Shown here in pieces: positions 1-61,202 of a DNA stretch of 61,202 bases. The position numbers and the translations under genes are program-made. Position 1 is the first letter of the stretch. Each line of letters opens with the position of its first letter. The stretch comes from an uncultured Clostridia bacterium (GTDB lineage Bacteria; Bacillota; Clostridia; Christensenellales; Borkfalkiaceae): the NCBI GenBank assembly GCA_944327465.1, contig CALVHH010000010.1, positions 1 to 61,202 of the forward strand, given 5' to 3'. Below the pieces are notes generated by a model. The model did not search any database. It had not been told where the DNA came from and saw only the letters and a program-made list of their open reading frames with translations.

Positions 1-108
1 GGACAGCCCGAAAAGGTAGAAAACGCCGACCTCATGATAACGGGTGCAACGCAGGGCTCGGGCAGATTGCTCCTTGCAGTGCAAAACGCCCTTAAAAAGT
101 TGGCATAA
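1..108 (+). CDS. FMN-binding domain protein, C-terminal fragment
   Basis: Only the last 35 codons lie in the window; the gene begins upstream. The visible tail contains a TGAT motif (residues about 17-20 of the fragment) preceded by an Asp and followed by Gln-Gly-Ser, then a helix ending in LAVQNALKKLA. This resembles the end of FMN_bind domains, where the Thr of a [S/T]GAT motif receives FMN covalently. The next gene is ApbE, the transferase that attaches FMN to such a Thr, which supports the call. The Asp sits one residue further from TGAT than in the usual signature, so the identification is moderate. Confidence 0.55.
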   Translation, partial: GQPEKVENADLMITGATQGSGRLLLAVQNALKKLA

Positions 109-144
109 ATTTTGAGTAAAATAAAAATTCCGTAAAAATCTCAG

Positions 145-170
145 GCCCGCCGCACGGCGGGCTTGATTTA
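145..170 (+). terminator. Intrinsic terminator after the FMN-binding gene
   Basis: An 8-bp GC-only stem (145-152 with 155-162) with a CA loop is followed by a weak T-rich stretch. It separates the upstream gene from apbE. The -35 box of apbE starts inside its 3' flank. Confidence 0.6.
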
Positions 171-191
171 TGCGGCAAAATAATTTATAAT
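163..191 (+). promoter_or_regulatory. apbE promoter with very short leader
   Basis: TTGATT (163-168), 17-nt spacer, TATAAT (186-191). The apbE ATG is at 201, only 9 nt after the -10 box, so the transcript would begin about 1-3 nt before the start codon and would carry no Shine-Dalgarno sequence. Confidence 0.65.
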
Positions 192-200
192 ATACCGCGT

Positions 201-1556
201 ATGAATATTTCACCTTTCAAACGGGCGGCAGCCGCAGTATGCTGTGCGGCATTCTGCCTCTCGGCGGCGGCATTTGCCGCGTGTACTCCCGGGCAGGACG
301 AAGATGAGTGGCCCACGATCGACGGCGACGGCGGCATAAACACCGGCGGCACTTCCGAAATTCTGCCCGACGACATCCCCTCGGGCGAAAACGTGTCCTC
401 GCTCGCCTATGACTATAACTATCTCGGCAGCCCCGCAAGGCTGGTCGCCTCTGCCGACTTCACCGTGCAGAGCAATCTCGACAGGCTCAAAGAGCTCAAC
501 GCCGAAGTCATGCAGTTTATCGAAAAGCTCGAAAACTGCCTCTCTACGAGCGTCCCTTCGTCCGATATCTCGCGCTTCAACGCCGCTGCGGCGGGGGAGG
601 AGGTAAAAGTCGACGAGCTCACGTATACCGTGCTCGAAATTGCCGTCGAATACTATCAGTTGACTCAAGGCTGCTACAACCCCGCCGTCTACTACAGCGT
701 AGACCTGTTCGGCTTTTCGCCCCGCTTCAATACCTATACTTTCACTGCGGATGCAAGCACAAAGATGCCCTACGACAGGCTGTCCGATGACGGCAAGCAG
801 GTGCTCGGCTATGCCGAGCCCGACAGCCGCTATGTCGAAATCTTTCGCGACCTCGCCTCGCACATGTCCGAGCTGACTATAGAGGAGCGCGAAGACGGAT
901 TTTTCGTCACCAAGCCCGACTATACCGTTGAAGGTCTGTATGGCGACGAATACACCCTCGCCATCGACCTCGGCGGTCTGGGCAAGGGCTATGCGGCAGA
1001 CGTCGTAAAGGAGCTCATGACCGAATACGGCTTCCGCTGCGGCTACTTCGACTTCGGCGCTTCGAGCTACAGCATGCTCGCTTCGGTGGATCCTTCGCAG
1101 AATTACATGTGGAAGATGAACCTTGAAGACCCCGATAATGCCAGCATTTTTGGCGAAGCGCGCGCACCCTATGCAATAATGTACGTTGCCGACTGCGGAC
1201 TGTCCACCAGCGGCGACTATATCAAGTGCTACACGGCGCAGTCGGGCGAAACCTACTGTCACATAATCGACCCCTTCACGGGCAGACCCAAATCGCTCGG
1301 CATTGCAGCATGCACGCTCGCGGGCGGCACGGCGGCGGGCGACGACGCGCTCACTACGGCGCTGCTCGTCATGGGCGAAAGCAGGGCGGTAAAATTTATA
1401 AACGAGCATTTAAAGAACTACCGCGTGGCTATGATCGTGCGCGACGCATCGGGCGCGTGCAGCCGCATCATCTCAAACGTCGGCGGGCTGAGCTGCAATC
1501 CCGTCTACCAATTAGGCAACACGCTCGACGGCTCGGGCAATATAGTGCTCAACTGA
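201..1556 (+). CDS. apbE: FAD:protein FMN transferase (ApbE), lipoprotein
   Basis: Transfers FMN from FAD onto a Thr of FMN-binding domain proteins on the outer face of the membrane. The 451-residue product has a hydrophobic signal sequence ending in FAAC (Cys about residue 28), a plausible lipobox. The family core is clear: the glycine-rich DLGGLGKGYAAD segment (about 255-266), HIIDPFTGRP (about 354-363) and GDDALTTALLVMG (about 380-392), which contain the usual metal/FAD-binding residues. It is longer than a typical ApbE (about 330-350 residues), the extra length being partly the N-terminal linker. It sits between a probable FMN-binding acceptor and a NusG-II domain protein, a common neighbourhood for flavin-based extracytoplasmic electron transfer. 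Its start codon lies almost on the predicted transcription start. Confidence 0.93.
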   Translation: MNISPFKRAAAAVCCAAFCLSAAAFAACTPGQDEDEWPTIDGDGGINTGGTSEILPDDIPSGENVSSLAYDYNYLGSPARLVASADFTVQSNLDRLKELNAEVMQFIEKLENCLSTSVPSSDISRFNAAAAGEEVKVDELTYTVLEIAVEYYQLTQGCYNPAVYYSVDLFGFSPRFNTYTFTADASTKMPYDRLSDDGKQVLGYAEPDSRYVEIFRDLASHMSELTIEEREDGFFVTKPDYTVEGLYGDEYTLAIDLGGLGKGYAADVVKELMTEYGFRCGYFDFGASSYSMLASVDPSQNYMWKMNLEDPDNASIFGEARAPYAIMYVADCGLSTSGDYIKCYTAQSGETYCHIIDPFTGRPKSLGIAACTLAGGTAAGDDALTTALLVMGESRAVKFINEHLKNYRVAMIVRDASGACSRIISNVGGLSCNPVYQLGNTLDGSGNIVLN

Positions 1557-1573
1557 CTTAAAAGGGAGTATAC

Positions 1574-2050
1574 ATGTCGCTCAAACACGTAATGCAGGTA
1601 AAGGCCGACAGGGGCTTCAGAATATGCGATATCATAGTCTATGCCGTCGTCATAGTCCTTATCGTCGCGCTGTTTATCGCGCTCGTGTTCACCCGCGACA
1701 GTTCGCCCATAAGCTCGGTATCCGTCACCTACGGCTACGGCGACGAACAGCGCACGCTGTGTACTTATAACTTTCTCACCGATTCGCTCAGCGTCTACGA
1801 CCATTCGGCGATATCCGTCGAAGAGCGCGAAGGCGGTCTCGAGCTCACTTTCAGCGGCGATGACGGCGACTACAACGTCATCTTTATCGACAGGCACAAA
1901 AAGCGCGTGTCCGTCACATCAGCCAACTGCCCCTCGCAGGACTGCGTGTTCACGCCTGCCATAACCGACAATTCGTCGCTGCCCATAATCTGTTCAAATC
2001 ACCGCCTTATAGTGCAGACGGATTACGTCAGCGGCAGCGAAATAGGGTGA
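1574..2050 (+). CDS. NusG domain II-containing membrane-anchored protein
   Basis: A 158-residue protein with one N-terminal membrane segment (about residues 20-42) and an extracytoplasmic domain ending in a cysteine cluster: ANCPSQDCVFT (about 116-126) and ICSNHRLIV (about 138-146). This C-P-x-x-x-C...C-x-x-H pattern is the one I know from NusG domain II proteins found beside apbE, FMN-binding proteins and Gx-type membrane proteins; it is not the transcription factor NusG. It lies 17 nt after apbE with a GGGAG ribosome-binding site, so the two are co-transcribed. A role in surface redox or flavinylation systems is inferred from the neighbours; the biochemical function is unknown. Confidence 0.8.
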   Translation: MSLKHVMQVKADRGFRICDIIVYAVVIVLIVALFIALVFTRDSSPISSVSVTYGYGDEQRTLCTYNFLTDSLSVYDHSAISVEEREGGLELTFSGDDGDYNVIFIDRHKKRVSVTSANCPSQDCVFTPAITDNSSLPIICSNHRLIVQTDYVSGSEIG

Positions 2051-2105
2051 GCGGCGCACCAAAAACGCCGCAGCGGCTGCATTTTTGGTGCGCCGCAATT
2101 TTTTT
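2051..2105 (+). terminator. Intrinsic terminator of the apbE operon
   Basis: A perfect 15-bp stem (2051-2065 with 2082-2096) is followed by AA and a run of seven to eight T. The loop contains a smaller GC-rich hairpin. Confidence 0.85.
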
Positions 2106-2137
2106 AGGGCAAATCACTTTTAATTGCATGTGAGCTG

Positions 2138-2146
2138 TGTTATAAT
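2138..2146 (+). promoter_or_regulatory. lspA extended -10 promoter, leaderless
   Basis: An extended -10 element, TGT followed by TATAAT (2141-2146). The -35 region (about 2118-2123, TTTTAA) is poor, as is usual for extended -10 promoters. The lspA ATG is at 2153, 6 nt after the -10 box, which places the predicted transcription start on the start codon. No ribosome-binding site is present. Confidence 0.6.
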
Positions 2147-2152
2147 TTAAAT

Positions 2153-2800
2153 ATGTCAAACAAAAAATTCAAACTGCATTTCGGCAAGGTCAGCATAATA
2201 TTGCTGTTTGTCTGCGCCGCGCTCGTCGCGGTCGATTTGATATTGAAGCACTTCGAAGAGCTTCAGAACTGGAACTTCACCGTCATTCCCGGCTTTATCT
2301 GGGTGGAGGCGGGGCACCGCAACGACGGCGCCGCGTTCTCATTCATGGCGGGCAACACCGCGCTGCTCATAACCGTGGCAATGATCCTGCTCGCCGTAAT
2401 GGTCGTCTGCTTTCTCTTCGTGCCCGATAAGTTGGTCTTTTTAAAGGTGGCGCTCACAATGATAATCGCCGGCGCCATAGGCAACCTTGTCGACAGGTTC
2501 GTATTCGACGGCGAAGTGCGCGACTTTGTATACGTGAACATGCTCTTCAATGCGCCCTGCTGCAATTTTGCCGATTTCTTCATAGTCCTCGGCGTCATAT
2601 TCGCGGCGGCGGACTGTCTGTTTTTTAACGACTGGGCGCTCATACCGCTCACCGCCCGCGCAAAGGCGGCGCAGGCTGCCGAAAAGGAGCAGGCGGCAAG
2701 CGACGCTTGTCAAACCTGCATTGAAAATTCCGCCGACGACGCCTCGGAAGGCTGCAAGAATGATGACGGCAGTGGCGGGCAAGACGGGGACGGCGATTGA
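2153..2800 (+). CDS. lspA: Lipoprotein signal peptidase (signal peptidase II)
   Basis: Integral membrane aspartic protease that cleaves the signal peptide of prolipoproteins. Four hydrophobic segments are visible, with the family motifs NDGAAFS (about 57-63), GNLVDR (110-115), VRDFV and CNFADFF (137-143). The catalytic pair is Asp114 and Asp141. The 215-residue product is longer than usual (about 150-170) because of a hydrophilic, acidic C-terminal tail (about 165-215) that contains three cysteines. The next gene, an RluA-type pseudouridine synthase, overlaps the stop codon; this lspA-rlu pairing is common in Firmicutes. Several lipoproteins in the window are expected substrates of this pathway. 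Confidence 0.93.
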   Translation: MSNKKFKLHFGKVSIILLFVCAALVAVDLILKHFEELQNWNFTVIPGFIWVEAGHRNDGAAFSFMAGNTALLITVAMILLAVMVVCFLFVPDKLVFLKVALTMIIAGAIGNLVDRFVFDGEVRDFVYVNMLFNAPCCNFADFFIVLGVIFAAADCLFFNDWALIPLTARAKAAQAAEKEQAASDACQTCIENSADDASEGCKNDDGSGGQDGDGD

Positions 2801-3729
2801 TGCGCACGGTAAATTTTTGTGCCTCGGCGGCTTACTCCCGTGCAGATCTATGTCTTGCAGAGTACTTAAAAGATTATACCCGCTCTGCGGTCAAGCGTCT
2901 GTTTGAAGGCGGTCTGGTCACGATAAACGGCAAAACAGCCAAGCCCTCGCAGTCGGTGTCGGCGGGCGACGAGCTTGCGTGCACGCTGCCCGACCCCGTC
3001 GAAATTTCCGCCCGCCCCGAAGACATCCCCATTGATATCGTGTACGAAGACGACGACATCGCCGTGGTCAACAAACAGCAGGGGCTTACCGTGCATATCG
3101 GCAACGGCAATCTCGAAGGTACGCTCGTCAACGCGCTGTTATATCGCCTCAAAAATTTGAGCGGCGTCGGCGGCGCTCTCAGACCGGGCATAGTGCACAG
3201 GATCGATAAAAACACTTCGGGGCTGATGGTCGTCGCAAAGAACGATGCCGCCCACGTCGCCCTCGCAAAGCAGATAGAGCAAAAGACGTGCGCCCGCCAA
3301 TACCTGGCGCTTTTGGAGGGCAATTTAAAGGGGGACGCGGGCACTGTCACCACATACATAGGCCGCGACCCCAAAGACCGCGTAAGGATGGCGGTCGTCC
3401 CGCCCGAAAAGGGCAGGATAGCCATAACCGATTACCGCGTTGAACAGCGCAGCGGCGCGTACACTCTGTGCAGGTTCAGCCTGCACACGGGCAGAACGCA
3501 CCAGATACGCGTCCACGCAAAATATCTAGGACATCCCATAGTCGGCGACGACGTCTACGGCATAAAAAAACAGCGCTTCGACCTCAACGGTCAGCTGCTG
3601 CACGCCTGCCGGCTCGAACTCACTCATCCTCGCAGCGGCGAGCGCATGTCGTTCACCGCGCCCCTGCCCGACTATTTCCTCGCGGTGCTCAAAAAGTGCG
3701 GGTTTGATGCCGACTGCATAGTCTATTAA
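2800..3729 (+). CDS. RluA-family 23S rRNA pseudouridine synthase
   Basis: Isomerises uridine to pseudouridine in rRNA. An N-terminal S4 RNA-binding domain (about residues 20-70) precedes the RluA catalytic domain, with the signature HRIDKNTSG (133-141) whose Asp136 is the catalytic residue, followed by the RTHQIRVH segment typical of the family. The 309-residue length is normal for the RluD/YlyB group. The ATG at 2800 overlaps the lspA stop as TGATG, implying translational coupling; an in-frame TTG one codon upstream (2797) is less likely. The exact target uridine cannot be told from sequence. Confidence 0.9.
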   Translation: MRTVNFCASAAYSRADLCLAEYLKDYTRSAVKRLFEGGLVTINGKTAKPSQSVSAGDELACTLPDPVEISARPEDIPIDIVYEDDDIAVVNKQQGLTVHIGNGNLEGTLVNALLYRLKNLSGVGGALRPGIVHRIDKNTSGLMVVAKNDAAHVALAKQIEQKTCARQYLALLEGNLKGDAGTVTTYIGRDPKDRVRMAVVPPEKGRIAITDYRVEQRSGAYTLCRFSLHTGRTHQIRVHAKYLGHPIVGDDVYGIKKQRFDLNGQLLHACRLELTHPRSGERMSFTAPLPDYFLAVLKKCGFDADCIVY

Positions 3730-3759
3730 CGGTCAAAGACCGGTAAAAGGAGTGATATA

Positions 3760-4098
3760 ATGGCTAAAAAGACAACAAGGACAAGAAGAACGACCACCAC
3801 TAACGGCGATATTTTAAGGTTCTGCGCGTTCTGGGGCATGGCAGTCGCCGCAGTGCTCTATCTCGTTTCGGGCGTAATAAACTTCATAGCAAAGTATGCC
3901 GGCGAACTTGGCGCCACCCTTCAGCGCGTGTGCGGCATACTCAGCCTGCTCGGCAACATCGCAATAATAATTGCCATCGCCTTCCCCGCATACTCGTACG
4001 TCCGCGGCAAAAACCGCACGTGGAAGATACTCTTTTGGATACTCCTCGGCGTGTTCGTGCTCGGCGTAGTGTTCGGCGCAATACCTTCCATAATGTAA
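3760..4098 (+). CDS. Small integral membrane protein, unknown function
   Basis: I do not recognise this 112-residue protein. A basic N-terminus rich in Lys, Arg and Thr (1-15) is followed by three hydrophobic segments (about 23-45, 55-77 and 88-108), so it is probably a three-helix membrane protein with the N-terminus inside. AAAGGAG lies 8 nt before the ATG. It follows the pseudouridine synthase by 30 nt and is followed by two strong hairpins, so it is the last gene of the lspA unit. Translation signal and hydrophobic periodicity support a real gene; no function is proposed. Confidence 0.8.
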   Translation: MAKKTTRTRRTTTTNGDILRFCAFWGMAVAAVLYLVSGVINFIAKYAGELGATLQRVCGILSLLGNIAIIIAIAFPAYSYVRGKNRTWKILFWILLGVFVLGVVFGAIPSIM

Positions 4099-4122
4099 TA
4101 ATTCCGCCATCCGGTTTTTCAG

Positions 4123-4193
4123 GCAAGGCGCGCGCAGTGCGCGGCGCCTTGCCCGCGCCCGCGCTTTTTAAAAGCGCGGGCGCAATTTTCTTT
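4123..4193 (+). terminator. Tandem hairpins terminating the lspA unit
   Basis: Two GC-rich inverted repeats: about 4123-4151, and 4155-4183 with a 10-bp GCGCCCGCGC stem. The second is followed by AATTTTCTTT and looks like the functional terminator. Confidence 0.75.
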
Positions 4194-4219
4194 ACAACTT
4201 CGGCATTATAAGTTATAAT
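4191..4219 (+). promoter_or_regulatory. der promoter
   Basis: TTTACA (4191-4196), 17-nt spacer, TATAAT (4214-4219). Transcription would start near 4226, giving a leader of about 27 nt before the ATG at 4253 with a modest AAGG ribosome-binding site. Confidence 0.7.
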
Positions 4220-4252
4220 GTAAGCGAAAAAACAACAAAAAGGTCTTTTAAT

Positions 4253-5566
4253 ATGGCAAATCCGTTAGTTGCAATAGTCGGCAGACCAAACGTCGGCAAG
4301 AGCACGTTTTTCAATAAAGTGGTCGGGCGCAAGGTGTCCATAACCGAGGACAGACCGGGCGTCACCCGCGACAGGCTGTATGCCGACGCCGAGTGGAGGG
4401 GCAAAAACTTTTCGCTCGTCGATACGGGAGGCATAGAGCTCAAGTCGCAAGATACCATGTGGAAGGAGATAAAAAAGCAGGCGGAAGTCGCAATAGATAC
4501 CGCCCAGGTCATTCTCTTTTTCGTCGACGGCAGGGAGGGGCTTACCACTTCCGATTACGACGTCGCCGACATGCTCCGCCGCTCAAAAAAGCCCGTCATC
4601 CTCGTCGTCAACAAGATCGATGAATACTCCGAAGAAAAGGTCTTCGAATTCTATTCTCTCGGTCTGGGCGAACCCTTTCCCGTCTCAAGCGAGCATTCCA
4701 CCGGCATAGGCGACGTGCTCGATGAAGCCGTGAGCTGGTTCGAAAAGTACGAAAACGAAGAGGACGACAGCATAAAGATAGCCGTCGTCGGCAAGCCCAA
4801 CGCAGGCAAGAGCAGCCTCGTAAACAGGCTTTTAGGTTTCGAACGCTCAATAGTGACCGATATCGCGGGCACCACCCGCGACGCCATAGATACAAAGTTC
4901 ACCTACGACGGCAGGGCGTATACGATAATCGATACGGCAGGCATACGCAAAAAGTCCAAAGTCGAAGACGACGTCGAGTATTATTCCGTAATGCGCGCCT
5001 TCGACGCCGTCCGCCGCGCCGACGTCTGCCTTCTCGTCGTCGACTGTCTCGAAGGTCTGACCGAGCAGGATACAAAGATAATAGGTTACGTTCACGAGCA
5101 GGGCAAGCCGTCCGTCGTCGTAATGAACAAGTGGGACGTCGTCGAAAAGGACACCCATACGATAAATAAGTTCGAAGAAAAGCTCAAAGAGGATTTGAAG
5201 TTCATGGACTACTTTAAGTCGGTATACGTCTCGGCAAAGACGGGTCAGCGCACCGAAAAGATAATGTCCGCCGTCGACGCGGTATATGCCAACTCGCACA
5301 GGCGCATACCCACGGGCACGCTCAACGACCTCATCTCGGATACCGTCCGCGCCAACGAACCGCCCTCGTACAACGGTCGCCGCCTAAAAGTGTACTATTC
5401 CTCGCAGGTATCCGTCGCGCCGCCCACGTTCGTGCTTTTCGTCAACGCTACCGACCTTCTGCACTTCTCCTACGAGCGCTTCCTTGAAAACACTTTAAGA
5501 AAGTGTTTCGATTTTTCGGGCACGCCCATAAGGATAGTCACAAGGGAAAAGGGCGATAAGCAGTAA
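4253..5566 (+). CDS. der: Ribosome-assembly GTPase Der (EngA)
   Basis: Essential GTPase for 50S subunit maturation. Two tandem GTPase domains are evident: the first P-loop GRPNVGKS (about residues 9-16) with DTGG and NKID, and the second GKPNAGKS (about 179-186) with DTAG and NKWD. The C-terminal part (about 350-437) is the KH-like domain. The length of 437 residues matches the family. It is followed 14 nt later by plsY, the usual order in many Firmicutes, so the two are probably co-transcribed from the promoter at 4191. Confidence 0.96.
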   Translation: MANPLVAIVGRPNVGKSTFFNKVVGRKVSITEDRPGVTRDRLYADAEWRGKNFSLVDTGGIELKSQDTMWKEIKKQAEVAIDTAQVILFFVDGREGLTTSDYDVADMLRRSKKPVILVVNKIDEYSEEKVFEFYSLGLGEPFPVSSEHSTGIGDVLDEAVSWFEKYENEEDDSIKIAVVGKPNAGKSSLVNRLLGFERSIVTDIAGTTRDAIDTKFTYDGRAYTIIDTAGIRKKSKVEDDVEYYSVMRAFDAVRRADVCLLVVDCLEGLTEQDTKIIGYVHEQGKPSVVVMNKWDVVEKDTHTINKFEEKLKEDLKFMDYFKSVYVSAKTGQRTEKIMSAVDAVYANSHRRIPTGTLNDLISDTVRANEPPSYNGRRLKVYYSSQVSVAPPTFVLFVNATDLLHFSYERFLENTLRKCFDFSGTPIRIVTREKGDKQ

Positions 5567-5580
5567 AAGGAGTAATTCAA

Positions 5581-6348
5581 ATGTATGTATATCTTTCCGG
5601 GGTATGGTACTGGCTGCTCCTTGGCGCAGTGTGCTCATATTTTCTCGGCTGTTTCAACTTTGCCGTACTCATATCAAATTTAAAGCACAAGGACATCCGC
5701 TCGCAGGGCAGCGGCAACCCGGGCACGATGAACATGTCGCGCACGTTCGGCTGGAAGATAGGTTTGATAAACTTTTTATGCGACGCTCTCAAGGGCATAA
5801 TCCCCGTCATGGTCGGACATCTCGTCTTTGCGGGAATGTTCTTTGCGCTGCCCGCCGTGCCTCCGCAGCCTGTGCAAGCCGCCGCGGGGGTAAACGTCGC
5901 CGTCTCCGATCTCGCCCGCTATCTCTTCGGGCTGTGCGCCGTAATAGGTCATGTCTTTCCCGTCACAATGAAGTTCAAGGGCGGCAAGGGCATCGCCACA
6001 ACTCTGGGCGTGTTCACCTGCGGCGTCACCTGCGAAGTCGGCTGGTTTTTTGCGCTTGCCTTTGCCTTTTTGGTATTCATAGTGCTCTACATATACGCGT
6101 TCGAGTGGGGGTCTATGGGCTCGCTCATCGGCGTTTCGGGCTTTACCGTCTGGCAGGGCATAATCTTCTTTCTGCGCTATCAGGCGCAGCTTTCAAACGG
6201 CTACGCGATAGCGCTGTTCATGGTGCTTCTTGCGTTCAATTTAATAACGTGGATAGCCCACCACAAAAATTTATACCGCCTCATGGGAGGCGAGGAGCAC
6301 CGCACCTCCATAAAAAAGATGCTGCATAAAAACAAAGACAGGGCGTAA
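5581..6348 (+). CDS. plsY: Glycerol-3-phosphate acyltransferase PlsY
   Basis: Membrane enzyme that transfers the acyl group from acyl-phosphate to glycerol-3-phosphate, the first step of phospholipid synthesis. Diagnostic motifs are SGNPGTMNMSRTFG (about 44-57), GHVFPV and FKGGKGIATTLGV (about 132-144). It has at least five hydrophobic segments. At 255 residues it is longer than the usual 190-210; the extra residues lie in the loop after the first motif (about 88-106) and at the C-terminus. AAAGGAG precedes the ATG. A strong terminator follows immediately. Confidence 0.93.
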   Translation: MYVYLSGVWYWLLLGAVCSYFLGCFNFAVLISNLKHKDIRSQGSGNPGTMNMSRTFGWKIGLINFLCDALKGIIPVMVGHLVFAGMFFALPAVPPQPVQAAAGVNVAVSDLARYLFGLCAVIGHVFPVTMKFKGGKGIATTLGVFTCGVTCEVGWFFALAFAFLVFIVLYIYAFEWGSMGSLIGVSGFTVWQGIIFFLRYQAQLSNGYAIALFMVLLAFNLITWIAHHKNLYRLMGGEEHRTSIKKMLHKNKDRA

Positions 6349-6355
6349 AGCCAGA

Positions 6356-6398
6356 ACCCCGCCGCGCATTTAAGCGCGGCGGGGTCCATATTTTTTTT
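6356..6398 (+). terminator. Intrinsic terminator after plsY
   Basis: A perfect 12-bp stem (6356-6367 with 6374-6385) is followed by CCATA and eight T. The minus-strand gene beyond it ends at 6405, so this lies in a convergent intergenic space. Confidence 0.9.
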
Positions 6399-6404
6399 CT
6401 CGTC

Positions 6405-6890
6405 TCAATTTTTTTTGTCCTTGTCGTCGGGCGTGTTTTCAATCGACTGAATGGCGTACTCTATGGCGGGGTTTATGTCAAGTATCGCCTGCACGAAGTC
6501 GGCATAGCTCTCTTTTTTTATCAGCACGTTCAGCCTGCCTTCGTCCTTGAAGCCCACCGTCAGCTTTTCGGTCTGTCTGTCCAGCACTATTATTTCGATG
6601 TCGGCAGCGGCATAGCTGCTCGCGATCAATCCGAACGCGGAGATCAGCTTGTCGCCCTTAATAATATACCCCGAACGGCACAGCACTCCCGCCAGCATGC
6701 CGCCGGCAACTATCGTTATCAAAAACGTAAGGATATATCCGGTCAGCGGCAGGGCGGGGTCGACCGCGTGCGACGTCCCCTGCGTTATGCATACGTATAA
6801 ATTTACTATAAATCCCGCAAGGCACACCGCAAGTCCTGCAATTATCAGTATAAGCGTCGCACGGGGAAAGGAGTAGCGAAACTTTTTCAT
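6405..6890 (-). CDS. Membrane protein with PH-like cytoplasmic domain
   Basis: A 161-residue protein of unknown function. Two hydrophobic segments (about residues 10-35 and 50-72) are followed by a soluble domain of about 85 residues with alternating beta-strand character (IEIIVLDRQTEKLTVGF region), reminiscent of bacterial PH-type domains appended to two membrane helices. The frame stays open 30 codons further upstream, but the ATG at 6890 is preferred: the TATAAT of its promoter lies only 6 nt upstream, inside that extension. This would be a leaderless mRNA. Orientation is opposite to its neighbours. Confidence 0.75.
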   Translation of the reverse strand: MKKFRYSFPRATLILIIAGLAVCLAGFIVNLYVCITQGTSHAVDPALPLTGYILTFLITIVAGGMLAGVLCRSGYIIKGDKLISAFGLIASSYAAADIEIIVLDRQTEKLTVGFKDEGRLNVLIKKESYADFVQAILDINPAIEYAIQSIENTPDDKDKKN

Positions 6891-6896
6891 AGAGTC

Positions 6897-6925
6897 ATTA
6901 TACAGTCTTTCAGCAAAAAAAGCAA
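6897..6925 (-). promoter_or_regulatory. Leaderless promoter of the minus-strand membrane protein
   Basis: Read on the minus strand: TTGCTT (6925-6920), 17-nt spacer, TATAAT (6902-6897), then 6 nt and the ATG at 6890. The predicted transcription start coincides with the start codon. Confidence 0.65.
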
Positions 6926-6964
6926 CCATCGGCGCGTTTATTTGCGTTTTGCAGTGTGTAAAAG

Positions 6965-6993
6965 TTGAAAAATTTTGCAAAGTATAGTAAAAT
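6965..6993 (+). promoter_or_regulatory. Promoter of the hydratase-TraX unit
   Basis: TTGAAA (6965-6970), 17-nt spacer, TAAAAT (6988-6993). A leader of about 27 nt with GGGAG (7015-7019) precedes the ATG at 7027. The promoter is back to back with the minus-strand promoter at 6897-6925. Confidence 0.65.
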
Positions 6994-7026
6994 AAAGGTA
7001 ATTATCAAATTTAAGGGAGCAGGCAC

Positions 7027-9252
7027 ATGTTAAAGCTTATAAAGGGCGGAGTATATTACACCGGCGGCAGACTGATAAAGGAAAACGTGGCGTTCATGCG
7101 CGAAGAGCAAAAGAAAGCTGCCGTTAAGGGCACGCTGGCTTACCGCATTTTAAAGGCGCACAACGTCGGCGACGACGAGCATTTAAAGCTCAGGTTCGAT
7201 GCCCTCGCATCGCACGATATAACTTACGTCGGAATAATCCAGACGGCAAAGGCGTCCGGGCTGGAGCGTTTTCCCGTGCCCTATACCCTTACAAACTGTC
7301 ACAACTCGCTGTGCGCCGTGGGCGGGACCATAAACGAGGACGACCACGTCTTCGGTCTGTCGGCGGCAAAAAAGTACGGCGGCAACTTTGTTCCGCCCCA
7401 TCTCGCCGTCATTCATCAGTACATGCGCGAAATGGAGTCGGGCTGCGGCAAGATGATACTCGGCTCCGACAGTCACACCCGCTACGGCGCCCTCGGCACC
7501 ATGGCTGTGGGCGAAGGCGGCCCCGAGCTCGTAAAGCAGCTCCTCGGTCAGACTTACGACGTGGCGCGCCCCAAAGTCATCGCCGTGTATTTAAAGGGCA
7601 GGCTCAAAAAGGGAGTGGGCCCCCACGACGTGGCAATCGCATTGGTGGGCGCCACGTTCAAAAAGGGCTTCGTCAAGAACTGCGTGCTCGAATTCATAGG
7701 TCCCGGCATAGCCAACCTCTCCATGGACTACCGCTGCGGCATAGACGTCATGACCACCGAAACGGCGTGCCTCACATCCATCTGGGAGACCGACTCCGTC
7801 ACCGAAGAATATTTCAGGCTGCACGGCAGGCAGGAAGCTTACAAGCTTCTCCGTCCCGCCGACCCCGCATACTACGACGGCGCCGTCGTCATCGACCTCT
7901 CCCGCGTCGAGCCGATGATAGCTCTTCCCTTCCATCCATCCAACGCATACACCGTCAAAGAGGTCATCCAAAACGCCCGCGACATCCTCGGCGAGGTGGA
8001 GGAGGCGGGCAACCGCCTCAAGGGCGAGGGCAAACCCTTTAAACTGCTCGATAAAGTCACTCCCGAAGGTATACGCGTCAGCCAAGGAATAATCGCCGGC
8101 TGCGCGGGCGGCACTTACGAAAATATTGCCGAAAGTGCCGAAATACTCCGCGGCAAAAGCTGCGGCTTCGATGAATTTTCGCTCTCGGTCTATCCACAGA
8201 GCCAGCCCGTGTTCAAATGCCTCGCCGATAACGGCTATGTGTCGGCGCTCATGGACAGCGGCGCAATAGTAAAGACGGCGTTCTGCGGTCCCTGCTTCGG
8301 GGCGGGCGACACCCCCGCCGACAACGCCTTCTCCATACGCCACACTACGCGCAACTTCGAAAACAGGGAGGGTTCAAAGCTCGGCGAACATCAGCTCTCT
8401 GCGGTGGCGCTTATGGACGCCCGCTCTATAGCCGCAACGGCTGCAAACGGCGGCATACTCACGCCCGGCACCGAGGCGCAGTATATCAAAAAGGTCAAAA
8501 AGTATTATTTTGACGGCGCCATATACGACAACCGCGTCTATCGCGGCGCACTCCGACCCCAAGCGGACGCCGAGCTCGTCTATGGCAACAATATAGCCGA
8601 CTGGCCCGAACAGATAGAAATGGCGCATAATTTGCTCATAAAAGTCGTTTCTGTCATCTCCGACCCCGTGACCACCACCGATGAGCTCATCCCCTCGGGC
8701 GAAACTTCATCCTACCGCTCCAACCCCTTAAGGCTTGCCGAGTTCGCCCTTTCAAGAAAGGACCCCGCCTACGTCGGCAGGGCAAAGGAAGTCAGGGCGG
8801 CAGAGGAGGCAAGGAGGTCCCAAGGCGCTCTTCCCGAAGAAGTCCTTGCCGAAGTCGGCATAGCAATTGCGCCCGACACCATGTTCGGCAGCTGCGTCGT
8901 CGCCAAAAAGCCGGGCGACGGCTCTGCGCGCGAACAGGCTGCCTCCTGCCAGCGCGTTCTCGGCGGCGTGGCAAACATCGCATTGGAGTACGCCACAAAG
9001 CGCTACCGCTCCAACCTCATCAACTGGGGCATGCTGCCCTTTGTTTCAAAGACGTTCGAATACAGACCGGGCGACTATGTCTATATAGAAAATATCAGGG
9101 AATACGTCTCGGGTGACGATGTCGCGATACCCGCCAAACTCGTGTCCTCGGGCAAGGTCAAAAATATTTACCTCTCTCTGGGTTCGCTCACCGAAGAGGA
9201 GAAAAAGATACTGCTTTCGGGCTGTCTCATAAATTACAATAAAGTAAAATGA
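7027..9252 (+). CDS. Aconitase-family hydratase (YbhJ-like)
   Basis: A 741-residue member of the aconitase superfamily, iron-sulfur hydro-lyases. Cluster-ligand cysteines are visible at GCAGG (Cys359) and FCGPC (Cys420 and Cys423). GSDSHTRYGALGTMAVGEGG (about 141-160) is the substrate-binding segment, and the C-terminal swivel domain contains MFGSCVVAKKPGDGSAREQ (about 618-636). It does not look like citrate-cycle AcnA/AcnB or LeuC; the closest match in my memory is the uncharacterised hydratase group of E. coli YbhJ, so the substrate is unknown. It is translationally coupled to a TraX-like membrane protein through an ATGA overlap. Confidence 0.85.
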   Translation: MLKLIKGGVYYTGGRLIKENVAFMREEQKKAAVKGTLAYRILKAHNVGDDEHLKLRFDALASHDITYVGIIQTAKASGLERFPVPYTLTNCHNSLCAVGGTINEDDHVFGLSAAKKYGGNFVPPHLAVIHQYMREMESGCGKMILGSDSHTRYGALGTMAVGEGGPELVKQLLGQTYDVARPKVIAVYLKGRLKKGVGPHDVAIALVGATFKKGFVKNCVLEFIGPGIANLSMDYRCGIDVMTTETACLTSIWETDSVTEEYFRLHGRQEAYKLLRPADPAYYDGAVVIDLSRVEPMIALPFHPSNAYTVKEVIQNARDILGEVEEAGNRLKGEGKPFKLLDKVTPEGIRVSQGIIAGCAGGTYENIAESAEILRGKSCGFDEFSLSVYPQSQPVFKCLADNGYVSALMDSGAIVKTAFCGPCFGAGDTPADNAFSIRHTTRNFENREGSKLGEHQLSAVALMDARSIAATAANGGILTPGTEAQYIKKVKKYYFDGAIYDNRVYRGALRPQADAELVYGNNIADWPEQIEMAHNLLIKVVSVISDPVTTTDELIPSGETSSYRSNPLRLAEFALSRKDPAYVGRAKEVRAAEEARRSQGALPEEVLAEVGIAIAPDTMFGSCVVAKKPGDGSAREQAASCQRVLGGVANIALEYATKRYRSNLINWGMLPFVSKTFEYRPGDYVYIENIREYVSGDDVAIPAKLVSSGKVKNIYLSLGSLTEEEKKILLSGCLINYNKVK

Positions 9253-10007
9253 ATATAAAATTCATAAACGGCAACGGCATAAAACTGCTCGCTGCCGTTT
9301 TAATGCTCATAGACCATATCGGCATGTTCTTTTTTCCCTCGGCGGCGTGGCTCAGGTGTATAGGAAGGATTTCCTTACCGCTCTTTGCCTACATGCTGTC
9401 CGAAGGCTGCCGCTACACAAAGAACAAGCTCGCGCACGTTGCGCTGCTCGCTGCGTCGGCGGCAGTCTGCCAGGCGGTCTATTATATAGTCAACGGCACG
9501 CTCGAAATGTGCATACTCGTCACTTTCACGCTGTCCACGCTCAATATCTATGCAATGCAGCACTTCAAGCGCTGTGCGCTGTCGGATGAAGGCGGCGTGC
9601 GCGTCGCCTCTTCGGGCTGCGTGTTCATATGTATGGTTTTCCTTACATTGTACCTGAACAGCATCGATACCGTCTTCGGCGTGCCCTTCCGCATCGAATA
9701 CGGATTCTGGGGCTGTATGCTGCCGGTGTTTGCTTCGGCGTTCGATTTTTATAAAATGGACGCGGGCGCGCTTGCCGCGCTCGATTGTCACGCGGCAAGG
9801 CTTGCGTGCTTCTTTGCGGGCATGTTCATGCTCGCCCTCACGCACCACATATTCCGCGGCAATCTGTTGCAGTGGTTTTCGCTGTTGGCGGTCATTCCGC
9901 TCATGTGCTACAACGGCAGCCGCGGCAGGCTCAACTTAAAGTATTTCTTTTACATATTTTACCCCGCGCACATCTCGCTGTTTTATATAATAAGCTGTCT
10001 TATATGA
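9249..10007 (+). CDS. TraX family membrane protein (putative acetyltransferase-like)
   Basis: A 252-residue polytopic membrane protein with about seven hydrophobic segments. The N-terminal signature (GNGIKLLAAVLMLIDHIGMF, then RISLPLFAYMLSEG about 37-50) is that of the TraX family. E. coli F-plasmid TraX N-acetylates pilin, but chromosomal Firmicute homologues are common and not tied to conjugation; no other transfer gene is nearby. The ATG overlaps the hydratase stop codon (ATGA, 9249-9252). Function here is unknown. A perfect terminator follows within a nucleotide of the stop. Confidence 0.82.
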   Translation: MNIKFINGNGIKLLAAVLMLIDHIGMFFFPSAAWLRCIGRISLPLFAYMLSEGCRYTKNKLAHVALLAASAAVCQAVYYIVNGTLEMCILVTFTLSTLNIYAMQHFKRCALSDEGGVRVASSGCVFICMVFLTLYLNSIDTVFGVPFRIEYGFWGCMLPVFASAFDFYKMDAGALAALDCHAARLACFFAGMFMLALTHHIFRGNLLQWFSLLAVIPLMCYNGSRGRLNLKYFFYIFYPAHISLFYIISCLI

Positions 10008-10047
10008 GCGCAAAAACCGCGCCGCTGCCGCGGCGCGGTTTTTGCGC
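10008..10047 (+). terminator. Bidirectional intrinsic terminator
   Basis: An 18-bp perfect inverted repeat (10008-10025 with 10030-10047) with a TGCC loop and A/T-rich outer stem (AAAAA/TTTTT). It separates the convergent traX-like gene and the minus-strand lipoprotein gene and can serve both. Confidence 0.85.
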
Positions 10048-10052
10048 ATTGG

Positions 10053-10310
10053 TCATCTTAACGGCGGCATGAATTCGGGTACGCCGCCGTCGTCGGGGCG
10101 GGGCGGAGGTATGCGCCGCTTGGGTCTCTTTGCGTGCGGGCATCTGTGCTCTATGTCGTGTCCGCCGTCGTTTTCGCGCTGCTGCACAATGTCTGTGCCG
10201 CGGTCGTCGCCAAGGTTCTGACCGCCGCCCGTCTGTCCGTCGCTGCAGGCGCTCGCCGCGGTCATCGTCAGCGCCGCGGCAATAATCATAGCTATCTTTG
10301 TCGCTTTCAT
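10053..10310 (-). CDS. Small putative lipoprotein
   Basis: An 85-residue product starting MKATKIAM with a hydrophobic segment (about 6-20) that ends in ASAC (Cys about 22), a plausible lipobox. The remainder is polar and rich in Gly, Asp, Pro and Arg with no recognised domain. The chosen ATG (10310) gives a well-formed signal peptide; a longer open frame upstream lacks one. No convincing ribosome-binding site is seen, and the downstream terminator is shared with the convergent gene. I cannot assign a function. Confidence 0.5.
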   Translation of the reverse strand: MKATKIAMIIAAALTMTAASACSDGQTGGGQNLGDDRGTDIVQQRENDGGHDIEHRCPHAKRPKRRIPPPRPDDGGVPEFMPPLR

Positions 10311-10501
10311 GAAATAAGTTTGTGCAATAACGCCGCCGATATGCAAATTGCTTGCCTTTGCGGCGGCAATGTGGTAAATTATTTGTGCCTGAATTCAAAG
10401 GTCCGCCTGAGAACTAAGGGATGAACGTGAATTTTTTTGCCTTCCCGCGTTGCGGGCGGGCAGTCTTGTTCTCTCTCGTCGTCGGCGGGGGAGGTTTTTT
10501 T

Positions 10502-10750
10502 ATGTCGGATAAGCGACTCGCCGTCATTTCGCTCATTGTCGAAGACCGCGCCTGCACCGCGGATATAAATGCGCTGCTCTCGGAGTATGCCGACTGCATA
10601 GTCGGCAGAATGGGCGTGCCGTACAGGCAGAAAAACGTGTCCGTCATCTGCGTCATTGTCGACGCCCCCGCCGAATGTATAAACGGTCTGACGGGCAAGA
10701 TAGGCATGCTCCGCGGCGTGTCGGCTAAAACGTTAATGAGCAAGCTTTAA
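10502..10750 (+). CDS. TM1266-type iron-only hydrogenase system regulator
   Basis: An 82-residue ACT/ferredoxin-fold protein. The pattern LAVISLIVEDRA, then ALLSEYADCIVGRMGVPYR (about 21-39) and the C-terminal LTGKIGMLRGVSAKTLMS match the family annotated as putative regulators of iron-only hydrogenase systems, normally beside the hydEFG maturation genes. None of those genes is in the window. GGGGGAGG lies 7 nt before the ATG at 10502; the frame is open 27 codons upstream, but that part has no family similarity. It precedes an ABC importer by 70 nt. What it senses here is unknown. Confidence 0.8.
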   Translation: MSDKRLAVISLIVEDRACTADINALLSEYADCIVGRMGVPYRQKNVSVICVIVDAPAECINGLTGKIGMLRGVSAKTLMSKL

Positions 10751-10820
10751 AAGCGTTTGCCGCAGTTAGCGGCAAGATGCATGATTTGGGTAAAATTTAT
10801 CAAACTTTAAGGAGTTTTAT

Positions 10821-11831
10821 ATGAAAAAATTTATATTGCCTGTCGCGGCGGCATGTCTTTCCGCCGCCATATTCGCCCTTTCGGGCTGCGCTCCCCAAAA
10901 GTCGCCTTCGGGCGTATCGCTCATGGGCGTTCAGCCCGCAGACGTCGGGCTGGTATCCGAGTGCGACTATTTTGTCGCCGCCGAACCGGCAGCCACCACC
11001 CGCGTCAATGCGGCGGGGCTTCATTTTGCGGGCGACATACAGCAGCTCTACGGCTCGGAGAACGGTTACCCCCAGGCTGTAGTCGTCGCAAAAAATTCCC
11101 TCATAGTCAACAATCCCCACTTTCTCAAGTCATTCCTCGCCGAAGTGGAGGAGAACGAGGAGTGGCTCAAAACCGCCTCTGCCGAAACCGTCATCTCGGC
11201 GGTGTCTTCCCACCTTCCCGAAGGTACCACGCCCACTTTCAATGCAAAAAATCTTACTTCCGAAGTCATCTCCCGCTGCGGCATACATCTCGTCTATGCC
11301 GCCGACGACAGGGAGAGGGTGGAAAGCTTCCTCAAAGAGATGTCCGATGTCGATGAACAGTCGGTGGGCAAGGTCAAAGACGAGTTCTTCTGCGAAGAGC
11401 TGGGCGACATAGTCAATCCCCCCGCAGATATCTCCGTCTACGCTCCCGACGGCGCACCCGCACTCGCGCTCGCAAAGCTCATGCACGAGGAAAACACATT
11501 CGGTCAGACTTCGGTCAGTTACAACGTCGTGCCCTCTTCCAATATCCAGGCATACGTCACCGGCGAAGATCCCGCCGCGGATATCTGCATACTTCCCCTC
11601 AACGCGGCAAGCAAACTGCTCGGCGACGGCAGCACTTATCAAATGCTCGGCACCGTCACAAACGGCAATTTGTATATCCTTTCCAAGGACGGCGCTTCGG
11701 TGACTACCGAAAACATACGCGAAGAGCTCAACGGCAAGACGATCGGCGTAATACAGCTCAACAACGTGCCCGGGCTCACTTTAAAGATAATACTCGAAAA
11801 ATACGACATCGACTACGAAGTGATAGGCTGA
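10821..11831 (+). CDS. ABC transporter substrate-binding lipoprotein, apparently circularly permuted
   Basis: A 336-residue lipoprotein with signal peptide and lipobox LSGC (Cys23). The order of the two halves is unusual. Residues about 32-195 (from VSLMGVQPADVGLV through NGYPQAVVVAKNSL, HLPEGTTPTFNAKNL to ESFLKEM) match what is normally the C-terminal half of this SsuA/NMT1-like family. Residues about 203-336 (from ISVYAPDGAPALALAKLM through GNLYILSKDG to NNVPGLTLKIILEKY) match what is normally the N-terminal half, directly after the lipobox. Total length equals an unpermuted protein. AAGGAG precedes the ATG; the permease gene follows within 2 nt. Ligand unknown; sulfonate-, taurine- or pyrimidine-like compounds are typical of relatives. 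Confidence 0.82.
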   Translation: MKKFILPVAAACLSAAIFALSGCAPQKSPSGVSLMGVQPADVGLVSECDYFVAAEPAATTRVNAAGLHFAGDIQQLYGSENGYPQAVVVAKNSLIVNNPHFLKSFLAEVEENEEWLKTASAETVISAVSSHLPEGTTPTFNAKNLTSEVISRCGIHLVYAADDRERVESFLKEMSDVDEQSVGKVKDEFFCEELGDIVNPPADISVYAPDGAPALALAKLMHEENTFGQTSVSYNVVPSSNIQAYVTGEDPAADICILPLNAASKLLGDGSTYQMLGTVTNGNLYILSKDGASVTTENIREELNGKTIGVIQLNNVPGLTLKIILEKYDIDYEVIG

Positions 11832-11832
11832 C

Positions 11833-12630
11833 GTGAATTCATTAAAGAGCATTTTAAAGAGCAATGCGCTCTGGACGCTGGCGGCGGCGTGCGTGCTGCT
11901 GCTCGCCTGGCACATTGCCTATGTCTGTATAAAGAACGACTATATCCTGCCGGGGATAGGTTCCACGCTCTCCGCGTTCGCGGCGCTGTTTGTCGATGCG
12001 CATTTCTACGCCGCGCTCGGCTCTACGCTCGCCCGTACTCTCATAAGTTTTGCGCTGTCGTTTGCGACAGGCGGGGCGTTTGCCGCGCTCGCGGCGGTCT
12101 GTCCGCCCTTCAGGGCGGCTTTTGCCTGCGTTATATCCGTCGTGCGCACGCTGCCCACCATGGCAGTAACTTTAATGCTGCTCATCTGGTCTACGCCCGG
12201 AGTGGCGCCCGGCATAGTCGCGGCGCTCGTGCTCGTACCCATGGTGTATTCGCAGTTCGCCGCCGCGATAGAGGGGGTGGACGGCGATCTTTTGGAGATG
12301 GCGCGCGTGTACCGCCTGACGCGTTCGCAGAAACTCAAAAAAATAATCCTGCCGGCGGTCGCGCCCGAAGTGCTCGCGCAGACGGGCGCTTCGCTGTCGC
12401 TCGGGCTCAAAGTCATGGTCTCGGCAGAAGTGCTCTGCTACACGCTGTCCAGCTTCGGCGGCATGATGCAGCAGGCGCGGCTGTATTCCGAAATGCCCCG
12501 CTTTGCCGCGCTCACGCTGTGCTGCATACTCATAGGGCTCGCGCTCGAGCTTGTCTCGCTCGGCATAAAGAACGCCGCCACGGCGTGGCGGAAGGGGGGT
12601 GACGGGTATGTACGTAAGGCACATAAGTAA
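11833..12630 (+). CDS. ABC transporter permease, SsuC/TauC-like
   Basis: A 265-residue inner-membrane permease with five to six hydrophobic segments. The cytoplasmic EAA-type loop (about 153-185: EMARVYRLTRSQKLKKIILP followed by a short helix) contacts the ATPase. It belongs to the binding-protein-dependent permease family used for sulfonates, taurine and thiamine precursors. The start is a GTG one base after the binding-protein stop; no better ATG is found nearby. The 3' end overlaps the ATPase gene by 23 nt, so the three genes form one importer operon. Confidence 0.9.
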   Translation: MNSLKSILKSNALWTLAAACVLLLAWHIAYVCIKNDYILPGIGSTLSAFAALFVDAHFYAALGSTLARTLISFALSFATGGAFAALAAVCPPFRAAFACVISVVRTLPTMAVTLMLLIWSTPGVAPGIVAALVLVPMVYSQFAAAIEGVDGDLLEMARVYRLTRSQKLKKIILPAVAPEVLAQTGASLSLGLKVMVSAEVLCYTLSSFGGMMQQARLYSEMPRFAALTLCCILIGLALELVSLGIKNAATAWRKGGDGYVRKAHK

Positions 12631-13258
12631 AAGTTATCCGGGGCTGCAGGTGCTCAAAGATGTCAGCCTCGATTTCGCGCCCGGCAAAGTCACCTGCATA
12701 CTCGGCGAAAGCGGCGCGGGCAAGACTACGCTTTTGAACATTCTGGCGGGACTGACGGACTGTGAGGGCGAAGTCGGTCGGGAAGAGTGTTCATACATCT
12801 TTCAGCGCCCCAGGCTCGTGCCCAACCTGACGGTATCGGGCAATCTCCGCCTCGTCTGCGGCGAAGAGGAGCGCATAACCGCCATGCTCGAACGCGTCGG
12901 GCTCGCCGACAGGGCGCTCAGCTACCCTACGTCGCTCTCGGGCGGTCAGGCGCAGCGCGTGTCCATCGCACGGGCGTTCCTCTATAAGAGCAGCGCCATC
13001 CTCATGGACGAGCCCTTCTCGTCGCTCGACCTCAGGCTCAGGGCGGACATGATGAAGGCGTTCGGCGAAATACGCGCCCTCGACGGCAGAACGGCTGTTT
13101 TTGTCACTCACGACATCGATGAAGCGCTCTATCTTTCCGACAGGGTGGTGGTGCTCTCGCACGGCGGCATAGTGTTCGACAGTCCCAACGTGCCGCCCCA
13201 AATGTGGGGCGAGGCCGTCCCTCTGCGCCGCAGGCTCATCGACGTGCTCATGGCATAG
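12608..13258 (+). CDS. ABC transporter ATP-binding protein, SsuB/TauB-like
   Basis: A 216-residue ATPase that powers the importer. Walker A GESGAGKTT (33-41), Q-loop YIFQ, signature LSGGQ (110-114), Walker B ILMDEP (about 131-136) and switch histidine THD are all present. The ATG at 12608 follows GGGGGG; an in-frame GTG at 12599 is possible. At 216 residues it is slightly shorter than usual SsuB/TauB (about 240-255), the shortening being around the helical domain. It overlaps the permease gene, and a strong terminator follows. Confidence 0.92.
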   Translation: MYVRHISKSYPGLQVLKDVSLDFAPGKVTCILGESGAGKTTLLNILAGLTDCEGEVGREECSYIFQRPRLVPNLTVSGNLRLVCGEEERITAMLERVGLADRALSYPTSLSGGQAQRVSIARAFLYKSSAILMDEPFSSLDLRLRADMMKAFGEIRALDGRTAVFVTHDIDEALYLSDRVVVLSHGGIVFDSPNVPPQMWGEAVPLRRRLIDVLMA

Positions 13259-13266
13259 CTCAAAAG

Positions 13267-13309
13267 TGCGCCGCCGCGACCGCAAATTGCGGTCGCGGCG
13301 GCGCATTTT
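13267..13309 (+). terminator. Intrinsic terminator of the ABC operon
   Basis: A perfect 19-bp inverted repeat centred at 13286 (13267-13285 with 13287-13305), closing with ATTTTC on the plus strand. Confidence 0.8.
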
Positions 13310-13404
13310 CGTCGGCTGTCCGGCACGTCGCCCGCCAACCTAAAAATTTTGTCGTTCAATTTTCAAAAACCCGCCTCAAACATTTTTATTTTTACGCTAT
13401 GTTG

Positions 13405-13413
13405 TGTTATAAT
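13405..13413 (+). promoter_or_regulatory. Candidate extended -10 promoter reading toward the pur operon
   Basis: TGT followed by TATAAT (13408-13413) with a weak TTTATT at 13385-13390. If active it would transcribe rightward, antisense to the DUF1294-like gene, giving purE a leader of nearly 400 nt. No better purE promoter was seen closer to the gene, but evidence is only the hexamer. Confidence 0.3.
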
Positions 13414-13458
13414 TGCTGTGAGGCGGTAAGATATAGTGTGCCTTTCGGGCACGCCCTT

Positions 13459-13764
13459 TCATCTCAGCGCTACGATGCCCATGCCCGAACGGTATGCCAG
13501 AATAAAGAACCATATGTTCAGCGCGCCTATCACGGGCATAAGTATCATAAACAGCATGTTTTTCAGCTTGAACCGCGTTATGAACATGGCTGCGTATATG
13601 CCAACCGCCCCGCCGAGCAGCGCCGAAAGTATCAGCTTTCCGTCGCCTGAATTCAATTTGCTCTCGTCGGTGAGGTACATGTTTTTCTGTGCGATCAGCA
13701 GCATTACCGCATAAAAATTTATGGCGAGAATGTACACGGTTATCACGATATACACCAATATCAT
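13459..13764 (-). CDS. DUF1294-like small membrane protein
   Basis: A 101-residue membrane protein. Hydrophobic segments lie at about 3-25, 45-62 and 70-92. The central ALLGGAVGIYAAMFITRF and the following KLKNMLFMILMPVI resemble the DUF1294 family (LLGG-x-G...RHKT...F), though the His/Lys signature is diverged. It is the only gene on the minus strand in this stretch and lies divergent to purE with a 45-nt gap. Function unknown. Confidence 0.65.
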   Translation of the reverse strand: MILVYIVITVYILAINFYAVMLLIAQKNMYLTDESKLNSGDGKLILSALLGGAVGIYAAMFITRFKLKNMLFMILMPVIGALNIWFFILAYRSGMGIVALR

Positions 13765-13809
13765 AAATTAAGTATGTCGCAAAAATCTATAAAAATACAG
13801 GAGTGTGTC

Positions 13810-14310
13810 ATGCCTAAAGCAGCAGTATTGATGGGATCCAAGTCAGATATTTCCGTGGTCAAGCCCGCGGTCGCGGTGCTTAAATCAATGGGAGTAGAGG
13901 TGGAAGTGCGCGTCATTTCCGCACACAGAACTCCCGAAGAGGCGCACGACTTTGCCTCGTCCGCCAAGGAGAACGGCATCGAGGTCATAATCTGCGCCGC
14001 AGGCAAGGCGGCGCACCTCGGCGGCGTCGTGGCAGCCTATACCACGCTGCCCGTCATAGGTCTGCCCGTAAAGACGGACATGATGGGCGGGCTGGACAGC
14101 CTTCTGTCCATCGTGCAGATGCCCTCGGGCATACCCGTCGCCACTGTCGGCGTCAACGGCGGTGAAAACGCCGGGCTTTTGGCTGCGCAGATCCTGGGCA
14201 TAAAGTACCCCGCAGTCGCTGCCGAGCTCGCCGAATACAAGCTCAAAATGCGCGAAAAGATAAATGCGGACGATTGCGCCCTTCAGCGCGAACTCAACCA
14301 ACTCATATAA
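13810..14310 (+). CDS. purE: 5-(carboxyamino)imidazole ribonucleotide mutase PurE
   Basis: Purine synthesis: shifts the carboxyl group of N5-CAIR to C4, giving CAIR. The 166-residue length is typical of class I PurE. GSKSD (9-13), SAHRTPE (about 37-43) and GLPV...MPSGIPVATVGVNG segments form the nucleotide and active sites. The start is set at 13810: AGGAG lies 7 nt upstream and the protein then begins MPKAAVLMGSKSD as in relatives; an ATG 36 nt upstream has no ribosome-binding site. It opens the purine operon. No purK is seen in the window, so N5-CAIR must come from elsewhere or from non-enzymatic carboxylation. Confidence 0.95.
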   Translation: MPKAAVLMGSKSDISVVKPAVAVLKSMGVEVEVRVISAHRTPEEAHDFASSAKENGIEVIICAAGKAAHLGGVVAAYTTLPVIGLPVKTDMMGGLDSLLSIVQMPSGIPVATVGVNGGENAGLLAAQILGIKYPAVAAELAEYKLKMREKINADDCALQRELNQLI

Positions 14311-14321
14311 TAAATTTTATG

Positions 14322-14340
14322 CCCGCAGTGCACCTGCGGG
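14322..14340 (+). terminator. Hairpin between purE and purC
   Basis: A 7-bp stem CCCGCAG/CTGCGGG with a short loop, followed by TAATTTG. It could attenuate or process the purE-purC transcript; the T-run is too weak for a confident terminator. Confidence 0.35.
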
Positions 14341-14400
14341 TAATTTGTTTGCCTCAATTTTATTCTAAAAATATATTTTTTACAGGAGAATCTGATCAAT

Positions 14401-15126
14401 ATGGAAAAGAAAGAACAGCTCTATGAAGGCAAGGCAAAAAAGGTATACGCCACCGAAAATCCCGACTACGTCATAGTTTCCTACAAGGACGACGCAACGG
14501 CATTCAACGGTCTCAAAAAGGGCACCATCGCAGGCAAGGGCGTCATCAACAACAAGATGACAAACATGATGATGAAGATGCTCGAAAAGAAGGGCGTTCC
14601 CACCCACTTTGTCGAAGAAATCGACGACCGCAACACCGTCGTCAAAAAGGTGGAGATCGTTCCCCTCGAAGTCATCATAAGGAATGTTGCCGCAGGCAGC
14701 TTTTCCAAGAGGTACGGCGTGCCCGAAGGCACGGCGTTCGCTTCGCCCACTATCGAATTTTCCTATAAGAACGACGACCTCGGCGACCCGCTCATAAACG
14801 ACTATCACGCCCTGGCGCTCAACCTTGCCACCGCCGACGAAATAGCCACTATAAAGAACATGGCTTTTTCCATCAACGACATAATGAAGCAGTTCTTCAA
14901 GCACCTCAACATCGACCTCGTCGACTTCAAGCTCGAATTCGGCAGATTCCACGGTCAGATAGTGCTTGCCGACGAAATATCCCCCGATACCTGCCGCTTC
15001 TGGGAAGCGGGCACCTGGGATACAACTCATCACACCAGCCTCGATAAGGACAGGTTCCGCCGCGACCTCGGCGGTGTAGAGGACGCCTACAACGAGATCT
15101 TCAAGCGCCTTACCGAAGGAGAATAA
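14401..15126 (+). CDS. purC: SAICAR synthase PurC
   Basis: Ligates aspartate to CAIR using ATP. The 241-residue protein begins with the typical [12 protein letters not shown] segment (about 6-17) of the ATP-binding site, followed by [33 protein letters not shown] (about 81-101) and the C-terminal VDFKLEFGR (175-183) and [12 protein letters not shown] (192-203) motifs. AGGAGA precedes the ATG. It is separated from purE by 90 nt containing a small hairpin, and is followed 6 nt later by the PurF-like gene. Confidence 0.96.
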
Positions 15127-15132
15127 GTCTGC

Positions 15133-16554
15133 ATGGGCGGTTTTTTCGGTTCGGTCAAGAAGTCTGATGCCGTATTCGACGTGTTTATCGGCACCGACTA
15201 TCACTCCCACCTGGGCACAAAGCGCGGCGGCATGGCTGCATACGACAGCCGCATAGGTCTCCAGCGCGAAATACACAACATTGAAAACGCGCCATTCCGC
15301 ACGAAGTTCGAGCGCGTCCTCTCCGAAATGCACGGCAACGCTGCGATAGGCTGCATTTCGGATACCGATCCCCAGCCCCTCTTGATGGTCTCCAAGCTGG
15401 GCAAGTACGCCATAAGCACTATAGGTATCATAAACAACACCGATGAGCTCATGGCAAAGATACTCGCCCGCGGCGGCTATTTCGATGCAATGACTGGCAG
15501 CAAGGTCAACGCCAACGAACTTGTAGCCGCCCTCATCAACACCAAGGATTCGTACGTTGAGGGCATACGCTACGCTCAGGAGAGCATAGACGGCACTGCT
15601 TCGATACTGCTTCTCACCGATCACGGCACAATAATAGCCGCAAGGGACAAGGTGGGCAGGCTGCCCATTCAGATAGGCAAGGGACCCGAAGGCTACTGCG
15701 CCTCGTTCGAAAGTTTTGCCTATCGCAAGCTCGGCTATACCGACTATCGCGAACTCGGTCCCGGCGAAATAGTCGAAATTTCGGCAGAAGGCGTCACACA
15801 GCTCGCGCCTCCCGGTCAAAAGATGCGCGTGTGCGCCTTCCTCTGGTCGTACTACGGCTATCCCACGTCGTCGTATGAGGGCGTCAACGTCGAAATGATG
15901 CGCTGCAAAAACGGCGAGATCTTTGCCCGCGAGGATGCAAAGACGCACGATATCCACGGCATCGACTATGTCGGCGGCGTGCCCGATTCGGGTACCCCCC
16001 ATGCAATAGGCTATGCAAACGCCTGCAAAGTGCCGTTTGCTCGCCCCTATATAAAGTATACTCCCACGTGGTCGCGTTCGTTCATGCCGGTAAACCAGGC
16101 AGACCGCAACCGCGTGGCAAAAATGAAGCTCATCCCCGTGCACGAACTCATCGAAGGCAAGCGTCTGCTGCTTGTCGACGATTCCATAGTCCGCGGCACC
16201 CAGCTCAAAGAGACCGTCGACTTCCTTTACTCGCACGGAGCAAAGGCGGTGCACATGCGTTCGGCGTGCCCGCCCATAATGTACGGCTGCAAATATCTCA
16301 ATTTCTCCCGTTCGTCCGGCGACATGGATTTAATAACTCGCCGCGTAATGGCTGAGCTCGAAGGCGACGAGGCAATAAACCATCTCGAAGAGTACTGCAG
16401 CTCGCAGACCGAGCGCGGCAAGGCAATGCGCCGGGCAATCTGCGATAAATTCCAGTTCGAATCGCTTGAATTCCAGTCGCTCGAAGGTCTCATCGAGGCG
16501 ATAGGAATAGATAAGTGTAAGTTGTGTACTTACTGCTGGACAGGTCAGGAATAA
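15133..16554 (+). CDS. PurF-like amidophosphoribosyltransferase homologue lacking the N-terminal cysteine
   Basis: A 473-residue protein with the full PurF architecture: a class II glutaminase-type N-domain and a PRPP-binding phosphoribosyltransferase domain (LLLVDDSIVRGTQ, about 341-353). However, it begins MGGFFGS where catalytic PurF has Cys1-Gly-Val-Phe-Gly, so the nucleophilic cysteine is replaced by Gly and no propeptide is present. The C-terminal CKLCTYCW cysteines resemble the iron-sulfur ligands of PurF. Similar MGGFFG-type proteins are known to me from Bacteroides and some Clostridia. A canonical PurF lies immediately downstream. The protein may work with free ammonia, have a regulatory role, or make another ribosylamine; the sequence does not decide. 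Confidence 0.85.
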   Translation: MGGFFGSVKKSDAVFDVFIGTDYHSHLGTKRGGMAAYDSRIGLQREIHNIENAPFRTKFERVLSEMHGNAAIGCISDTDPQPLLMVSKLGKYAISTIGIINNTDELMAKILARGGYFDAMTGSKVNANELVAALINTKDSYVEGIRYAQESIDGTASILLLTDHGTIIAARDKVGRLPIQIGKGPEGYCASFESFAYRKLGYTDYRELGPGEIVEISAEGVTQLAPPGQKMRVCAFLWSYYGYPTSSYEGVNVEMMRCKNGEIFAREDAKTHDIHGIDYVGGVPDSGTPHAIGYANACKVPFARPYIKYTPTWSRSFMPVNQADRNRVAKMKLIPVHELIEGKRLLLVDDSIVRGTQLKETVDFLYSHGAKAVHMRSACPPIMYGCKYLNFSRSSGDMDLITRRVMAELEGDEAINHLEEYCSSQTERGKAMRRAICDKFQFESLEFQSLEGLIEAIGIDKCKLCTYCWTGQE

Positions 16555-16590
16555 TATTTTTATCGTGATAGGCTTCGCATCTCATTGTCG

Positions 16591-16845
16591 CGCTTACGGG
16601 TCCGCTCAGTCACTTACGTCATTGTAAGCTCCTTCGCGCCTTCCGCACGCTCCTCGACCTGCTCGCCTCTGACGATAAAACACCCTGCAATTGCCTGATT
16701 TTTCGCCATGCGGCGCAATACTGCTTTGAGCTTGCGTTCGTCCTCGGTCACATACGTCCTTGTATGCTCCCGTCGGGATGAGTCGCGCTCGCCTTGTCTT
16801 GCTTGCAACTTTTGCACGAAAATCACCCTGCAATTGTCTGATTTG
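16591..16845 (+). repeat. Two degenerate direct copies of an intergenic repeat in a 363-bp gap
   Basis: The gap 16555-16917 has no convincing gene. It holds two imperfect direct copies of roughly 112-116 bp (about 16591-16702 and 16730-16845). Matching landmarks are CACTTACGTCATTGTAAGCT (16611) versus CACATACGTCCTTGTATGCT (16749), each able to form a small hairpin, and CACCCTGCAATTG at 16681 and 16824. Short minus-strand frames across the copies look like chance. It resembles a dispersed intergenic element. Confidence 0.6.
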
Positions 16846-16917
16846 TTTATCTTGCGGCGAATACCTGTTTGATCTGTATTTGCCCCGGCTGCCTATTAAT
16901 CACATCCCAATTATTAT

Positions 16918-18330
16918 ATGGACGAAATCCAATCGGAAATTTTTGAAGACTGCGGCGTGTTCGGCGTCTATTCGCAGGAAAACAGCAGCGTTGCTTCAAC
17001 TGTCTACTACGGGCTATACGCCCTTCAGCATCGCGGACAGGAGAGCGCCGGCATAGCTGTGGCTTATGCCGATAAAATAGTCTGCCACAAGGGCATGGGG
17101 CTCGTGTCCGAAGCCTTTGCGGGCGGCGAGTGCGAAAAACTCCCCGAAGGCGACATCGCAATAGGTCATGTCCGCTATTCCACTACCGGTGCAAGCACAG
17201 TGCTCAATGCCCAGCCCGTCGTCTTTACGGGCAAGTGCGGCAGGATGGCGCTCGCGCACAACGGCAATCTCACCAACGCCGCTTCACTCCGTGCGGCAAT
17301 GATAGAGCGCAACGCCGTCTTTCAGACGACTATAGATTCCGAAGTCATGGCTGTCGTCATAAACAGTCTTTCGGATGGCGACGTGCTCACGGGCATAAAG
17401 CGCGCTTGTCCGCTGTTCAGGGGCTCGTACGCGCTCGTCGTCATGACGGCGGATAAGCTCATCGCCGTGCGCGACCCCTACGGCATTCGCCCGCTGTGCA
17501 TAGGCACCATAGTCGACGACTACGTCGTCGCCAGCGAAAGCTGCGCCCTCGACGCCGTCGGCGCCTCGTTCATGCGCGACGTAAAGCCCGGCGAAATAGT
17601 CGTCATCGACTCTTCGGGTGTACACTCGCACATGATGGACGGGTTGCCCGACCGCGGCGGACTGTGCATCTTCGAATACGTCTACTTTGCCCGCCACGAT
17701 TCGGTCATAGACGGCTGCAGCGTGTACGCCGCCAGAAAGGAGGCGGGCAGACTGCTTGCCAAATATTATCCAGTCGAGGCGGATATCGTTTCGGGTGTGC
17801 CCGATTCCGCAAACGTCGCCGCGCACGGCTACGCCGAAGTCAGCGGCATACCCTTTGTCGAAGCGCTCGCCAAGAACAGATATGTCGGGCGCACGTTCAT
17901 TCAGCCCGACCAGCGGCGGCGCGAAGAGGGGGTGAACATAAAGATGAACGCCCTGCGCGCAAACGTCTCGGGCAAGAGGGTAGTGCTCATAGATGACTCC
18001 ATAGTCCGCGGCACCACTATGCGCAAGATAGTAAAAATGCTCAAGGCGGCAGGCGCCTCACAGGTGCACCTGCGCATCTGTTCGCCCAAGGTCTGTCATC
18101 CCTGTCACCTCGGCATTGACATGCAGACTTCCGGTCAGCTCATCGGCGCCTATCACAGCGAAGAGCAGATATGTTCATCGCTCGGCGCCGACAGTTTAAA
18201 ATATCTCACCGTCGAGCAGCTCATCAGCACATGCCCGCAGGTGTCTGTGGGCTTCTGTACGGGCTGTTTCACGGGCGACTATCCCTACCCCGCCCGCGAC
18301 TGCGACGGCGACAAATTGAAATTCGAATAA
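16918..18330 (+). CDS. purF: Amidophosphoribosyltransferase PurF
   Basis: Catalyses the first committed purine step, making 5-phosphoribosylamine from PRPP and glutamine. The 470-residue precursor has an 11-residue propeptide followed by Cys12-GVFGVY, the nucleophile exposed after self-processing. LQHRGQESAGIAV (about 37-49), the PRPP motif VVLIDDSIVRGTT (about 354-366) and C-terminal cysteines in a VGFCTGCFTGDYP segment, consistent with the [4Fe-4S]-containing Bacillus-type enzyme, are present. No Shine-Dalgarno is evident directly before the ATG and the preceding 363 bp is repetitive, so it may have its own promoter or unusual initiation. Confidence 0.96.
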   Translation: MDEIQSEIFEDCGVFGVYSQENSSVASTVYYGLYALQHRGQESAGIAVAYADKIVCHKGMGLVSEAFAGGECEKLPEGDIAIGHVRYSTTGASTVLNAQPVVFTGKCGRMALAHNGNLTNAASLRAAMIERNAVFQTTIDSEVMAVVINSLSDGDVLTGIKRACPLFRGSYALVVMTADKLIAVRDPYGIRPLCIGTIVDDYVVASESCALDAVGASFMRDVKPGEIVVIDSSGVHSHMMDGLPDRGGLCIFEYVYFARHDSVIDGCSVYAARKEAGRLLAKYYPVEADIVSGVPDSANVAAHGYAEVSGIPFVEALAKNRYVGRTFIQPDQRRREEGVNIKMNALRANVSGKRVVLIDDSIVRGTTMRKIVKMLKAAGASQVHLRICSPKVCHPCHLGIDMQTSGQLIGAYHSEEQICSSLGADSLKYLTVEQLISTCPQVSVGFCTGCFTGDYPYPARDCDGDKLKFE

Positions 18331-18349
18331 CTTAAGAGAGGTAATAATA

Positions 18350-19369
18350 ATGGCAATATCTTATAAAGACAGCGGCGTCGACGTTGAAAGGGGCTACGAA
18401 GCGGTAAGGCTCATGCGCAGCCACGTTCAGTCGACCTATACCGAGGGCGTCCTCGGCGACATCGGCTCGTTCGGCGGCTTCTTCGCCCTGCCCAAGGGCT
18501 ACAAAAACCCCGTGCTCGTTTCGGGCACCGACGGCGTAGGCACCAAACTCAAGTATGCCTTTATAGCAGATAAACACGATACCATAGGCATCGATGCCGT
18601 GGCAATGTGCGTCAACGACATAGTCTGCCAGGGCGCAAAGCCTCTCTTTTTCCTCGACTATTTTGCAACGGGCAGGCTGTCGCCCGAAGTAGTGGCAACC
18701 GTTGTTTCGGGCGTGGCAGAAGGCTGCCGCCAGAGCGGCGCCGCTCTTGTCGGCGGCGAAACTGCCGAAATGCCCGGCTTTTATCCCGACGGCGAATACG
18801 ACATCGCCGGTTTTGCGGTGGGCATAGTCGATAAAAATAAAGTCATCAACGGCAAAAAGATAAAGTCTGGCGATGTGCTCATCGGCATCAAGTCGAGCGG
18901 TATCCACTCCAACGGCTATTCGCTCGTCAGAAAGCTGTGGGGCGAGGACATACAAACTCTTTCAAAGTACGATGAAGAGCTGGGCGCAGCCCCCATCGAC
19001 GTGCTCCTCACCCCCACAAGGATTTACGTCAATTCCATACTGCAGCTCATCGAAAAGGTAAAAGTCAAGGGCATAGCCCACATAACGGGCGGCGGCTTTA
19101 TCGAAAATATCCCCCGCATCTTCCCCGAAGGCATCGGCTGCCGCATCGATACAAAATCTTACGAAGTGCCGCCCGTCTTTCAAATCATGCAAAAAAGAGC
19201 CAAAATCACCAAACAACAGGCGTATAATACCTTCAATATGGGCATTGGCATGGTACTATGCGTGGCAAAGAAGGATGTCGAAGCTGCAATCGCTCAGCTT
19301 GAATCGACGGGTGAACAGTGCGTCGTGCTTGGCAAGACGTGCAAGGGCAGCGGGGTAAAACTCAATTGA
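18350..19369 (+). CDS. purM: AIR synthetase PurM
   Basis: ATP-dependent cyclisation of FGAM to aminoimidazole ribonucleotide. The 339-residue protein shows DAGVD-type start (YKDSGVDVERGYEAV), the SGTDGVGTKLK loop (about 58-68), GGETAEMPGFY (about 137-147) and SSGIHSNGYSLVRK (about 183-196). AGAGAGG precedes the ATG, 20 nt after purF. Its stop overlaps the TTG start of purN. Confidence 0.97.
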   Translation: MAISYKDSGVDVERGYEAVRLMRSHVQSTYTEGVLGDIGSFGGFFALPKGYKNPVLVSGTDGVGTKLKYAFIADKHDTIGIDAVAMCVNDIVCQGAKPLFFLDYFATGRLSPEVVATVVSGVAEGCRQSGAALVGGETAEMPGFYPDGEYDIAGFAVGIVDKNKVINGKKIKSGDVLIGIKSSGIHSNGYSLVRKLWGEDIQTLSKYDEELGAAPIDVLLTPTRIYVNSILQLIEKVKVKGIAHITGGGFIENIPRIFPEGIGCRIDTKSYEVPPVFQIMQKRAKITKQQAYNTFNMGIGMVLCVAKKDVEAAIAQLESTGEQCVVLGKTCKGSGVKLN

Positions 19370-19992
19370 AACGCATAGCTGTATTCGCCAGCGGCGGCGG
19401 CACCGATTTTCAGTCCGTCATCGACGCAAACGCCAAGGAGCACTTCTGCGAAATCGTCTGTCTTATAGCTTCCAAGGCGGGCATAGGCGCAATAGAAAGG
19501 GCGCAGCGCTGCGGTATACCGCACGCCGTTTATGCAAAAAAGGACTATCCCGATATCGAAGAGCTCTACCGCGAGCTCGCCTATCGCCTCAACATGCAGG
19601 GCGTCGACTATATAGTGCTCGCGGGCTGGCTCAAGATAATCCCGCAAAGCTTTATCGAAGCTTTCAAAGACAGGATAATAAACATCCATCCGTCGCTCAT
19701 TCCCGCCTTCTGCGGCAGCGGCTACTACGGGCTAAAAGTCCACAGGGCGGTGATCGATTACGGGGCGAAGGTCTCGGGCTGCACCGTGCACTTTGTCAAC
19801 GAAGTGCCCGACGGCGGCGCCATAATAGCCCAGAGCGCCGTCAAAGTGGAGGAAGACGACACTCCCGAAAGTCTGCAGGCAAAGATACTCGAAGTCGAGC
19901 ATCGCCTGCTGCCCGAGTGCGTAAAGCAGCTCTGCCTCGGCAATATCGTAAAAGAGGGCAGAAAGGTCATCATCAAGCAAAATAATCAATGA
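19366..19992 (+). CDS. purN: GAR transformylase PurN
   Basis: Transfers a formyl group from 10-formyl-THF to glycinamide ribonucleotide. The 208-residue product begins with KRIAVFASGGGTDFQSVI, the phosphate-binding loop, and carries INIHPSLIPAF (about 103-113, catalytic Asn/His) and the VHFVNEVPDGGAII segment with the catalytic Asp. The start is a TTG at 19366 overlapping the purM stop (TTGA), preceded by GGGG; an upstream in-frame ATG would add 16 unrelated residues encoded inside purM. Slightly longer than some PurN because of the C-terminal KVIIKQNNQ tail. Confidence 0.95.
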   Translation: MKRIAVFASGGGTDFQSVIDANAKEHFCEIVCLIASKAGIGAIERAQRCGIPHAVYAKKDYPDIEELYRELAYRLNMQGVDYIVLAGWLKIIPQSFIEAFKDRIINIHPSLIPAFCGSGYYGLKVHRAVIDYGAKVSGCTVHFVNEVPDGGAIIAQSAVKVEEDDTPESLQAKILEVEHRLLPECVKQLCLGNIVKEGRKVIIKQNNQ

Positions 19993-20006
19993 GAGGTTAA
20001 GATAAT

Positions 20007-21626
20007 ATGGAAATGAAAAAGAGGGCGCTCGTCAGCGTATCCGACAAGGCGGGCATAGTCGATTTTTGCAAAGGGCTTGCGGAGTGCGGCTTTGAAATCA
20101 TCTCTACCGGCGGCACCGCAAAGGCGTTAAAGGACGCCGGGCTCAAGGTGATAGGCATATCCGATATCACGGGCTTTCCCGAATGTCTCGACGGCAGGGT
20201 AAAGACGCTCCATCCCAACGTCCATGCAGGACTGCTCGCCATGCGCTCCAATCCCGAGCACATGAAGCAGCTCGAAGAGCTCGGCATCAACACCATCGAT
20301 ATAGTCTGCGTCAATCTCTATCCCTTCAAAGCCACCCTCGCCAAGGGTGCCGACTTTGCCGAATGTATCGAAAACATCGATATCGGCGGTCCCACCATGA
20401 TAAGGGCGGCGGCAAAGAACTATCAGGACGTCGCGGTAATCGTCGACCCCGCCGACTATGAAAAGGTGCTCTCCGAACTCAAGGCGGGCGGGGTGTCGCT
20501 CGAAACCAAAAAGTACCTCCAGTACAAGGTTTTCGCGCACACCGCCGTGTACGACAGCCTCATTTCCAACTACCTCGCTTCGCAGCTCGGCATAACCTTC
20601 CCCGACAGCGTCACCTTCGCCTACGAAAAGGCTCAGGACATGCGCTACGGCGAAAATCCCCAGCAGCAGGCAGTATTTTACAACGAACAGTTCATCCGCC
20701 CGGGCTCGCTCTCGTCGGCAAAACAGCTGTGGGGCAAGGAGCTGTCGTACAACAACATCAACGACGCAAACGGCGCGCTCGAACTTTTAAAGGAGTTCGG
20801 CTCCACGCCCGCGGTAGTCGCCTGCAAGCACGCCAACCCCTGCGGCGTCGGCACGGGCGAAAGCATATACGAAGCGTACATGCGCGCCTATACTTCCGAC
20901 CCCGTTTCTGTGTTCGGCGGCATACTTGCAATAAACGGTGAGGTCGACGGCGCCACCGCCGAGGAAATAAACAAAATTTTCATTGAAATAGTCATGGCTC
21001 CCTCATACTCCGAGGAGGCATTGCGCATACTCGAAGGCAAAAAGAATATCCGCCTTCTTCAGATAGAAGACATCTCCGCGCCCCGCGCCGCCGACGCGTA
21101 CGACATGAAAAAGGTCTACGGCGGTCTGCTCGTGCAGCAGTACGACGGCACGCTCATCCGCAACGAGGACATGTCCCTCTTCACCAAAAAGGCAGAGGTG
21201 GAGGAAAAGGTGCTCTCTTCGGGCAAGACGCGCACCGTCTACGGTCTCGGCGTCGTCACCGACCGCGCTCCCACCCCCGACGAGGTCGAAGCTCTCATGT
21301 TCGCATGGCGCGTCGTCAAGCACACAAAGTCCAACGCCATCGTCATCGGCAAAAAGGGCAGAACTACGGGCATAGGCATGGGTCAGACCAACCGCATCTG
21401 GGCGGCTCAGCAGGCGATCGCTCACGCCGGCGATGAGGCAAAGGGCTCCGTAATGGCGTCCGACGCCTTCTTCCCCTTCCCCGACTGCGTCGAAGAGTGC
21501 GTAAAGGCGGGCATAACCGCAATAATCCAGCCGGGCGGCTCAATTCAGGACAAGGCGTCCGTCGAAGCCTGCAACGCAGCCGGCATAGCAATGGTATTTG
21601 TCGGCGACAGGCACTTCAAACACTGA
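20007..21626 (+). CDS. purH: Bifunctional AICAR transformylase/IMP cyclohydrolase PurH
   Basis: Completes IMP synthesis. The N-terminal methylglyoxal-synthase-like cyclohydrolase domain (about 1-150) contains [18 protein letters not shown] and GRVKTLHP. The larger transformylase domain (about 195-539) includes [21 protein letters not shown] (Lys-His active site) and [10 protein letters not shown]. At 539 residues it is a little longer than the typical 510-525. GAGAGG lies before the ATG; an alternative ATG two codons later is possible. It follows purN by 14 nt. Confidence 0.97.
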
Positions 21627-21665
21627 TATACAGCAATTTTTTACATAAGTTTTTCAAGGTGAACA

Positions 21666-22946
21666 ATGAACGTACTCGTCATAGGCAACGGCGGCAGGGA
21701 GCATGCCATCCTTCTCGCCCTCAAAAAGAGCCCGCTCGTAGATAAGCTCTACTGCATGAAGGGCAACGCGGGCACGGCGCAGATAGCGCAGAACGTCGAT
21801 GTGGACTACATGGATGCTCAGGCCGTGAAGCAGTTTGCCCTCTCCCATCCCGAAATAGATTACTATGTCGTCACTCCCGACGACCCCCTCGCGATAGGCA
21901 TAGTCGACGTGCTCGAAGGTATAGGCAAGCGCTGCTTCGGTCCCTCCAAGTGCGCCGCAGTCATCGAATCGAGCAAGGCGTTTGCCAAGGAGCTAATGAA
22001 AAAGTACTCCATCCCCACGGCAAAGAGCGCCACTTTCTCAAATTACGGCGACGCTTTGGAATACGTCCGTTCGCAGGGCGCTCCCATAGTTTTAAAGGCA
22101 GACGGACTCGCCCTCGGCAAGGGCGTGCTCATCTGCAAGACTTTAAAGGAGGCGGAAGAGGGCTTAAAGGAGATAATGCTCGACAGAGCCTTCGGCAAGG
22201 CGGGCGACAAGATTGTCATAGAAGAGTGCATGCGCGGTCTTAAGTACGACCCCGGCGAAGAGGTCTCCGTCCTCGCCTTTACCGACGGCAAGACCATCGT
22301 CCCCATGATAACCTCGTGCGACCACAAGCGTGCGGGCGACGGCGACACAGGGCTCAATACCGGGGGCATGGGTACGTTTTCGCCCTGCCCGTTCTGGACG
22401 GACGAACTCGCCGGCGAGGTACTGAACAAAATAATGATCCCCACCATGAACGCCATGAACGCCGAGGGCAGAACTTTTAAAGGCTGTCTATACTTCGGAC
22501 TCATGCGTACGCCCGAAGGCATGAAGGTGGTCGAATACAATTCGCGCTTCGGCGACCCCGAAACGCAGGTCGTGCTGCCCATGTTAAAGACCGACCTCAT
22601 GGAGATATTTCTTGCAGTCACCGAAGAAAGGCTCGCCGATATAGATATCGAGTGGCAGGACGGCGCCTGCGTGTGCGTTGTGCTTGCAAGCGGCGGCTAT
22701 CCCGTGTCCTATCGCAAGGGCGAGGAGATAACCATAGGCGATGTGGGCGACTGCACTGTCATTCACGCCGGCACGGCAATAAAGGACGGTAAGCTCGTCA
22801 CCAACGGCGGCAGGGTGCTCGGCGTGGTCGCCAGGGGTGCCGATATCGACGAGGCGCGCAAAAAGGCGTACGCCGCCTGCGAAAACATAAGCTGGAACGG
22901 AATGTATTACAGGCACGACATCGGCATCAAATACCGCGAGGGATGA
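21666..22946 (+). CDS. purD: GAR synthetase PurD
   Basis: Joins glycine to phosphoribosylamine with ATP. This 426-residue ATP-grasp enzyme starts MNVLVIGNGGREHAI, the N-domain glycine motif, followed by DDPLAIGIVD, LKADGLALGKGVLIC (about 143-157, ATP-binding lid) and EYNSRFGDPETQ (about 285-296, metal/ATP site). AAGGTG lies before the ATG. The gene is 40 nt after purH and overlaps the start region of purL. Confidence 0.97.
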   Translation: MNVLVIGNGGREHAILLALKKSPLVDKLYCMKGNAGTAQIAQNVDVDYMDAQAVKQFALSHPEIDYYVVTPDDPLAIGIVDVLEGIGKRCFGPSKCAAVIESSKAFAKELMKKYSIPTAKSATFSNYGDALEYVRSQGAPIVLKADGLALGKGVLICKTLKEAEEGLKEIMLDRAFGKAGDKIVIEECMRGLKYDPGEEVSVLAFTDGKTIVPMITSCDHKRAGDGDTGLNTGGMGTFSPCPFWTDELAGEVLNKIMIPTMNAMNAEGRTFKGCLYFGLMRTPEGMKVVEYNSRFGDPETQVVLPMLKTDLMEIFLAVTEERLADIDIEWQDGACVCVVLASGGYPVSYRKGEEITIGDVGDCTVIHAGTAIKDGKLVTNGGRVLGVVARGADIDEARKKAYAACENISWNGMYYRHDIGIKYREG

Positions 22947-22948
22947 GT

Positions 22949-25900
22949 ATGATTTATAGGATTTTTGTAGAAAAAAAGGACAATCTTCAGGCAAAAAAAG
23001 TCATTCAGGATATAAAAAACCTCTTAAAGATAGACGTTGAAGACGTCAGAAAGCTGCTTCGCTACGATGTGGAGGGAATGACGGAGGAAGAGTTCGGCGC
23101 AGCCGTACCCACAGTCTTTTCCGAACCTCCCGTCGACGACATATATTTGGAAAATGTTGAGTTCGGCGAAGGCTACAAGGTGTTTGCAATAGCCTATCTC
23201 ACCGGTCAGTACGACCAGCGCGCCGACAGCGCGGCGCAGTGCGTGCAGCTGCTCACCCAAGGCGAAAGGCCGCTCATCAAGTGCGCCAACGTGTATGCCG
23301 TAAAGGGCGTGACGGATGCCGATCTCGTCCGCATAAAGAAGCATTTGATCAACCCCGTCGAAAGCGAAGAGGTTTCTCTCGATAAGCCTTCGTCCCTCGC
23401 CCACGTGACTGTGGAGGCAGAGGACGTCAAAGATATCAAGGGCTTCACCGCAATGAGCGATGAAGAGATAGCCGCATACCACAAAAAGATGGGCTTTGCA
23501 ATGTCCGTGGCAGACCTTGCGTTCGTGCGCGACTATTTTATCTCGGAAAAGCGCGACCCTACCGAAACAGAGATAAAGGTCATCGATACCTATTGGTCGG
23601 ATCACTGTCGTCACACCACGTTTGCCACAAGGATAAGCAAGGTAGAGGTATCTTCGGACAATCCCCGCATAAACGAGGCTTTAAAGCTGTACAACGACCT
23701 GTTTGCCGAACTGTATGCGGACAGGACGGATAAGTACCCCTGCCTCATGGACATAGCTACCATAGCAGTCAAAAAGCTCAAAAAGGATGGTCTCTTGGAT
23801 AATCTCGACCAGTCGGACGAGATCAACGCCTGCTCCATAAACATAGACGTCACGCTCGACGGCAAGCCCGAAAAGTACACCGTCATGTTCAAAAACGAAA
23901 CGCACAACCACCCCACCGAAATAGAACCGTTCGGCGGCGCGGCTACCTGTCTCGGCGGCGCGATACGCGACCCTCTTTCGGGCAGAACGTACGTGCTGCA
24001 GGCAATGCGCGTCACGGGCGCAGCCGACCCCAACGAATCTATCGAAGACACCATGCACGGCAAGCTCCCCCAAAGGGTGATAACCACAACTGCGGCTGCG
24101 GGCTTCTCGTCGTACGGCAACCAGATAGGACTTGCCACCGGTCAGGTAGACGAAGTCTATCACCCCGGCTACAAGGCAAAGAGGCTTGAAACGGGCTTTG
24201 TAGTGGGCGGCGCCCGCTCGGATATGATTTACCGCGCCAAGCCCTGCAAGGGCGACGTCATCATTCTGCTCGGCGGCGAAACGGGGCGCGACGGCTGCGG
24301 CGGCGCCACCGGTTCTTCCAAGGCGCACGATGAAAAATCCGTTCAGACGTGCGGCGCCGAAGTTCAGAAGGGCAACGCCCTGACCGAAAGAAAGCTCCAG
24401 CGCCTCTTTTTGAACAAGGAAGCAACTCGCCTCATCAAAAAGTGCAACGACTTCGGCGCGGGCGGCGTGTCGGTGGCTATAGGCGAACTTGCCGACGGGC
24501 TCATAATCGAGCTCGACAAAGTTCCCAAAAAGTACGAAGGGCTTTCGGGCACCGAACTTGCAATATCCGAATCCCAGGAGAGGATGGCGGTGGTAGTCGC
24601 TGCGGGCGACGTCGATAAATTCATAGCTCTCGCCGCCGAAGAAAACCTCGCCGCAACGCCCGTCGCCACGGTTACCGACGACAGGCGCATGAAGATGTAT
24701 CACCGCGGCAGGGCTATAGTAGATATCTCACGCGATTTCCTCGATACCAACGGCGTAAACCAGGTCACCGAAGCCGCGATATACGACAAGGCAACGCATT
24801 TCTTCGATGACGTCGAAGGCGATTGCGATTTTGCCGAAAAGATGGAACAAGTGCTCTCGCAGCTCAACGTCTGCTCCAAGAAGGGGCTTGCCGAAATGTT
24901 CGATTCCACGATAGGCGCCCGCTCGGTCTACATGCCCTTCGGCGGCAGGCGCCAGCTCACGCCCGTCACCGCAATGGCAGCCAAGGTCATCGGCGGCGAA
25001 ACGGACGATTGCACTGTTTCTGCCTACGGTTTCTGCCCCGAGCTCATGTCGTCGTCGCCATTCACGGGTGCAATATATTCCATAGTCGCCTCGGTGGCAA
25101 AGGTAGTTGCCGCGGGCGCCGACTACAGGGATATAAGGCTGACGCTGCAGGAATTCTTCATGCGGCTAAGGGATGACAAAAAGCGCTGGGGCGTGCCCCT
25201 TGCGGCGCTGCTCGGCGCACTGTATGCCCAGATAAATCTCGGGCTGGGCGCAATAGGCGGCAAGGACTCCATGAGCGGCACGTTCGAACATATCGACGTG
25301 CCCCCCACGCTCATATCCTTTGCCCTCGCGCCCGCCAAGGCGTCAAAGCTCATAACCAACGTCGCCGAAGATGAAAACGTAAAATTCTATCTCCTTCCCA
25401 TGAAGAAGGACGAGTGGAGCATCCCCGACTTCGGCTACTTAAAGAAGCTCTACTCGGTAGTGCACGAAAATATTTTAAACGGCAATATCGTCACCGCCAC
25501 CGTCGTCGAAAAGGGCGGCGCTGCAGCGGCAGTTGCAAAGAGCTGCATGGGCAACGGCAAGGGCTTTGCATTCGCCTGCGATCTTTCCCGCCTGTTCAAA
25601 GAGAGCTACGGCGACCTCGTCGTTGCGTGCAACAACCCCTATGCGCTCAACGGCATAGAGGTGGTGCTTTTGGGCTCCCCCACGGCAGACGGCGAGTTTA
25701 CTTTCGGCGACCAAAAAATTTCCCTCGCCCGCGCAGAGAGCAGCTATATTTCCAAGCTCAACGGCGTGTTCCCCGTCACTGCGCCCGCTTCGGGCGATAT
25801 ACCCGCCTGCGACTATACGGGCGGACAGAAGTATAAAAATATCTCCACAAAGATTGCGCGCCCCCGCGTGTTCATACCCGCCTTCCCCGGCACGAACTGC

Positions 25901-26656
25901 GAACTCGACACCGCCCGCGCATTCCGCCTCGCCGGTGCCGACCCCCGCATTCTCGTCATCAGGAACCGCACTCCCCGCGACATCGAAGAGAGCGTGCAGG
26001 CAATACTCCGCGAAATAAAGGAATGCAATATAATCGCCTTCCCCGGCGGCTTCTCTGGCGGCGACGAACCCGATGGCTCGGGCAAGTTCATCGCAACTAC
26101 CTTCCGCAATCCCGCCGTTGCCGACGGTATAATGGAACTTTTGAACGAACGCGACGGTCTCATCCTCGGCATATGCAACGGCTTCCAGGCACTCATAAAG
26201 TTGGGTCTCGTGCCCTATGGCGAGGTGCGTCCGCTCACGTCGGGTTCGCCCACGCTGACGTTCAACAACATCTCGCGCCACGTCTCCACCGTCGTCGATA
26301 TCCGCGTTGCTTCCAACCTCAGCCCCTGGCTGTCGGCGTGCAGGGTGGGCGACGTCTACTCCGTGCCCGTATCCCACGGCGAAGGCAAGATAGTCGCTCC
26401 CGTCAAGGAGCTCGAACTCATGCGCGTCAACGGTCAGATAGCTACGCAGTACGTCGACCTCGGCGGCGTTCCCACAATGTCGGGACCCTATAATCCCAAC
26501 GGCAGTATGTGGGCTGTCGAGGGCATAACCTCGCCCGACGGCAGGGTGTTCGGCAAGATGGGTCACTCCGAAAGGATTGGCGAAAATCTTTACAAGAACG
26601 TGCCGGGCAACTACGATATGAAGATATTCGAAAGCGGCGTAAAATACTTCAAATAA
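22949..26656 (+). CDS. purL: FGAM synthase PurL, long single-chain form
   Basis: Converts FGAR to FGAM using glutamine and ATP. The 1235-residue protein fuses a PurS-like N-terminal region, two PurM-like ATPase halves (ETHNHPTEIEPFGGAATCLG about 315-334; SMSGTFEHID) and a C-terminal class I glutaminase (from VFIPAFPGTNCELD). The triad is Cys1076 (GICNGFQ), His1143 and Glu1145 (HGEGK). The ATG at 22949 is chosen because MIYRIFVEKK aligns with the N-termini of relatives and GAGGG lies 6-9 nt upstream; an ATG at 22943 overlaps the purD stop. Last gene of the pur operon. Confidence 0.96.
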   Translation: MIYRIFVEKKDNLQAKKVIQDIKNLLKIDVEDVRKLLRYDVEGMTEEEFGAAVPTVFSEPPVDDIYLENVEFGEGYKVFAIAYLTGQYDQRADSAAQCVQLLTQGERPLIKCANVYAVKGVTDADLVRIKKHLINPVESEEVSLDKPSSLAHVTVEAEDVKDIKGFTAMSDEEIAAYHKKMGFAMSVADLAFVRDYFISEKRDPTETEIKVIDTYWSDHCRHTTFATRISKVEVSSDNPRINEALKLYNDLFAELYADRTDKYPCLMDIATIAVKKLKKDGLLDNLDQSDEINACSINIDVTLDGKPEKYTVMFKNETHNHPTEIEPFGGAATCLGGAIRDPLSGRTYVLQAMRVTGAADPNESIEDTMHGKLPQRVITTTAAAGFSSYGNQIGLATGQVDEVYHPGYKAKRLETGFVVGGARSDMIYRAKPCKGDVIILLGGETGRDGCGGATGSSKAHDEKSVQTCGAEVQKGNALTERKLQRLFLNKEATRLIKKCNDFGAGGVSVAIGELADGLIIELDKVPKKYEGLSGTELAISESQERMAVVVAAGDVDKFIALAAEENLAATPVATVTDDRRMKMYHRGRAIVDISRDFLDTNGVNQVTEAAIYDKATHFFDDVEGDCDFAEKMEQVLSQLNVCSKKGLAEMFDSTIGARSVYMPFGGRRQLTPVTAMAAKVIGGETDDCTVSAYGFCPELMSSSPFTGAIYSIVASVAKVVAAGADYRDIRLTLQEFFMRLRDDKKRWGVPLAALLGALYAQINLGLGAIGGKDSMSGTFEHIDVPPTLISFALAPAKASKLITNVAEDENVKFYLLPMKKDEWSIPDFGYLKKLYSVVHENILNGNIVTATVVEKGGAAAAVAKSCMGNGKGFAFACDLSRLFKESYGDLVVACNNPYALNGIEVVLLGSPTADGEFTFGDQKISLARAESSYISKLNGVFPVTAPASGDIPACDYTGGQKYKNISTKIARPRVFIPAFPGTNCELDTARAFRLAGADPRILVIRNRTPRDIEESVQAILREIKECNIIAFPGGFSGGDEPDGSGKFIATTFRNPAVADGIMELLNERDGLILGICNGFQALIKLGLVPYGEVRPLTSGSPTLTFNNISRHVSTVVDIRVASNLSPWLSACRVGDVYSVPVSHGEGKIVAPVKELELMRVNGQIATQYVDLGGVPTMSGPYNPNGSMWAVEGITSPDGRVFGKMGHSERIGENLYKNVPGNYDMKIFESGVKYFK

Positions 26657-26673
26657 GCCATTACAGGTCAATT

Positions 26674-26709
26674 CAACCGCAGGTTGCGCAAGTTTGCAAC
26701 CTGCGGTTG
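26674..26709 (+). terminator. Hairpin after purL
   Basis: A perfect 14-bp inverted repeat (26674-26687 with 26696-26709). The downstream T-tract is missing, so it may be a weak terminator or RNA-stabilising end of the pur transcript. Confidence 0.55.
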
Positions 26710-26730
26710 TGCATATAAACATATGGTACG

Positions 26731-26759
26731 TTGAGTTTTTATTGCTGAGATGATATAAT
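26731..26759 (+). promoter_or_regulatory. Promoter upstream of the HTH remnant
   Basis: TTGAGT (26731-26736), 17-nt spacer, TATAAT (26754-26759), then an AAAGGAGG ribosome-binding site (about 26769-26776) in front of the ATG at 26784. The signals are intact although the gene behind them is broken. Confidence 0.65.
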
Positions 26760-26783
26760 CTTTGCATCAAAAGGAGGCATGCA

Positions 26784-26967
26784 ATGAATACTTTGGAACC
26801 AATGAATACTTTGGGGCAGCGCATAGCGCACTACCGCAAGAGCTCGGCGCTCACGCAGGAAGAACTCGATTCCAAAAATCATCGGGCTCGCCGCGTCGGG
26901 CGCGGCGGGTAAGCTTGTCGAGGTCACGTCGTCCGAAGGCGACGTGGTGGAGATAACCGTCGAATGA
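26784..26967 (+). pseudogene. Fused remnant: XRE-type HTH start joined to the end of another gene
   Basis: From the ATG at 26784 the first 28 codons read as the beginning of an XRE-family helix-turn-helix protein (NTLGQRIAHYRKSSALTQEE), then similarity stops and the frame ends at 26912. In the next reading frame, from about 26866 to the TGA at 26967, lies the end of a different protein (KIIGLAASGAAGKLVEVTSS, then EGDVVEITVE), which resembles the C-terminus of the adjacent small gene. A deletion joining two genes explains this. ATGAATACTTTGG is directly repeated at 26784 and 26802. A 42-residue peptide could still be made. Confidence 0.6.
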
Positions 26968-27194
26968 AGATATATGTTGAAGAGCGCGGCAAAAGGGTGC
27001 TCTGCCTGCGCCTGCCCGCGTTTTTGTGTGCGGCGGCTATAAAAAAATGTCTGCCCGAAGCGTGCGGCAGAGCCGGGCTGAACAAAGCGATCAAGGTCGT
27101 AAAGCAACTCAAAAGGAGTGGAGCCCTGTGCGGTGAATACGAGTTTATCACCGTTGAAAGCCGCGAAGGCGACAGAGTGGTCATAACGCTGTGA
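26964..27194 (+). CDS. Small conserved-type protein, unknown function
   Basis: A 76-residue protein beginning MKIYVEERGKRVLCLRLP and ending in EFITVESREGDRVVITL. The beta-rich start and the C-terminal VES-x-EGD-x-V-x-I-T motif recall small Clostridial proteins encoded next to SHOCT-like/DUF4097-type genes, and the same ending occurs in the gene remnant just upstream. The ATG overlaps the remnant's stop codon (ATGA), showing the two were once translationally coupled. I cannot name a function. A gap of 141 nt containing the nrdR promoter follows. Confidence 0.55.
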   Translation: MKIYVEERGKRVLCLRLPAFLCAAAIKKCLPEACGRAGLNKAIKVVKQLKRSGALCGEYEFITVESREGDRVVITL

Positions 27195-27253
27195 TGCGTC
27201 GCTTGTTTTTTTGCGGGTTATGAGTTTTTGCGCAGTACTATGCTACACATAAC

Positions 27254-27300
27254 ATACATATTTTTGCGCTTATCCCCTTTACAAACACAATATTTTGTGG
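27254..27300 (+). promoter_or_regulatory. Pair of NrdR boxes
   Basis: The proximal box ACACAATATTTTGTGG (27285-27300) fits the NrdR consensus ACACwATATmTwGTGT at nearly every position. A degenerate second copy, ATACATATTTTTGCGC (27254-27269), lies exactly 31 bp upstream, the three-helical-turn spacing usual for NrdR box pairs. The proximal box fills the spacer of the nrdR promoter. Confidence 0.7.
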
Positions 27301-27306
27301 TATAAT
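27278..27306 (+). promoter_or_regulatory. nrdR promoter
   Basis: TTTACA (27278-27283), 17-nt spacer, TATAAT (27301-27306). Sixteen of the seventeen spacer bases are an NrdR box, so binding of NrdR would block RNA polymerase. Confidence 0.75.
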
Positions 27307-27335
27307 CAAATAAAAATCACTAAGGGATAAGTCAC

Positions 27336-27794
27336 ATGAAGTGTTTATACTGCGGTTGCGAAGACAGCAAAGTTATCGACAGCAGGTCTGCCGACGAGGG
27401 CAGGACCATACGCCGCAGAAGGGAGTGCGTCCGCTGCGGCAAGCGCTTTACGACGTATGAGACGATAGAAGATACCCCCGTGCTCGTCGTCAAAGCCAAC
27501 GGCACCCGGCAGGCGTTCGATTCGGGCAAGATAAAGAACGGCATAGTCAAAGCATGCGAAAAGCGCCCCGTCTCCATGAGCGATATAGACGCCGTCGTCG
27601 ATAAGATAACCAAAAAGGTATACAACTCGATGGAACAGGAGATATCCTCCAAGGCGATAGGCGAAATGGTCATGGACGAGCTCAAAAATCTCGACGAGGT
27701 CGCCTATGTCCGCTACGCCAGCGTCTATCGCTCGTTCAAGGACATATCCTCGTTCATGGCAGAGCTGCAAAGAATGATGGACGGCAAAAAGTAA
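27336..27794 (+). CDS. nrdR: Transcriptional repressor NrdR
   Basis: Represses ribonucleotide reductase genes when dATP is high. A zinc ribbon with Cys3, Cys6 and a second CVRC pair (about 31-34) forms the DNA-binding domain; the ATP-cone domain (about 49-139) begins after ETIEDTPVLVVKANGTRQAFD. The 152-residue length is typical. AGGGA precedes the ATG by 8 nt. NrdR boxes in its own promoter suggest autoregulation, whereas in many genomes the boxes are only upstream of nrd genes, none of which is in this window. Confidence 0.97.
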   Translation: MKCLYCGCEDSKVIDSRSADEGRTIRRRRECVRCGKRFTTYETIEDTPVLVVKANGTRQAFDSGKIKNGIVKACEKRPVSMSDIDAVVDKITKKVYNSMEQEISSKAIGEMVMDELKNLDEVAYVRYASVYRSFKDISSFMAELQRMMDGKK

Positions 27795-27825
27795 AGGTCC
27801 GTCTGCAATAAACATAACTTTTTCA

Positions 27826-27856
27826 AAGGCAGTGCAAACTGCCTTCAATTTTTTAA
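27826..27856 (+). terminator. Intrinsic terminator between nrdR and ispG
   Basis: A perfect 8-bp stem AAGGCAGT/ACTGCCTT with a GCAA tetraloop (27826-27845), followed by CAATTTTTTA. The T-run ends only about 5 nt before the ispG ATG. Confidence 0.8.
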
Positions 27857-27860
27857 TGGT

Positions 27861-28905
<1,045 letters not shown>

Positions 28906-28913
<8 letters not shown>

Positions 28914-30441
28914 ATTTTTAAAATGCATACACGACATCCCGCCGTTTTCGCGGGCAATCATATCGGCTGTCAGCCTCGACCGCAGCAGTCACAGCGTCAG
29001 GATAGACCTCGTCAGCGAAAACGCCTTCACCGCCGAAGACGAACTCATGGCGCGCGGCGTCGCCCGCCGGTTCGTGCCCGAAGAGTTCGGCTGCGATATC
29101 AGCATAAGCAAACTCACGCCCGATGAAAAGATGGTCGCCCGCACCATTCGCCGCGTGGTCGAAAAGTCCAACAAAGCGCTCGCCTGTCTGCTCGAAGATG
29201 ACGATATAACCGTCGAGCGCACGCCCGAAGGGTTCGACTTCACTATCTCGGTCATAGCCGATACCGCCGTCGGCGGCAACGTCGTCGAAAACGTCATAGC
29301 CGAGCTGGGCAGAACTTACTGCGGCTCGTTCACGGGCAGATGCGTCAGAAGCGACAAAAAGATAGACTCCATACACATAGACGAAGAGCACGAAAATATC
29401 GAATACGACATCCCCGTCCGCACCTTTCATATAGCCGGCTTTCAGCCGCTTGAAAGCGATAAACTGCGCGATACCGCCGTCTACCTCAGCGACGTCAACT
29501 ACGAGAGTGAAGAAGTCGTCGTCTGCGGCATAGTTGAGGACATCGAAGAGCGCACGTACAACCGCAAGTCGGACGGGCAGCAGAGGGCGTACTTTGCAAT
29601 AACCTTGAACGATACCACCGCGCTGATGCGCCTCACATATTTTGCCCGTAAGTCCACCATCGAAAAGATACGCAAGATACGCCCGGGCGACGGCATAGTG
29701 TGCACGGGCAAGACCGAGATCTATCGCGGCGCGGTGCGCTATACCGCCCGCTACATCGACCGCGGCGCCATGCCCGAAGGTTTCGTGCCCGTAAAGCGCG
29801 CTTCTAAGCCCGCCCCTAAATATTACACCACCGTCGAGCCCGAGCCCTATACCGACTTTACCCAGTCGGATATCTTCACCAAGCCCGACCTTCCCGCCTG
29901 TCTCAAAAACAACACCTTCGTCGTCCTCGATCTTGAAACCACGGGTCTCAACTCCTCGCCCTCGGGCGGCAACATGGACAAGATAATAGAAATTGGCGCC
30001 TACAAGATAATCGGCGGCGAAATAAAGGAGAGCTTTTCCACCTTCGTCAATCCCGGCGGCAGACTGTCCGAAGAGATAATCAAACTCACCGGCATAACGC
30101 AGGATATGGTGGCGGGCGCCCCGTCCTACATACAGGTCATGCCCGATTTCTTCAAATTTTGTCAGGGCAGCTATCTCGTCGGTCACAACATAGCCGGCTT
30201 CGACTATAAGTTTATCGACTATTACTGCGCAAAGCTCGGCTATCATCTCGAGCGCAAGGTGTTCGACACAATACCTCTCGCGCAGGAGCTGCTGTACCTC
30301 TCCAATTACAAGCTCAACACCGTAGCCGACCATTTCGGCATAACTTTCAATCACCACCGCGCCGTCGACGACGCCCTCGTCACGGCAAAAATATTCATTG
30401 AGCTCATAAAAATAAAAAAATCTCTCCCCAAGCCCGTCTAA
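28906..30441 (+). CDS. PolC-derived 3'-5' exonuclease without polymerase domain
   Basis: A 511-residue protein with the front part of Gram-positive DNA polymerase III PolC: an N-terminal domain (about 1-195), an OB-fold (about 203-285, VVVCGIVEDIEERTYNRKSD onward) and a DnaQ-like DEDDh exonuclease (about 335-505) with Asp342/Glu344 (LDLETTG), HNIAGFDYKF and HHRAVDDAL. PHP segments that normally surround the exonuclease are absent, and a clean TAA ends the gene where the polymerase should begin. The gene occupies the exact polC position between ispG and rimP. It overlaps ispG by 8 nt, and a promoter for rimP follows at once. Probably a stand-alone proofreading or repair exonuclease. Confidence 0.85.
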
Positions 30442-30444
30442 CGC

Positions 30445-30473
30445 TTGCAAATTGCATTTGACCGTGCTATAAT
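30445..30473 (+). promoter_or_regulatory. Promoter of the rimP-nusA-infB operon
   Basis: TTGCAA (30445-30450), 17-nt spacer, TATAAT (30468-30473). It starts 4 nt after the preceding stop codon and gives a leader of about 70 nt. Confidence 0.75.
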
Positions 30474-30501
30474 ATAGCCATACTTAATACTTGATATAAG
30501 C

Positions 30502-30532
30502 TATTGAGTGCCTTGCGTAAAGGCACTCAATA
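30502..30532 (+). promoter_or_regulatory. Leader hairpin of the rimP operon
   Basis: A perfect 13-bp inverted repeat (30502-30514 with 30520-30532) with a GCGTA loop lies in the 5' leader, 18 nt before the rimP ATG and without a T-run. It may stabilise the mRNA or take part in NusA-linked autoregulation. Confidence 0.5.
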
Positions 30533-30550
30533 TTGCTGTAAGGGGCAGTA

Positions 30551-31009
30551 ATGAACATTAAACCTCTCTCCGAGCTCAGGGCTTTTCTCGAAGGCTACGC
30601 CTCGCCCATGGGCATCGAGATAGTCGACGTGGAGTTCTCCGAAAAGGACAGGTCGCTCACTATATTCATCGAAACGCCCGCCGGCGTCGACCTCGACACC
30701 TGCGAAGCCTTTCACAACGCCATAATGGACCCCATCGACGAGTTCGACCCTACCTACGACGCGCCGTATACGCTCAACGTCTCCAGTCCGGGGCTCGACC
30801 GTCCGTTCAAAACCGCACGCGATTACGAGCGCAACCTCGGCAAAGAGGTGGAAGTAAAGCTCTATGCCCCCCTCAAAGGCAAAAAGCTGTTGGAAGGCAT
30901 TCTCGATAGTTTCGATGAGACCACCGTCACTATCGTCTCGGGCGGCGAGCAGCTCAGGCTTCCGCTCAACCGCATAGCAAAGATACACAAAGCCATCAAA
31001 TTCGATTGA
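30551..31009 (+). CDS. rimP: Ribosome maturation factor RimP
   Basis: Assists 30S subunit assembly. The 152-residue protein has the family N-terminal domain (GIEIVDVEFSEKDRSLTIFI, about 18-37; DTCEAFHNAIMDPID) with NVSSPGLDRPFKTARDYERN (about 76-95), and the C-terminal SH3-like domain. AGGGGCAG precedes the ATG. First gene of the classic rimP-nusA-ylxR-ylxQ-infB-rbfA operon. Confidence 0.95.
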   Translation: MNIKPLSELRAFLEGYASPMGIEIVDVEFSEKDRSLTIFIETPAGVDLDTCEAFHNAIMDPIDEFDPTYDAPYTLNVSSPGLDRPFKTARDYERNLGKEVEVKLYAPLKGKKLLEGILDSFDETTVTIVSGGEQLRLPLNRIAKIHKAIKFD

Positions 31010-31076
31010 CCCACCCGCCCGCGGCGGCATGACCGGCGCGGCAAATCAATAACAGTTTTCAGGAGATTAATTAAAG

Positions 31077-32165
31077 ATGAAAGAAGATTTTTTTGCGGCG
31101 CTTGCAGACCTTGAAAGGGAAAAGGGCATACCTCAGCAGGTATTTCTCGACGCCCTGCAGAACGCACTCGTCTCAGCATGCAAAAAACAGGGTTCGGCAG
31201 GCGCTGTCGAACTCAAGCTGCTCCCCGAAAAGGGCACCATCGAATTCTACACCGTGCGCCGGGTGGTAGACGAGGTCGAAGACAGGGATACCCAGATTTC
31301 CCTGGAGGACGCAAAAAATATCAAAAAGAGCTATAAAGTCGGCGATTTCGTCAGGGAAAAGTTTATCCCCAAGGATTTTTCCCGCATAGCCGCGCAGACC
31401 GCAAAGCAGGTCATAATGCAAAAGATACACGAAACCGAGCGCGACGCCGCCATGGACGAATTTTCGGGCAAGGAAGGCGAGCTGCTCGTCGGCACCGTGC
31501 GCAAGACCGACCTTCACAACGTATATGTCGAATTCGGCAGCAGTCAGGTCGAAGGCGTAATGCTGCCCTCCGACCAGGTCGCCACCGAAACTTACAACGT
31601 CAACGATAAAATAAAGGTGTTCGTCAAGCGCGTAAAGGCGGGCTTCAAGGGTGCGCAGATAATGGTCAGCCGCTCGTCGGCAGGGCTCGTGCGCAAGCTG
31701 TTTGAAGAAGAAGTCCCCGAAATCAAGCAGGGCACCGTCGTCATCAAAGCCATCTCGCGTGAAGCGGGCGCAAGGACCAAAATGGCTATCTGGTCAGAAG
31801 ACCCCCGCGTCGACGCCATAGGCGCCTGCGTGGGCAACAAGGGCGCAAGGGTCAACGCCGTCGTCGAAGAGCTCAACGGCGAAAAGATAGATATAATCCC
31901 CTGGAGCGAAAATCCCCTCGAATTCATCGCCAAGGCGCTGTCGCCAGCAAAGGTCATTTCGGTAACGCAGCTCGAAGGCGAAAAGACTGCAATGGCAGTC
32001 GTGCCCGACGATAAACTTTCCCTCGCCATAGGCAAGGACGGTCAGAACGCCCGCCTCGCCGTCAGGCTGACGGGCTGGAAGATAGACGTCAAGAGCCGCT
32101 CCGCCGCGGCAAAGCTCGGCATGATAGCCGAAGGCGATGGGGAGGACGGGCAGCAAGATGCCTAA
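31077..32165 (+). CDS. nusA: Transcription termination/antitermination factor NusA
   Basis: RNA polymerase-binding factor that modulates pausing and termination. The 362-residue protein has the N-terminal RNAP-binding domain, an S1 domain (about 140-205, ELLVGTVRKTDLHNVYVEF), and two KH domains, with GACVGNKGARVNAVVEELNG (about 249-268) and LAIGKDGQNARLA (about 318-330) GxxG loops. It lacks the acidic C-terminal repeats of E. coli NusA, as in Bacillus. AGGAG lies before the ATG. The end overlaps ylxR by 8 nt. Confidence 0.96.
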   Translation: MKEDFFAALADLEREKGIPQQVFLDALQNALVSACKKQGSAGAVELKLLPEKGTIEFYTVRRVVDEVEDRDTQISLEDAKNIKKSYKVGDFVREKFIPKDFSRIAAQTAKQVIMQKIHETERDAAMDEFSGKEGELLVGTVRKTDLHNVYVEFGSSQVEGVMLPSDQVATETYNVNDKIKVFVKRVKAGFKGAQIMVSRSSAGLVRKLFEEEVPEIKQGTVVIKAISREAGARTKMAIWSEDPRVDAIGACVGNKGARVNAVVEELNGEKIDIIPWSENPLEFIAKALSPAKVISVTQLEGEKTAMAVVPDDKLSLAIGKDGQNARLAVRLTGWKIDVKSRSAAAKLGMIAEGDGEDGQQDA

Positions 32166-32430
32166 AACAAAAAAAATCCCGCTCAGGCAGTGCATCGCCT
32201 GCCGCGAGTTAAAGCCCAAAAAGGAGATGCTCCGCATAGTAAAGCCTAGCGAGGGCGCCGTATTTCTCGATTTTTCGGGCAAAGCTCCGGGCAGGGGCGC
32301 ATACATCTGCAACTGTCCCGACTGCGTAAAAAAACTCAAAAAGAACCGTCTTATAAACAAGGTGTTTTCCTGCGAGGCAGACGAAGCCGTCTACACCGCC
32401 ATCGAGGAGGAGTACTTTGGCAAAAAGTAA
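32158..32430 (+). CDS. ylxR: YlxR-family RNA-binding protein
   Basis: A 90-residue DUF448 protein, with IPLRQCIACRELKPKKEMLR (about 6-25) and GRGAYICNCPDCVKKL (about 47-62). The Cys pairs are usual for the family, which contacts RNase P RNA or acts as a nucleoid-type regulator in different bacteria. The ATG at 32158 overlaps the nusA stop; an in-frame ATG at 32137 lies inside nusA and adds a non-homologous stretch. GGAGG is about 10 nt upstream. Confidence 0.92.
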   Translation: MPKTKKIPLRQCIACRELKPKKEMLRIVKPSEGAVFLDFSGKAPGRGAYICNCPDCVKKLKKNRLINKVFSCEADEAVYTAIEEEYFGKK

Positions 32431-32743
32431 GGTGGATGCCTATATAGGTTTTTGCATCAGGGCGCGCAAGATAGCGCTCGGTTCGGGCGCGATCGCCACG
32501 CAGCGCGGCGGCGTGCATCTTGTCATAGTCTGTTCGTCGGCTGCCAAGAACACGTTCAAACTTGCGCTCAAATACAAAAACCGCTTCTCATGCCCGCTCA
32601 TGATATGCAACTGCGGGCTGGAAAACGCCGTAAATAAACCCGATTGCAAAATTGCGGCTGTCAAAGACGAGCATCTGGCAAAGGCTATCATTGCCAATGC
32701 GTGTGAAGAATATGAAATATATGCCGGAGGCGTAGAAAATTAA
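32417..32743 (+). CDS. ylxQ: YlxQ, L7Ae-like ribosomal/RNA-binding protein
   Basis: A 108-residue L7Ae/L30e-fold protein that binds kink-turn RNA. YIGFCIRARKIALGSGA (about 9-25), HLVIVCSSAAKNT and the C-terminal KDEHLAKAI segment fit the family. Translation starts at a TTG (32417) overlapping ylxR by 14 nt, with GAGGAG 5 nt upstream. The position between ylxR and infB is the conserved one. Confidence 0.92.
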   Translation: MAKSKVDAYIGFCIRARKIALGSGAIATQRGGVHLVIVCSSAAKNTFKLALKYKNRFSCPLMICNCGLENAVNKPDCKIAAVKDEHLAKAIIANACEEYEIYAGGVEN

Positions 32744-32746
32744 ATT

Positions 32747-35332
32747 ATGGCAAATAAGTATGTAAACATCGAAGAAATCGGAAAGATTCTGTCGGGAGGT
32801 AAACTCAACGAGTTTGCAAAAAAAGTGTCCTCTACCGAAAGGAACGTGCAGGATATCATAAAAAAGCTTTCCGATCTCGAAAATGCCCGGACTGCTAAGC
32901 GGCTCGAAGAGGAAGAGAGGCTGGCAAGAGAGCAGCGCGAAGCCGAAGAGGCTGCCCGCCGCGAAGCCGAGCTCGCCGAAGCCGCCCGCAAAAAGGCGGA
33001 AGAGGAGCAGGCGCTGCGCAGCGCCGCGGCAGAAAAGCAGCCCGAAGAGGCTCCTTCCGCAGAGCAGGCTCCCGCTAAGAGCGCACCCGCCGAAGCCAAA
33101 GCCGCGCCCGCGGCAGAACAGCCCGCGGCGGCGCGTTCCGAGCGCAGGGAACAGCCCGCTCCCCGCCCTCAAAGGCAGCCCGCTGCCGAGCAGCGCCCCG
33201 CCGACCGTCAGAAGCCGGCAGCCGGCAAAACATTTGTCAATACCGATAGTTCCAAGCCGCGCGGCGAACGCCCCGCCCGTCCCCAGCAGGGTGCAAAACC
33301 GGGTGCGCCCGCTCGTCCCCAGCAGGGCGCCCGCCCTGCCGCGGCGCCTTCGGCTGCTCAGTCCAAGCCCGCAGCCAAAAACTTCGGTCCCGATAAAAAG
33401 AAGGGCGGCTACGAAAGGACCTATGTAGAAAAGGAGCGCCGCGCTCCCTCAAAGCGCTCGCTTGCCAAGCAGCAGGGTCCCACGGTCGCCGACTTCGACG
33501 AGGATAAGAGCGGCTACAGAAAGCTGCGCGTAAAGAAGGATAAGCAGCGCCAGAGCGCCCAGGCAATCAAGATAGACCACGCCGTTGTCACTACAAGCGA
33601 AATACCTTTGAAGGTACTCTCCGAAAAGTTGGGCATAACCGCCGTAGAGATAACCAAGCGCCTCTTCAAAGAGGGCATAATGAAGACTGTCAACGAGAGC
33701 ATAGACTACGACACCGCGGCATTCATCGCCGCAGGCATGGGCATCGAGCTTGAATACAAGCCCGAAAAGACTGCCGAAGAGATACTCTCCGAAAAGCAGG
33801 CAGATACCGTCGAAGAGATCGAAAGTCTCGTTCCCCGCGCCCCCGTCGTCACCGTCATGGGTCACGTCGACCACGGCAAGACTTCGCTTCTGGACTACAT
33901 CCGCCGCGAACACGTTGCCGCAGGCGAGGCTGGCGGAATAACGCAGCACATCGGCGCCTACTCTGTAAGCGTCAACGGCAAGAGTATTACGTTTATCGAT
34001 ACTCCCGGTCACGAGGCGTTCACGGCAATGCGCGCCCGCGGCGCACAGGTCACCGACATAGTCATCCTCGTCGTCGCCGCCGATGACGGCATAATGCCCC
34101 AGACCATCGAGGCAATAAATCACGCCAAGGCGGCGGGCGTCTCAATAATCGTCGCCATAAACAAGATAGACAAGGTGGGCGCAAATGTAGAAAAAGTAAA
34201 GGCTTCGCTCATGAACTACGGGCTCGTGCCCGAAGATTTCGGCGGCGACGTTCCCTGCTGCCCCATCTCCTGCAAGACAGGTCAGGGCATAGACGCACTG
34301 CTTGAAAACATCATCTTGACCGCCGAATTAAAAGAGCTTTTGGCAAATCCCCAAAGGGAAGCGCGCGGCACCGTCATCGAAGCCCAGCTCGATAAGGGCA
34401 AGGGTCCCGTCGCCACCGTGCTCGTTCAGAACGGCACGCTGCACACGGGCGACAATGTCATATCGGGTACTATTACAGGCAGAGTACGTGCGATGATAGA
34501 CGACAAGGGCAGAACGGTAAAGCAGGCGGGTCCCTCGTCGGCGGTGTTCGTGCTCGGTCTGGAGCAGGTCCCCAATGCGGGCGACAGCATATTTGCCGTC
34601 TCGCAGGAGCTCATGAAGTCGGTAATGGAGGAGAGAAAGCGCAAGGAATCGGACGCCATGGTCAAAGCTGCCTCCAAGATATCTCTGGACGAAGTGTTCG
34701 GAAAGATAGCCGAAGGCAACATGAAGACTTTGAACCTCATAGTAAAGGGCGACGTTCAGGGCTCGGTAGAGGCAGTAAAGCAGTCCGTCGTAAAGCTCTC
34801 CAACGATGAGGTTCAGGTCAAGGTCATCCACAGCGGCGCGGGCGCCATAACCGAATCGGACGTCATGCTCGCCGATTCCTCCAACGCCATAATTTTAGGC
34901 TTCAACGTCCGCCCGGATACCAAGGCAAAGGCAACTGCCGAGCGCAGCAAAGTCGATATCAGACAGTACCGCATAATCTATGACCTTTTGGACGACATCG
35001 AAGCCGCTTTAAAGGGCATGCTCGCACCTAAGTATCAGGAAGTTTACCTCGGCAAGTGCGAAGTCCGCCAGACCTTTAAAATAACGGGCGTAGGCAACAT
35101 CGCCGGCTGCTATGTAAAGGAAGGCAAAATAGTCCGCGGCGGCAAGCTCAGGATATATCGCGACGACGTTCTCATCGTCGAAGGCAACGTCCAGCAGCTC
35201 AAACGCTTCAAGGACGACGTAAAGGAAGTAAACTACGGCTACGAATGCGGCTGTGCCATCGAAGGCTTCAACGATATCCGCGTTGGCGACATCATTGAAT
35301 GCTACATGGTAGAGCAGATTCCCGCAAAGTAA
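32747..35332 (+). CDS. infB: Translation initiation factor IF-2
   Basis: GTPase that brings initiator tRNA to the ribosome. The 861-residue protein has a low-complexity N-terminal region (about 45-240) rich in Ala, Glu, Pro, Gln and Arg, the IF2N module ([20 protein letters not shown], about 286-305), and the G domain with GHVDHGKT (372-379), DTPGHE and NKID. EF-Tu-like domain 2, the IF2 core domain and C-terminal fMet-tRNA domain follow. The gene begins 3 nt after ylxQ. Confidence 0.97.
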
Positions 35333-35352
35333 TTTTTATTGAAAGGTAATTC

Positions 35353-35733
35353 ATGAAAGGATTGAGGGGCGAACGGCTGGCAAGTCAGTTCCGCGAAGAG
35401 ATATACAACGTCATTTCACTCAAGCTGCGCAATCGTCATCCCGAGCTCAGCGCAATAATAAGCGTCACTCAGGCAGACGTCGCGCCCGACTTAAAGACGG
35501 CAAAGGTGTATGTCAGCATATTTGACCCCGATGCCGCCCGCAAGCAGGCAAGTTTTGAAATTTTAAAGGCAAACGCCGGCTACATCCGCCACGAGCTCGC
35601 CGGCGTGCTCCATCTGCGCACCGTGCCGCAATTGACTTTTATTGCCGATTTGAGCATGGAGTACGGAGCCAAGATAGATAAAATAATCGAAAGTCTCGAA
35701 GAGCAGGAAAATAAAGAAAGTAAAGATGACTGA
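35353..35733 (+). CDS. rbfA: Ribosome-binding factor A
   Basis: A 126-residue KH-fold protein needed for late 30S maturation and cold adaptation. ERLASQFREEIYNVISLKLR near the start, then VTQADVAPDLKTAKVYVSIF (about 37-56) and the HLRTVPQLTFIAD-S segment are diagnostic. AAAGG precedes the ATG. Its end overlaps the DHH phosphoesterase gene by 8 nt. Confidence 0.95.
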   Translation: MKGLRGERLASQFREEIYNVISLKLRNRHPELSAIISVTQADVAPDLKTAKVYVSIFDPDAARKQASFEILKANAGYIRHELAGVLHLRTVPQLTFIADLSMEYGAKIDKIIESLEEQENKESKDD

Positions 35734-36688
35734 AAGCTCGTTAAGCCAGGTAGTTGCACAACTCAATAGCTGCGGCACGTTCGGCGTCATCTGCCACGTC
35801 CGCCCCGACGGCGACGCTCTCGGCAGCGGTCTTGCGCTCGTCCTCGCCCTGCGCGGCGCGGGCAAGCGCGCGTTCATGCTCTGTGAAGAACCTGCGCCGG
35901 AACGGCTCAGGATATTTCCCGCGCTCGGCGAGGTGTATACTTCGGCGCCGGAGGGCGTCGTCTTCGATGCGCTCATCTCCGTGGACTGCGCCGATATCAC
36001 ACGACTCGGCGTGTTTTCGGCAATGTTCCGCAAGTTCAGGGGCGTCACTATAAACATCGACCACCACATATCCAACGACAGGTTCGCAAAAATCAATTAC
36101 GTATACGACTGCCCCGCCACCTGTGAACTCATTCCCGAGGTGCTTTCGGCGGCGGGCATGAGCATTGACAGGGACATTGCCGACCTTTTGGCGCTTGGGC
36201 TGATAACCGACAGCGGCAATTTTTCCCACCGCGACGTATCGGCAAAGACCTTTTCGGTGGCGTCCATGCTCAGGGCTGCCGGCGCGGATATCCCCCGCAT
36301 CGGCTACGAAATGTTCACAAAGCAGAGCAAAAATCGCGCCCTTTTGTATGTGCGCGTATTGAAATCCATGCGTTTTTGTCTGGACGACCGCTTGGTGTTT
36401 CTCACCGTCACGCAGAAAGATTTTGCCGAAACCGACACCGAAAAGAGCCAGACCGAAGGCTTTGTCGATTTCCCTCTCTCCATCGAAGGCGTCGAAGCTT
36501 CGATAGCTTTAATGGAGGTAAAGCGCGGCCAGTACAAGGCTTCGCTGCGCAGCAAGCGCATAAACGTCAACGCCGTCGCATCCGAATTCGGCGGGGGCGG
36601 GCATATACTCGCCAGCGGCTGCATGCTCTTCGGCGAATACGAAGAAGTTATCGAACGCCTCACATACGCGGTCTATAAACAGTTATGA
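35726..36688 (+). CDS. nrnA: DHH-family nanoRNase/pAp phosphatase (NrnA-like)
   Basis: Degrades very short RNA oligonucleotides and dephosphorylates pAp in homologues. The 320-residue protein has VRPDGDALGSG (about 26-36), the DHH motif in NIDHHISND (about 110-118), a second Asp motif LITDSGNFSHR and the DHHA1 domain ending GGGGHILASGCM (about 291-302). It overlaps rbfA and, through ATGA, truB. This position between rbfA and truB is standard in Firmicutes. Confidence 0.93.
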   Translation: MTESSLSQVVAQLNSCGTFGVICHVRPDGDALGSGLALVLALRGAGKRAFMLCEEPAPERLRIFPALGEVYTSAPEGVVFDALISVDCADITRLGVFSAMFRKFRGVTINIDHHISNDRFAKINYVYDCPATCELIPEVLSAAGMSIDRDIADLLALGLITDSGNFSHRDVSAKTFSVASMLRAAGADIPRIGYEMFTKQSKNRALLYVRVLKSMRFCLDDRLVFLTVTQKDFAETDTEKSQTEGFVDFPLSIEGVEASIALMEVKRGQYKASLRSKRINVNAVASEFGGGGHILASGCMLFGEYEEVIERLTYAVYKQL

Positions 36689-37533
36689 CGGGTTTTATAA
36701 ATATAAACAAGGCAGCCGGCGTCAGCTCGGCAAGGGAAGTGGCTGTTGTAAAGCGGCTTACGGGCAGCCCTTGCGGACACATGGGCACGCTCGATCCCAT
36801 GGCTGTCGGCGTATTGCCCGTAGGTATAGGCAACGCCTGCAGGCTGTTCGACTATTTTTTGACCAAGCGCAAGACCTATCATGCCACGTTCCGCTTCGGC
36901 AAGGACTACGATACCCTCGATACCACGGGCACGATAGTGGCTGAAGGCGGCGCCGTTCCTTCAATGGACGACATCCGCGCCGTGCTTCCCTCGCTTGTCG
37001 GCGACGTTATGCAGGTGCCCCCCAGATACAGCGCCAGGAGCGTCGGCGGCAGACGCGGTTACGCAATGGCAAGGGCGGGCGAGGACTTCACTCTGCCTCC
37101 CAAAAAGGTCAGCATCTATTCCATAGAAGCTGTATCCCGCCGCTCGGAGACCGAATACGACTTTATCATAGAGTGCGGCGGCGGCACGTATATCCGCTCG
37201 ATCTGCCGCGACATGGCAAAAATGCTCTCAACCCATGCCGCCATGAGCGCGCTCGTGCGCACGGCAAGCGGACCGTTTGGCATAGAAGACGCCGTAACAA
37301 GCCAAAGTCTGGATGCAGACAACATAAATTCGCATATTATTCCCGTTCAGAGCGTGCTGCCCTTCGGGGAAGCGCACATCGACGGCGCCGAACAGAAAAA
37401 ACTCCTCAACGGACTGTCCGCCGCCACACAGCTCGCGGACGGAACATATAAAATATTTCTCGGGGACGGCTCGTTTTACGGCTTAGGTCTGGCGCAAGAC
37501 GGTCGTTTTAAGGTAAAGACAAAGTTATGTTAG
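36685..37533 (+). CDS. truB: tRNA pseudouridine-55 synthase TruB
   Basis: Makes pseudouridine 55 in the tRNA T-loop. The 282-residue protein starts MTGFININKAAGVSS and carries GHMGTLDPMAVGVLPVGIG with catalytic Asp37, CGGGTYIRSICRDMA (about 164-178) and the C-terminal domain. The ATG overlaps the nrnA stop, and the end overlaps ribF by 7 nt, so rbfA to nfo is one tightly coupled run. Confidence 0.95.
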   Translation: MTGFININKAAGVSSAREVAVVKRLTGSPCGHMGTLDPMAVGVLPVGIGNACRLFDYFLTKRKTYHATFRFGKDYDTLDTTGTIVAEGGAVPSMDDIRAVLPSLVGDVMQVPPRYSARSVGGRRGYAMARAGEDFTLPPKKVSIYSIEAVSRRSETEYDFIIECGGGTYIRSICRDMAKMLSTHAAMSALVRTASGPFGIEDAVTSQSLDADNINSHIIPVQSVLPFGEAHIDGAEQKKLLNGLSAATQLADGTYKIFLGDGSFYGLGLAQDGRFKVKTKLC

Positions 37534-39041
37534 ATATCATCGAATACGCAAAGGACGAATACGCATTTCCCTCGCTCATAGTGCTCGGCTGTTTCGACGC
37601 CATCCACGCGGGTCACAGGGAGCTCTTTAAAAAGGCAAAGCTCCAGGCAAAGATAAACGGGCTCGACCTCGGCGTCATGATGTTCAGGGACGGCAAGGGC
37701 GGCAGGCAGGTCTATTCGTTTGAAGAGCGCGTTGCAATGCTCGCGCCGTTCAACGTAAAATTTGTGCTCGTCATCGATTTTACCCCCGAATTTAAGGAGA
37801 TAGCTCCCCTCGATTTCCTCGCCGCCATCGAAGACAAAATAAACGTCAAGGCATACATGAGCGGCAAGGATTTCCGCTTCGGCAAGGGCGCCAAGGGCAA
37901 GTCCTCCACATTAAAAAATTATGCCGAGGACGAGGATAACGGCGTCTGGTACATGCCCGTAAAGGACGTAATGTGCGAAGGCGAAAAGATATCCACCACG
38001 CTCATAAAGCGCTGCCTCGAAGAGGGCGACGTCCGCCGTGCCGGTAGGCTGCTGGGCGAAAACTTCTATGTTGAAGGCACCGTCGTGCACGGCGCCAGGC
38101 GCGGCGCGGCACTGCTCGGCTTCCCCACGGTAAATATAAAATACCCCGAGTGGAAATATCCCGTCAGGCAGGGCGTGTACAAAGTTACCGTCGGCATCGA
38201 CGGCGGTACATACCTCGGCATAGCCAACTTTGGCGGCAGACCTACTTTCGGCGACGAAGAGGAGCTGCTCGAAGTTCACATAAAGGACTTCGAAGGCGAC
38301 CTCTACGGCAAGACTTTAAAAGTAGGTTTCGTCGGTTACATGCGCTCTGTCCGCAGGTTTGCCGACCCTGCCGAACTTGCGGCTCAGCTTACCGAAGACA
38401 AGGCGGCGCTCGGTCTGTCCGAAGAACAGTTCTTTGCCCGCTACCCGCTTGAAGAAGCAGCCGAAAGCTCTGCACAGCCTCAGGCGGAGCAGATAGAGGG
38501 CGAGTGCGTTCCCGCGCAGCAAGTTTCCTGCGGCGGATCCGCCCCCGAAGCCGCGTCGCAGCAGGCGGAAGAAGACACCGCACAGCCCGTAATGGAACAG
38601 TCTGCCGATATCGGCGCCGCAAGCATGTGCGAGATGGTGGCGGAAATCCCTCCCGCATGGCTTCTGCTCTCCGAAACGGTCGCCGGCGAGGATATTCCCG
38701 TCACGCCTTCCGAACCCGCCGAAGGCATAGAAGAAGATATCGCACCCTCCGAAGAAATTATTGAAGAGGCGGCGCAAATTCAATCAGCCGATGTCATCGA
38801 AGAAGTCGTAGAAGAATCAACCGAACCTCAGCCCGAAGAAGTTGTTGAAGAGGCAGCCGAACCTCAGTCCGAAGAAGTTGTCGAAGAGACAGCCGAACCT
38901 CAGCCCGAAGAAGCTGTTGAAGAGGCAGCCGAACCTCAGCCCGAAGAAGCTGTTGAAGAGGCAGCCGAACCTCAGCCCGACGAGGTCGCCGAAGAAGGGT
39001 TACAACCTCTCGGCGAGGAGCAGGTGGAAGGCAATGATTAA
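37527..39041 (+). CDS. ribF: Bifunctional riboflavin kinase/FAD synthetase with acidic repeat tail
   Basis: Phosphorylates riboflavin and adenylylates FMN. The N-terminal FMN adenylyltransferase domain (about 15-170) has LGCFDAIHAGHRELF and YMSGKDFRFGKGAKG; the kinase domain (about 180-305) has GRLLGENFYVEGTVVHG, LLGFPTVNI and NFGGRPTFG. The enzyme would normally end near residue 310. Here about 190 further residues follow, rich in Glu, Pro, Ala and Gln, with five 12-residue repeats of the type EEVVEEAAEPQP (425-484). The tail has no recognised domain and looks intrinsically disordered and strongly acidic. nfo overlaps the end by 8 nt. Confidence 0.94.
   Translation: MLDIIEYAKDEYAFPSLIVLGCFDAIHAGHRELFKKAKLQAKINGLDLGVMMFRDGKGGRQVYSFEERVAMLAPFNVKFVLVIDFTPEFKEIAPLDFLAAIEDKINVKAYMSGKDFRFGKGAKGKSSTLKNYAEDEDNGVWYMPVKDVMCEGEKISTTLIKRCLEEGDVRRAGRLLGENFYVEGTVVHGARRGAALLGFPTVNIKYPEWKYPVRQGVYKVTVGIDGGTYLGIANFGGRPTFGDEEELLEVHIKDFEGDLYGKTLKVGFVGYMRSVRRFADPAELAAQLTEDKAALGLSEEQFFARYPLEEAAESSAQPQAEQIEGECVPAQQVSCGGSAPEAASQQAEEDTAQPVMEQSADIGAASMCEMVAEIPPAWLLLSETVAGEDIPVTPSEPAEGIEEDIAPSEEIIEEAAQIQSADVIEEVVEESTEPQPEEVVEEAAEPQSEEVVEETAEPQPEEAVEEAAEPQPEEAVEEAAEPQPDEVAEEGLQPLGEEQVEGND
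38799..38978 (+). repeat. Five 36-bp tandem repeats inside ribF
   Basis: Five consecutive 36-bp units (38799-38834, 38835-38870, 38871-38906, 38907-38942, 38943-38978), each coding for 12 residues. The last units are almost identical at the DNA level, suggesting recent slippage-type expansion. The unit length preserves the frame. Confidence 0.95.
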
Positions 39042-39882
39042 GTTCGGACCGAGCGGCAACAGCGCCAGCTTTTACGCCATGGGCTACAAGCACACCGCCG
39101 AAGCTCCCGAATACCTTAAAAAATTCGGGCTCGACTGTTTTGAATATTCCTTCGGCCGCGGCATAACGCTTTCTAAAGAAAAGGCAGAAGAGATAGGTGC
39201 GGCATTTGCCGATGCGGGCATGGAAATAAGCGTGCACGCGCCCTATTTCATAAACTTTGCCAATCCCGAAGAAGAAGCCGCCCAAAAGTCCTACGGCTAT
39301 GTTTTAAACAGCGCAAGGTACTTAAAGCATTTCGGCGGCAGCAGGCTGGTCTTTCATCCCGCCGCACAGGGAAAGCAGTCGCGCACGGAAGCCGTTGAAA
39401 GAACTGCCGACCGACTGAAAACGCTGCGCGACATGATATACGAAAACGGGCTTCAGGATATAATGTACTGCCCCGAAACGATGGGCAAGCTCGCGCAGAT
39501 AGGTACCCTCGAAGAGGTCGTCGAATTCTGCAAGATAGATAAAATTTACACCCCCGCAATAGACTTCGGGCACATCAATGCCCGCGAGCAGGGCAGTTTA
39601 AAGACAGTTGAAGATTATAAAAGCCGCCTCGAGTACGCCATAGGCGAGCTCGGCTATGACAGGATGAAGAACTTCCATGTGCACTTTTCAAAGATCATGT
39701 ACGGCGGAAAGGGCGAAATAAAGCACCTCACTTTCGAAGACGCCGTATACGGTCCGCAGTTCGAACCGCTTGCCGTCGCTTTGAAGGAGCTCGGGCTGCA
39801 GCCGTACATAGTCAGCGAATCGGACGGCACCCAGGCAGAAGACGCCAAAGCCATGAAGGATATTTATTTTAATACTCTTTGA
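39034..39882 (+). CDS. nfo: Endonuclease IV-like AP endonuclease
   Basis: Zinc-dependent TIM-barrel enzyme that cuts DNA at abasic sites. The 282-residue product begins MIKFGPSGNSASFYA. Likely metal ligands are visible in order: His in VHAPYFINF (about 69), His in VFHPAA (about 107), Glu in CPETMGK, Asp/His in DFGHINA, His in HVHFSKI and Glu in SESDGTQ near the C-terminus. The ATG at 39034 overlaps ribF. An open frame continues upstream only because the ribF repeats lack stops in all frames. It closes the long operon; a promoter follows immediately. Confidence 0.92.
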   Translation: MIKFGPSGNSASFYAMGYKHTAEAPEYLKKFGLDCFEYSFGRGITLSKEKAEEIGAAFADAGMEISVHAPYFINFANPEEEAAQKSYGYVLNSARYLKHFGGSRLVFHPAAQGKQSRTEAVERTADRLKTLRDMIYENGLQDIMYCPETMGKLAQIGTLEEVVEFCKIDKIYTPAIDFGHINAREQGSLKTVEDYKSRLEYAIGELGYDRMKNFHVHFSKIMYGGKGEIKHLTFEDAVYGPQFEPLAVALKELGLQPYIVSESDGTQAEDAKAMKDIYFNTL

Positions 39883-39884
39883 TG

Positions 39885-39913
39885 TTGACATGCGGCATTA
39901 AATTTGATAAAAT
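39885..39913 (+). promoter_or_regulatory. Near-consensus leaderless promoter of the M24 peptidase gene
   Basis: Consensus TTGACA (39885-39890), 17-nt spacer, TAAAAT (39908-39913). The ATG at 39922 follows after 8 nt, so the predicted transcription start is within about 1-2 nt of the start codon. There is no ribosome-binding site. Confidence 0.75.
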
Positions 39914-39921
39914 ATTTACAA

Positions 39922-40974
39922 ATGAACAGGTCATTATCGCAAAAAATTCTCAACGCGTCGGGCGCCGAAGCGCTCGTCGTCACACAGCCTGACCTCAGGT
40001 TTTATTTAACTTCTTTCGAAAGCTCGTTCGGCGTCGTCATTGCCGACGCCGTAAGTACGCGCTTTCTCACCGACAGCCGCTATCTCGAGGCGGCAAAGTC
40101 GTCGGTGGCAGAGGGCATCCGCGTAGAGGAGTACCCTCGCGGCGAAAGTCTGGCTTCGCTGCTCGGCGGCTATAAGAGCATCGCCGTCTCGCTTGAAAAC
40201 ACCCCGGCAACCGACTATCTCGCGTTAAAGTCGGCGGGCTATGAAATATTGAACAGCACTCCCGCATTCGAAGAGTGCATGGCGGTAAAATCCCCCGAAG
40301 AGCTCGCAGCCGTAAAGGCGGCGTGCGTTGCGGCAGACAACGCCTTCATCGCGCTGCTGCCCCAAATCAAGGAGGGCATGACCGAAAACGAAGTCGCCGC
40401 ACTGCTCGAATATCTCATGCGCGGCAACGGCGCGTCCGGCACAAGTTTTTCAACCATCTGCGCATTCGGCGCCAACGCCAGCGTGCCCCATCACGAAACG
40501 GGCAATACAAAGCTCAAATTCGGCGACATCGTGCTCATCGACTTCGGCTGTAAGGTCGGCGGTTACTGCTCGGACTGCACGCGCACGCTGCTGTTCGGCG
40601 ACGACGGCAGGCACGGTCAGTTCAAATCGGCATATGCACATGTGCTGAAGGCGCACATGCTCGTAAAGGAAAAGTTCACCTCGGGCATGACGGGCAGCCA
40701 GGGCGACGCCATCGCCCGCGACTACCTCAAAGAACACGGTCTGGACAAGTATTTTACCCATTCTCTGGGTCACGGCATAGGCATAAACATACACGAAAAC
40801 CCCAATCTTTCGCCCAAGAGCAACAGCGTCTTTGCCGACGGCATGGTCTTTTCGGACGAACCGGGCGTGTATTTCGAAGGCGAGTTCGGCATCAGGATAG
40901 AAGATACCGTAACTCTTCATAACGGCAGGGTGGTCAGCCTCACCGACAGCGACAAATCTCTCACCATTTTATAA
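39922..40974 (+). CDS. Xaa-Pro aminopeptidase/dipeptidase, M24 family
   Basis: Dinuclear-metal peptidase that removes residues next to proline. The 351-residue protein has a creatinase-type N-domain (about 1-125) and a pita-bread catalytic domain. Metal ligands are in DFGCKVGGYCSDCTRT (Asp207 and Asp218), the SLGHGIG histidine (about 286), EPGVY glutamate and the final GIRIED glutamate. The start is ATG 39922; a TTG at 39904 is in frame but lies inside the promoter. It is followed by efp, a conserved pairing in Firmicutes. Confidence 0.93.
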   Translation: MNRSLSQKILNASGAEALVVTQPDLRFYLTSFESSFGVVIADAVSTRFLTDSRYLEAAKSSVAEGIRVEEYPRGESLASLLGGYKSIAVSLENTPATDYLALKSAGYEILNSTPAFEECMAVKSPEELAAVKAACVAADNAFIALLPQIKEGMTENEVAALLEYLMRGNGASGTSFSTICAFGANASVPHHETGNTKLKFGDIVLIDFGCKVGGYCSDCTRTLLFGDDGRHGQFKSAYAHVLKAHMLVKEKFTSGMTGSQGDAIARDYLKEHGLDKYFTHSLGHGIGINIHENPNLSPKSNSVFADGMVFSDEPGVYFEGEFGIRIEDTVTLHNGRVVSLTDSDKSLTIL

Positions 40975-41095
40975 AGGCGGTATTCTTGTTCTGCGGCGCA
41001 GCGCTGAGCGTACGGAGATATTATTTCCGCTGTGTATGCCGCCGCGGACGCACAATTTTTGAAAAACAAAAAATCTATATTAGGAGAATAAATAT

Positions 41096-41671
41096 ATGGC
41101 ATCCATTTTAGCAGGCGATATCAGGAAAGGCGTGACCTTTGAATACAACAACAAGGGCGTATATACGGTAACCGACTTCCAGCACGTCAAGCCCGGCAAG
41201 GGTGCGGCGTTCGTCCGTGCCACGCTCAAGAACGTAGTCACCGGTCAGGTGCTGTCGGATATCACTTTCAACCCCACCGCTAAGCTTGAAACGGCTCAGG
41301 TGGAGACAAGAAAGATGACATATTCTTATACCGACGGCGAGTTCTATTATTTCATGGACCCCGACAGTTTCGAAATGATAACTTTGAACTTCGACCAGGT
41401 CGAAGACGCATTAAAGTACATCAAGGAAAACGATACCGTCACCATCAAATTCCTCTACGGCAACGCATTCTCCGTTGAGCCCGAAAACTTCGTCGAACTC
41501 AAGATAATTGAGTGCGAACCCGGCGTAAAGGGCAACACCGCGACCAACGCAATGAAGAACGCCAAGGTCGAAACGGGCGCCACCATCCAGGTCCCCATGT
41601 TCATAGAAGAGGGCGAAGTCATCCGCATCGACACCCGCAGCGGCGAGTACATGTCCCGCGTTGGCAAGTAA
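41096..41671 (+). CDS. efp: Translation elongation factor P
   Basis: Relieves ribosome stalling at polyproline stretches. The 191-residue three-domain protein has the N-terminal KOW-like domain with loop [10 protein letters not shown], whose Lys35 corresponds to the tip residue modified in other bacteria, and the C-terminal OB signature [20 protein letters not shown] (about 162-181). TAGGAG is 10 nt before the ATG. The 121-nt gap after the peptidase gene holds no obvious promoter. No EF-P modification gene is visible here. Confidence 0.97.
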
Positions 41672-41676
41672 TTTAA

Positions 41677-42114
41677 ATGCGTGCCGTCATTCAGCGGGTT
41701 AAAAAGACGTCGCTGTCCGTCGACGGCGCACTCATATCCGAAATACCTTTCGGGCTCGCGGTCTATCTCGGAATAGGCGTCGGCGACGACGCTTCGCTCT
41801 GCGCTAAGATGGCGGGAAAGATTGCCAGACTGCGCATATTTGAAGATGATGCGGGCAAGATGAACCTCTCCGTGACCGATGTCGGCGGCGAGGTGCTGCT
41901 CATATCCCAATTCACTCTGTACGGCGACTGCTCGCACGGCAATCGCCCGAGTTTTACGATGGCAGAAGAACCCGTGCGTGCGCAGACGCTGTATGAATGC
42001 GTCGCAAAAGAGCTGCGCAGTCTCGGCGTAATTGTCGGTACGGGAGTATTCGGCGCCGATATGAAGATAGAGCAGTTCAACGACGGCCCCGTCACAATAA
42101 TATACGAACTTTAA
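41677..42114 (+). CDS. dtd: D-aminoacyl-tRNA deacylase
   Basis: Hydrolyses D-amino acids (and glycine on tRNA-Ala in homologues) from tRNA. The 145-residue protein begins MRAVIQRVKKTSLSVDG and contains LLISQFTLYGD (about 77-87, the SQFTL active-site motif) and a C-terminal region equivalent to the Gly-cis-Pro motif (NDGPVTIIYEL rather than the usual N-x-GPVT). It lies 5 nt after efp and is followed by a terminator. Confidence 0.94.
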   Translation: MRAVIQRVKKTSLSVDGALISEIPFGLAVYLGIGVGDDASLCAKMAGKIARLRIFEDDAGKMNLSVTDVGGEVLLISQFTLYGDCSHGNRPSFTMAEEPVRAQTLYECVAKELRSLGVIVGTGVFGADMKIEQFNDGPVTIIYEL

Positions 42115-42115
42115 A

Positions 42116-42145
42116 ATGCAGGGCGAGTAATCGCCCTGCATATTG
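42116..42145 (+). terminator. Intrinsic terminator after dtd
   Basis: An 11-bp perfect stem (42116-42126 with 42131-42141) with a GTAA loop, followed by ATTG. The T-run is short. Confidence 0.65.
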
Positions 42146-42197
42146 CTGTAAAAATACCGCTCATCACTGTCACGAGAGCTCCGGTTTTATTTGCGTC

Positions 42198-43034
42198 ATG
42201 AAAATTACCTTTCTCGGAACGGGCGCGGCGGAAGGCGTGCCCGCAATGTTTTGTAACTGCAGTTTCTGCAACGCCGTCAGGTCGGCAGGCAGGGGGGAAG
42301 TGCGCACCCGCACTCAGGTGCTCATCGACGGGGACATCTCCATAGATTTCCCGCCGGAAGCGTATTACCATTCGTTTGCCATGGGCGTCGATCTCTCCGC
42401 GCTCAGGTGCCTGCTCGTTACTCATTCCCATATGGACCACTTTTACGCGCACGACTTTATACTGCGCGGCTACAAGTACGCCGTTTTAAAGGAGAACGTG
42501 CTCGATATTTACGGCAATGCCGAAGTGGAAAAGGTCTTCGCCGAGTGTACCGCCCGCGAAATGAAGCCGCAGGTCGCGCCGCATGTGCGCTTCGGGCGCG
42601 TCGGACCGTATTCGGTCTTTGAAGCCTGCGGCGCAAGGATAATAACCGTACCCGCCGAACATTCAAAGACGGAGGAGGCTCTCCTCTATTATGTAGAGCG
42701 CGGCGGAAAGGGGTATCTGCACCTGCACGATACGGGCAATGTCGGCGACGGCGCGATGCAATTTCTTGCCGGCTGCGGCGCGTTTGCCGACGTCGTCGCA
42801 TACGACTGCACCTTCGGCAGCAGCGCAGGCAATTTCACCGCAAGGCACATGGGCGTTCCCGATATCGTAGTTATAAGGCAAAAGCTGCTCTCTGCGGGCA
42901 TAACCGGCGCCGATGCAAAACACATAATCACCCACTTTTCGCACAACTGTTCGCCTTGGCGCTCGTCCATGGACAGACTTGCGCGCGAACACGGTCTGAT
43001 TGCCGCATACGACGGCATGGCGGTGGAAGCATGA
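42198..43034 (+). CDS. MBL-fold metallohydrolase, PhnP-like
   Basis: A 278-residue metallo-beta-lactamase-fold hydrolase. GTGAAEGVPA near the start, a CNCSFC cysteine cluster (Cys19, Cys21, Cys24) that resembles the structural zinc site of PhnP-type cyclic phosphodiesterases, and THSHMDH (75-81, the HxHxDH dinuclear metal site) are visible; later histidines (HDTG, THFSHN) complete the site. The start is ATG 42198; the frame is open further upstream inside dtd. Substrate unknown, a cyclic phosphodiester being likely from the family. ATGA overlap couples it to the next gene. Confidence 0.88.
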   Translation: MKITFLGTGAAEGVPAMFCNCSFCNAVRSAGRGEVRTRTQVLIDGDISIDFPPEAYYHSFAMGVDLSALRCLLVTHSHMDHFYAHDFILRGYKYAVLKENVLDIYGNAEVEKVFAECTAREMKPQVAPHVRFGRVGPYSVFEACGARIITVPAEHSKTEEALLYYVERGGKGYLHLHDTGNVGDGAMQFLAGCGAFADVVAYDCTFGSSAGNFTARHMGVPDIVVIRQKLLSAGITGADAKHIITHFSHNCSPWRSSMDRLAREHGLIAAYDGMAVEA

Positions 43035-43594
43035 ATATTTTCAGACATTTTATCACAATAACGCGCCACAGGCATAAGGTCATGGCGCTGTGTTTCAAAG
43101 TCGGGCTGTACGCACAGGGATTTGCGCACGACCTTTCAAAGTATACGCCGTCCGAATTCATTCCCGGCGCAAAGTACTATCAGGGCAGCCGCAGCCCGCA
43201 GGCGAGGGAGAGGGAGCTCTTCGGCTACTCAGCCGCATGGCTGCATCACAAGGGCAGGAACAGGCATCACTTCGAGTACTGGGTGGATTCGGGTGCGGAC
43301 AATAATTTTGTGTTCGTAAAGATGCCTGCAAAATATTTTGCCGAAATGATATGCGACAGGATTGCGGCAAGCAAGATATATATGGGCAAAAACTATACCG
43401 ACGCAAAGCCGCTTGAATACTTCAACACCCGCACCCATAAGTCGGGCATGAACGCCGCCACCTGCGCCGATTTGGAGTATTTTTTAAAGATGCTCGCCGA
43501 ACACGGCGAAAAATACATGCTCGCCCGCCTTAAAAAATTTGTAAAAGAGGAGAGCGCGGCTGAAAAGAAAGCTAAAAGCCGTGCCCGTACATAA
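43031..43594 (+). CDS. DUF5662 family protein
   Basis: A 187-residue protein of the DUF5662 family, recognised from the histidine-rich HDLSKYTPSEFIPGAKYYQG (about 38-57), YSAAWLHHKGRNRHHFEYW (about 71-89) and MICDRIAASKIYMG segments. The conserved His/Asp pattern suggests a metal site, but no activity is known to me. Overlaps the MBL-fold gene by ATGA, suggesting joint function. The C-terminus is Lys/Glu rich. A shared terminator separates it from convergent aspS. Confidence 0.85.
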   Translation: MNIFRHFITITRHRHKVMALCFKVGLYAQGFAHDLSKYTPSEFIPGAKYYQGSRSPQARERELFGYSAAWLHHKGRNRHHFEYWVDSGADNNFVFVKMPAKYFAEMICDRIAASKIYMGKNYTDAKPLEYFNTRTHKSGMNAATCADLEYFLKMLAEHGEKYMLARLKKFVKEESAAEKKAKSRART

Positions 43595-43604
43595 TTCAAC
43601 AATA

Positions 43605-43645
43605 AAACGGCTCCGCGCTTGCCGAACGCAAGCGCGGAGCCGTTT
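43605..43645. terminator. Bidirectional terminator between convergent genes
   Basis: A perfect 17-bp stem (43605-43621 with 43629-43645) flanked by AAA and TTT on the two sides. It ends both the DUF5662 gene (plus) and aspS (minus). Confidence 0.85.
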
Positions 43646-43650
43646 AAAAT

Positions 43651-44982
43651 TCAGGGCGTTACCCTGTTTATGTCTCTGGGGAACATCGTGGCGTAGCGCA
43701 CGTTCTTGAATCCCAAAAGGTGCATTGTCAGCCTTTCAAGTCCCAGTCCGAGGCCGCCGTGAGGGGGAGCGCCGTATTTATGCAGCATAAGGTAGGTTTC
43801 GAACTCGTCGGGGTTCATGCCCAGCTTCTTCATCTTTTCTACCTGCATGTTGTAGTCGTGTATACGCTGCCCGCCCGAAGTTATCTCCAGTCCTCTGAAC
43901 AGCAGGTCGAACGAAAGCGTCACTTCGGGGTCTTCGGGGTCGTCCATCGTGTAGAAGGGGCGCTTGCTGCTCAGGTAGTGCGTTACGAACAGGAAGTCCG
44001 AATTATACTGCTGCTTTGCCCACTTGCCCAAGAACGCCTCTTCGTCGGGCTCAAAGTCCTTCATGTCGGTTATGTTCTTCAGCTTCTTCATGCACAGTTC
44101 CTTTGCGTCCTTAAAGCGGATGCAGGGAATGCTTTTAACTTCGGGAATGTCCACCTTCAAAAGCTCAACTTCGGTCGCGTACTCCGTCTTCAAAAGGTTC
44201 ATTATATACTGCAGCGCACCCGTCTCCATGTTCATTATGTCGGTAAAATCCTCAATAAATCCCATTTCAAAGTCCATCGAAATATATTCGTTCAGATGTC
44301 TCGAAGTATCGTGGTGCTCTGCCCTGAATACGGGGCCGATTTCAAAAACTCTTTCGTAAACGGGCACAAGCGCCTGCTTGTAAAGCTGGGGGCTCTGCGC
44401 AAGGTATACCGTCTTGCCGAAGTAATCGAGCTTGAACACGTTCGTGCCGCCCTCGGCGCCGGCAAAATTTATCTTTGGCGTGTGAACTTCCGTGAAATTC
44501 TGACTTGTAAGGAATTCACGGAATCCGCGCTGAATACCTTCCTGGATCTTGAATATTGCGCGCTCCTTGGGGTTGCGCAGCGTTACGGGGCGGAAGTCGA
44601 GGTTTGTGGCAAGGTCGCAGTTGACCTGCTTTTTCGAAATAACCACGGGCGGAATGGCGGCGGGGGCAGAAAGTATTTCAATATTGCTTATCTGCAATTC
44701 GTATCTCTCGCTGCCGTCGCGCGTTTCGCTTGAAACAACTTTGCCCGTTACCCTTGCCGAGCATTGTTCAAGGACTTCGGCGGTAAGGCGGTAGTCAGAA
44801 AATTCGGGCGAGTACACGCACTGTATAAGCTCGCGTGCCGTGCGCACTATAATAAATGCAAAGTCGCTCATCTCCCTGATGCTGTGAATGGCGCCCTTTA
44901 TAGTAACCTGTTCGCCGATATGAGCTTTAAACTGCGAATACGGCATGCTCGTAACGGGAACTATACCTGTCATTTCTTGCAT
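43651..44982 (-). CDS. aspS: Aspartate--tRNA(Asp/Asn) ligase, archaeal-type
   Basis: A 443-residue class IIb synthetase. An OB-fold anticodon domain (about 20-110) precedes the catalytic core with EGGTNVFKLDYFGKTVYLAQ (motif 2 approach), FRAEHHDTSRHLNEY (about 220-234, motif 2 loop) and GLGLGLERLTMHLLG (about 414-428, motif 3). The compact form without the bacterial GAD insertion is the archaeal AspRS type, usually non-discriminating, charging both tRNA-Asp and tRNA-Asn. An AsnRS is the alternative, but the motif-2 loop fits AspRS better. AGAGG precedes the ATG; the promoter is at 45014-45042. Confidence 0.85.
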   Translation of the reverse strand: MQEMTGIVPVTSMPYSQFKAHIGEQVTIKGAIHSIREMSDFAFIIVRTARELIQCVYSPEFSDYRLTAEVLEQCSARVTGKVVSSETRDGSERYELQISNIEILSAPAAIPPVVISKKQVNCDLATNLDFRPVTLRNPKERAIFKIQEGIQRGFREFLTSQNFTEVHTPKINFAGAEGGTNVFKLDYFGKTVYLAQSPQLYKQALVPVYERVFEIGPVFRAEHHDTSRHLNEYISMDFEMGFIEDFTDIMNMETGALQYIMNLLKTEYATEVELLKVDIPEVKSIPCIRFKDAKELCMKKLKNITDMKDFEPDEEAFLGKWAKQQYNSDFLFVTHYLSSKRPFYTMDDPEDPEVTLSFDLLFRGLEITSGGQRIHDYNMQVEKMKKLGMNPDEFETYLMLHKYGAPPHGGLGLGLERLTMHLLGFKNVRYATMFPRDINRVTP

Positions 44983-45013
44983 AAAGTACCTCTGAAATTT
45001 AATTCCACCAACA

Positions 45014-45042
45014 ATTTTACTTTAAATCGCCGCAAAATGCAA
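45014..45042 (-). promoter_or_regulatory. aspS promoter
   Basis: On the minus strand: TTGCAT (45042-45037), 17-nt spacer, TAAAAT (45019-45014). The leader is about 25 nt. No T-box element is visible. Confidence 0.65.
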
Positions 45043-45071
45043 GCGTTTAAGCGTTGACTTTAATATATAAT

Positions 45072-45108
45072 AAAAAAACCGCCCCGCAGCTATCATGCTG
45101 CGGGGCGG
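45072..45108 (-). terminator. Intrinsic terminator upstream of aspS, copy 1
   Basis: A 12-bp GC-rich stem (45079-45090 with 45097-45108), loop TATCAT on the plus strand, followed on the minus strand by seven T. It terminates a minus-strand transcript entering from the right, before the aspS promoter. Confidence 0.85.
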
Positions 45109-45224
45109 CGCCTTATTTATATCTTCGTGCAAATCTTAATGCAGTATGTGATGTACGCCTAAGCTTGCAAAAAACGGCGTCTGCTCGCATGCGTTCGCGT
45201 CCGCCGTAATTTCGCTGTCGGCGC

Positions 45225-45258
45225 AAAACCGCCCCGCAGCTATCATGCTGCGGGGCGG
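45225..45258 (-). terminator. Intrinsic terminator after the 6S RNA, copy 2
   Basis: The same 30-nt hairpin as at 45079-45108 (identical stem and loop), 150 bp away, followed by TTTT on the minus strand. It lies directly downstream of the probable 6S RNA. Confidence 0.8.
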
Positions 45259-45273
45259 CGTCTTGAGCAAAAT

Positions 45274-45453
45274 AAATCCGCTTATGCCGTGTTATGAAAA
45301 AGTATTAACCCGCTTCTCGCAGGTGGGTGCGCCGAAGCGGAAATTATTCGGACTTTCCGTATAAATACAGACCTTGCCTATTCCCGCGAACGCGTCGCTC
45401 CCGAAAATTAGCTGTGGATTACGAATTTCCCATACCACGCACACAGCAGACTT
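45274..45453 (-). ncRNA. ssrS: Probable 6S RNA
   Basis: A transcript of about 180 nt on the minus strand, bounded by a strong promoter and a terminator, with no credible coding frame. The 5' end (AAGTCTGCT, then GTGT) pairs with the 3' end (ACAC, bulge, AGCGGATTT) to form the closing stem. The 3' arm has CACCCACCTGCGAGAAGCGG followed by GTTAA, matching the small hairpin that borders the central bubble in 6S RNAs. Size, overall rod shape and 5' CTG-x-GTGT pattern fit Firmicute 6S RNA, which binds sigma-A RNA polymerase. Called by eye; ends are approximate. Confidence 0.6.
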
Positions 45454-45459
45454 ATATTG

Positions 45460-45488
45460 ATTATACCATTGTCCGTGCAAAAATGCAA
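45460..45488 (-). promoter_or_regulatory. Promoter of the probable 6S RNA
   Basis: On the minus strand: TTGCAT (45488-45483), 17-nt spacer, TATAAT (45465-45460). Predicted start is near 45453. Confidence 0.7.
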
Positions 45489-45641
45489 CGAAAATTCATA
45501 ATGTTGGCAAACTGCAAAAATTTCCACCCGCCTTTATTCGTTAAGTTTAAAATTATATACACTATGTGTAACATCTTGTAAAAATAGTGCGCACGTATGT
45601 GAAAATATATTACAAGCAAGGATATGATTTTTCATTTCGCA

Positions 45642-45700
45642 TTGACATTGTTGTGCGGTTGTGATAAAATAATACTACACTATGGGATATGTCGTCCCAT
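45642..45700 (+). promoter_or_regulatory. Promoter and operator-like palindrome of the pectin locus
   Basis: TTGACA (45642-45647), 17-nt spacer, TAAAAT (45665-45670). A 6-bp inverted repeat ATGGGA/TCCCAT with a 7-nt centre (45682-45700) lies just after the predicted transcription start and could be an operator or leader hairpin. AATGGAGG precedes the ATG at 45725. Confidence 0.65.
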
Positions 45701-45724
45701 ATAATAATTTAATGGAGGAATGTA

Positions 45725-47452
45725 ATGAAAAAACTTAAAGCGCTGCTCGCCGCAGCATTGGCTTGTGTTTTTGCATTGTCGCTGGCTGGTTGCGTGCCTG
45801 AGCAGACCGAAGCGCCCGCTGCCGACGAGTTGGTTTTATCGTTGGTCGAAGTCGACACCACCAACGCAAAGACCGAGTTTTTTGTCGGCGAGCAATTTTC
45901 AACCGAAGGTCTCGTCGTCACAAGGTCGGGGCGTAATTTAACGCAGGAAACGGTTTTCTATCAGGAAGAAGTTCCCCTCGATGAGTGCACTATCGATTCT
46001 TCGGCATTTAAATCGGATACCGTCGGCGAATATGTAATAACTGTCAGCTATACGCTCGGCGAAGTTACCAAATCCGATGAATATACCGTCAGCGTCGTGC
46101 GCCCTGTGCGTCCTTATCGCCTTATATTGGATGAAAGCGGCGCCAAAAAGATGTTCGGTATAGGCGAAGAGTTTTCGTCCGACGGACTCAAAGCTACCGC
46201 GTTCGATTACGACTACAGCGCCCAGAAGGAGCTTGAACCTTACGACGTAACTGCTTCTATATCTGTCGACTCTTCGGCGTACAACGCTGAAGTTGCCGGC
46301 AGTTACGAAATCGTCGTCTCCTATACCAAGGACGAAACTACAATACAGGCTTCGTATAACGTAAGCGTCAAAATCGGCGCAGGTCTTGATATAGTCCTTC
46401 CCGAAGACGCCGTCGTCGATGCAAACGGCGCAATGTCCGTCGATCTCCAAAAGGGCGGCACCACTGTCGATTTCGGCGATTGGGTAGTCAATCAGGTAAA
46501 TGCCAACGGCGACGTCGATAAAGTAGTAACCAAAGATATTACTTTCGAAGTCTACAACGCTGCGACCCCCGTAGCCGTCAACGGCACTTCGTTCACGGCA
46601 ACCGAAGGCGGCGCATATAACGTGTGGGCTGTTCTCGAAGGCTATCAGCTTCCCGATTCCGAAGAGACGTTCACTCTTAAGAGCTTTGTTATAATCTATG
46701 TCATGGACAGCCTCAAGAGCATCACGTTCAACGCAGATGCTTCAGGCACTCTGGTAACTCAGCCTGCAGGTTCCGATATCATCAGCAAAACCTGGACCTT
46801 CACCGCAACCTATTCCAGCGGCGCAACCAAGCAGCTCACCGCCGAAGATGTGGTAATAGAAGGGCTCACCACCACCGCTGTAACGGCGGCAGGCGTAGCC
46901 AATATCAGCTATACCGAGCCGAATGCCAAGGGCGATTCCATGTCCGCAAACACGACCGTAAACTATACTATTACGGAAGGACAGGGTGTGCCGGGTGGCA
47001 GTATTGTTACACTTAAAGTTGGTGAATTAGAAGGCGTAGCATATGATAATGTAGCATCTAATACTGACGTGATCGGAATTGATACCGATGGTGTTAAGAT
47101 AACATTCCTTAAAGAAGGAAAATTCAGAGACGGAACGGCAGAATATGAGGGCGTTACTTATACAAATTGCTATAATACAGCCGGACAAGTAAAAGCTGAT
47201 AAAAAAGCTATAAAAATTGAATTACATGCCGATGCTACAATAACGGTTATATGTCAAGCTGCCGGCGACGGTGCACGTAATTTTAATTTTTACTCGTCAG
47301 ATGCGGAAACTGCATTAACAAACAATGCTAATGTTCAAAATGATAGAACAACCGTATACGCATATAGTTATTCTGCAGTTGCAGGAACATATTACGCGGG
47401 AGCTAATACCGGTGGGTTTAGCGTATTCGCGATAATTGTCGAGTTTAATTAA
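45725..47452 (+). CDS. Surface lipoprotein with Ig-like domains and an AT-rich C-terminal domain
   Basis: A 575-residue lipoprotein with lipobox SLAGC (Cys23). Two bacterial Ig-like modules (about 45-127 and 130-217) share the pattern F-x-V/I-G-E-x-F-S-x-x-G-L and end in EY-x-V-x-V or YNVSV; further beta-rich modules follow to about 425. The last 150 residues (about 425-575) form a separate beta-rich domain ending GTYYAGANTGGFSVFAIIVE, similar in style to C-terminal modules of Clostridial pectin-degrading proteins. This part of the gene is markedly AT-rich with different codons. It precedes the pectate lyase by 18 nt with a GAGGAGG site, so a carbohydrate-binding role is inferred. Confidence 0.8.
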   Translation: MKKLKALLAAALACVFALSLAGCVPEQTEAPAADELVLSLVEVDTTNAKTEFFVGEQFSTEGLVVTRSGRNLTQETVFYQEEVPLDECTIDSSAFKSDTVGEYVITVSYTLGEVTKSDEYTVSVVRPVRPYRLILDESGAKKMFGIGEEFSSDGLKATAFDYDYSAQKELEPYDVTASISVDSSAYNAEVAGSYEIVVSYTKDETTIQASYNVSVKIGAGLDIVLPEDAVVDANGAMSVDLQKGGTTVDFGDWVVNQVNANGDVDKVVTKDITFEVYNAATPVAVNGTSFTATEGGAYNVWAVLEGYQLPDSEETFTLKSFVIIYVMDSLKSITFNADASGTLVTQPAGSDIISKTWTFTATYSSGATKQLTAEDVVIEGLTTTAVTAAGVANISYTEPNAKGDSMSANTTVNYTITEGQGVPGGSIVTLKVGELEGVAYDNVASNTDVIGIDTDGVKITFLKEGKFRDGTAEYEGVTYTNCYNTAGQVKADKKAIKIELHADATITVICQAAGDGARNFNFYSSDAETALTNNANVQNDRTTVYAYSYSAVAGTYYAGANTGGFSVFAIIVEFN

Positions 47453-47470
47453 GGCGAGGAGGTAAAAATA

Positions 47471-50400
47471 ATGTTTAACAGCAAAAAGAAAAAGCTTTTA
47501 TCAACTTTAACGATACTCGCCGTTGCGGCAACTGCTACGCTGGGGGGACTGTGCGTTCTCAATGGTACATCGTCAGGGTTTGATCCCGTAGCATTGGCAG
47601 ATACGACCATCGTAAATAAAACGTCCGAAGCCGACGCCACAAAATATTATGTCGGCGGCACTAACGATAATGGTTCAGGCACTTCTGCCGACGATCCCAT
47701 TTCGGCAAACGCCTTTGCGGGCAAGCTGATTGATCTCGAGCCCGGCAATATCGTATACGTCATGCCCGGTACTCACACGCTCACAAATACCTGGGCGCTG
47801 GGCAGAATGGGCAACAGCGAAGTCACGGGTGAATATGTAAACGGCGCCTACGACGACTATATCATATTCAAGCCCTACGATGCCTCGCAGGAGACTGTTC
47901 TCAGTTTCTACAATCAGCCGTTTGCTTCCACCGCCCGCGGTGTGCATATCTACGGCAACTATTATTACTGGACGGGCATAGATGTCTGCGGTGCGGGCGA
48001 CAACGGCCTGTACATAGGCGGCAGCTACAACGTCGTTGAAAACTGCGAATTCTATGATAACCGCGATACCGGTCTGCAGCTCGGCAGAAACTATTCTTCA
48101 AACAGCAATATCAACGCATGGCCTAACTATAACCTGGTAAAGAACTGCACGTCGCACAACAACTACGACAACGAGACCTACGGCGAAAATGCCGACGGCT
48201 TCGCCGCAAAACTTACCGTAGGCTATGGCAACGTATTCGATGGCTGCATAGCATACCGCAACTCCGACGACGGCTGGGATCTGTACGGCAAGGATGATAC
48301 CGGTATCATCGGTACTGTCTATATGTACAACTGCATAGCCTTTGAAAACGGCTTCCTTGAGGATACTCAGGCAGAAAACAATGCGCGGTTCCCTCAATTC
48401 AACCAAGAGTTTGTGGAATCAAACACGAATTCATATCTCACCCGCGACGGCGACGGCAACGGCTTCAAGCTGGGCGGCTCTACGCTCGAAGGCGACGTGT
48501 TCATGAATAACTGCATAGCCTTCAATAACCGCATGCACGGCGTCACCGATAACTCCAACCCCGGCGTCATTTCGCTGACGAACGTCACGGCATATAACAA
48601 CTCGGCGCTCATCGACAATACCACCGGTCAGATAAGCGGCTGCAATACGGGTCACAACAACATCGACCTTGCCCGCTCGGCGTCGAGCTATAACAATCTT
48701 ACGGGCGTTCTGTCAGTATTCAACGGCAGAACGGGCAGCGGCAACGACGCTTATATCGGCTCCACCGAAAACAGTCTGCTTGCGGCAGGCAGCAAGTGGA
48801 ACAAGATAGACGGTGCGCTCGATGCAAATACCATTACGGGCAAAGTGGGCGAAAGCGTAAATGCAGCCGCAGCAGAGGATATCTTTGCGGCTCTTCCCGC
48901 AAACGATATAGGCATAAACGATACGCATATACATACCGCATGGCGCAATGCCGATGGCTCTGTCAAGCTCGGCGACCTGCTGAAGATAAAGGATTACAGC
49001 CTGCTCCTCGGCGACGATAACAAGATAGGCGCAAACCTTGTCGGCGACGATACCACCGTCTATGCCGAAGTTCCCTTCACATATCTCACCGATGACGGCA
49101 TCACTTCCCAAGCTCAGGCAGAGGCTCAGGCAATAAACGACCTCATCTATCTTCCCGTCAATCACGACGCGATATATCAGGATTTCGACCTCGCATCTGC
49201 ATATTTCGGCAGCGTGAACGTAAAGTGGACTTCCTCCGATCCCGCCGTCATTGCAATAGCCGAAAGCGGCGACGTCAATCTCTCGGGCGTAACTCACGTC
49301 CGCGCAACCGTCTACCGCGACGGCGGCGCCGATAAGAAGGTCACGCTCACAGCTACCGCCACCGTCTCGGGCGAAGAGGTGGTAAAGCAGTTCGAAGTAG
49401 TCGTAAAACAGAATGATTATATAGTCGGCGATATTATAGTTGAAGGCGTTGAAAACGACGCTTACATCGTTGACATGTATTCCTTCTCAAAAGAGCCCGA
49501 AATTGAAGTGCTCAATGCGGCAGACTACAACGGAAAGCTCCTGCCCAAGGATGCATACAAAGTCGAAACGGTGTACATGTACGCTCCCGTCAAGGGCGCT
49601 AATCTCGTTCAGGTCGCAGGTTTCACCCCTTCAAATGCGGGTATATACGAAATAACCAAAATAGTCACCATAGGCTCCGATTCGAATAGCTATACGTACA
49701 CTGCGTATGTAGTCGATGCCAATGCCGTTGTCGATTTCGTTGCTGAACCTCAGGTCGGCGTAACTTACAGCGGATTCTCGATAAAGGGCACGCTCAACAA
49801 CGTCAGCGGCACGCTGTATGCAATTGCCGGCGAAGAGGGCGAGGTGCCTACGCTCAGCGACTTCAGACTGTATGGTCAGAGTTATAAGATAACAAGCGAC
49901 TTCGTCGATGCGCAGTTCGAAGCCGATAACGACGGCGAGTACTACATCTACTATGCGGTTGTAAATCCCAACGGCGCACTCACTTCCGAAGTATACAGCA
50001 CCAAGATTTCCGTCACCGAAATCTCCACAGCCGAGCAGTTCATTGAACTTGCAACCAGCGGCGGCGACAGCTCAAGTATCTATAAGCTCACCGCAGATAT
50101 CGACTTCAGCGGAGTACAGTGGAAGGTCGGCGACGAATTCAAAGCCCTTCTCGACGGTCAGGGTCACACCATATCCGGCATTACCGTAAACGACAGCTCC
50201 GATGAGAGCAAAGGTTCGGTATTCTTCGGCCTCGACGGCGGTTCGCTCATGAATATCACATTCAAGAATGTCTCGCTCACCGGCGCCAAGGAAAACGGTC
50301 TCTTCGGTACAGCCACCGGCGGCTACATAGGCAACGTAAAGCTCGAAAACTTCGCCGTAGAGGGCACCGAACGTATTGGCGGTCTCGTAGGCAAGGTCAA

Positions 50401-51040
50401 AGAGCAGAGCGGTATGGACCTCATCATCGAAAGAGTATCTCTGGTGAATGACGACGACCATATCATCACTGCCGGAACGGGCAAGTATGTCGGCGGTCTC
50501 ATCGGTCACATGCAGGTGGGCGGAAGCGTCAACTCGACTTATAAGGTAAACGTCTCCATAAGCAACTGCTATGTCGATTCCACGGTAATCTGCGGCAACT
50601 CCGAAGCCGGCGGTATAGTCGGCAAGTGGGATGACGGCTACAACGGCGTCGTTGCAAAGAGCCTCACTATCGACAGGTGCGTATTCGTCGGTACTGTTTC
50701 CTGCCGTTCGAGAGCAGGCGGTATCATAGCTTATCAGACAGGTTCGTATCCTATAACCATCACCAACTGCGTAAGCTTTGGCGATATACATCATGCCAAT
50801 TCCACAGACCCCATACAGGTAGCCGAAAAGAACGCTTCGGGCATCTTCGGCGGATACAACGCCAATGCTCCCACGACCGTTCTCAACTGCTATGCCAAAT
50901 TTGCAGAACACAATGCAAACTACTTCGTCAATGTAACTACGGCAGACGTGCTTGCGACCGAATTCTTCTGGAGTTCACAGGTAAGCTTCGACCTCGAAAA
51001 CATCTGGCAGTTTGTCGACGGCGAAATATCTTTGAGATGA
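47471..51040 (+). CDS. Secreted pectate lyase, polysaccharide lyase family 9
   Basis: A 1189-residue exported protein that should cleave polygalacturonate. A signal peptide (about 1-43) is followed by a right-handed beta-helix (about 57-430) starting KYYVGGTNDNGSGTSADDPI and holding the PL9 signature ENADGFAAKL, in which Lys247 is the candidate catalytic base and Asp242 a calcium ligand candidate, then NSDDGWDLY. Residues about 550-640 look like an atypical Ig-like domain (WTSSDPAVIAI). Residues about 850-1189 form a GLUG-type beta-helix (LDGQGHTISGITV, repeated IGGLVGKV, VGGLIGHM, AGGIVGKW). No LPXTG motif is present. Transcribed with the preceding lipoprotein. Confidence 0.88.
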   Translation: MFNSKKKKLLSTLTILAVAATATLGGLCVLNGTSSGFDPVALADTTIVNKTSEADATKYYVGGTNDNGSGTSADDPISANAFAGKLIDLEPGNIVYVMPGTHTLTNTWALGRMGNSEVTGEYVNGAYDDYIIFKPYDASQETVLSFYNQPFASTARGVHIYGNYYYWTGIDVCGAGDNGLYIGGSYNVVENCEFYDNRDTGLQLGRNYSSNSNINAWPNYNLVKNCTSHNNYDNETYGENADGFAAKLTVGYGNVFDGCIAYRNSDDGWDLYGKDDTGIIGTVYMYNCIAFENGFLEDTQAENNARFPQFNQEFVESNTNSYLTRDGDGNGFKLGGSTLEGDVFMNNCIAFNNRMHGVTDNSNPGVISLTNVTAYNNSALIDNTTGQISGCNTGHNNIDLARSASSYNNLTGVLSVFNGRTGSGNDAYIGSTENSLLAAGSKWNKIDGALDANTITGKVGESVNAAAAEDIFAALPANDIGINDTHIHTAWRNADGSVKLGDLLKIKDYSLLLGDDNKIGANLVGDDTTVYAEVPFTYLTDDGITSQAQAEAQAINDLIYLPVNHDAIYQDFDLASAYFGSVNVKWTSSDPAVIAIAESGDVNLSGVTHVRATVYRDGGADKKVTLTATATVSGEEVVKQFEVVVKQNDYIVGDIIVEGVENDAYIVDMYSFSKEPEIEVLNAADYNGKLLPKDAYKVETVYMYAPVKGANLVQVAGFTPSNAGIYEITKIVTIGSDSNSYTYTAYVVDANAVVDFVAEPQVGVTYSGFSIKGTLNNVSGTLYAIAGEEGEVPTLSDFRLYGQSYKITSDFVDAQFEADNDGEYYIYYAVVNPNGALTSEVYSTKISVTEISTAEQFIELATSGGDSSSIYKLTADIDFSGVQWKVGDEFKALLDGQGHTISGITVNDSSDESKGSVFFGLDGGSLMNITFKNVSLTGAKENGLFGTATGGYIGNVKLENFAVEGTERIGGLVGKVKEQSGMDLIIERVSLVNDDDHIITAGTGKYVGGLIGHMQVGGSVNSTYKVNVSISNCYVDSTVICGNSEAGGIVGKWDDGYNGVVAKSLTIDRCVFVGTVSCRSRAGGIIAYQTGSYPITITNCVSFGDIHHANSTDPIQVAEKNASGIFGGYNANAPTTVLNCYAKFAEHNANYFVNVTTADVLATEFFWSSQVSFDLENIWQFVDGEISLR

Positions 51041-51083
51041 TGCTCTGTAAATTGAAGTATCGATAAATCGAATACTTAAACCG

Positions 51084-51120
51084 TGCCGGCGGGCGGAAAA
51101 GCCCGCCGGCATAATTTTTT
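51084..51120 (+). terminator. Intrinsic terminator of the pectin operon
   Basis: An 11-bp perfect stem (51084-51094 with 51101-51111) with a GGAAAA loop, followed by TAATTTTTT. Confidence 0.9.
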
Positions 51121-51133
51121 ATCGCCTGCACGG

Positions 51134-51178
51134 CGCAAAAAAAAGAGATATCGCGGCTCAAGCTGCAATATCTCTTTT
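51134..51178 (-). terminator. Intrinsic terminator of tkt
   Basis: An 11-bp stem (51141-51151 with 51168-51178) followed on the minus strand by a run of T. It lies back to back with the plus-strand terminator at 51084. Confidence 0.8.
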
Positions 51179-51221
51179 TGATGTGATTTTATTTTCGGTG
51201 TGTATGTCGGTGCGGCAGGAC

Positions 51222-53219
51222 TCAGTGGCTGAACCTGCCAAGCACTACGTTTTCCATCGACTTTTTAGCGGCGTTTACTATGTTTGAACTCGTAAATCCA
51301 AAGTGTTCGAACAGCTGTTTTGCGGGACCCGAAACGCCGAATCCCGTCATCGCTATCACTTCGCCGTAGTCGCGGCTGTAGCGGTACCAGCTGTAATGCG
51401 ATGCGGCTTCCACGCACACCCTCGCCATAACGTCCCTGTCAATTACAAAGTCGCGGTATTCCCGGCTCTGCTGTTCAAATTTTTCCATGCTGACCATCGA
51501 AATGACTTTCGATTTTATGCCCTCATCGGCGAGTTCGCGCTGTGCCTGCATGCAGGGCTCAATCTCCGAACCGCTCGCAATAAGCAGCACGTCTGGTTTG
51601 CCCACGCAGCCCGAAAGCACGTATGCGCCCCTTTCGGCGCCATCCGCGGTGTGGTCGTATGCCGGCAGGTTCTGCCTCGATTCAACTATCACGGTGGGGC
51701 ACTTGTCGGTAAACGCGCACTTGAACGCGGCGTAAGTTTCGGTGCCGTCGCAGGGACGGAACACGTTTATATTCGGAATCGAGCGCAGCGATATGAGCTG
51801 TTCCATGGGCTGATGGGTGGGGCCGTCCTCGCCGACGCCTATCGAATCGTGCGTCATTACGTACAGCACGGGTATGTTCATCAGCGCGGTCATCCTTATG
51901 CCGGCTTTCATGTAGTCGGTGAACGAGAAGAATGTCGAGCAAACGGCTTTAAGTCCTCCGTGTAGCTGAATACCGTTGCAAATCGCCGCCATTGCATGCT
52001 CGCGCACGCCGAAGTGTATGTTGCATCCCTCTCTGTGCTCGGGCGAAAAATATTCTTCGCCCTTGATTTCGGTCTTAGTGGAGGGACCGAGGTCGGCAGA
52101 GCCGCTCATCACGTTGGGCATCGCCTGCGCTATGGCGTTGAGCACCTTGCCGCCGCACGAGCGCGTGGCCTCGGGCTTGTCAAAGAAGGGCAGGCGCTTT
52201 TGCACATCCGACCAATCGGGCACTATGCCCTTCATGAACATTTTGTATTTGGCGGCAAGCTCGGGGTATGCAAGCTCATAGCGGGCGAACATCTTGTTCC
52301 ATTCATCCTGCTTTTTGGCTTTTTCTTCGGCGATCGCGTGGCAATGCTCCCATACGTCTTCGGGAACTTTAAAGGGAGGGTACGTCCAGCCGAGCTTTTC
52401 CTTTGTCGCCTGCAGGTTGACTTCGCCGAGCGGCGCACCGTGACAGTCGGCAGTGCCTGCAAGGGGAGAGCCGTAGCCTATCTGAGTTTTGCAGATTATA
52501 ATGGTGGGGCGCTCCTTTTCGGCTTTTGCGCGGGTGATGGCGTTGTTCAATGTGTACAAATTGGTTGCGTCCTGCACGCGCAGCACCTGCCAGCCCTGCG
52601 CTATGAACCTTGTGGCAACATCCTCCGAAAAAGTGCTGTTAATGTCGCCCTCTATGGTTATGTCATTGTTGTCGTATAAAAGAATGAGTTTACCCAGCTT
52701 CTGCGTGCCTGCAAACGAGCTCGCTTCATAGCTTATGCCCTCTTCAAGGCAGCCGTCGCCCGTAAGTACGTAGGTATAGTGGTCGACTATGGGGAAGCCG
52801 GGTCTGTTGAACAGTGCGGCAAGGTGCGCTTCGGCAACGGCAAGCCCCACGGCATTGCCCAATCCCTGACCGAGGGGACCGGTCGAAGTCTCAACGCCCG
52901 CCGTCTTGCCGTACTCGGGATGTCCGGGCGTACGCGAACCGAGCTGGCGGAAATTGATTATATCCTCTTTGGTGACGTCGTAGCCGAACATGTGTAAAAG
53001 AGAGTATAACAGCATCGAGCCGTGCCCTGCCGACAGTACGAACCTGTCCCTGTTGTCCCAATTAGGGTCGTGGCAGTTAAAATTCAGGTGCTCGGCAAAC
53101 AGCTCGTAGCCTATGGGCGCGGCGCCCATGCATATGCCGGGATGTCCCGATTTGGCTCTCTCTATCGCTTCGGCAGAAAGAATTCTTATTGTGTCAATGC
53201 TCTTTTGCTCAACCGACAT
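51222..53219 (-). CDS. tkt: Transketolase
   Basis: Thiamine-diphosphate enzyme of the non-oxidative pentose phosphate pathway. The 665-residue protein begins MSVEQKSIDTIRILSAEAIE and contains KSGHPGICMGAAPI (about 23-36), the ThDP motif GDGCLEEG through NND, and the Pyr domain with FFSFTDYMKAGIRMTALMN and THDSIGVGEDGPTHQP. The start at 53219 is supported by AAGGAG 8 nt upstream; an extra 24 codons upstream read through this site. It lies 31 nt downstream of pgm on the same strand. Confidence 0.97.
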   Translation of the reverse strand: MSVEQKSIDTIRILSAEAIERAKSGHPGICMGAAPIGYELFAEHLNFNCHDPNWDNRDRFVLSAGHGSMLLYSLLHMFGYDVTKEDIINFRQLGSRTPGHPEYGKTAGVETSTGPLGQGLGNAVGLAVAEAHLAALFNRPGFPIVDHYTYVLTGDGCLEEGISYEASSFAGTQKLGKLILLYDNNDITIEGDINSTFSEDVATRFIAQGWQVLRVQDATNLYTLNNAITRAKAEKERPTIIICKTQIGYGSPLAGTADCHGAPLGEVNLQATKEKLGWTYPPFKVPEDVWEHCHAIAEEKAKKQDEWNKMFARYELAYPELAAKYKMFMKGIVPDWSDVQKRLPFFDKPEATRSCGGKVLNAIAQAMPNVMSGSADLGPSTKTEIKGEEYFSPEHREGCNIHFGVREHAMAAICNGIQLHGGLKAVCSTFFSFTDYMKAGIRMTALMNIPVLYVMTHDSIGVGEDGPTHQPMEQLISLRSIPNINVFRPCDGTETYAAFKCAFTDKCPTVIVESRQNLPAYDHTADGAERGAYVLSGCVGKPDVLLIASGSEIEPCMQAQRELADEGIKSKVISMVSMEKFEQQSREYRDFVIDRDVMARVCVEAASHYSWYRYSRDYGEVIAMTGFGVSGPAKQLFEHFGFTSSNIVNAAKKSMENVVLGRFSH

Positions 53220-53250
53220 TTTATTTTCTCCTTTATAATGCCGTTCGCCG

Positions 53251-54777
53251 CTATTTGTTCGGCTGACCGTCATTTTGTATGAATTTTTCAAGATTGGTTA
53301 CGTCAAGAAAGTCGCAGCCCTGCAAAAGCTGCAAAAGCTTTGCCGCTATTATGCGGTTTCCGCCCGCACAGCGGCTTTCAAAGTTTATCGGCATTACGGG
53401 GTCGTGTACGCTCAGTCTCACCAAAAACCATCCGTCGCCGTTGTTTTTATCAAAGTTTACTTTTACTCCCTCGTAATTGTCGTGCGCTAGGGAACAGCCC
53501 ATGCCCGGTGCGGCGCTCTTTATGTGTTCTATCACCTTTGCGCCGTCCGCCCTGAAGTCTTCTGTAAGCGAGTTGAACGAAATCCTCACTTCGTCCTCTT
53601 CGGCGGGGTGTTCCAGTCCGGCTATCAGTTGGCTCAGCGTCCGTCCCTTCTTAGTCTGCTGCGCCAGGCATATCAGTATACGCACCACAAGGTACGCGCC
53701 GTCGTCCAAAAAATAATTTTCGGCAAAGGCGGCGTGTCCGCTCGTCTCTATAGCAAGGGGGCAGTACTCGCCGTTCGCGTTGCGCCTCATTGCTTCATCT
53801 ATGACGTTTTTATAGCCGCGCTTGAATCTTAAGTGTTTTCCGCCCAGGCTTTCAATAAATTTGGTCAGCCCGTCGCTCGTTACGCTGTCGGTCACTATCG
53901 TTCCCCGTCTGTTTTCAAGCACCATCGCGGCGGCAAGAGCTATAAGGTCGTTCCTGTTTATCTCCCTGCCGTCGCAGTCCACGGCGCCGGCGCGGTCTAC
54001 GTCGGTATCAAAAATAATGCCGAGGTCTGCCTTTTCCCTGAGCACCGCGGCTTTAAGGCAGTCTATTGCCTTCTTGTCCTCGGGGTTGGGTATGTGGTTG
54101 GGGAATGTTCCGTCGGGCTCGGTGTAAATGCTGCCCTGCGTGTCCGCGCCTAACGGCTGCAAGACGCCTTCGCAGAAGAATCCTCCGGCGCCGTTGCCGG
54201 CGTCAACTATTATCTTCATTCCCTCAAGCGGTCTGTCCTCTCCGCAGGCGGTGCGCACTTTCTTTACGAGGTCGGCGCAGTATTCGGGCATATAATCGCA
54301 CTTTGTCGCTTTGCCCCGCACGGCAGACCGTTCAAAGTCCGCGGCTGCGGCAAGTTCAAGGACGTCGTCGATGTCGCCGCTCTCAAGTCCGCCGCTTTCG
54401 GTAAAAAATTTAAGCCCGTTCCTGTCCGAAGGCAGGTGTGACGCGGTTATCATTATCGAAGCTCCGCACGCCCTGCCGCTCTTTAAAAGCATGAACATGG
54501 AGGGGGTGGAACACAGTCCACAGTCGAGCACGTCAATGCCGGCGTCGTTTATGGCAGCCGTCACTCTTTCAAGTATGCGCTCCGTCGAAATGCGGACGTC
54601 GTGCCCGACGGCGATTGCGGCGGGCTTTTTAAAATACTTTGCTTCATACCATGCGCAGAATGCCCGCGTAATATCGTAAACAGCCTCGTTTGTCAGGGTT
54701 ATGGGCGAGCCGAGCTCGCTTGCAATGCCCCTGACGTCGCTGCCGCTCTTCAATTTTTTAAGATATCTAAGCTCCAT
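53251..54777 (-). CDS. Phosphoglucomutase/phosphomannomutase
   Basis: Interconverts hexose 1- and 6-phosphates. The 508-residue protein has four domains: active-site TASHLPSDRNG with phosphoserine Ser113, metal loop DTDVDR (Asp257, Asp259, Asp261), the sugar-binding loop IETSGHAAF (about 343-351) and the C-terminal phosphate-binding region RLSVHDPVMPINFESR. The SGSDVRG start resembles the Clostridial PMM/PGM group; substrate preference cannot be told. Its promoter places the start codon 9 nt after the -10 box, with only a vestigial AAAGG between, so the message is nearly leaderless. Confidence 0.9.
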   Translation of the reverse strand: MELRYLKKLKSGSDVRGIASELGSPITLTNEAVYDITRAFCAWYEAKYFKKPAAIAVGHDVRISTERILERVTAAINDAGIDVLDCGLCSTPSMFMLLKSGRACGASIMITASHLPSDRNGLKFFTESGGLESGDIDDVLELAAAADFERSAVRGKATKCDYMPEYCADLVKKVRTACGEDRPLEGMKIIVDAGNGAGGFFCEGVLQPLGADTQGSIYTEPDGTFPNHIPNPEDKKAIDCLKAAVLREKADLGIIFDTDVDRAGAVDCDGREINRNDLIALAAAMVLENRRGTIVTDSVTSDGLTKFIESLGGKHLRFKRGYKNVIDEAMRRNANGEYCPLAIETSGHAAFAENYFLDDGAYLVVRILICLAQQTKKGRTLSQLIAGLEHPAEEDEVRISFNSLTEDFRADGAKVIEHIKSAAPGMGCSLAHDNYEGVKVNFDKNNGDGWFLVRLSVHDPVMPINFESRCAGGNRIIAAKLLQLLQGCDFLDVTNLEKFIQNDGQPNK

Positions 54778-54786
54778 ACGCCTTTA

Positions 54787-54815
54787 ATTATACATTATTT
54801 GCGCCCCATTGACAA
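54787..54815 (-). promoter_or_regulatory. Short-leader promoter of pgm-tkt
   Basis: On the minus strand: TTGTCA (54815-54810), 17-nt spacer, TATAAT (54792-54787), then 9 nt to the ATG at 54777. The predicted leader is about 1-3 nt. Confidence 0.65.
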
Positions 54816-54880
54816 CTATATAGACGGATTTTATCGCAATTTTAGGGCGGCAAAGTTTTTAAAATGCCGTGCCAAATATT

Positions 54881-54908
54881 TTGTGTTTATTCAAGGTTGT
54901 GGTATAAT
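54881..54908 (+). promoter_or_regulatory. proS promoter
   Basis: TTGTGT (54881-54886), 16-nt spacer, TATAAT (54903-54908). A GAGGAG ribosome-binding site is 7 nt before the ATG at 54937, a conventional leader. Confidence 0.6.
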
Positions 54909-54936
54909 AGTCGGGTAATTAAATGAGGAGAAGTCT

Positions 54937-56373
54937 ATGTCAAACAACGATAACCGCAATTTTGTCGAACAGATAGCCGACATCGATACAGATTTTCCCA
55001 AGTGGTATACCGATGTGGTAATAAAGACTCAGCTTGTGGACTACGGTCCCGTAAAGGGCACAATGGTCATCCGCCCCTACGGCTACGCCATATGGGAAAA
55101 TATCCAAAGGGAGCTCGATAAGCGCTTCAAAGCCACCGGGCATAAAAACGCATACTTCCCGCTGCTCATTCCCATGTCGTTCTTCACCAAGGAGGCGGAG
55201 CATGTAGAAGGTTTTGCACCCGAAGTTGCCGTTGTAACTCATGCGGGAGGGGAGGAGCTTGCAGAACCGCTCGCCATCCGCCCCACGTCCGAAACCATCA
55301 TAGGCAACATGTACTCCAAGTGGATACAGTCCTACCGCGACCTCCCCGTGCTCATCAACCAGTGGGCAAACGTCATGCGCTGGGAAAAGACGACTCGTCC
55401 CTTCCTCCGCACTTCCGAATTCCTGTGGCAGGAAGGTCACACCGCCCATGCCACCGAAGAGGAGGCAATGGATGAAACGATGAAGATGCTGGGCGTCTAC
55501 AAAGAGTTTGCCGAAAACTGCCTCGCGATCCCCGTCATCTGCGGCAGAAAGACCGAAAAGGAAAAATTCGCCGGCGCCGTCGCGACCTTCGGCATGGAGG
55601 CAATGATGAAGGACGGCAAGTCGCTGCAGGCGGGCACTTCACACTACCTCGGTCAGAATTTCGCAAAGGCATTCGAAATCAAGTTTCTGGATAAGGACGG
55701 CGTGCAGAAGTACGCATATACATCGAGCTGGGGCGTTTCAACAAGGCTGATAGGCGCCCTCATCATGGCTCACGGCGACAGGCGCGGTCTGGTCATTCCC
55801 CCCGTCGTTGCGCCCGTGCAGGCAGTTATAGTGCCCATTGCCGCCAAGAAAGGCGGGGTAATGGAGGCATGCCGCAAAATAAAGTGTGATTTGGAAAGCG
55901 CAGGCGTGCGCGTAGAGCTTGATGACAGCGATAGCTCGCCCGGCTGGAAGTTCAACGAATGGGAGATGCGCGGCGTGCCCGTCAGGATAGAAGTCGGTCC
56001 CCGCGACCTCGAAGCGGGTAAGGTCGTGCTCTTCCGCAGGGATACCTGCGCAAAGGACGCATATTCCTTAGAAAATATCGTCGCCGAAGTGGGCGCGCTT
56101 TTAAACAGCGTTCAAAAGGACATGCTCGAATGTGCCCGCGCCCGCAGGGACGCCCGTATAGTCGACGCCGACACGCTTGAAGAATTGCTCAAAGGCGTGG
56201 ACGCAGGCAAATTCGTCAGGGCGGGCTGGTGCGGCTGCCGCGAATGCGAGGACGCGGTCAAGGCACAGACGGCGGCTACCGCCAGGGTGTTTGCCGAAGA
56301 AAACACGCACGAAAAGTGCGTCGTCTGCGGCAAGCCTGCAAAGCACAGCGTGTTCTTTGCAAGGGCGTACTGA
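54937..56373 (+). CDS. proS: Prolyl-tRNA synthetase, archaeal/eukaryote-type (ProS type 3)
   Basis: Charges tRNA-Pro. The 478-residue protein lacks the editing insertion of the long bacterial enzyme. Class II motifs are seen at GTMVIRPYGYAIWENIQREL (about 41-60), RPTSETIIGNMYSKWI and WANVMRWEKTTRPFLRTSEFLWQEGHTAH (motif 2). The C-terminal zinc-binding domain has CGCREC and CVVCGK cysteines and ends in the conserved FFARAY. This form is widespread in Clostridia. Monocistronic, with its own promoter and terminator. Confidence 0.95.
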   Translation: MSNNDNRNFVEQIADIDTDFPKWYTDVVIKTQLVDYGPVKGTMVIRPYGYAIWENIQRELDKRFKATGHKNAYFPLLIPMSFFTKEAEHVEGFAPEVAVVTHAGGEELAEPLAIRPTSETIIGNMYSKWIQSYRDLPVLINQWANVMRWEKTTRPFLRTSEFLWQEGHTAHATEEEAMDETMKMLGVYKEFAENCLAIPVICGRKTEKEKFAGAVATFGMEAMMKDGKSLQAGTSHYLGQNFAKAFEIKFLDKDGVQKYAYTSSWGVSTRLIGALIMAHGDRRGLVIPPVVAPVQAVIVPIAAKKGGVMEACRKIKCDLESAGVRVELDDSDSSPGWKFNEWEMRGVPVRIEVGPRDLEAGKVVLFRRDTCAKDAYSLENIVAEVGALLNSVQKDMLECARARRDARIVDADTLEELLKGVDAGKFVRAGWCGCRECEDAVKAQTAATARVFAEENTHEKCVVCGKPAKHSVFFARAY

Positions 56374-56409
56374 TGATAAATATTTTATTTGAATAATACC
56401 TGTTTTATA

Positions 56410-56452
56410 AAAGCCCTGCGGGCGGAGCGGTTTGCTCCGCCCGCAGGGCTTT
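56410..56452 (+). terminator. Intrinsic terminator after proS
   Basis: A perfect 19-bp stem (56410-56428 with 56434-56452) with a GGTTT loop. Confidence 0.8.
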
Positions 56453-56479
56453 CATGTCCCCTCTCTTGAAAATTTATTT

Positions 56480-56552
56480 GTTGAATAGTCAACTAAATTC
56501 GTTGACAAATCAACAAATGTACTATATAATCCAAGAATGTTGATTAATCAAC
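56480..56552 (+). promoter_or_regulatory. Promoter framed by three palindromic operators
   Basis: Three 14-bp palindromes of the form GTTGA-N4-TCAAC occur at 56480-56493, 56501-56514 and 56539-56552 (centres 21 and 38 bp apart). The second contains the -35 box TTGACA (56502-56507); the -10 TATAAT is at 56525-56530 (17-nt spacer); the third lies just after the predicted start. Symmetry and size suit a dimeric winged-helix repressor such as a MarR-family protein. The regulator gene is not in the window. Confidence 0.75.
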
Positions 56553-56581
56553 TAAATTTTTTACGTTTAAAAGGAGACGAT

Positions 56582-57835
56582 ATGGAACAGGCAACACGCA
56601 AAAAGCGCATTTGGCTGCGCGTACTGTGCATTGTGCTCGCCGCACTTGTTGCAATTGCGGCGGCTCTCGGCATCACCGTGTGGTGCGTATGGGGCAACGA
56701 AATTTCAACTATCGCAAGCTTTACGCATCTGCGCGACAGAAACGACGACAACAACGAAGGTTCGGTGTACTCCATGGAGGTGAAGGGAGGATACTATTTC
56801 GAAGAATTCCTCGCCTCGGGCGGGGTCTCTTCCGACGGCGAATTAATCAGTTTTATCACCGATTCTATAACCCACGGACTCATAGACATGGGCATCACGC
56901 AGACTGACATCGGCTGCTCTTCGTTCATTGCTGTCACGCCAACGGGTGACGTATTGTTCGGCAGGAACTACGATTTCGACAAGACCAACGTCTGCCTGAC
57001 CGTCTGCGACCCCGGCGACGGCAGGCACAAGTCATTCTCCACGGTCGATTTAAATTACGTCGGCATAGACATCGATGGCGACGTCGGCGGTCTCATGGAC
57101 AAAATAACCTGCCTTGCGGCGCCTTATGCTCCCCTCGACGGCATAAACGATGCGGGCGTGAGCTGCGGAATATTTATGTCCTATCAGGGTTCCGATACTG
57201 TCGCAACCGACCAAAGAGACCCGTTAAAGGACAACATAACTTCAACTACTATGCTGCGCATGATACTTGATTACGCAGACGACGTCGATGAAGCCGTGGA
57301 GCTTGTAAAAAATTACAATCTTCACGATTCCGCCAACACCTCATTCCACTACATGATAGCCGATGCCTCCGGCAGAAGCGCCATACTCGAATGGGTGCCC
57401 GCACAGGGCGTCACCGACTGCGGCGATAACGACGGCTCTGCCCGCACGCTCAACGTCATCTACAACGACGACCCCATGTATGACGAGCTGCGCGGCTCGG
57501 CTGAGTTCAAGTATCAGACCATCACCAATTTTATTATAACTCCCGGTTACTATGACGATGTTCAAAGCGAGGGACAGGGTTACGACCGCTATACATATAT
57601 AAATTCCCAACTCGCCGCTGCAGGCGGCGTAGTCGCCGACGAGCAGGCTGCAATGGACATTCTCCGCGCGGTGGGCAGAAGAACGTGGAACGGAGGCGGC
57701 GGAGTCACCGTGCACAGCGCTGTGTACAATCTCACGCAAAGGACGGTGTACTGGGTCGCCAACGAAAACTTCGGCGACGCGACCGCTACGTTCCGCTACT
57801 CGATAAAGGGCGGCGAACTCATCCGCGGGCTATGA
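56582..57835 (+). CDS. Membrane-anchored Ntn hydrolase, choloylglycine/acyl-transferase C45-like
   Basis: A 417-residue protein with an N-terminal membrane segment (about 9-33) and an extracytoplasmic Ntn-type domain. GCSSFIAVTPTGDVLFGRNY (about 111-130) places a cysteine, Cys112, where the linear amide C-N hydrolases have their nucleophile, followed by the typical R-N-x-D motif (GRNYDFD). Autocleavage before Cys112 would be needed to expose it. Substrate unknown: bile-salt-like amides, penicillin-type acyl groups or peptides are handled by relatives. ATG 56582 has AAAGGAGA upstream; an in-frame ATG at 56537 lies at the predicted transcription start. Expression is probably controlled by the triple operator. 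Confidence 0.78.
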   Translation: MEQATRKKRIWLRVLCIVLAALVAIAAALGITVWCVWGNEISTIASFTHLRDRNDDNNEGSVYSMEVKGGYYFEEFLASGGVSSDGELISFITDSITHGLIDMGITQTDIGCSSFIAVTPTGDVLFGRNYDFDKTNVCLTVCDPGDGRHKSFSTVDLNYVGIDIDGDVGGLMDKITCLAAPYAPLDGINDAGVSCGIFMSYQGSDTVATDQRDPLKDNITSTTMLRMILDYADDVDEAVELVKNYNLHDSANTSFHYMIADASGRSAILEWVPAQGVTDCGDNDGSARTLNVIYNDDPMYDELRGSAEFKYQTITNFIITPGYYDDVQSEGQGYDRYTYINSQLAAAGGVVADEQAAMDILRAVGRRTWNGGGGVTVHSAVYNLTQRTVYWVANENFGDATATFRYSIKGGELIRGL

Positions 57836-57851
57836 TTTTTTTCAATGTCTA

Positions 57852-57880
57852 TTGACAGTGCGTTCGGTATGCCTTACAAT
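57852..57880 (+). promoter_or_regulatory. Promoter of the alcohol/aldehyde dehydrogenase pair
   Basis: TTGACA (57852-57857), 17-nt spacer, TACAAT (57875-57880). Leader of about 65 nt with AAGGAGG before the ATG at 57952. The palindromes found upstream of the Ntn hydrolase are not repeated here. Confidence 0.7.
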
Positions 57881-57951
57881 ATAAGTGAGGATAAAACAGC
57901 CGCTCGGGGTAATGATAAGTTTTGTTCGGCTAAAGATTAAGGAGGACGGTA

Positions 57952-59148
57952 ATGAATATATTCAAACGCATGTACTGCCGCCTCTATCAGGCGGTGTTCT
58001 ACCTCGCCCTGCCCTTTCTGCCCTATCGCCAACCCAGGCTTTTACACAGCGTTGGCGAAACCGCGGGGCTGATTTCTTCAAATGGCAAAAGGCGCGCGCT
58101 ATTAGTGACCGATGCAAACGTGCTTGCGCTCGGGCTGTGCGATGGTCTCATATCTTCGCTCAAAGCGGAGGGGGTGGACTGTGTCGTCTATTCCGATACC
58201 GTGGCAAACCCCACGGTGTCCAATGCCATGGCTGCCGCAAAGCTGTATAACGAGCGCTCCTGCGACTGCATAATAGCCGTCGGCGGCGGTTCGCCCATGG
58301 ACTGCGCCAAGGCGGCGGGCGCCATCGTCACTCATCCCAAAAAGAGTATATATAAAATGCGCGGCGTGCTCAAAGTGTTCGGCAGGCTGCCGCTGTTCGT
58401 CGCCGTTCCCACCACGTCGGGCACCGGCAGCGAAACGACGATTGCCGCCGTGATCACCGACGACAAGACCCGCGATAAATTTACTATAATTTCATTCTGT
58501 CTCGCGCCGCACTATGCGCTGCTCGACCCTGCCATGACTATCGGGCTGCCGCCGTCCGTCACTGCGACCACCGGCATGGATGCTCTCACTCACGCCGTCG
58601 AAGCGTACATAGGCAAGTCTACCACGCGCATGACCCGCCGTCTGTCCGTCGAAGCGGTAAGCATAGTGCGTTCCAATCTGTACACGGCCTATTCTGACGG
58701 CAAAAATGAGCACGCCCGCCGCAGAATGCAGTATGCCGCGTACTGTGCGGGGCTGGCGTTCACCATCTCGTACGTCGGCTACGTGCACGCCGTCGCGCAC
58801 TCGCTGGGCGGCAAGTACAACACGCCCCACGGTCTGGCAAACGCAGTCATTCTGCCGTATGTGCTCAGGCGGTACGGCAGGCATGCCGTAAAAAAGCTCG
58901 CAAAGTTATCCAGGAAAAGCGGAGTTTCTGATGTCATGGCTTCCGATAAGCGGGCGGCAGAGGAGTTCATAACCTTTATTGAAGAGCTAAATGCGCGGAT
59001 GGGCATACCCAAAAAGCTGCCCGTCGCCGTCGGGGACATCCCCGAACTCGCCCGCCATGCCGATAAGGAGGCAAACCCGCTGTATCCCGTGCCCGCTCTC
59101 ATGGACGCAAAGCAGCTTCAGGCAATCTATTTTGACATAAAGGAGTGA
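57952..59148 (+). CDS. Iron-containing (type III) alcohol dehydrogenase
   Basis: NAD(P)-dependent alcohol/aldehyde oxidoreductase of 398 residues. The nucleotide-binding GGGSPMDCAKA motif (about 107-117), TTSGTGSE (about 145-152) and the metal ligands Asp210, His214, His279 and His293 (in TGMDALTHAVEAY, YVHAVAHSLGG and NTPHGLAN) are present. The N-terminal 25 residues are hydrophobic and aromatic (YCRLYQAVFYLALPFLPY), unusual for a cytosolic enzyme and perhaps membrane-associating. It lies 4 nt before an aldehyde dehydrogenase, so the pair probably interconverts an alcohol and its acid. Confidence 0.92.
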   Translation: MNIFKRMYCRLYQAVFYLALPFLPYRQPRLLHSVGETAGLISSNGKRRALLVTDANVLALGLCDGLISSLKAEGVDCVVYSDTVANPTVSNAMAAAKLYNERSCDCIIAVGGGSPMDCAKAAGAIVTHPKKSIYKMRGVLKVFGRLPLFVAVPTTSGTGSETTIAAVITDDKTRDKFTIISFCLAPHYALLDPAMTIGLPPSVTATTGMDALTHAVEAYIGKSTTRMTRRLSVEAVSIVRSNLYTAYSDGKNEHARRRMQYAAYCAGLAFTISYVGYVHAVAHSLGGKYNTPHGLANAVILPYVLRRYGRHAVKKLAKLSRKSGVSDVMASDKRAAEEFITFIEELNARMGIPKKLPVAVGDIPELARHADKEANPLYPVPALMDAKQLQAIYFDIKE

Positions 59149-59152
59149 CGTC

Positions 59153-60514
59153 ATGGACGATATCCTGCAAAGACAAAGACAATATTTTTTATCGGGAGCC
59201 ACTCTGCCGGTCAAGAACAGGGTCAGATATTTAAAGGCGCTCAAAAGTTGCATAATCGAGTGCGAAGAGGAAATTTACGCCGCCCTTAAGTCAGACCTCG
59301 GCAAGAGCGCTACCGAAAGCTACATGTGCGAAGTGGGCATGACCCTCTCCGAAATCAATTTCATGCTCAGGCACGTGCGCTCTTATGCCCGCGACAGGCG
59401 CGTGCACACCCCCGTGGCACAGTACGTTGCAAAGAGCTATGTGAAGAGTTCTCCGTACGGTTGCGTGCTCGTCATGAGCCCGTGGAACTATCCGTTCATG
59501 CTCTCGCTCGAACCGCTCGTTGATGCTATAGCGGCGGGCAACACAGTCATTTTAAAGCCTTCGGCATACTCGCCCGCAACGAGCGCGCTGCTCGCAAAGA
59601 TAGTTTCGCAAAGCTTTCCGCCCGAACTCGCCGCCACGGTGCTCGGCGGCAGGGCGCAAAATTCCGCCCTGCTGGATATGCCGTTCGATAAGATATTTTT
59701 CACAGGCTCCGTCGCCGTCGGCAAGGAGGTAATGCGCCGCGCAGCCGAACGGCTCATTCCCATAACGCTTGAGCTGGGCGGCAAGAGTCCCTGCATAGTC
59801 GACCGCTCGGCAGATATCCCTCTCGCCGCCAGGCGCATAGTGTTCGGCAAATTTTTGAACTGCGGTCAGACGTGCGTAGCACCCGACTACGTCTATGTAC
59901 ATGCAGAGGTAAAGGACAGGCTTCTAAGCTGCATAAAGGATGAAATAGCCGCGCAGTTCGGGCAGTATCCCCTTGAAAATCCCGCCTACGGAAAGATGAT
60001 ATCACAAAAGCACTTCGTAAGAGTCAGTTCGCTCATCGAAGCCGACAAGGTGTACTGCGGCGGACAGATCGATTGCGAAGGTCTGCGCATCGCTCCTACC
60101 GTAATGACCGATGTCACCCGCGGCGACGCGGTAATGGGGGAAGAGATATTCGGTCCCGTTCTGCCCGTCATGACGTATACCGACATCGATCGGGTAATTT
60201 GCGAAATAAACGCCCATCATCATCCGCTGGCGCTGTATGTGTTTGCAAAGAGCGATATTGCCAAGCAATTCTTAACGCGCTGTCAGTTCGGTGGCGGCTG
60301 CGTCAACGATACGATAATCCATCTCGCCACGTCTTCAATGGGCTTCGGAGGGGTGGGGGCAAGCGGAATGGGGTCCTACCACGGCAGGGCGGGCTTCGAT
60401 TGTTTCACCCACAAAAAGTCGATAGTCGACAAGGCTACTTTCTTCGATATGCCCGTGCGCTATCAGCCGTATACGTCATTAAAGGCAAAATTAATAAAGC
60501 TATTCATGAAGTAG
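59153..60514 (+). CDS. NAD(P)-dependent aldehyde dehydrogenase, class 3-like
   Basis: Oxidises aldehydes to acids. The 453-residue length and lack of an N-terminal extension point to the ALDH3/fatty aldehyde dehydrogenase group. Catalytic residues are Glu207 (LELGGKSP) and Cys241 (NCGQTCVAPDY); the cofactor loop FTGSVAVGKEV (about 183-193) and the SPWNYPF motif (about 109-115) are typical. The C-terminus ends in a basic amphipathic stretch (LKAKLIKLFMK), which may associate with membranes as in fatty aldehyde dehydrogenases. Last gene before the tRNA. Confidence 0.93.
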   Translation: MDDILQRQRQYFLSGATLPVKNRVRYLKALKSCIIECEEEIYAALKSDLGKSATESYMCEVGMTLSEINFMLRHVRSYARDRRVHTPVAQYVAKSYVKSSPYGCVLVMSPWNYPFMLSLEPLVDAIAAGNTVILKPSAYSPATSALLAKIVSQSFPPELAATVLGGRAQNSALLDMPFDKIFFTGSVAVGKEVMRRAAERLIPITLELGGKSPCIVDRSADIPLAARRIVFGKFLNCGQTCVAPDYVYVHAEVKDRLLSCIKDEIAAQFGQYPLENPAYGKMISQKHFVRVSSLIEADKVYCGGQIDCEGLRIAPTVMTDVTRGDAVMGEEIFGPVLPVMTYTDIDRVICEINAHHHPLALYVFAKSDIAKQFLTRCQFGGGCVNDTIIHLATSSMGFGGVGASGMGSYHGRAGFDCFTHKKSIVDKATFFDMPVRYQPYTSLKAKLIKLFMK

Positions 60515-60526
60515 TACTATGCAAAA

Positions 60527-60564
60527 GACGGCGGTGTGACGGAATTATCCGTCACGCCGCCGTC
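60527..60564 (+). terminator. Intrinsic terminator-like hairpin after the aldehyde dehydrogenase
   Basis: A perfect 17-bp stem (60527-60543 with 60548-60564). An outer imperfect arm (ACTATGCA/TGCATAGT) extends the structure. There is no T-run. The remaining 60565-60700 holds nothing recognisable. Confidence 0.6.
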
Positions 60565-60700
60565 AGATTATGTCTGTGCATAGTAATATAATAAGGCAAT
60601 GATATCTTAAACGGTTATATTGTTAAATTTGTTCTGTCTTACCGCCATACCCGTCTGAATATAAAAATTTAATAAATTGCATTTAGCCAGCGCAAAACGC

Positions 60701-60729
60701 TTGAATTTTTTCGGCAAATGATATAAAAT
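60701..60729 (+). promoter_or_regulatory. tRNA-Ser promoter
   Basis: TTGAAT (60701-60706), 17-nt spacer, TAAAAT (60724-60729), about 11 nt before the tRNA 5' end. Confidence 0.6.
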
Positions 60730-60740
60730 ATTTAAGTCAC

Positions 60741-60830
60741 GCAGAGATGGCAGAGTGGTCGAATGCGCACGACTCGAAATCGTGTTACGTGGGAACACGT
60801 ACGGAGGTTCGAATCCTCTTCTCTGCGCCA
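60741..60830 (+). tRNA. tRNA-Ser (anticodon CGA)
   Basis: A complete class II tRNA of 90 nt with encoded CCA. Acceptor stem GCAGAGA (60741-60747) pairs with TCTCTGC (60820-60826), discriminator G60827. The anticodon stem CACGA/TCGTG encloses CTCGAAA with CGA at 60775-60777, reading UCG. A long variable arm (TACGTG/CACGTA) and the GGTTCGAAT T-arm are present. Serine identity is supported by the anticodon and long variable arm. Confidence 0.97.
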
Positions 60831-61202
60831 AACATAGCGGACGGCTTTTGCCGTCCGCTATGTTTGTTGTAGAACGAGTATGAGAAGCTCCGTCGGTTCG
60901 AACAGGCGCCCTGCGGGCGCCGACCCGCCGAGGGGACCCCTTTAGGGGTGTCGGCGGCATTCTCTTCTCTGCGCCAAACATAGCGGACGGCTTTTGCCGT
61001 CCGCTCTGTTTGTTGTAGAACGAGTATGAGAATCTCCGTCGGTTCGAACAGGCGCCCTGCGGCGCCGACCCGCCGAGGGGGACCCCTTTAGGGGTGTCGG
61101 CGGCATTCTCTTCTCTGCGCCAAATATAGCGGACGGCTTTTGCCGTCCGCTCTGTTTGTTGTAGAACGAGTATGAGAATCTCCGTCGGTTCGAACAGGCG
61201 CC
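60821..61202 (+). repeat. 146-bp tandem repeats downstream of tRNA-Ser, carrying tRNA 3'-end copies
   Basis: Units begin with the tRNA 3' end CTCTGCGCCA at 60821 (the real tRNA), 60967 and 61113, giving two full 146-bp units and a partial third that runs off the window. Each unit has three hairpins: the GGACGGC/GCCGTCC terminator, a GGCGCC-rich hairpin and a CCGCCGA...TCGGCGG stem with ACCCC/GGGGT. Each also contains a GGTTCGAAC T-arm-like sequence. Units differ by a few substitutions and compensating one-base indels. No gene is seen in 60831-61202. Confidence 0.9.
60831..60866 (+). terminator. tRNA-Ser terminator hairpin, also part of the repeat unit
   Basis: A perfect 15-bp stem (60831-60845 with 60850-60864), loop TTTT, then TGTTGT. 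Copies in the following repeat units carry a mismatch (CTCTG instead of CTATG) that breaks the outer stem. Confidence 0.75.

Follow-up and report, generated by a model that had tools for sequence, protein, structure and literature searches.

A substrate-binding lipoprotein gene in the window, by which we mean the whole 61,202-nucleotide stretch of DNA analysed here, from an uncultured Clostridia bacterium, encodes a protein whose two halves stand in swapped order. Alignments support reading it as a true circular permutant of SsuA/NMT1-like binding lipoproteins, and it is very probable that the orthologous locus encoding this ABC binding protein has been rotated repeatedly and independently among related genomes. 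The first-pass annotation had described a single permuted protein; the permutation holds, but the protein is no lone oddity, as many permuted copies exist and the rotation is recurrent.

The binding-protein gene and its operon

The binding lipoprotein is encoded by an open reading frame of 336 amino acids (10821–11831, + strand) that starts with ATG and closes with a stop codon at 11829–11831. A Shine-Dalgarno-like AAGGAG (10809–10814, +) can be read from the sequence six bases before the ATG. The protein opens with a predicted lipoprotein signal peptide and the lipobox LSGC (10821–10889, +), whose Cys23 is at least 90% conserved across 61 aligned window-like proteins. A single base separates the stop codon from the start of an ABC importer permease (BPD_transp_1, 11833–12630, +; Pfam PF00528, E = 5.7e-14), which is followed by an ABC importer ATPase (12599–13258, +; PF00005, E = 4e-28), both in normal order. 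The gene thus has the length of one protein and ends cleanly before its permease, as initially annotated. Upstream lies a small TM1266-like open reading frame of 109 amino acids (10421–10750, +; PF21699, E = 3.5e-29, and neighbour table), which in many relatives precedes normal and permuted copies alike. A genome search found one copy of the binding-protein gene in the window's genome.

Family profiles do not recognize the window protein. It has no match to any Pfam family at E ≤ 1, and its score against the NCBIfam model SsuA_fam (E = 0.011, 15 bits) lies below the family threshold of 163.5; a linear profile cannot span a permuted chain. PF09084 or PF13379 is present in some of its relatives. 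In its context, as a lipoprotein encoded with a permease and an ATPase, the protein resembles NMT1/SsuA/ThiY-like binding proteins, and it departs from their linear segment order. Rfam searches at the gathering threshold detected no regulatory RNA next to the gene for the binding protein, either in the window or at 11 other loci. They did place a 6S RNA gene elsewhere in the window (45271–45455, −; 60.5 bits) and, at another locus (L096, 1082–1176, −), some 5 kb away from the binding-protein gene, a ZMP-ZTP riboswitch beside a purE-like gene.

Swapped blocks in the window protein

A search of 5.8 billion proteins with the window protein returned 1731 relatives, the best 120 of which were analysed. 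Seven of the 120 have the normal order and align with the window protein only as two swapped blocks: by BLAST, window residues from about 28 to 191 pair with residues 176–343 of the relatives, and those from about 197 to 336 pair with 28–172. The blocks share 46–64% identity, each with an E-value between 5e-49 and 5e-44 (computed for a database of 121 sequences), and together they cover nearly the whole protein, a pairwise result of the kind that the first-pass annotation had anticipated. The remaining 113, among them a fragment and the entry for the window itself, run collinear with the window protein and therefore have the same block order. This list favours collinear relatives because it is ranked by full-length score; a second search, with a normal-order relative (P0111) as query, gave mostly normal-order relatives among the matches listed. 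Comparison by hhalign of a profile of 61 window-like proteins with one of 57 normal-order proteins, in which one of the two blocks was reported, paired columns 34–205 of the former with 201–375 of the latter (probability 100, E = 2e-65). Judged by these sequence comparisons, the swapped-block match is far beyond chance.

Swapped-block BLAST and block profiles divide the protein into four blocks. Block B1 (residues about 32–64; 10914–11012, +) directly follows the lipobox and in normal-order relatives lies in the second half, while block B2 (residues about 65–191; 11013–11393, +) corresponds to their C-terminal end. A linker (residues about 192–203; 11394–11429, +), delimited by the gap between the BLAST blocks and by comparison of junctions across clades, joins the former C-terminus to the former N-terminus of the mature protein. 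It is followed by block A1 (residues about 204–290; 11430–11690, +), which begins with ISVYAPDGAPAL and in normal-order relatives stands after the lipobox. Block A2 (residues about 291–336; 11691–11828, +), for which junctions were used alongside BLAST and block profiles, completes the protein, and the new C-terminus sits after DYEVIG, at the point where normal relatives run on into B1. Segments of the C-terminal half had been noted directly behind the lipobox and, past a short linker, segments that normally adjoin it; the swapped alignment confirms both, with block B (about 32–191) behind Cys23 and block A (about 204–336) behind the linker.

Fold and ancestral order

The structure predicted for the window protein is confident (pLDDT 91.2, pTM 0.85), as is that of the normal-order relative P0111 (pLDDT 92.4, pTM 0.85), which agrees, at the level of a prediction, with the earlier expectation of an intact fold with new termini. 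Foldseek, which depends on chain order, gave 387 matches at E ≤ 0.001 for the normal model. The best was 3hn0 (E = 1.6e-17, TM 0.70/0.83), and the top matches also include PqqT, Thi5, TauA, and SsuA, which places the normal relative in the NMT1/SsuA/ThiY-like fold. The permuted window model yielded three matches at that threshold, all partial, with query TM values of 0.25–0.31. A contrast of 387 to 3 is as expected if the parts agree but their order differs. On these models, the binding protein has a two-lobed, NMT1/SsuA/ThiY-type fold and belongs to an ABC importer as its lipid-anchored component.

The protein in 3hn0 (BDI_1369 of Parabacteroides distasonis, deposited as a nitrate transport protein) is the closest solved relative, both by sequence and by the fold of the normal relative, and unlike the window protein it has the normal block order. 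Its residues 7–92 and 222–269 align collinearly with positions 32–116 and 280–327 of the normal profile (E = 7.3e-6 overall; single segments are weak, at E = 0.02 and 6.8). Against the window-like profile the same protein aligns in swapped order, residues 7–91 with positions 207–292 and residues 148–271 with positions 53–187 (E = 1.9e-9 overall; single segments are again weak, at 0.0008 and 0.056). Because 3hn0 fits the normal order directly and the window-like order only when swapped, we take the normal order, A1-A2-B1-B2, as ancestral and that of the window as derived, a polarity that is well supported.

Four block orders at one locus

Relative to the normal order, the order of the window, B1-B2-A1-A2, is here called T1; T2 starts at block B2 and ends with B1, and T3 starts with A2 and ends with A1. 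A match was found in 136 of 151 genomes of the window's family. Loci were fetched from 79 of the 135 other matching genomes, the better-scoring ones, which with the window makes 80 loci. With one binding-protein open reading frame counted at each, 62 are normal, 14 are T1, and 4 are T2. The permease is the next gene downstream on the same strand at 80/80 loci, and the ATPase lies behind it at 72/80. Among loci of the window's genus whose fetched stretch shows these neighbours, copies of both orders stand between the same genes: the TM1266-like one and an aconitase lie upstream, and purE (AIR carboxylase) lies downstream. Because flanking genes are shared, normal and permuted copies are positional orthologues.

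A larger set, for which 398 genomes of the family and 297 of the order were searched and which was deliberately enriched for permuted copies, comprises 184 open reading frames from 184 genomes: 102 normal, 60 T1, 21 T2, and 1 T3. Some loci without an open reading frame above the block thresholds, such as that of G472, are excluded from it. Among 61 relatives of the T3 protein, 25 are T3, 29 normal, and two T2, with a block undetected in five; the normal protein P0252 and the T3 protein P0236 match in swapped blocks at 59% and 62% identity. All four cyclic rotations of A1-A2-B1-B2 are therefore present among relatives.

Within the window's family, T1 is spread over five genera and T2 over two; beyond it, T1 reaches two further families of the order and T2 one. 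Hosts of T1 include Candidatus Coproplasma avicola, excrementipullorum, excrementavium, and excrementigallinarum, and the normal order is found in Coproplasma avistercoris and Candidatus Scatosoma pullistercoris. Coproplasma is thus a named genus with both orders, since T1 and normal species coexist within it. At 61–66% protein identity, species of Candidatus Coproplasma appear to be the nearest named hosts, and the window's genus probably is Coproplasma or adjoins it. The closest pairs of a normal and a permuted copy reach 68% identity at most, and at that distance the DNA junctions cannot be read.

Match counts indicate that the gene is usually single-copy in relatives. Six of the 136 genomes (G006, G024, G054, G058, G069, and G096) have three matches each, against the usual one or two, and may carry a second, weaker copy of the binding protein. 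One genome (G358) has identical T1 match scores in two places (L164 and L320, on contigs 23 and 29), which reflects either duplicate strain contigs or a real duplication. A T1 gene in G242 (L319) has an in-frame TAG in block A and is a pseudogene or carries a sequencing error. Two short open reading frames were considered as split genes and rejected: the one in G276 is cut by a contig end, and that in G242 by this stop codon. At one locus (L057, G097), the binding protein and the permease stand some 700 bases apart, with repeat-like stretches in between; at most loci this distance is below 100.

The order has changed repeatedly

Trees were built after the blocks of every protein had been restored to the ancestral order. 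On a careful tree of the 80 loci, nine order changes are needed, and well-supported branches force five changes for T1, two for T2, and seven for the normal label. A quick tree of 191 rows, in which one protein appears twice (P0229 lies within the open reading frame of L133) and the T3 row L156 is treated as T1, needs 14 changes and, with its root placed in a normal group, contains 14 clades made up of permuted copies alone. A careful four-state tree of 79 chosen rows, with T3 recognized and P0229 left out (P0276 and L138 in it share their last 50 residues), needs 18, and its well-supported branches force at least 11 for the normal label. All these counts pool gains with reversals. The deep branches are long and have weak support; for the deep T1/T3 rows of the 191-row tree it is 63. 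Forcing all T1 copies into a single clade lowers the log-likelihood by 237 (AU p = 4.6e-7), and a single T2 clade lowers it by 149 (p = 2.3e-7), so that both are rejected; for the five T1 rows of the window's genus taken alone, a single origin is not (p = 0.417).

The partner genes lead to a similar count. A tree of permease and ATPase, with the binding protein left out, needs 10 order changes across 76 of the 80 loci, four lacking a usable permease open reading frame. The T1 rows of G040 and G116 stand beside different normal rows in this tree and in that of the binding protein, while the T1 gene of G095 falls among normal genes of its own genus in both. G132 and G020 carry sister genes in the binding-protein tree, the former T2 and the latter normal, with 100/100 support. 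Several permuted copies nest in this way among normal copies that occupy the same locus in their own genus. For 25 permuted rows, the closest normal relatives of the two halves were compared. In 15 they come from a single genus, which for those rows points to rotation in place and not to fusion of halves with separate sources. In the other ten (L001, which is the window, with L004, L006, L012, L043, L046, L156, L161, L191, and L192), the halves disagree on the genus or cannot be judged.

T1 and T2 have thus each arisen more than once. We hold with good confidence that the order has changed seven or more times, and a number above ten is likely. Four normal proteins (P0252, P0256, P0262, and P0263) nest inside the T3 rotation (P0236–P0274) with 100/97 support in the 79-row tree, which could mean that a permuted gene reverted to the normal order or that T3 arose several times.

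Proposed function and DNA route

Because the operon, the lipobox, and conserved motifs are kept, an ordinary binding-protein function is the most likely one: the protein would very likely pass a small solute to the permease as in the ordinary working of such importers. The motifs PDGAP, GYPQA, and EPxA are invariant in 61 window-like proteins. What would change is the connection of the chain and the lobe that bears the lipid anchor, the signal peptide and lipobox staying at the front. The new termini lie in a loop, probably of the second lobe, and in T1 and T3 the anchor would be joined to that lobe. Junctions compared across T1 clades show the same loop cut with different linkers (linker lengths were taken from 102 normal, 48/61 T1, and 20/21 T2 rows). 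Separate events in a structure that tolerates few cut sites would be expected to look like this.

At the DNA level we favour tandem duplication followed by in-frame fusion and trimming, the route that had been suggested from the window alone as duplication with loss of the outer halves. That suggestion stands as the favoured route but lacks its intermediate: no double-length or half-trimmed gene occurs among the 184 open reading frames, and no remnants lie beside the gene at the 80 loci. Because no intermediate was found, we infer this route rather than observe it.

Alternative histories

A single ancestral tandem duplication (A-B-A-B), trimmed differently in each lineage, could yield all four rotations by repeated loss, and duplication is a textbook route to permutation (PMC3320104). 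However, the double-length gene would have had to persist through many normal-order lineages, and in the within-genus cases of G095, G132, and G251 until recently, when none of the 184 open reading frames holds two copies of a whole block and the 80 loci are free of remnants. We regard such a history as improbable. Fission and fusion, the other main model (PMC3320104), would have the gene split into at least two secreted pieces that were later rejoined in another order. A two-lobed fold could assemble from pieces, but among the loci read, A and B are nowhere encoded as separate genes, and this too is unlikely.

It is less likely still that one ancient permutation was followed by gene transfer, or by paralogue retention with sorting through loss. 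The spread of T1 over five genera and two further families would suit it, as would the single origin that the data allow within the window's genus. Against it stand the rejection of a single clade for T1 and for T2, the nesting of permuted copies among normal copies of the same genus and locus, and a gene that is single-copy in the window's genome and usually so in relatives; moreover, a single event cannot account for three distinct breakpoints.

An assembly or binning artefact has next to no chance of explaining the pattern: the named sources are metagenome assemblies or uncultured isolates, but the same order is kept in many samples at 43–86% identity, the 90% cluster of the window protein has 89 member sequences, one T1 copy lies on a contig of 656 kb, and neighbouring genes are never swapped. 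The last point rests on a control of half order in the partner genes, in which all 76 permeases with a usable open reading frame are in normal order, as are 71/71 ATPases with both halves detected (in two more, one half was detected). Since permeases and ATPases are never swapped, rotation does not characterize these assemblies in general. The misassembly of two tandem genes, which the first-pass annotation had named as a finding that would overturn its reading, is strongly argued against because the swapped order is conserved across many related genomes, where orthologues carry it as well.

Repeated and independent rotation in place is thus our preferred reading. Four rotations, more than ten changes, and perhaps a reversion might mark the locus as a permutation hot spot, through unusually frequent rearrangement or a selected move of the anchor, although we place this at somewhat less than an even chance.

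Relation to known permuted proteins

Natural permutation of binding proteins is already known. TpMglB-2 (Tp0684) is a permuted type I glucose-binding lipoprotein for which the designations ‘Type Ic’ and ‘Cluster Bc’ were proposed, and its authors considered that the topology is possibly an adaptation to membrane anchoring (PMC4990184). It shares with the window protein a natural permutation, a lipid anchor, and a two-lobed fold, and in TpMglB-2 the fold is intact and binding is kept (PMC4990184). Unlike the present case, its topology is described as common to one set of relatives, whereas here four rotations recur at one orthologous locus. The two are also set apart by description, TpMglB-2 being assigned to the type I class and the fold here matching NMT1/SsuA-like proteins; the top 50 Foldseek rows for P0111 include SsuA, Thi5, TauA, and PqqT and no glucose/galactose-binding protein.

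Structure comparison with CPSARST assembled a permutation family of glycine betaine- and molybdate-binding proteins and CysB (PDB entries 2b4l, 1r9l, 1sw1, 1atg, 1amf, and 1al3), with permutation found among the betaine-binding proteins themselves (PMC2395249). Circular permutation between binding proteins is common to that family and ours (PMC2395249). The pairs described there differ in being below 24% identical and recognized by structure comparison; those reported here reach 68% at the same locus. DNA methyltransferases are a further protein family rearranged by permutation, one in which duplication intermediates are documented (PMC3320104). Among the best-ranked matches in the open-licence PMC literature, none describes a single ABC binding-protein gene as permuted repeatedly, or as rotated into every block order. 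The permuted DNA methyltransferases are enzymes in several classes and not one orthologous transporter gene reordered in place.

The family also carries a warning, in that linear profiles overlook permuted proteins, as the absence of a Pfam match to the window protein illustrates. Permutation is mostly encountered between distant proteins, which makes its route, frequency, and cost hard to study. A single orthologous gene whose neighbours stay fixed, with four rotations and with normal and permuted copies of up to 68% identity, amounts to a natural experiment. It opens to testing the DNA origin of the rotations, the existence of working intermediates, and the reversibility of the order, as well as the effect that a moved anchor may have on gating and permease docking.
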